From positions 1-20,256 of the IMG/VR virus record IMGVR_UViG_3300043436_000268: 20,256 bases of DNA. The stretch is one strand, 5' to 3'. Of the stretch, positions 1 to 20,256 are shown piece by piece (position 1 is the first letter of the stretch; each line of letters opens with the position of its first letter). Source of the DNA: a virus. The notes beneath the pieces were generated by a model. The model did not search any database. It was not told the origin of the DNA and was given only the letters and a program-made list of their open reading frames with translations. Both the position numbers and the translations under genes were made by a program.

Positions 1-894
1 TCCGCAACGGATAACGCAGTAGCTAGATATGACGCTACTACTGGCAAGCTGCTACAAAACAGCGTAGTCATTATTGATGACACAGGTAGCGTAACAGGCG
101 TAAATGGGTTAACTGCTCAAACTCTGACTGTTAACAATAACGCTACGCTTGGTTCATCCAATACCGATACTTTAGATGTAAGAGCAAGAATTCTGTCTGA
201 TTTAGAACCAAACGCAAACAACGCTAAAGACATCGGCACAAGCGGTAGAAACTGGCGTGACGGGTTTTTCGGTAGGACATTGCATACTGTAAACCTAGAG
301 TTAACAGGAACAACGTCTTTTGATGGCGCACAAGGCACAAGCGGTCAAGTCTTAACATCCGCAGGAACAGGCAACACTCCAACATGGACTACGCCAACAG
401 CGGGTACAGTTACTAGCGTAGGCGGTACGGGTACGGTCAACGGTCTTACCCTAACAGGTACAGTTACAAGTTCTGGCAACCTTACGCTAGGCGGTACGCT
501 AAGTTTAGCTAGTCCACCTGCTATTGGTGGCACAACTCCGGCAGCGGGTACGTTTACAACGCTAATAGATACAGCGGGTAATGTGCGTCAAATCCCTCAG
601 TCTGGTGCTGCAAAGACATCAAGCTACACGCTTACAACAGGCGATGTGGGTGAGTTCATTCAGGTAGGCTCTGGTGGGTCTGTGACCATTCCAGACGCCA
701 CATTTGCGGCGGGTGATGCTGTATCTGTGTTTAATAACACCTCTGGCAACATCACGATTACTTGCACCATTACAACTGCTTACATTGGTGGTACAGATTC
801 AGACAAAGCTACGGTAACATTGGCTACCCGTGGGCTATGCACCATTCTGTTTATTAGCGGCACAGTCTGCGTCATCACAGGCAACGTAACATGA
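1..894 (+). CDS. Tail fibre stalk protein, 5' end cut by window
   Basis: The frame is open from the first base, so the true start lies upstream; 297 residues are visible. The sequence is low in charge and rich in Gly, Thr, Ser, Asn and Val, as in beta-structured trimeric phage fibres. The segment IGGTTPAAGTFTTL (about residues 176-188 of the fragment) is a motif I know from many phage tail fibres, and NWRDGFF near residue 86 is also typical of such repeats. From about residue 199 a more compact beta-rich domain runs to the C terminus. The stop overlaps the start of the next adhesin gene (ATGA at 891), which suggests coupled translation and a stalk-plus-tip pair. The role as a stalk rather than another virion fibre is inferred; there is no enzymatic motif. 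Confidence 0.8.
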   Translation, partial: SATDNAVARYDATTGKLLQNSVVIIDDTGSVTGVNGLTAQTLTVNNNATLGSSNTDTLDVRARILSDLEPNANNAKDIGTSGRNWRDGFFGRTLHTVNLELTGTTSFDGAQGTSGQVLTSAGTGNTPTWTTPTAGTVTSVGGTGTVNGLTLTGTVTSSGNLTLGGTLSLASPPAIGGTTPAAGTFTTLIDTAGNVRQIPQSGAAKTSSYTLTTGDVGEFIQVGSGGSVTIPDATFAAGDAVSVFNNTSGNITITCTITTAYIGGTDSDKATVTLATRGLCTILFISGTVCVITGNVT

Positions 895-3332
895 GCATAC
901 AGCAACTATTATTGGGTGCTGCGGGTGCTTCTGGGTATAACCTACAAAGGTCTGTTCGGCTGCGTCAAAGTGCGAGTGGTTATTTGAATCGTACTCCATC
1001 TGTTGCTGGAAGTCGAACAACGTGGACATGGAGTGGTTGGGTAAAGATTGGCGTAATTAGTTCTAATGACAATGCACTTTTTATGGCGTTGAACAATGCG
1101 TCAGGCGCATATAATGTTAATGATTGGTCTGGGGTGTTTTTGCGTGCAAACGCAACTTTCGATTTTATTGTTGGAAATGGTGGTTCAGTTTCTGGACGCA
1201 TCATAACAACACAAGTATTCCGTGATTTTTCATCGTGGTATCACCTTGTTTTTACTTACGACAGTACAAACGCTACAAGCACAGACCGTATGCGAATGTA
1301 TGTAAACGGTGCTAGGGTTACAGCATTTTCAACCGCAACATATCCGTCTATCAATACCAACAGCTATCAGAACACAACAAACAGTCAGTTTATAGGGCAA
1401 TCTTGGCTTTCTGGCGCACCCTCAAACCCATTTGACGGTTACCTAGCAGAAGTCAACTTCATTGACGGTCAAGCCCTCACCCCCGCATCCTTCGGTTCAA
1501 CCAACGCACTCACAGGCGTATGGCAACCCGCACCCTACACAGGCACATACGGCACAAACGGGTTCTACCTCAAGTTTACTGATAACTCTACCGCAGCGGC
1601 TTTGGGTACAGATTTCTCTGGCAACAGCAACACATGGACGGTTAACAACATCAGCGTGACTGCGGGTGTAACGTATGACTCCATGACAGATGTGCCTACG
1701 CTTACGAGTGCTACGGCGGCGAATTATTGTACGATTAACCCAATTAGCGGTGCTTTTACATCGACTACATTTAGCGCCGGTAATTTAGATATGACCGTAT
1801 CTGGCGGGGTGTTTAATAAAGGTGTTGCAGGCACAATAGCAATTCCCAGAACAGGCAAATGGTATTTTGAATTAACTTTAAATTCAGGGGCTGGTACACC
1901 CGGAGGCATTGGTGTTGGTTTTGGTGCTGTATCTGGAAAGTTATACGGTGATTCTGCGGATTTAACGTCTTTAGCTTGGGCTACTGACAGCGCAGGAAAC
2001 ATTTACGCAAACAGTGCTTCAATAGCAACAGCTACAACTTGGAACACCAACGGAAAATTATGCGCTTGCACAATTGACTACACAAATAATGAAATTAAGT
2101 TTTACGTTGATAATGTTCTTTCCTACACTCTTTCTGGCGCAAATTTTCCTACCGTTGATGTAATGCCTTTAGTGCATAATGGAGCGCGTGGTGTTTCGCT
2201 TAACTTCGGTCAACGCCCATTCGCCTACACGCCCCCAACAGGCTTTGTTGCGCTCAATACGTTTAACCTAGCTGCAAGCACGATTGTGAAGGGCAATACG
2301 GTAATGGATGCTACGATTTGGTCAGGCGATGGGACAAGCCCTAAAGCTCAAACAAATGCCGCTGGATTTCAGCCTGATTTGGTTTGGATTAAAAACAGAA
2401 GCGTTGCGTACTCGCATAACTTATTTGACTCTGTAAGAGGTTCAGGAACAGCCCGTAGCTTGCAATCGGATAATACTAATAGTGAAGCAACAAACGCATC
2501 AAATACGGCTTTGTATGGATACTTGTCTGCTTTTAACTCAAATGGATTTAGTACAACAAATGGTACAGACCCGACATCCTCATCTATCTGGGTAAATGCT
2601 TCTGGTCAAACTTATGTAGGTTGGAACTGGAAAGCAGGCGGCGCAGCAGTCACCAACACATCAGGATCAATTAGCGCACAGGTAAGCGCAAACCCTACTG
2701 CTGGGTTTAGTGTGGTGACGTATACGGGTACGGGTGCTAATGCCACGGTTGGGCATGGGTTGGGTGTTGCGCCTAAGATGATTATTGTTAAACAAAGAAA
2801 CGGCACATTTACTTGGCGGGTTTATCACGCTTCTTTAGCAAACACTCAGGTCTTGTTTCTAAGTGCTACAGACGCTGCAACAACAGAAACAACCGCATGG
2901 AATAGCACAACTCCTGCATCTTCTGTGTTTAGTGTCGGAACAAGCAATGGAACAAACGGAAGCACCAACACCTACGTTGCCTACTGCTGGTCAGAAATTG
3001 ATGGGTTTAGCAAGTTTGGGTCGTATACGGGTAATGGATCGACTGATGGCCCGTTTGTGTACACGGGGTTTAGACCAAAGTTTATTTTGCGGAAAGGAAC
3101 AATTTCGGCTGGCATCAATTGGTCAATTATTGATTCGTCACGCAATACATACAACTTAGCGAATGCAAACCTGTTTCCCAATACTTCGGGCGCAGAAAGC
3201 GTTCCGTCTGGTGAGGTAGACATTACATCAAACGGATTTAAAGTAAGAAGCACTAGCTTTAATAACTCTGGTGAAGTGTATATATACGCTTGCTACGCCG
3301 AAAACCCTTTCAAAAACGCACTTGCGAGATAA
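891..3332 (+). CDS. Mosaic phage adhesin: LamG-like, SPRY-like and three C-terminal repeats
   Basis: This 813-residue protein is probably a receptor-binding tail protein. Residues about 20-235 look like a LamG/concanavalin A-like jelly roll (WSGWVKIG near 47-54, WYHLVFTYD near 116-124, MYVNGARV near 136-143). Residues about 300-456 look SPRY-like (GKWYFEL at 322-328, GIGVGFG near 339-345, then LNFGQRPFAY near 437-446). Residues about 492-806 hold three diverged units, each starting G-x-x-P-[DK] and ending in an aromatic strand such as YVGWNWKAGG, YVAYCWSEIDG or YIYACYAENPF; the first resembles a domain common in phage adhesins (I believe DUF7483, not checked). The short hydrophobic N terminus (MSIQQLLLGA) could dock on the fibre tip. 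The ATG overlaps the upstream stop; there is only a weak Shine-Dalgarno sequence, consistent with translational coupling. Confidence 0.85.
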   Translation: MSIQQLLLGAAGASGYNLQRSVRLRQSASGYLNRTPSVAGSRTTWTWSGWVKIGVISSNDNALFMALNNASGAYNVNDWSGVFLRANATFDFIVGNGGSVSGRIITTQVFRDFSSWYHLVFTYDSTNATSTDRMRMYVNGARVTAFSTATYPSINTNSYQNTTNSQFIGQSWLSGAPSNPFDGYLAEVNFIDGQALTPASFGSTNALTGVWQPAPYTGTYGTNGFYLKFTDNSTAAALGTDFSGNSNTWTVNNISVTAGVTYDSMTDVPTLTSATAANYCTINPISGAFTSTTFSAGNLDMTVSGGVFNKGVAGTIAIPRTGKWYFELTLNSGAGTPGGIGVGFGAVSGKLYGDSADLTSLAWATDSAGNIYANSASIATATTWNTNGKLCACTIDYTNNEIKFYVDNVLSYTLSGANFPTVDVMPLVHNGARGVSLNFGQRPFAYTPPTGFVALNTFNLAASTIVKGNTVMDATIWSGDGTSPKAQTNAAGFQPDLVWIKNRSVAYSHNLFDSVRGSGTARSLQSDNTNSEATNASNTALYGYLSAFNSNGFSTTNGTDPTSSSIWVNASGQTYVGWNWKAGGAAVTNTSGSISAQVSANPTAGFSVVTYTGTGANATVGHGLGVAPKMIIVKQRNGTFTWRVYHASLANTQVLFLSATDAATTETTAWNSTTPASSVFSVGTSNGTNGSTNTYVAYCWSEIDGFSKFGSYTGNGSTDGPFVYTGFRPKFILRKGTISAGINWSIIDSSRNTYNLANANLFPNTSGAESVPSGEVDITSNGFKVRSTSFNNSGEVYIYACYAENPFKNALAR

Positions 3333-3334
3333 TT

Positions 3335-3862
3335 ATGTTTGCAATCATTAAAGACAACGCTTTTGAACGGTTTTTACCTGAAGGGATTGCTTTCAAAATT
3401 GGCAATACCGTGTACCCTCAGGACTGGCTCAATCTGTCCACCCCCGCTGAGAAAGCAGCACTTGGCATTGTGGATGTTATCTACGGCGAGCGTCCTGATG
3501 ATAAGTATTATTGGGTGACAGAGCAGCCTCCTGTGTACGCTGATGGCGTAGTAACGATTGGCTACACATCTACACCTAAAGACCTATCAGGGTGCATAAA
3601 GCAAGCTGTGGACGCAATCAACGCACAAGCCTATAGCATCTTACTACCTAGCGATTGGATGGCTGTAAAGGCGTTTGAGACGGGTTCTGTTGTGGCAGAG
3701 GATTGGGCTGCATGGCGGCAAGAGATTCGCACCCAAGCTGCACAGGCTATTGCAGAGATTGAGGCTTGCGCTGATGTTGAGGCGTTAGCTGCACTTGCAA
3801 CAGTAAAATGGGCAAACGACCCTAATTGGGTTGAGCCAGCGGTTAAGGAGGAAGTAAAGTGA
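3335..3862 (+). CDS. Tail fibre assembly-like phage protein
   Basis: I chose the ATG at 3335, three bases after the upstream stop, rather than an in-frame TTG at 3290 that would overlap the adhesin gene; the product is then 175 residues. The N-terminal half (FAIIKDNAFERFLPEG, WLNLSTPAEKAALGI) looks like the small domain that opens phage tail-fibre-assembly and related tail proteins. The C-terminal half, from LLPSDWMAVKAFETG onward, is a helical segment with Trp-Arg-rich WAAWRQEIR, typical of the conserved C-terminal part of tail fibre assembly proteins and DUF4376-like proteins. Its place right after a fibre/adhesin pair fits a chaperone or fibre accessory role. Alternatively it is a minor structural tail component. 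Function is inferred from family resemblance and position. Confidence 0.7.
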   Translation: MFAIIKDNAFERFLPEGIAFKIGNTVYPQDWLNLSTPAEKAALGIVDVIYGERPDDKYYWVTEQPPVYADGVVTIGYTSTPKDLSGCIKQAVDAINAQAYSILLPSDWMAVKAFETGSVVAEDWAAWRQEIRTQAAQAIAEIEACADVEALAALATVKWANDPNWVEPAVKEEVK

Positions 3863-4203
3863 GTCACTTTGCAAAAGTCGTTGACGGTATTGTTGAGCAA
3901 GTGATTGTTGCAGAACAAGAATTTGCAGATACTTTGCCCGGTCAATGGATACAGACTAGCTACAATACCTACGGAAACCAACACTTACTTGGTGGCATTC
4001 CATTAAGAGGTAACTTTGCTGGCATTGGCTACACCTACGATTCTGTAAACGATGTGTTTATTCCTCCAAAACCCTTCCCGTCATGGGTGCTTAATAGCTC
4101 ATATTTGTGGGAAGCCCCCGTTGCTGCACCGCAAGACGGTAAACAATACAGATGGGATGAAGATACAGTTTCTTGGGTAGAATCACTTTTAGTCGAACCT
4201 TAA
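3859..4203 (+). CDS. Conserved phage tail-region protein of unknown function
   Basis: A 114-residue protein starting at GTG 3859. The start overlaps the previous stop (GTGA) and is supported by a strong Shine-Dalgarno sequence, AAGGAGG at 3845-3851, at good spacing. The opening MSHFAKVVDGIVEQVIVAEQ, the middle WIQTSYNT and GNFAGIGYTYD, and the stretch VFIPPKPFPSW match a small protein I recognise from many aquatic tailed phages, including cyanophages, where it sits close to tail fibre genes. Its function is not established to my knowledge. It has no membrane segment or catalytic motif and is rich in aromatic residues, especially Trp and Tyr in the C-terminal third, suggesting a compact structural or accessory domain. 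The gene lies between a fibre-assembly-like gene and small pre-scaffold genes. Confidence 0.8.
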   Translation: MSHFAKVVDGIVEQVIVAEQEFADTLPGQWIQTSYNTYGNQHLLGGIPLRGNFAGIGYTYDSVNDVFIPPKPFPSWVLNSSYLWEAPVAAPQDGKQYRWDEDTVSWVESLLVEP

Positions 4204-4213
4204 AGAGAGCGCA

Positions 4214-4645
4214 ATGGCAGCAGCTTTTCAACTAAATGCGTTTCAACCTAATGCGTTTCAGACGTTAGTCGTTACTGGTGTACTTAACGCTACGGACGAG
4301 AACGACTCTGGAGCGTTTACAGGTACGGTTGGTGGTGTAGTACCTATCGTTGTGATGGATATGCACGATGGTGGGCCAAAGCGCAGAAAGAAAGAAGCTG
4401 ACAAGCAAAAGAAACGCAGAGATGAAGTTATTGCGCTTTTTGAACACATTGTTGAGGGTAAACCATTAGTTGCAGAAGAAATTGCTGCACCATTCATTAA
4501 GCAAGCTACAATAAGCAATCTAAAGTCGATAGATTTTATTAATACCATTGATTTTGATGCGCTCATGGCTGACTTGGTAAGAGTTCAGCAAATTTATGAC
4601 GCATACATTGAAATGGACGATGAGGAGGTTTTAGCTCTGCTATGA
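4214..4645 (+). CDS. Small phage protein with AFQxNAFQ repeats and a basic patch
   Basis: A 143-residue protein with ATG at 4214, preceded by an AAAGAGAG Shine-Dalgarno-like run. I do not recognise a defined family. The N terminus carries a short tandem repeat (AFQLNAFQPNAFQ, residues 4-16), a motif I have seen in other small phage proteins; this is followed by a Gly/Val-rich stretch. Residues about 56-70 are strongly basic (KRRKKEADKQKKRRDE), then a helical, acidic C-terminal half ends in MDDEEVLALL. A basic patch next to acidic helices would suit binding DNA or another virion protein, but this is inference. The stop overlaps the next start (ATGA at 4642), so the two are probably translated together. 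Confidence 0.75.
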   Translation: MAAAFQLNAFQPNAFQTLVVTGVLNATDENDSGAFTGTVGGVVPIVVMDMHDGGPKRRKKEADKQKKRRDEVIALFEHIVEGKPLVAEEIAAPFIKQATISNLKSIDFINTIDFDALMADLVRVQQIYDAYIEMDDEEVLALL

Positions 4646-4968
4646 GAAAGACTTTTGTTTATGTAGATGGCAAGTTGGTCGAAAAGGGTTCAGACGAGCA
4701 TTTGGATAAACTGTATGGCCCGTTCGTGATGCCTGACATTCAACCGTATCAGTCGATGATTGACGGTTCTATGATTACAAGTAGATCAAGACATCGTGAG
4801 CATTTGAATGCACACGGTTGTATTGAGGTTGGTAACGAGAAGATGGAAACAAGGTATGCGCCTATCTCTCAGGACAACCGCAGGGAGGTGTTGCGCCAAC
4901 AGTTAGGCAATATGACACATAAAGAAGCACAACAGATTTTGACGCAATTACGCAGAAAATATACTTGA
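4642..4968 (+). CDS. Conserved small phage protein upstream of scaffold
   Basis: A 108-residue protein whose ATG overlaps the previous stop; GAGGAGG at 4622-4628 lies upstream, though its 13-base spacing is long. The central segment PDIQPYQSMIDGSMITSR, followed by a Ser/Arg/His-rich stretch and CIEVGNE, matches a short conserved phage protein I know from podovirus-type genomes, usually just before the scaffold gene and near the portal gene. The function is unknown to me. The N terminus resembles a beta-hairpin (VYVDGKLVEKG) and the C-terminal 35 residues are probably helical and basic. No zinc-binding cysteine pair is present (a single Cys). The position suggests a role in head assembly, but nothing in the sequence proves this. 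Confidence 0.8.
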   Translation: MRKTFVYVDGKLVEKGSDEHLDKLYGPFVMPDIQPYQSMIDGSMITSRSRHREHLNAHGCIEVGNEKMETRYAPISQDNRREVLRQQLGNMTHKEAQQILTQLRRKYT

Positions 4969-4978
4969 GGGAGTAAGA

Positions 4979-5902
4979 ATGAGCGAAGCTGACAATGCTG
5001 GGCAACCAGACCGCAGAGAGCTACTATCTCAGCAGTTTGACGATGCACAACCACAAATAGACGCTACACCTGCTGTAAGTGTGCAATCAGAACCAGTTCC
5101 AGAACCTGCTGTTTGGGAGCGTCCCCCTGCATCGTGGAAGAAAGATTATCACGAAGTTTGGCAAACCGCAGACCCAAGATTGAAAGAATACGCTTGGCAA
5201 CGTGAAGAAGAAATGAAGAAAGGTGTAGAACCTTTACTTACCAAAGCACAGTTTGCTGACCAAATCCAACAAGCTATTGAACCGTATCAAAACAACATTA
5301 AGTCGCTTGGGATTGAACCAACGCAAGCTATTCAAGCGTTAATGAACGCTGATAATGTCTTGCGTCATGGTTCACCGCAACAGAAAGCGCAGATGTTTGC
5401 TACACTTTCTCAGCAATATGGTGTAAATTTAGGGGAAATCAACAATCTGCAACAACAGCCTGTTGACCCTACCGTGTCAATGCTTCAAAACGAACTTTAT
5501 AATGTTCGCAATGAGGTAATGTCATGGAAACAGCAGCAAGAAGCAGCACAAAACCAAGCTCTTTTGGGCGAAATTAGTGCTTTTTCTGAAAAAGCTGAGT
5601 TTTTTGAAGATGCAAGACCAACAATGATCCAGCTCCTAAATTCGGGAATGGCTCAAAACTTGGACGAAGCGTATAACAAAGCATTACGCCTAGATGAATC
5701 CTTGTCTAGCAAGCTACAGCAAAGCACACAAGCTCAAGCTGAAGCAGCAAAACGAGATTCAGCTAACAAAGCAGCGAAAGCTGCTCGGGCGGCAGCGGTC
5801 AGCGTAAAAAGCTCTACACCCGGAGTGAACACGGCAGCCAAAGCGCAAGACAGACGTTCATTATTAGCCGAAGCATTTGACGGACTAAATGAACGCTTTT
5901 GA
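4979..5902 (+). CDS. Capsid scaffolding protein
   Basis: A 307-residue protein directly upstream of the major capsid gene, the usual place for a scaffold. It is Gln/Ala/Glu-rich and largely helical, with a disordered acidic N terminus, a segment WERPPASWKKDYHEVWQ (about residues 46-62) typical of podovirus scaffolding proteins, long helices with coiled-coil character in the middle, and a basic Ala/Lys-rich C-terminal region (ANKAAKAARAAAVSVK) before the final AFDGLNERF. Basic helical C termini are what scaffolds such as that of P22 use to bind coat protein. No protease motif is visible, so I infer a scaffold without a fused maturation protease. GAGGGAG at 4968-4974 provides a ribosome binding site for the ATG at 4979. 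Confidence 0.88.
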   Translation: MSEADNAGQPDRRELLSQQFDDAQPQIDATPAVSVQSEPVPEPAVWERPPASWKKDYHEVWQTADPRLKEYAWQREEEMKKGVEPLLTKAQFADQIQQAIEPYQNNIKSLGIEPTQAIQALMNADNVLRHGSPQQKAQMFATLSQQYGVNLGEINNLQQQPVDPTVSMLQNELYNVRNEVMSWKQQQEAAQNQALLGEISAFSEKAEFFEDARPTMIQLLNSGMAQNLDEAYNKALRLDESLSSKLQQSTQAQAEAAKRDSANKAAKAARAAAVSVKSSTPGVNTAAKAQDRRSLLAEAFDGLNERF

Positions 5903-5922
5903 CAACCTAATCGGAGATTACT

Positions 5923-6921
5923 ATGGCATTTGCCAATAGCTCGATCAGCGACATCATTGCGACTAACATTCAAAGCCGTAGTGGTGAGCTTGCTGACAAC
6001 GTAACAAACAACAACGCACTTTTGCGCCGCCTCAAAGAACGTGGCAACGTAAAGACGTTTTCTGGTGGTAACGTAATTTTGCAAGAAATTATGTATACCG
6101 ATGCAGCTACCGACAACACTAACTCCTATTCGGGTTACGAAGTGTTGAACGTGTCGCAGAACAGCCCAATTTCGGCTGCTCAATTCTCTATCACTCAGTA
6201 CGCTGCTGCTGTGTCGATTTCTGGTTTGGAAATGATCCAGAACAGCGGCAAAGAAGCAATCATCGACTTGCTTGATGGTCGTATGCAAGTTGCTGAAGCT
6301 CAGTTAGCTAACCGTATTTCGCAAGACATCTACGGTGACGGTACTGGCAACAGCGGCAAGAACATCACAGGTTTGGCTGCGGCTGTTCCTGATGCGCCTT
6401 CTACAGGCACATACGGCGGAATTAACCGTGCTACTTGGTCGTTCTGGCGTTCCGTGTCATTCTCAGGTGCTGCAAACGGTGGTGCTGTTTCTGCTTCCAA
6501 CATCCAGAAATACATGGATTCGGTTGCTGTTCAGCTCATTCGTGGAACAGACAAGCCTGACTTGATCGTTTGCGACAACAACTACTACAGTTTGTATCTT
6601 CAGTCGCTGCAAGCTATTCAGCGTATTACTGACGGTGGAAACTCCAACGTAGGTGCTGGTTTTGCATCACTTAAGTATTACGGTGCTGGTATGGCTTCTG
6701 ATGTGGTTCTTGACGGTGGTATCGGTAACGATGCAACTGCAAACCATATGTTCTTCTTGAACACCAAGTACATGATGTTCCGTCCTCACGTTGATCGTAA
6801 CTTTGTGCCGATTGGTGGAGAGCGTCAAGCTGTCAACCAAGACGCTATTGTTAAATTGATCGGATGGGCCGGCAACCTTACGTCCTCTGGCCCTCAGTTC
6901 AACGGAGTGCTTATAGCTTGA
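5923..6921 (+). CDS. Major capsid protein
   Basis: A 332-residue protein that forms the icosahedral shell. The N-terminal pattern (ELADNVTNNNALLRRLKERG, then TFSGGNVILQE, then YSGYEVLNVSQ) and the central segments ISGLEMIQNSG and GGINRATWSFWR are familiar from a large family of phage major capsid proteins with an HK97-like fold. Near the C terminus MMFRPHVDRNFVPIGGERQ and the final strands are also typical. Position agrees: just downstream of the scaffold gene, with only 20 bases between and a CGGAGA Shine-Dalgarno sequence. Codon choice leans toward C-ending codons more than in the neighbouring HNH gene, as expected for a highly expressed gene; this is a visual impression only. Confidence 0.93.
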   Translation: MAFANSSISDIIATNIQSRSGELADNVTNNNALLRRLKERGNVKTFSGGNVILQEIMYTDAATDNTNSYSGYEVLNVSQNSPISAAQFSITQYAAAVSISGLEMIQNSGKEAIIDLLDGRMQVAEAQLANRISQDIYGDGTGNSGKNITGLAAAVPDAPSTGTYGGINRATWSFWRSVSFSGAANGGAVSASNIQKYMDSVAVQLIRGTDKPDLIVCDNNYYSLYLQSLQAIQRITDGGNSNVGAGFASLKYYGAGMASDVVLDGGIGNDATANHMFFLNTKYMMFRPHVDRNFVPIGGERQAVNQDAIVKLIGWAGNLTSSGPQFNGVLIA

Positions 6922-6950
6922 TTGCATAATTTTATGCAGAGTCATATAAT
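6922..6950 (+). promoter_or_regulatory. Candidate sigma70-type promoter for the HNH gene
   Basis: A perfect TATAAT at 6945-6950 lies 17 bases downstream of TTGCAT at 6922-6927, a half-matching -35 element. The spacing is ideal, and the element falls in the only larger gap (53 bases) of the head gene cluster, about 25 bases before the HNH start codon. It probably drives the HNH gene and may also read into the decoration gene. This is a pattern match; no transcript evidence exists here. Confidence 0.5.
6923..6938. repeat. Inverted repeat between capsid and HNH genes
   Basis: TGCATAA (6923-6929) and TTATGCA (6932-6938) are perfect inverted arms separated by TT. The palindrome begins two bases after the capsid stop codon and overlaps the -35 and spacer of the candidate promoter. 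That geometry suits an operator bound by a dimeric repressor, possibly the HNH protein itself. It could also form a weak RNA hairpin, but there is no U-tract, so it is a poor terminator. Confidence 0.5.
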
Positions 6951-6974
6951 ACCTCTACTAATTGGAGGTTTTAT

Positions 6975-7427
6975 ATGGCTGGCGGTAGACCGAAGTCTGA
7001 TGAGAAGTTAAGATTTTTAGCAAAAGTAAAAGTTATGGATTCTGGGTGTCACGAATGGCAAGCAGGTTTTAATCGGGGTGGATATGGAAAATTTCAAACC
7101 GAAGGAAAAGCCGCACCAGCCCATCGTGTTGCTTACAGGTTATTTAAGCAGAATCCAGAAAAGCTAAATGTTTTGCATCGTTGCGATAATCGTAAATGCG
7201 TGAATGTCGATCATTTGTTTCTAGGAACATTGAAAGATAACATTGCAGATATGGATGAAAAGCAGCGGCGTGGTACAAAAAGTAAATTAACTTATGCTGA
7301 TGTTGATGTTATTAAAGGTCTTTTAAATGACCGTTATAAACAACAATATATTGCTGAAAAATTTAATATTGACCAAACAACGGTAAGCCGCATTAAACTA
7401 GGCAAAACGTTCCTATTCAAAGATTAA
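6975..7427 (+). CDS. HNH homing-type endonuclease with C-terminal helix-turn-helix
   Basis: This 150-residue protein is a free-standing HNH nuclease of the HNH_3 type, the kind often found as mobile genes in phages. Key residues are C25 and W28 at the start of the fold, GYGKF at 36-40, AHRVAYRLF at 49-57, the metal-binding and catalytic H68-R-C70-D-N72-R-x-C75 with N77 and H80, and LGTLKDN at 83-89. Residues about 105-145 form a likely helix-turn-helix (YIAEKFNIDQTTVSRI), which would guide DNA binding. Basic N terminus GGRPK resembles an AT-hook. The ATG has a strong GGAGG at 6964-6968. The gene separates the capsid gene from the decoration gene, is more AT-rich than its neighbours to the eye, and has its own candidate promoter: signs of an insertion. 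Confidence 0.9.
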   Translation: MAGGRPKSDEKLRFLAKVKVMDSGCHEWQAGFNRGGYGKFQTEGKAAPAHRVAYRLFKQNPEKLNVLHRCDNRKCVNVDHLFLGTLKDNIADMDEKQRRGTKSKLTYADVDVIKGLLNDRYKQQYIAEKFNIDQTTVSRIKLGKTFLFKD

Positions 7428-7437
7428 AGGAAAAATC

Positions 7438-7734
7438 ATGGCTTATTCAGTATCGCCAATTATTGGCACAACCATTGGTTCAACCGCTAACACTAACCTT
7501 AATTCTGCTGGTGTTGCTATTCCAACAGAAGGCCCGTTGGGTTTGCAAGCGTTTGGTTCAGATGGTCTGCTTTATGTTTTTGCAAAAGCTAACGCATCCA
7601 TTCCAGCATCTACTGCTGTTTGTACCGTTAGTCCAACAACATTCCTAGTTACTGCGACTGGTGGAGCTTACACAAGCCCTGCTTATGCGCTAGTTTCTGG
7701 TGATTTTGCTTGGTTCAGCAAAGCATCGGTGTAA
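7438..7734 (+). CDS. Small head decoration-like protein
   Basis: A 98-residue beta-rich, Ala/Ser/Thr-rich protein with no charged clusters. AAAGGAAAA precedes the ATG. The sequence GPLGLQAFGSDGLLYVFAKANASI (residues about 32-55, shown here only as GLLYVFAKA) followed by TAVCTVSP and a final short strand SGDFAWFSKASV resembles small proteins that follow phage capsid genes and cover the shell surface (cement or decoration proteins). Without the HNH insertion it would sit immediately after the capsid gene, and both precede a strong terminator, so high-level co-expression with capsid is likely. The decoration role is inferred from size, composition and position; a minor head protein is the alternative. 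Confidence 0.65.
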   Translation: MAYSVSPIIGTTIGSTANTNLNSAGVAIPTEGPLGLQAFGSDGLLYVFAKANASIPASTAVCTVSPTTFLVTATGGAYTSPAYALVSGDFAWFSKASV

Positions 7735-7742
7735 AATAGTAC

Positions 7743-7772
7743 AGGGGGTTGGGAAACCTTCCCCCTTTTTTT
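7743..7772 (+). terminator. Intrinsic terminator after the capsid block
   Basis: AGGGGG (7743-7748) pairs with CCCCCT (7761-7766), and an inner GG/CC pair closes a GAAA tetraloop (7753-7756), with two T-T mismatches between the stems. Seven T residues follow at 7766-7772. The hairpin starts eight bases after the decoration gene stop. This is a canonical rho-independent terminator. The next gene starts only 19 bases later with no promoter in between, so downstream genes need read-through. Confidence 0.9.
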
Positions 7773-7791
7773 AAATCTACGGGAGAGGATT

Positions 7792-8337
7792 TTGGGACTA
7801 GATAGCGATATTCGTAATGCAGATTCACAATTGTTTGTAGAGTTCTATACCTTTGAGCATCCAAGCTCAGATGTGCAGAAACCATACCAAGATGTGCCTT
7901 TTGTGCGAATCGTAGTACCGGGCGATAAGACTAATGTTGTTGAGCAACCTGTGCGTGAAAGTCACAAGCAGCGGTTTCCCCGCCAATGGCTGCACTATCA
8001 AATGCAAAACAGCAATGCAGACGTAATTGGTACACCGCTAAAAGAATGGCACATTGCAAGACCTGCTGAGTTTAATCAAATGCAGATGGAAGAATTAAGC
8101 ATTTTGAAGTTTCAAACCGTTGAGCAAGTAGCAACAGCTTCGGATATGCAACTTCAAAAGGTAGGCATGGGCGCAGCAGGTTTGCGTGAACGTGCAAGAG
8201 CGTATTTAATGAACAAAAATCAGTCTGACAGCCAAATAGAGATGGAAAAAACAAAGCAAGAGTTAGCTGATTTGAAAGAGCAGCTTTCCGCTTTTATGGC
8301 TGATAAAAAGGTTGGTAGACCAAAGAAAGAGGAATAA
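7792..8337 (+). CDS. Conserved phage protein of the head-tail connector region
   Basis: A 181-residue protein starting at TTG 7792 with GAGAGG at 7783-7788 as ribosome binding site; no ATG is available nearby and the conserved-looking sequence begins at once. Three parts are visible. Residues about 12-90 form a beta-rich domain with FVEFYTFEHP and VRIVVPGDKTN, then RFPRQWLHYQ, familiar from proteins encoded between capsid and adaptor in podovirus-like genomes. Residues about 104-140 resemble a helix-hairpin-helix or HeH-type fold (TVEQVATASDMQLQKVGMG). Residues about 147-171 are a coiled coil, followed by a basic tail with an AT-hook-like GRPKK. The function is not known to me; capsid-connector assembly or DNA contact at the portal are possible. 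The stop abuts the next ATG. Confidence 0.75.
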   Translation: MGLDSDIRNADSQLFVEFYTFEHPSSDVQKPYQDVPFVRIVVPGDKTNVVEQPVRESHKQRFPRQWLHYQMQNSNADVIGTPLKEWHIARPAEFNQMQMEELSILKFQTVEQVATASDMQLQKVGMGAAGLRERARAYLMNKNQSDSQIEMEKTKQELADLKEQLSAFMADKKVGRPKKEE

Positions 8338-9243
8338 ATGTCAACAATGCTGCAATTAGTTACTCAGGTAACCAATGAGTTAGGCGTGTCTACCCCTGCT
8401 TCTGTTGCAGGAAATACCAATCAAGACGTTATTCAAATCTTAGCTCTGATGAACGCATCAGGTTACGAATTGTTAAAAAAGCATGATTGGCGCAGAATAA
8501 CTAAGCAGCATTTGTTTACGACAGACTTCACCAATACTACTGGTGATGTTGTTCTTGATACTTACACAATCACAAACATCCCAAGCACCGCAGGGTTTGA
8601 TACAACGTATCAAGTAACTGGTAACGGTCTTGGGAACGCTACCTACATTGTTAGCGTGGACTCACCAACGCAAGTAACGGTTAACCAACCATCTACGGGA
8701 ACGTATGTGGGTGCTGACTTATGCTTTATGAAAGTAAAGTATCCGCTACCTGCTGACTACGATGCTTCTGTTCCCCGTACTCATTGGGATAAGTCAAAAA
8801 GATGGGAGATGTTAGGCCCGACAGACGCACAGCAATGGGAGTGGTTGCTTTCAGGGTATATCTCGACAGGCCCTCGCATTCGTTGGCGTTTGCTTGGTAA
8901 CTTCTTCCAGATATGGCCCGGCGTGTCCACCAATGAGCTGCTTGGTTATGAGTACCGTTCCCAAGCGTGGGCAGAAAGCTCTGACGGAACAGCTAAAAAC
9001 TCATTTACAAACGATGATGATAGGTGTATTTATCCTGATCGTGTAATGGTGTTGATGACAAAGCTGAAGTATTTTGAAGCTAAAGGCTTTGATACCACAG
9101 CAATGTATAGAAACTTCTTGACTGAGCTTGAAACAGTTATGGGTCAAGACATGAGTGCTGCTAACTTGTCGTTTGCACCAAGACCGGGTACGGTTCTGAT
9201 TGGTTACGACAACATCCCTGACACCGGATATGGCCCGAACTAA
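8338..9243 (+). CDS. Head-tail adaptor protein
   Basis: A 301-residue protein I assign to the podovirus adaptor family (SU10-type adaptor, functional equivalent of P22 gp4 and T7 gp11), which binds under the portal ring and carries the nozzle. Supporting features are the helical N terminus with LLKKHDWRRITKQHLF (about residues 45-60), the beta insertion around 65-130, the motif Y-P-L-P-A-D-Y-D (about 138-145), WDKSKRWEMLGPTDAQQWEW (about 151-170), and the helical C-terminal part YPDRVMVLMTKLKYFEAKG. The gene starts right after the previous stop (TAAATG) with an AGAGGA ribosome binding site, and precedes the nozzle gene by two bases, the order expected for this tail type. Confidence 0.8.
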   Translation: MSTMLQLVTQVTNELGVSTPASVAGNTNQDVIQILALMNASGYELLKKHDWRRITKQHLFTTDFTNTTGDVVLDTYTITNIPSTAGFDTTYQVTGNGLGNATYIVSVDSPTQVTVNQPSTGTYVGADLCFMKVKYPLPADYDASVPRTHWDKSKRWEMLGPTDAQQWEWLLSGYISTGPRIRWRLLGNFFQIWPGVSTNELLGYEYRSQAWAESSDGTAKNSFTNDDDRCIYPDRVMVLMTKLKYFEAKGFDTTAMYRNFLTELETVMGQDMSAANLSFAPRPGTVLIGYDNIPDTGYGPN

Positions 9244-9245
9244 CT

Positions 9246-10790
9246 ATGGCAACTCGCAGAGGTATTAATTCGTTAGTTCAAGGAACAGCAGCGAAGGTTG
9301 CGTCATTGCCTTCACCTGTGGGAGGTTGGAACGCTAGAGATTCGATTGCAAACATGGATTTGTTGGACGCTGTTCAACTTACTAACTTGTTTCCATCGGT
9401 CAATAACGTCATCCTTAGACCGGGTTTCACAAAACACGCTACAGGGTTGCCGGGTCAAGTTCAGACCTTAATGGGGTACTCATCTGGTGCTACAAACGAG
9501 CTATTTGCTTGTGTTGGTACAGAAATCTATGACGTAACCACAAGCGGTGTTGTTGGCGCAGCAGTAGAAACTGGACTAACTAACGCTAGGTGGGAATACA
9601 TAAACGTCACAACCCCTGCTGGCGGCTTTCTGTACGCTGTCAATGGTGTAGATAGACCTTTGCTCTACGATGGTTCTACATGGACTAATCCAACGATTAC
9701 AGGCGTTACTGATACTACGTTTAGCAATATCACTACATTTAAAAACCAAGTTTGGTTTACGCAAAACGATACGCTAAAAGCATATTATTTGCCTACGTTA
9801 TCAATTCAAGGTGCAGCTAACTATATTGATATGAGTTCTGTTGCACAACTTGGTGGATACCTAATCGCTGTTGGAACGTGGACAATTGACGCAGGTTATG
9901 GAGTAGACGATAACTTAGTGTTTATTACGTCTAACGGTGAAGTCATTGTTTACGCAGGAACAGACCCATCAGACATTACTAAATGGGCTTTGATAGGCGT
10001 TTGGCGTACTGGTAAACCCGTAGGCAAGCGTTGCATGATTAAGTACGGCGGCGATATTGTCATTTTGACGTATAACGGTGTTTATCCGCTTGCTGCAAGT
10101 TTGCAATCATCACGCTTAGACCCAAGAGTAGCGTTGTCAGACAAGATTCAAGGTGCTTTTGCTAGAGCGTCACAAATTTACGGTGATAACTTTGGCTGGC
10201 AAATGATTTTTGACCCAAAGCATAACGCTTTGACTGTAAACATTCCGTTTGGGTCAGGTTTGCAACAGCAATATGTAATGAACAACATCACTAAATCGTG
10301 GTGTAACTTTACTAATTGGAATGCAAACTGTTGGGAAATATTTGACAATGAACCGTATTTTGGTGGGAACGGTTTTGTAGGTCATGCGTGGGATGAATCT
10401 TACTCCGATGACGGTGCAAACATCAATACTAACGCATTTCAAGCGTTTAATTACTTTGAAAGTCGTGGCGTAAAGAAATACTTTACAAGAGCTAGACCGT
10501 CTTTATTTACAAACGGTGATCCTACTGTATTCATTGGAATGAACGTAGACTTTGAGCTGCAAGACTTAGCTGCTGCTGCGGAGTTTTCACCTAGTAGCGC
10601 AGGATTGTGGGACATTGGAAGATGGGACGATTCTACTTGGGGTGCTGGGTTGCTTGTTTCTAACAACTGGCAAGGCATCACAGGTATCGGCTATTGTGGC
10701 TCTACGCAGTTTAAATCTGCATCACAAGGGGTGAATTTGCTTTGGGCATCGACAGACATTGTTTACCAGACGGGATGGGCTGGCATATAG
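9246..10790 (+). CDS. Tail nozzle / tail hub protein, beta-propeller-like
   Basis: A 514-residue beta-rich protein following the adaptor gene. The N-terminal part (SLPSPVGGWNARDSI, residues about 20-34, then LTNLFPSVNNVILRPGF) is characteristic of phage proteins that form the short-tail nozzle or hub, equivalent to P22 gp10 and T7 gp12. Repeated segments such as FLYAVNGVDRPLLYDG, LVFITSNGEVIVYAG and IVILTYNGVYPL look like blades of a propeller-type domain. The C-terminal quarter contains WDIGRWDDSTWG, also typical. The role is to extend the tail below the adaptor and bind fibres; this comes from family knowledge and gene order. The ATG has no clear Shine-Dalgarno sequence, and is only two bases after the adaptor stop, so coupling is likely. 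The C terminus overlaps the acetyltransferase gene by 16 bases. Confidence 0.82.
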   Translation: MATRRGINSLVQGTAAKVASLPSPVGGWNARDSIANMDLLDAVQLTNLFPSVNNVILRPGFTKHATGLPGQVQTLMGYSSGATNELFACVGTEIYDVTTSGVVGAAVETGLTNARWEYINVTTPAGGFLYAVNGVDRPLLYDGSTWTNPTITGVTDTTFSNITTFKNQVWFTQNDTLKAYYLPTLSIQGAANYIDMSSVAQLGGYLIAVGTWTIDAGYGVDDNLVFITSNGEVIVYAGTDPSDITKWALIGVWRTGKPVGKRCMIKYGGDIVILTYNGVYPLAASLQSSRLDPRVALSDKIQGAFARASQIYGDNFGWQMIFDPKHNALTVNIPFGSGLQQQYVMNNITKSWCNFTNWNANCWEIFDNEPYFGGNGFVGHAWDESYSDDGANINTNAFQAFNYFESRGVKKYFTRARPSLFTNGDPTVFIGMNVDFELQDLAAAAEFSPSSAGLWDIGRWDDSTWGAGLLVSNNWQGITGIGYCGSTQFKSASQGVNLLWASTDIVYQTGWAGI

Positions 10791-11188
10791 TGCAAGGTGA
10801 GGAAATTGGCAACTGGGTTGCTGACCGAACTGATGGAAGTTATTTTGCAAAGCATTCAAGTGCAATCGGATTACAGAAAGACGCTAAAACAATTGCGGGT
10901 GTTATTTACGAAAATTGGAACAGACGGACGGTTTTTTGTCATATAGCAATTGAAGGACGGTTAACAAAAGCGTATTTAAAAGCTATTTTTGACTATCCTT
11001 TCAATGTGTTAAATGTAGAAAAAATCATTGTTCCCGTGGTCACAGATAACCAAAAAAGCATAAAATTAGTACAAAACATGGGCTTTGCTGAAGAAGCACG
11101 AATCAAAGACGGTTCACCATTAGGTGACATCATATTTATGACATTGGCACGAAAAGATTGCCGATTCTTAGGGGTACGCTATGGGTAA
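10775..11188 (+). CDS. GNAT-like N-acetyltransferase
   Basis: A 137-residue protein from ATG 10775; an in-frame TTG at 10742 gives an extra 11 residues that only overlap the nozzle gene, and GTG 10790 is another possible start. The second half matches the acetyl-CoA-binding core of the GNAT fold: a strand VEKIIVPVV (81-89), then N92 and KSIKLVQNMGF (94-104), then GSPLGDIIFMTL (113-124). AGVIYENWN (41-49) and VFCHIAIEG (53-61) would be the central strands. Such small GNAT proteins occur in phage structural clusters between nozzle and ejection genes; substrate is unknown. It may modify a virion or host protein, or be a non-enzymatic virion component. The stop overlaps the next start by eight bases. 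Confidence 0.75.
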   Translation: MGWHIVQGEEIGNWVADRTDGSYFAKHSSAIGLQKDAKTIAGVIYENWNRRTVFCHIAIEGRLTKAYLKAIFDYPFNVLNVEKIIVPVVTDNQKSIKLVQNMGFAEEARIKDGSPLGDIIFMTLARKDCRFLGVRYG

Positions 11189-12560
11189 GGAAGTTAAAAC
11201 GCCACCAATGCCTGATTATCAAGCTGCTGCTAAAGAGCAGGGTGTGCAAAACATTGAGGCGGCTAGGGTTGCTTCAAGACTTAGTAACCCTAACATGGTG
11301 ACACCATTTGGAAAACAAACCATCACCTACGGAACGTCAAAGTTTGATGAAACAGGCTACAACCAAGCGTTGCAAGACTATCAAAACAAAACTGGATCAT
11401 TTGCTACCCCTGATAGAGCAGCGTTTACAAAAGAAGCACCAACAACAAGTCAATACATTAATAGCGGTGACTCTGGTTATTATCAAGACGTTGGTGGCAC
11501 TACGTTTGACCAAAAAGCGTATGACGAAGCATTGAGTAAAGTTGGAAAAACACCAACTAAAGAGATGTTCACCACTATTGAAAACCCTGACACAGCAACA
11601 ATTACTCAAGAGTTAACACCAGAAGCGCAAGCAAACCTTGAGGCACAACAGCGTGTTCAACGTGCGTTGTCAGGTCTTGGCGAAATTGGCGTAAAAAACG
11701 CATCAGAAATACTGTCTACTCCGTTTAAGCCTACATCAACGCAAATTAACAAAGAATTTGCAGATTATGGTCGAGCGCAAAATACTGTTGCTGACTACGG
11801 TAGAGCAATGGGCGAAGTTCCGCTGACTACTAATATTGATACGTCTAACTTTTCAAGAATGCCGTTAAACGCAGGGACAACAGCTCAAGACCTTATCTTG
11901 CAGCGTTTAGACCCTACGATTCAAGCGGGTGATAGATCATTTGCACAAGCACTAGCAAACCAAGGTTTAGCACCGGGAACGGAAGCGTACAACACAGCGT
12001 TTCGTAACCGTGAAATGAGCAAAAATGACTTGTACAGTCAAGCCGCTTTGCAAGGTATTAACCTTGATATGGGTGCTCGACAACAACAACTTAACGAAGC
12101 TCTTGGTATCGGTGGATTTCAAAATCAAGCGCAATTAAGTCGTGCAGGTCTTTACAATCAAGCTCTTGGACAAGACTACAACACAGAATTTAATCGTGCA
12201 AATTTGTATAACTCTGCATTAGGTCAAGATTTCTCACAAGCCTTACAAAGAGCGCAGTTTGGTAACCAAGCACAGCAACAACAGCTTGCACAAGATTTAA
12301 CACTAAGGTCGCAACCTCTTAACGAGATTACTGGCTTAATGAGTGGATCACAGATTCAATTGCCACAATTTACGGGTTACACGCCATCACAAGTTGCACC
12401 AGCACCAACATTTGCTGCAACACAAGCAGGGTATCAAGGACAGTTAGCTGCTGCAAACGCTCAGAACGCTGCTAATTCGCAATTGACGCAAGGTCTGTTC
12501 TCATTAGGCGGTGCTGCATTGCTTGCCCCTACTGGCACATTTGGTAAGCTGTTCGGATAA
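11181..12560 (+). CDS. Putative internal virion / ejection protein 1
   Basis: A 459-residue protein, first of three large consecutive genes that replace a tape measure in short-tailed phages. It is Gln/Asn/Ala-rich and low in hydrophobic residues until the end. Visible internal structure: two related segments around residues 51-84 and 105-131 (both G-T-x-F-D with a Y-x-x-A-L helix start), a doublet ADYGRA at 195-200 and 204-209, and two 18-residue copies beginning LYNxALGQD at 324 and 342. The C-terminal 25 residues (LTQGLFSLGGAALLAPTG) are hydrophobic and Gly-rich, a possible membrane-inserting tail. The ATG at 11181 follows an AGGGGT ribosome binding site. Function as ejection protein is inferred from position and composition. 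Confidence 0.65.
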   Translation: MGKEVKTPPMPDYQAAAKEQGVQNIEAARVASRLSNPNMVTPFGKQTITYGTSKFDETGYNQALQDYQNKTGSFATPDRAAFTKEAPTTSQYINSGDSGYYQDVGGTTFDQKAYDEALSKVGKTPTKEMFTTIENPDTATITQELTPEAQANLEAQQRVQRALSGLGEIGVKNASEILSTPFKPTSTQINKEFADYGRAQNTVADYGRAMGEVPLTTNIDTSNFSRMPLNAGTTAQDLILQRLDPTIQAGDRSFAQALANQGLAPGTEAYNTAFRNREMSKNDLYSQAALQGINLDMGARQQQLNEALGIGGFQNQAQLSRAGLYNQALGQDYNTEFNRANLYNSALGQDFSQALQRAQFGNQAQQQQLAQDLTLRSQPLNEITGLMSGSQIQLPQFTGYTPSQVAPAPTFAATQAGYQGQLAAANAQNAANSQLTQGLFSLGGAALLAPTGTFGKLFG

Positions 12561-12575
12561 TTTTAGGAAATAAAA

Positions 12576-14096
12576 ATGGCACAACCTGCAAACATGATGA
12601 ACCCGATGGCTGCAATGATGGGGCCAGACGTTACTCAACAACAATATCAGATTCAACAAAATCAGCGATACGCAGATATTTTGATGCAGCAAGCGTTAAT
12701 GGATCAACCGCAAGGACAGATGGTTTCTGGTCACTATGTGCCACCTAGTCCTGTGCAGGGTCTAGCGCAATTGCTAAAAGCGTATGTGGGTCGGAGAGCT
12801 TCGGACTTAGTTCCTGAGAAACAAGCAAACTTAGCAGCAGCACAGCAACAACAAATTCAAAATATGTTTGGCATGGGTGGCGGAGTAACGCAACCGCAAG
12901 CAAGAGATATGTCTTTGGCTGGTGGTGCAATGCAAGGCGATGTTGGCCCTACCAACACTAATGCACAGCGTATGCAAGGCGTACAAGCAGGGCAAGCGTC
13001 AGCAATGCCTATTCCTGCGGGAATGGACAGACGTACTGCAATGATGCAGTACATGATTAACCCACAAGCCTATGCAACTGCTCTTGGAACGCACAGCAGC
13101 CCAACAGAGATACAAAAGATTGCTGCTGCGTCTGGGTTTGCACCGGGTACTCCACAATATCAAGCGTTGATGCAAGGCAACTTAGCTAAATCTAATTACA
13201 TTGCACCGACTGTTGTTGGTGAAGGTGGATCACTTGTACCAGCAGGCGCAAACAGACCTACGTTCATTGCTCCAAAAGGTGGAATAAGTATCAACGCACA
13301 AACTGGACAAGCAAATGTGTTGCCCGGATATTTGCAATCAACTGGCGCAATAGCTCAAAACGAATCCTATGCAAAAGGTTTGGGAGGCGCACAAACAACG
13401 CCAGCCACAAGATTTGACGTTGACACAGGCAGAACTGTTGCAACCACACAAGCCGCAAACATGGGCTTGCCGACTCAAGGCATGGGCGGTCAACAAGGTA
13501 GACAACCTGTAGTTACTGCTGAAAACCCCGTTGTTGTTAAAGCGGCTGAACAATTAAACAACCAATGGATTACAGGTCAATTTGAACCTGCTATTGCTGC
13601 TGGTGAAGCTGCAAAAGGTGCAATGGAAAATGTACGCTTATTAAAGAGCATTGACTTGACTACAGGTTTTGGAACGGATGCACAAAAGACTGCTGCAAAC
13701 GTCCTTGCTTCGTTTGGTGTTAAAGACGCAGCTAAGTTTGCTACAAACGCTCAAATATTTGAATCTAAGATTTATGAAGGACTTGTTGATACTCTAGCAA
13801 AGCAGAAAGGCCCACAAACCGACAAGGACTTTGCAAACCTTCAGAAAACATATGCAAGTCTTAAAAATACTCCGCAGGCTAACCAATTCTTGCTTGATGT
13901 TGTTGAAGCAAAAGCTATGCAAGATCAGCGTAAAGCGGGTTATTTTCAGAAAGCAGCGTCCATACCAGAGTTGCGTAGTAACTTGTCTGCAATTACTAAC
14001 GAATGGGGTAAAGTTTCTGGTTCAATGTTTGATTTACCAATCCAAGGTAAAGACGGAAGCACTTACACTCTTGCTCAAAGATACGGAATTAAGTGA
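12576..14096 (+). CDS. Putative internal virion / ejection protein 2
   Basis: A 506-residue protein with a Met/Gln-rich N-terminal third (MNPMAAMMGPD, QQQYQIQQNQRYAD) and an Ala/Gln-rich middle that looks disordered or extended. A helical C-terminal domain from about residue 310 contains AEQLNNQWITGQF, a central segment NVLASFGVKDAAKFA, and KGPQTDKDFANLQKTYASLKN, which is familiar from phage DNA-ejection or internal virion proteins. The protein has no long hydrophobic stretch. AGGAAA before the ATG serves as ribosome binding site. The stop shares bases with the next ATG (TGATG at 14094-14098), so it is coupled to the transglycosylase-carrying ejection protein. The ejection role is inferred from position between similar genes and from the lack of any tape-measure pattern. 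Confidence 0.7.
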   Translation: MAQPANMMNPMAAMMGPDVTQQQYQIQQNQRYADILMQQALMDQPQGQMVSGHYVPPSPVQGLAQLLKAYVGRRASDLVPEKQANLAAAQQQQIQNMFGMGGGVTQPQARDMSLAGGAMQGDVGPTNTNAQRMQGVQAGQASAMPIPAGMDRRTAMMQYMINPQAYATALGTHSSPTEIQKIAAASGFAPGTPQYQALMQGNLAKSNYIAPTVVGEGGSLVPAGANRPTFIAPKGGISINAQTGQANVLPGYLQSTGAIAQNESYAKGLGGAQTTPATRFDVDTGRTVATTQAANMGLPTQGMGGQQGRQPVVTAENPVVVKAAEQLNNQWITGQFEPAIAAGEAAKGAMENVRLLKSIDLTTGFGTDAQKTAANVLASFGVKDAAKFATNAQIFESKIYEGLVDTLAKQKGPQTDKDFANLQKTYASLKNTPQANQFLLDVVEAKAMQDQRKAGYFQKAASIPELRSNLSAITNEWGKVSGSMFDLPIQGKDGSTYTLAQRYGIK

Positions 14097-16903
14097 TGGA
14101 AAACCCAATTATTGCTGAGTTGTTGCCAAAGCTAAATGAACCGAATGTCCGAAGTTTTTTGGACATGATTGCGGCTGCTGAAGGCACTACAAAGCATGGG
14201 TACAACACACTTTTTGGCGGTGGTAAGTTTGATAATTTGCAAGACCACCCAAGACAATTGTTTGATTTTACGGAAACAACGGGCAGAAAGAACAAAACTT
14301 CTGCTGCTGGACGTTATCAATTCTTGTCAAATACTTGGGATGAGCAAGCAAAGAAGCTAGGATTACCTGACTTTGGCGAACAAAGTCAAGACTTAGCAGC
14401 GGTCAATCTATTGCGTGAACGTGGGATTCTTCCTGACGTTTTGCAAGGCAATTGGGAAGCTGCTGTAAAAAAGTCTGGCCCTATTTGGGCAAGTCTACCC
14501 TCTAGTCCGTATCCGCAACCAAGACAGTCTGAAGCGTTTGTAATGGGTCAGTTAAACAACCCAAGAAATCGTGTAGCTAGTGGGCCTGTAACCTCTGATG
14601 TGAATCCTATCACTATGCCTAATCAACGAGCAAATCCATTTTCTGCGTTGAATGAAGAATTTAGAATTGGTGCGCCAGTTCAACAACAGCAGCAGACAAG
14701 AAATCCTTTTGAGGAATTAAACGCAGAGTTTGCATTAAGACCTGTGGAAAGTACGGTTGCACCCGTAACTGCTGCACCACAGCAAAATCAACCTTTTGAC
14801 ATTAATCAACTGTTGCGTCCTGTAGGACTAACAGCAAGGGCTGGAATTGAAGGTTTGGGTTCGTTGGTTGGGATGCCTTTAGAACCATCAAGAATGGCAT
14901 TGGAATCTTTGTCAACATCGTTGGGTGGCCCTAAAGTCGCATCAGCAGAACAATTATCTTCAAAACTTGCAAATCTACTGCGTTTGCCAAAACCTGCTGA
15001 ACGGTCAATAATGGATCAAGGTGTAAACCTAGAACGTGTAGGTTTTGACGTAGCTAAAACAATGGCAGGCGCAGCTGGCGGCGCAGGACTTGCGGGTAGA
15101 TTAGCCCCTCTTGCAACAAACGCAACAAGCGCAAACGTGCTAAATCAACTATCTGCAAACCCTGTTTTGCAAACACTTTCTGGCGCAGGCGCAGGCGCAG
15201 GCGGAAGTATTGCAAGAGAGTACAACGCAGGGCCGGGCTTTGAACTTGGTGCAAGCATCTTGGGTGGCATTGCTGCACCTATTGCTGGCGCAGGTGCAAA
15301 GTCAGCTACTACTGCTGCGGTGCAAAAGCTAACCCCTGCTGCTAGTCCAGCGCAAGTCGATCAAATGATTACTTTGACACTTGGCAAATCGGGAATTGAC
15401 TTTAAATCCCTTGATGACCAAATTCAAAGAACATTAAGAAATGACGTTGCAAGCGCATTGCAAACAGGCGGTGAACTAAGCGGCGATACCTTGCGTAGAT
15501 TGCTTGATTTCAGAATGGTTCAAGGTGCTACGCCCACTAAAGGCATGATTACCCAAGACCCAAGACAAATCACGCAAGAAATGAATTTAGCCAAAACAGG
15601 CATAAATTCTACAAACCCTGATTTGCAAACATTGGGTAATGTTCAGAATGCAAACAATCAAGCCTTGATACAAGCTCTAAACAGAGCAGGCGCAGGCAAA
15701 GTTGGCACTTTTGAAGCGGGTGAAGCTAACATTTCAAGCATTGCAGCTAAAGACTTAGCTAGACAAGCAGAAACATCAGCGTTGTACAAACAAGCGCAAG
15801 GTATGCCCGGTGGGGATGTGCCGTTGAATCGTGCTGATTTAATGCAAAATATTGATACGCTTTTGGCTAAAAACAATAAAGCAGCGTTTTTGCCGGAAGA
15901 AATAAGAACAATGCTAAACACGATTAGCAAAGGCGAAACCACTATTAACGGTCAAGTTTATCCTGTGCCATTTGATACGATGGCTATAGATAACTTGATG
16001 ACCACAATTGCAAAAGCGCAGCGTGGGACATCAGATGGAAACGTCAAGCAAGCGTTGAGCTTAGTTAGACAAGCTATTGATGAAACCGACATTAAACCGA
16101 TTAAGACGCAATTTGGCGGCAATCAGCTAGTTACTGAATCTGGCGCAAAATACTTGCAAAGCAAAGACGCTGAATCACAACAGTTACTTGATGCGCTTAA
16201 CCAAGCAAGAGCATCACACAAAGCTCGCATGGATTGGCAGCAATCCTCAAACCCCGTTGAAGCAACAATTAACGGTATGCAGCCTGACAACTTTGTTAAG
16301 AAGTTTGTACTTGGCGGTACGGTTGCGGATGCTGCTGCGGTAGCAACTGCGGGTAATCCTGCGGCAACCAAAAACGCTATTTTGTCCCATTTGAAAGAAA
16401 AAGCTATCGGCGTGGGTCAAACTGACGAAACTGGCAAATTTGGTGCTAGATCATTTAACAAAGCGTTAACCGATATTGGTGATAAGAAGCTAGAATTGTT
16501 TTTTAATAAACAAGAAATAGAAGAATTAAAACGAATTGGTCGAGTAGGTACTTACATGACCAACCAACCAATTGGAACGGCTGTAAACAACAGCAACTCT
16601 GGTGCTTTAGTTATTGGTTCTATGATAGATGGGATTGCTACTTTAGCTGGCATCTCCCCAATGGGTGTTGGTGCTAGTTTAGCTGTGCCTGTGGCAAAAT
16701 CGGTAGGCAGCAAAGCATTGCGTAATGTCACAAGCGCATCTGCACAAAAAGACGCTTTAAAGATAGCGGAAGCATTACAGAATAGAGTGCCGGGCATAGC
16801 TTTAGGCGATACGGTAAGCCCCGCAGTTCTTTACGGTAGTTTGTTGCAAAACCCACAATTGATGCAGCAACTTGGTCAAAGATTAACTGAAGAACAGAGG
16901 TAA
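14096..16903 (+). CDS. Ejection protein with N-terminal lambda R-like transglycosylase
   Basis: A 935-residue protein from ATG 14096; GTG 14093 is an alternative adding one residue. Residues about 5-148 match the lambda R endolysin (GH104 lytic transglycosylase): FLDMIAAAEGT with the probable catalytic E29, HGYN, DHPRQL, AAGRYQFLSNTWDEQAKKLGL (in two blocks), SQDLAAVNLLRERGILP and IWASLPSSPYPQ. The remaining 780 residues are unlike any endolysin: a doublet NPFSALNEEF / NPFEELNAEF at 180-212, Gly/Ala-rich hydrophobic stretches at about 320-372 and 384-405, a long helical region, and a hydrophobic segment near 835-872. This layout, peptidoglycan hydrolase plus membrane-active regions, is that of T7 gp16-type ejection proteins that open the cell wall during entry. 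It is the last of the three ejection genes. It could also contribute to lysis. Confidence 0.82.
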   Translation: MENPIIAELLPKLNEPNVRSFLDMIAAAEGTTKHGYNTLFGGGKFDNLQDHPRQLFDFTETTGRKNKTSAAGRYQFLSNTWDEQAKKLGLPDFGEQSQDLAAVNLLRERGILPDVLQGNWEAAVKKSGPIWASLPSSPYPQPRQSEAFVMGQLNNPRNRVASGPVTSDVNPITMPNQRANPFSALNEEFRIGAPVQQQQQTRNPFEELNAEFALRPVESTVAPVTAAPQQNQPFDINQLLRPVGLTARAGIEGLGSLVGMPLEPSRMALESLSTSLGGPKVASAEQLSSKLANLLRLPKPAERSIMDQGVNLERVGFDVAKTMAGAAGGAGLAGRLAPLATNATSANVLNQLSANPVLQTLSGAGAGAGGSIAREYNAGPGFELGASILGGIAAPIAGAGAKSATTAAVQKLTPAASPAQVDQMITLTLGKSGIDFKSLDDQIQRTLRNDVASALQTGGELSGDTLRRLLDFRMVQGATPTKGMITQDPRQITQEMNLAKTGINSTNPDLQTLGNVQNANNQALIQALNRAGAGKVGTFEAGEANISSIAAKDLARQAETSALYKQAQGMPGGDVPLNRADLMQNIDTLLAKNNKAAFLPEEIRTMLNTISKGETTINGQVYPVPFDTMAIDNLMTTIAKAQRGTSDGNVKQALSLVRQAIDETDIKPIKTQFGGNQLVTESGAKYLQSKDAESQQLLDALNQARASHKARMDWQQSSNPVEATINGMQPDNFVKKFVLGGTVADAAAVATAGNPAATKNAILSHLKEKAIGVGQTDETGKFGARSFNKALTDIGDKKLELFFNKQEIEELKRIGRVGTYMTNQPIGTAVNNSNSGALVIGSMIDGIATLAGISPMGVGASLAVPVAKSVGSKALRNVTSASAQKDALKIAEALQNRVPGIALGDTVSPAVLYGSLLQNPQLMQQLGQRLTEEQR

Positions 16904-16905
16904 TT

Positions 16906-17790
16906 ATGAGTTTTAACGGAAATGGCGTATTTTTAATTAACTCAGCGGGTCAGCCTGTAACTGCTGGAACGGTCATTAGTTCTTCAACATTTAACACGTT
17001 GACTACTGACTTGGCGGGTGGTTTGACCAACACGATTACTAAAGACGGTCAAAGCACACCCACAGCTAACATTCCTATGGGTAATTTCCGGATTACCGGA
17101 CTTGGTGCTGCTGTACTTGCAACTGACGCTGTGCGGTTTGGTCAATTGCAAACTGGTGCTGTCAATCTATTGACCGTCACAGGTACAGATACGCTAATTG
17201 GCAACCTAGTCCCTGCGCTAACTGCTTACACAGCGGGAAATGCGTTTTATTTTGTTGCTGCTGCGACAAACACTAGCGCAATGACTATCAACATTGACGG
17301 TCTAGGCGTAAAAGACATTAAGCGATTAGGTTCTGTAGCTCTTGCTGCGGGTGACATCGTTATTGGACAAGTCGCTTTAATTGTCTACAACGGAACAAAT
17401 TTTCAATTGTTAGACGGCAATGCTTTCAGCAATTTGCGAGTGTCTGACACCCTAAACTTGTCAGCTTACACAGAAACGGTTGCTGCATACAGTACGGTTG
17501 GTGCAAGTCAAACGCTGTCGATTGCTGTGGGTACGGTTTTGACCGCAACGCTTACAAGTGCAACACCTTGTACATTTACGATGCCAGCAGCGATTGCGGG
17601 TAAATCGTTCTTATTCTTGCTTAAGCAACCCGCTTCTGGAACTGCGACAACTGCGACTTTCACAGGTGTTAAATGGGGTTCAGCAGGTGCGCCTGTCATC
17701 ACAGCAACGGTTGGAAAGATGGATATTCTGACATTTGTAAGTGACGGTACAAACTGGTACGGAAGCGTTGCACAAGGATACACCCCATAA
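16906..17790 (+). CDS. Tail fibre stalk protein 2
   Basis: A 294-residue protein with AGAGG ahead of its ATG. The N terminus (SFNGNGVFLINSAGQPV, then FNTLTTDLAGGLTNTITKDG) and the segment NIPMGNFRITGLGAA followed by DAVRFGQLQ are patterns I know from many phage tail fibres and spikes, where they form the virion-binding collar. The middle (VAAATNTSAMTINIDGLGVKDI) is also common in these proteins. The last 100 residues form a separate beta-rich domain (GKSFLFLLKQPASG, WYGSVAQGYTP) unlike the C terminus of the first fibre gene. It is probably a trimeric stalk. The stop overlaps the start of the Gly-rich tip gene (TAATG at 17788-17792). Confidence 0.82.
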   Translation: MSFNGNGVFLINSAGQPVTAGTVISSSTFNTLTTDLAGGLTNTITKDGQSTPTANIPMGNFRITGLGAAVLATDAVRFGQLQTGAVNLLTVTGTDTLIGNLVPALTAYTAGNAFYFVAAATNTSAMTINIDGLGVKDIKRLGSVALAAGDIVIGQVALIVYNGTNFQLLDGNAFSNLRVSDTLNLSAYTETVAAYSTVGASQTLSIAVGTVLTATLTSATPCTFTMPAAIAGKSFLFLLKQPASGTATTATFTGVKWGSAGAPVITATVGKMDILTFVSDGTNWYGSVAQGYTP

Positions 17791-18587
17791 TGTTTTCCTC
17801 CTTTAACTTCTTTTTTGCCAAAGGTGGTCAGAGTCAATACTCTGTTGATTATCTTGTCATTGCAGGAGGCGGTGGAGGCTCTAACGGAGGTGGTGGTGGT
17901 GGTGGATACCGAACATCAAACCAAGACGTATTTGGTGGAACAAGCTACACAGTCACAGTCGGTGCAGGCGGTGCAGTAGGAACGCAAGGTGCAAACTCTG
18001 TGTTTGATGCCATTACTTCCACAGGCGGTGGTCGAGGCGGCTCTATAAGCTCTACAGGTGGAACGGGCGGCTCTGGCGGTGGCGGCAGTTATGATGCAAT
18101 CAACGGGACTCCTTTGTCTGGTGGCTCTGGAACTGGTGGACAAGGTAATGCTGGAGGTTTTGGCTACGCTTTACCAAACGAAGGCGGTGGCGGCGGTGGT
18201 GCGGGTGTTGGTGGCGATAACGGCAACGTAGGCGGTAAAGGTGGCGATGGTTTGCAGTCATCAATTAACGGCACATCTACCTACAGAGCAGGTGGCGGTG
18301 GCGGCGGTAATAACAACAACACGTTAAGCGGATCAGGCGGTGCTGGTGGTTTAGGCGGTGGCGGTAATGCAGGCCCTAACTACAACGACAACGGCACAGC
18401 AGGAACAGCAAATACAGGTGGTGGCGGAGGTGGTGCAAACACTAACTTTGCATCTGCTGCGGCTGGTGGCTCTGGTGTTGTTATCCTACGCTACCTTGGC
18501 GCACAGCGTGGATCAGGCGGTACTGTAACGTCATCCGGTGGTTATACTATACACACGTTCACATCTTCTGGCACATACACGGCGTAA
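17790..18587 (+). CDS. Glycine-rich phage adhesin, probable fibre tip
   Basis: A 265-residue protein with many runs of four to seven glycines. It opens with a short Phe-rich stretch (MFSSFNFFFAKGG), then VDYLVIAGGGGG, which together with the late SGVVILRYLG and the final GYTIHTFTSSGTYTA is the signature of glycine-rich phage receptor-binding proteins. In this kind of adhesin, as in gp38 of phage S16, parallel polyglycine type II helices are packed together and exposed loops between Gly runs contact the receptor. The Phe-rich N terminus could anchor it on the stalk encoded just upstream, with which it overlaps. The Gly codons are mostly GGT/GGC/GGA, giving repetitive DNA that may recombine. 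Host receptor unknown. Confidence 0.83.
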   Translation: MFSSFNFFFAKGGQSQYSVDYLVIAGGGGGSNGGGGGGGYRTSNQDVFGGTSYTVTVGAGGAVGTQGANSVFDAITSTGGGRGGSISSTGGTGGSGGGGSYDAINGTPLSGGSGTGGQGNAGGFGYALPNEGGGGGGAGVGGDNGNVGGKGGDGLQSSINGTSTYRAGGGGGGNNNNTLSGSGGAGGLGGGGNAGPNYNDNGTAGTANTGGGGGGANTNFASAAAGGSGVVILRYLGAQRGSGGTVTSSGGYTIHTFTSSGTYTA

Positions 18588-18590
18588 ATC

Positions 18591-18845
18591 ATGGATTGGC
18601 AAATCATCATTAACATTGGTGCAGCAGGACTGTTGACAATCGGCGGATGGTTTGCCCGTCAGCTATGGGATTCCGTCAAAGAGCTACGCAAAGAAATGTC
18701 CGATATGCGTTTACACGTTTCTGACGTTTATGTAAAAAAAAGCGAAATTGAGGGATTTCGTGCTGACATGGACAAGAGGTTTGACCGTATTGAAATGTTG
18801 CTAGATAAACTCTATGGAAAGCTAGACCAAAAGGTCGATAAGTGA
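18591..18845 (+). CDS. Small membrane protein with coiled coil, lysis candidate
   Basis: An 84-residue protein: MDWQ, one membrane segment at about residues 5-22 (IIINIGAAGLLTIGGWF), then Arg/Lys-rich helix and a coiled coil with DMDKRFDRIEMLLDKLYGKL near the end. The charge pattern (acidic N terminus, basic flank after the membrane segment) suggests the coiled coil faces the cytoplasm, which argues against an Rz-type i-spanin. Similar small proteins next to phage lysis genes are often annotated as holin-like or hypothetical. It is followed by a GTGA overlap with the next gene. Role in lysis is inferred from position only. The ATG lacks a clear Shine-Dalgarno sequence. Confidence 0.65.
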   Translation: MDWQIIINIGAAGLLTIGGWFARQLWDSVKELRKEMSDMRLHVSDVYVKKSEIEGFRADMDKRFDRIEMLLDKLYGKLDQKVDK

Positions 18846-19450
18846 CAGAGGATAAAGCTAAAGATACGCTAATGGGCGTACTCAGCTATATAAACTCCCC
18901 GTTTAAGCTGTTTGTCGTTGTCCTACTAGGTATTCTTGGATTTATAGGCTATTTCGTGTACACCCATCAAGGAGTAATGGTTGGTGCGTACCTCAAAAGC
19001 AAAGAATTACCCAAGCTAGATGAAAGCAGATTTGATCTTGCTGCTTCTATGCTGTTTAGAGAAACAAAAGCAGAAACCGTAGCTATCTTTGCTGTAGACC
19101 CAATATTGAACAAGCGTGTACTTGTAAGAGCGTACGCTAAAGACGGTATTAGACACAAGATACTAGAGGGTGCAAACGTAGGCTTGTTCTCAGGAAGCCA
19201 AGCTAATAACGCTGATGTCGTTAAGTTAATGGCTGGTGAAATACCTTGTGGTCAATACTTGCGTCCACAGAGTGAAGCAGGACTTTGGTACATCCACCAA
19301 GGTGTTCGCTTTACTTGCAGGGTGTCTATCCCCCCTGATATTAGTCAATTTATTGGTCAAATTACCGTAGGTTGGGCTGGTGAACCAGACCTAGATTATT
19401 CACGTTCAATTATGGAAGTTGTAGCCCGTGGTCTTATATTGCAAAAATAG
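18842..19450 (+). CDS. Membrane-anchored protein of unknown function with GAF-like domain
   Basis: A 202-residue protein starting at GTG 18842, which overlaps the previous stop; AAAAGG upstream is a plausible ribosome binding site. One membrane segment lies at about residues 22-40 (KLFVVVLLGILGFIGYFVY). The soluble part, residues about 60-202, has the strand/helix order of a GAF-like fold: helix LAASMLFRET, strands VAIFAVDP and RVLVRAYAKDG, a helix VVKLMAGEIPC, then strands VRFTCRVSIPP and QITVGWAGEPD and a terminal helix. Cysteines C136 and C159 could pair. I do not recognise a named family and the GAF resemblance is by eye. It sits between two other membrane proteins in a lysis-like cluster, so it may regulate or inhibit lysis, or act in superinfection exclusion; no function is shown. 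Confidence 0.75.
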   Translation: MTEDKAKDTLMGVLSYINSPFKLFVVVLLGILGFIGYFVYTHQGVMVGAYLKSKELPKLDESRFDLAASMLFRETKAETVAIFAVDPILNKRVLVRAYAKDGIRHKILEGANVGLFSGSQANNADVVKLMAGEIPCGQYLRPQSEAGLWYIHQGVRFTCRVSIPPDISQFIGQITVGWAGEPDLDYSRSIMEVVARGLILQK

Positions 19451-19454
19451 GAGG
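19449..19454 (+). promoter_or_regulatory. Strong ribosome binding site of the holin gene
   Basis: AGGAGG sits four bases before the ATG at 19459 and overlaps the previous stop codon (TAG at 19448-19450). It is one of the two best Shine-Dalgarno matches in the window and fixes the holin start. Confidence 0.8.
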
Positions 19455-19458
19455 TAGC

Positions 19459-19866
19459 ATGATTCTCGACATACTTAATATTGGTGGAAAGCTGATTGAT
19501 AAGCTCTTTCCTGACGCTAATGCCGCAGAAGCTGCAAAACTTAAATTATTAGAGCTACAGCAAAGCGGTGAACTTGCAAGAATGCAAGCTGATATACAAG
19601 AGCAGCAAGAGGTCACCAAGCGGTGGACTGCTGATATGACATCAGACTCTTGGTTGTCTAAAAATATTCGCCCTATGACGCTTTTAATCATTCTAGGAGG
19701 GTATTTTACTTTTGCTTTGATGTCTGCTTTTGATTTTGACACTCATAAGCAATATGTAGAATTGCTTGGAAACTGGGGAATCATTGTGATGACCGCCTAT
19801 TTCGGAGGTCGTACGGTAGAAAAAGTTATGGACATGAAAGCCAAAAATTCAGAGAAAGAAAAGTGA
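19459..19866 (+). CDS. Holin of the 3TM family
   Basis: A 135-residue protein. After an amphipathic N-terminal helix (LDILNIGGKLIDKLFP) and a Gln/Glu-rich helix there is WLSKNIRPMTLLIILGGYF (about 65-83), a second hydrophobic segment around 102-117 (LLGNWGIIVMTAYFGG), and a charged tail. The RPMTLL and YFGGRTVEK motifs match the 3TM holin family (Pfam PF11351, described from gene transfer agents). Holins of this kind form lesions in the inner membrane at the end of infection. Only two strong membrane segments are visible plus the amphipathic N-terminal helix. It lies downstream of two other membrane proteins. No stand-alone endolysin is in the window, so the partner enzyme is either beyond the right edge or the domain fused to the ejection protein. 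Confidence 0.82.
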   Translation: MILDILNIGGKLIDKLFPDANAAEAAKLKLLELQQSGELARMQADIQEQQEVTKRWTADMTSDSWLSKNIRPMTLLIILGGYFTFALMSAFDFDTHKQYVELLGNWGIIVMTAYFGGRTVEKVMDMKAKNSEKEK

Positions 19867-20256
19867 TTTACAAAGATAGGCAATGCAAAGTTTGTTCTTC
19901 ATTTTTTTCACCAAAATCTTCTATGGAGAAATGGTGTTCAAATAATTGTCGTTTTAAAAGTCACATTAAGCAAAATTGGACATTTGATAACTGCTGGAAT
20001 TGGGACGGAGCAATTTTTAAACAAACCGGATACGGTCAATTTGGCTCTGTTAAATCTGGTGTACATACAGCCCATAAATATTCGTATCAATTGTTTAATG
20101 GACAAGTGCCAGAAGGGTTGTTTGTTTGTCATACTTGCGATAACAGACTGTGCTTTAACCCCAAACATTTGTGGCTTGGAACGGCAAAACAAAACTCAGA
20201 AGATATGGTTAAAAAAGGTCGTTATAACCATGAAAGAAACCGCCCCAAAGGGGTAG
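19863..20256 (+). CDS. Second HNH endonuclease, 3' end cut by window
   Basis: The frame is open from GTG 19863 to the window edge (131 codons, no stop). The start overlaps the holin stop (GTGA), as at 3859 and 18842. The product opens with a probable zinc knuckle, C8-x2-C11 and C25-x3-C29, then the same fold as the first HNH gene: C44-W-N-W, GYGQF (56-60), AHKYSYQLF (70-78), H90-T-C92-D-N94-R-x-C97, N99, H102, LGTAKQN (105-111) and DMVKKGR. It is an HNH_3-type nuclease. A 90-residue reading frame at 19984-20256 in another frame has no such features and is a shadow. No clear Shine-Dalgarno sequence precedes the GTG, so expression may depend on translational coupling to the holin. Confidence 0.87.
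   Translation, partial: MIYKDRQCKVCSSFFSPKSSMEKWCSNNCRFKSHIKQNWTFDNCWNWDGAIFKQTGYGQFGSVKSGVHTAHKYSYQLFNGQVPEGLFVCHTCDNRLCFNPKHLWLGTAKQNSEDMVKKGRYNHERNRPKGV

Follow-up and report, generated by a model that had tools for sequence, protein, structure and literature searches.

A putative divergent class III holin related to T4 holin T in an environmental phage lysis cassette

The 202-amino-acid protein described here, which we call the T-like protein, is most likely a distant and hitherto unannotated relative of the T4 holin, which opens the host membrane and thereby allows the phage to burst out. It is encoded near the end of the window, the whole 20,256-nucleotide stretch (positions 1 to 20,256) of the IMG/VR virus record IMGVR_UViG_3300043436_000268. 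At a probability of roughly 70%, we read it as a divergent member of the class III holins, homologous to holin T of T4 and T5, with holin activity as its putative function. Computational comparison establishes homology and a common fold with T, a class III topology by prediction, and linkage to lysis genes.

The ORF opens with a GTG codon that overlaps the stop codon of an upstream 84-aa ORF by four nucleotides (GTGA), which bears out the translational coupling to a small membrane and coiled-coil protein proposed in the first-pass annotation. Eight nucleotides after its end begins the ORF of a GTA_holin_3TM-family protein with an AGGAGGT Shine-Dalgarno sequence (Table 1). The dN/dS values are 0.04–0.09 against four relatives that are 85–91% identical, and the 202-aa ORF is real and under purifying selection. 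Its product matches PHROG_31287 (E 5e-22), a family annotated as "unknown function". Relatives are encoded on at least 557 IMG/VR contigs, and the contigs that carry family members include some over 250 kb. No relatives turned up in two scans of GTDB genome contigs, which therefore pointed to no bacterial host. Searches with the single sequence gave no Pfam match and nothing useful in the PDB, a profile search of PDB sequences with the family returned a chance match only, and a search of the literature for the family by name found nothing. No separate endolysin gene lies beside the T-like ORF in the window. An HNH endonuclease ORF, open at the window end, occupies the slot that holds a GH108 endolysin in the 99%-identical relative L002; a second HNH ORF is located at 6975-7427, after the major capsid gene.

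Table 1 Coordinates of the T-like gene, its neighbours and its predicted elements, with examples of the secreted neighbour c5 in relatives
Feature	Position	Strand	Basis
T-like (class III) holin candidate, 202 aa, PHROG_31287	18842..19450	+	T profile homology with decoys; Foldseek 6PSK
84-aa protein, N-terminal hydrophobic helix, C-terminal coiled coil	18591..18845	+	ORF; related to PHROG_7885, PHROG_462
GTA_holin_3TM-family protein, 135 aa	19459..19866	+	PF11351 E 5.9e-11; PHROG_3427 holin E 6e-29
HNH endonuclease ORF, open at window end	19863..20255	+	PF13392 E 5.6e-11; PHROG_1872
N-terminal helix, residues 3-16, predicted cytoplasmic	18848..18889	+	AlphaFold2; amphipathic in most family members
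Single membrane helix, residues 20-41, after conserved SPFKL	18899..18964	+	AlphaFold2; conserved P20 F21 K22 L23
Bridge helix, residues 43-55	18968..19006	+	AlphaFold2; place of the essential bridge helix of T4 T (PMC12162936)
GAF-fold domain, residues 61-197, mixed alpha/beta, predicted periplasmic	19022..19432	+	AlphaFold2; Foldseek
Invariant Cys136	19247..19249	+	55 sequences
Invariant Cys159	19316..19318	+	55 sequences
c5 examples (outside the window)	L175:5591-5869; L179:2874-3167; L184:5591-5935		

Class III holins are defined by one transmembrane helix, an N-in orientation and a large periplasmic C-terminal domain (PMC9636201). An AlphaFold2 model of the window protein, built on 55 aligned homologues, reached a mean pLDDT of 88.6 and agrees with the initial description, in which a GAF-like soluble domain comes after a single membrane helix; the GAF matches found by Foldseek agree as well. 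The class III layout is reproduced by prediction: the model has one membrane helix, and across the family the N-terminal side is basic, with a median net charge of +6 that accords with an N-in orientation. Many members carry a long Lys-rich N-terminal tail. The N-terminal helix is significantly amphipathic by its hydrophobic moment in 72% of 173 family members; for the window protein alone the amphipathicity is not significant (p 0.09-0.13), and T4 T behaves likewise by the same test. Residues P20, F21, K22 and L23 are conserved in the 55-sequence alignment, where the SPFKL motif precedes the membrane helix, and six columns are invariant across these diverse sequences: P20, L23, C136, C159, P164 and G172.

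The top PDB match of the model by Foldseek is the periplasmic domain of T4 holin T (6PSK, E 7.1e-6, TM 0.69 by target), and 6PX4 and 6PXE are also near the top. GAF domains are numerous among the top matches and close behind (2e-5 versus 7e-6 for 6PSK); with so narrow a lead over plain GAF domains, the fold alone would not decide. In BFVD the family's own members rank first; below them come uncharacterised phage proteins, phage proteins labelled "GAF domain-containing", and proteins named as T or class III holins. As modelled, the soluble domain is GAF-like by fold, with the periplasmic domain of holin T as the closest solved example. Its overall fold is like that of the GAF domains of phytochromes and sensor kinases, but the window protein differs from these in its membrane anchor, in its lysis context and in leaving the GAF profile in Pfam unmatched at E values up to 1.

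An alignment of ten T4/T5-type T holins served as the reference for profile-profile comparison by hhalign. The T-like family aligned with it colinearly over 190-193 columns (E 1.5e-4 to 4.8e-5, hhalign probability 52-68%), and the alignment with an E value of 4.8e-5 scored 39.1 over 193 columns. The decoys were 73 other clusters of proteins encoded in the same loci; the best of them scored 25.2 over 50 columns against T, and the T-like family scored at most 21.7 against the 73. The alignment to T takes in the pore-forming N-terminal and membrane part and not the soluble domain alone. T has an amphipathic N-terminal helix, without which the pore does not open, then one membrane helix, a bridge helix and a globular domain; in T4 the bridge helix is essential, while the globular domain is dispensable for lysis and serves regulation (PMC12162936). 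As late as 2025, T4 holin T was described as unique among holins in its domain structure (PMC12162936).

The T-like family resembles T4/T5 holin T (class III; PF11031 Phage_holin_T, PHROG_860) in length, order of elements, fold of the periplasmic domain and full-length profile similarity and, in GF-2-type phages, in its position in the lysis cassette. It differs in its other usual partners, in the Lys-rich tail of many members, in the placement of Cys136 and Cys159 and in the silence of PF11031, which matched neither the window protein nor four diverse members at E values up to 1 and 10. In the profile alignment, Cys159 is offset by two columns from T4 Cys175, the C-terminal helix of the T-like protein contains no Cys, and the invariant pair does not match the T4 disulfide positions (Cys 175 and 207). 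Since the Cys pair is off the T4 positions and PF11031 is unmatched, we regard the T-like proteins as a sister family and not as PF11031 members. The first-pass annotation had considered such a protein not usual in holin/endolysin/spanin cassettes, a view that is wrong, as the design is that of the class III holins (T of T4 and T5), the best structural and profile match. It had also held that a match to a known spanin, endolysin or structural family would speak against an undescribed component; a known family is indeed matched, but it is that of the T holins, which was absent from the list.

By analogy with T, the T-like protein would accumulate in the inner membrane in the predicted topology, with the N terminus inside, one membrane helix and the GAF-fold domain in the periplasm. 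The N-terminal, membrane and bridge helices would make the hole through which soluble endolysin exits. The periplasmic domain might act as a handle for regulation, stabilising oligomers and offering an inhibitor a place to bind. The small coiled-coil membrane protein, the T-like protein and the 3TM protein would be translated together in this phage, and the nearest relative has an endolysin gene directly downstream.

Placement inside a lysis cluster, also claimed initially, holds across the family: an endolysin gene lies within 4 kb of the T-like gene in 88 of the 105 distinct loci with flanks, though the window itself has no adjacent endolysin gene. It is downstream on the same strand within 1.5 kb in 124 of the 148 loci that have 1.5 kb of downstream sequence. 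The linked endolysins belong to four families, GH108, M15 peptidase, GH24 and GH19. This linkage in otherwise differing cassettes, together with the homology to holin T, makes it highly improbable that the T-like protein is a superinfection-exclusion or host-takeover membrane protein merely near lysis genes, even if one membrane helix with a periplasmic domain would suit such a protein and the gene of phages S13 and Ci1 is away from known lysis genes.

A 3TM-type protein is encoded nearby in 72/105 distinct loci and coiled-coil small-protein clusters in 52/105. Like the T-like protein, the GTA_holin_3TM protein (PF11351) of the adjacent ORF is a membrane protein of the lysis cassette, but it is unrelated in sequence and topology and does not always accompany the T-like gene. 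The order is T-like, 3TM, endolysin in the close relatives L002, L006 and L012, and T-like, Rz-like, endolysin in the close relatives L003, L014 and L024; both types often carry the 84-aa protein upstream. The Rz-like cluster was named by architecture and position and has no Pfam spanin match. Rz-like and 3TM-type proteins share one slot after the T-like gene, and the endolysin-bearing loci comprise 79 with the 3TM type only, 11 with the Rz-like protein only, 8 with neither and none with both. From this mutual exclusivity in the same slot, the holin of T-like cassettes may not come from the 3TM family, although the exclusion comes from loci related to each other and is suggestive only. The 3TM gene announced downstream by the first-pass annotation is present, but its holin label is open to question in these cassettes. 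The expected conservation next to holins was found in the sense that the T-like gene is conserved in lysis cassettes; the endolysin is a more constant neighbour than the 3TM holin.

The tight operon with the 3TM gene in the window and in L002, and the frequency of this neighbour, would also be compatible with a two-part holin, in which the T-like protein opens the membrane jointly with the 3TM protein or with some other small membrane protein. We consider this quite improbable, as in close relatives an Rz-like protein takes the slot of the 3TM-type protein, and L019 and Edwardsiella phage GF-2 encode the T-like protein, an Rz-like protein and an endolysin, and no further membrane protein was recognised in their cassettes. 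In some relatives the T-like protein is the sole holin candidate found. A small two-TM ORF is present upstream in some Rz-type cassettes (L003, L014 and L110) and absent in L019.

Cultured phages carry the T-like gene as well. In Edwardsiella phages GF-2 and Edno5 it occupies exactly the slot of a holin gene, between a Q antiterminator gene and a lysozyme gene whose product has no membrane signal; in GF-2 a DUF2514 protein with a weak Rz match follows the lysozyme. The complete genomes of GF-2 and Edno5 gave no match to PF11031 or PF11351. Two T4-like Straboviridae, Cronobacter phage S13 and Citrobacter phage Ci1, also have the T-like gene, in their case not beside an endolysin gene. No PF11031 T was found in the whole genomes of S13 and Ci1, a pattern that fits the replacement of T by the T-like gene. 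These four phages are the strongest argument for a holin over a regulator of another holin.

Such a regulator is the main rival to our reading: the protein would be an antiholin or lysis-timing sensor with a T fold, and the adjacent 3TM protein would be the true holin that it restrains or times. The nearness of the 3TM type in so many loci and the holin label of PF11351 are in its favour. GAF folds are often sensory. The globular domain of T4 T is regulatory as well (PMC12162936). We nevertheless consider a regulator unlikely, as the 3TM type is absent in many relatives, including the close L003, L014 and L024 and the complete GF-2 and Edno5, and the T alignment spans the pore-forming N-terminal and membrane part too. 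An antiholin or exclusion role, both suggested initially, ranks below a holin because the design and the best matches are those of holin T. What counts against the holin reading is the silence of PF11031, the small Foldseek lead over GAF domains, a 3TM "holin" in the same cassette, the two-TM ORF of some relatives, the separation from the endolysin in S13 and Ci1, and the N-terminal helix of the window protein, which is not significantly amphipathic.

The T4 antiholin RI is small and secreted, and its signal peptide is cleavable (PMC8385771). The window protein shares with RI a periplasmic domain, here a predicted one, and a putative place in T-type lysis control, but differs from it in its length of 202 aa, in keeping an internal membrane helix and in an alpha/beta domain that matches T and not RI. 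In 63 loci of relatives, the end of the T-like gene is overlapped or abutted by a gene for c5, a protein of about 90 aa that has two invariant Cys residues and is predicted to carry a signal peptide; the window phage has no c5 gene. c5 is predicted to be all-helical (pLDDT 89.7). No relatives were found in Pfam or the PDB, with no PDB sequence match below E 0.6. Identity with RI by homology was rejected, as the profile score of 11.6 was below the decoys and no fold match was below E 2.8. It is possible that c5 is a periplasmic antiholin, a functional analogue of RI. Tentatively, and with considerable doubt, uncultured and very large phages might harbour a second, widespread lineage of T-type holins to which the T-like proteins belong, with c5 serving many of them as a small secreted antiholin; if so, T4-style lysis inhibition would be far commoner than known and would work through an unrelated inhibitor.

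With a holin function, PHROG_31287 would gain a function, and T would gain a comparative family in hundreds of environmental phages. The family occurs in T4-like phages without T and on contigs over 250 kb, and many environmental lysis cassettes would become readable. The "holin" label of the neighbouring 3TM family would be called into question in T-like cassettes.

Two loci encode two T-like paralogues each (L180:3493-4098 and 4842-5594; L182:2757-3362 and 4100-4852), the first paralogue being flanked by sodium/dicarboxylate symporter-like and aspartate/glutamate racemase-like ORFs, identified by eye from the sequence. Elsewhere in the window, 9246-10790 matches PHROG_5107, labelled "lysis: amidase"; it lies among virion genes and probably encodes a structural protein, so that the PHROG label looks doubtful. 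The 936-aa protein encoded at 14093-16903 has a lysozyme-like N-terminal region (PHROG_17230, PHROG_90) and is probably a virion-associated peptidoglycan hydrolase rather than the endolysin.
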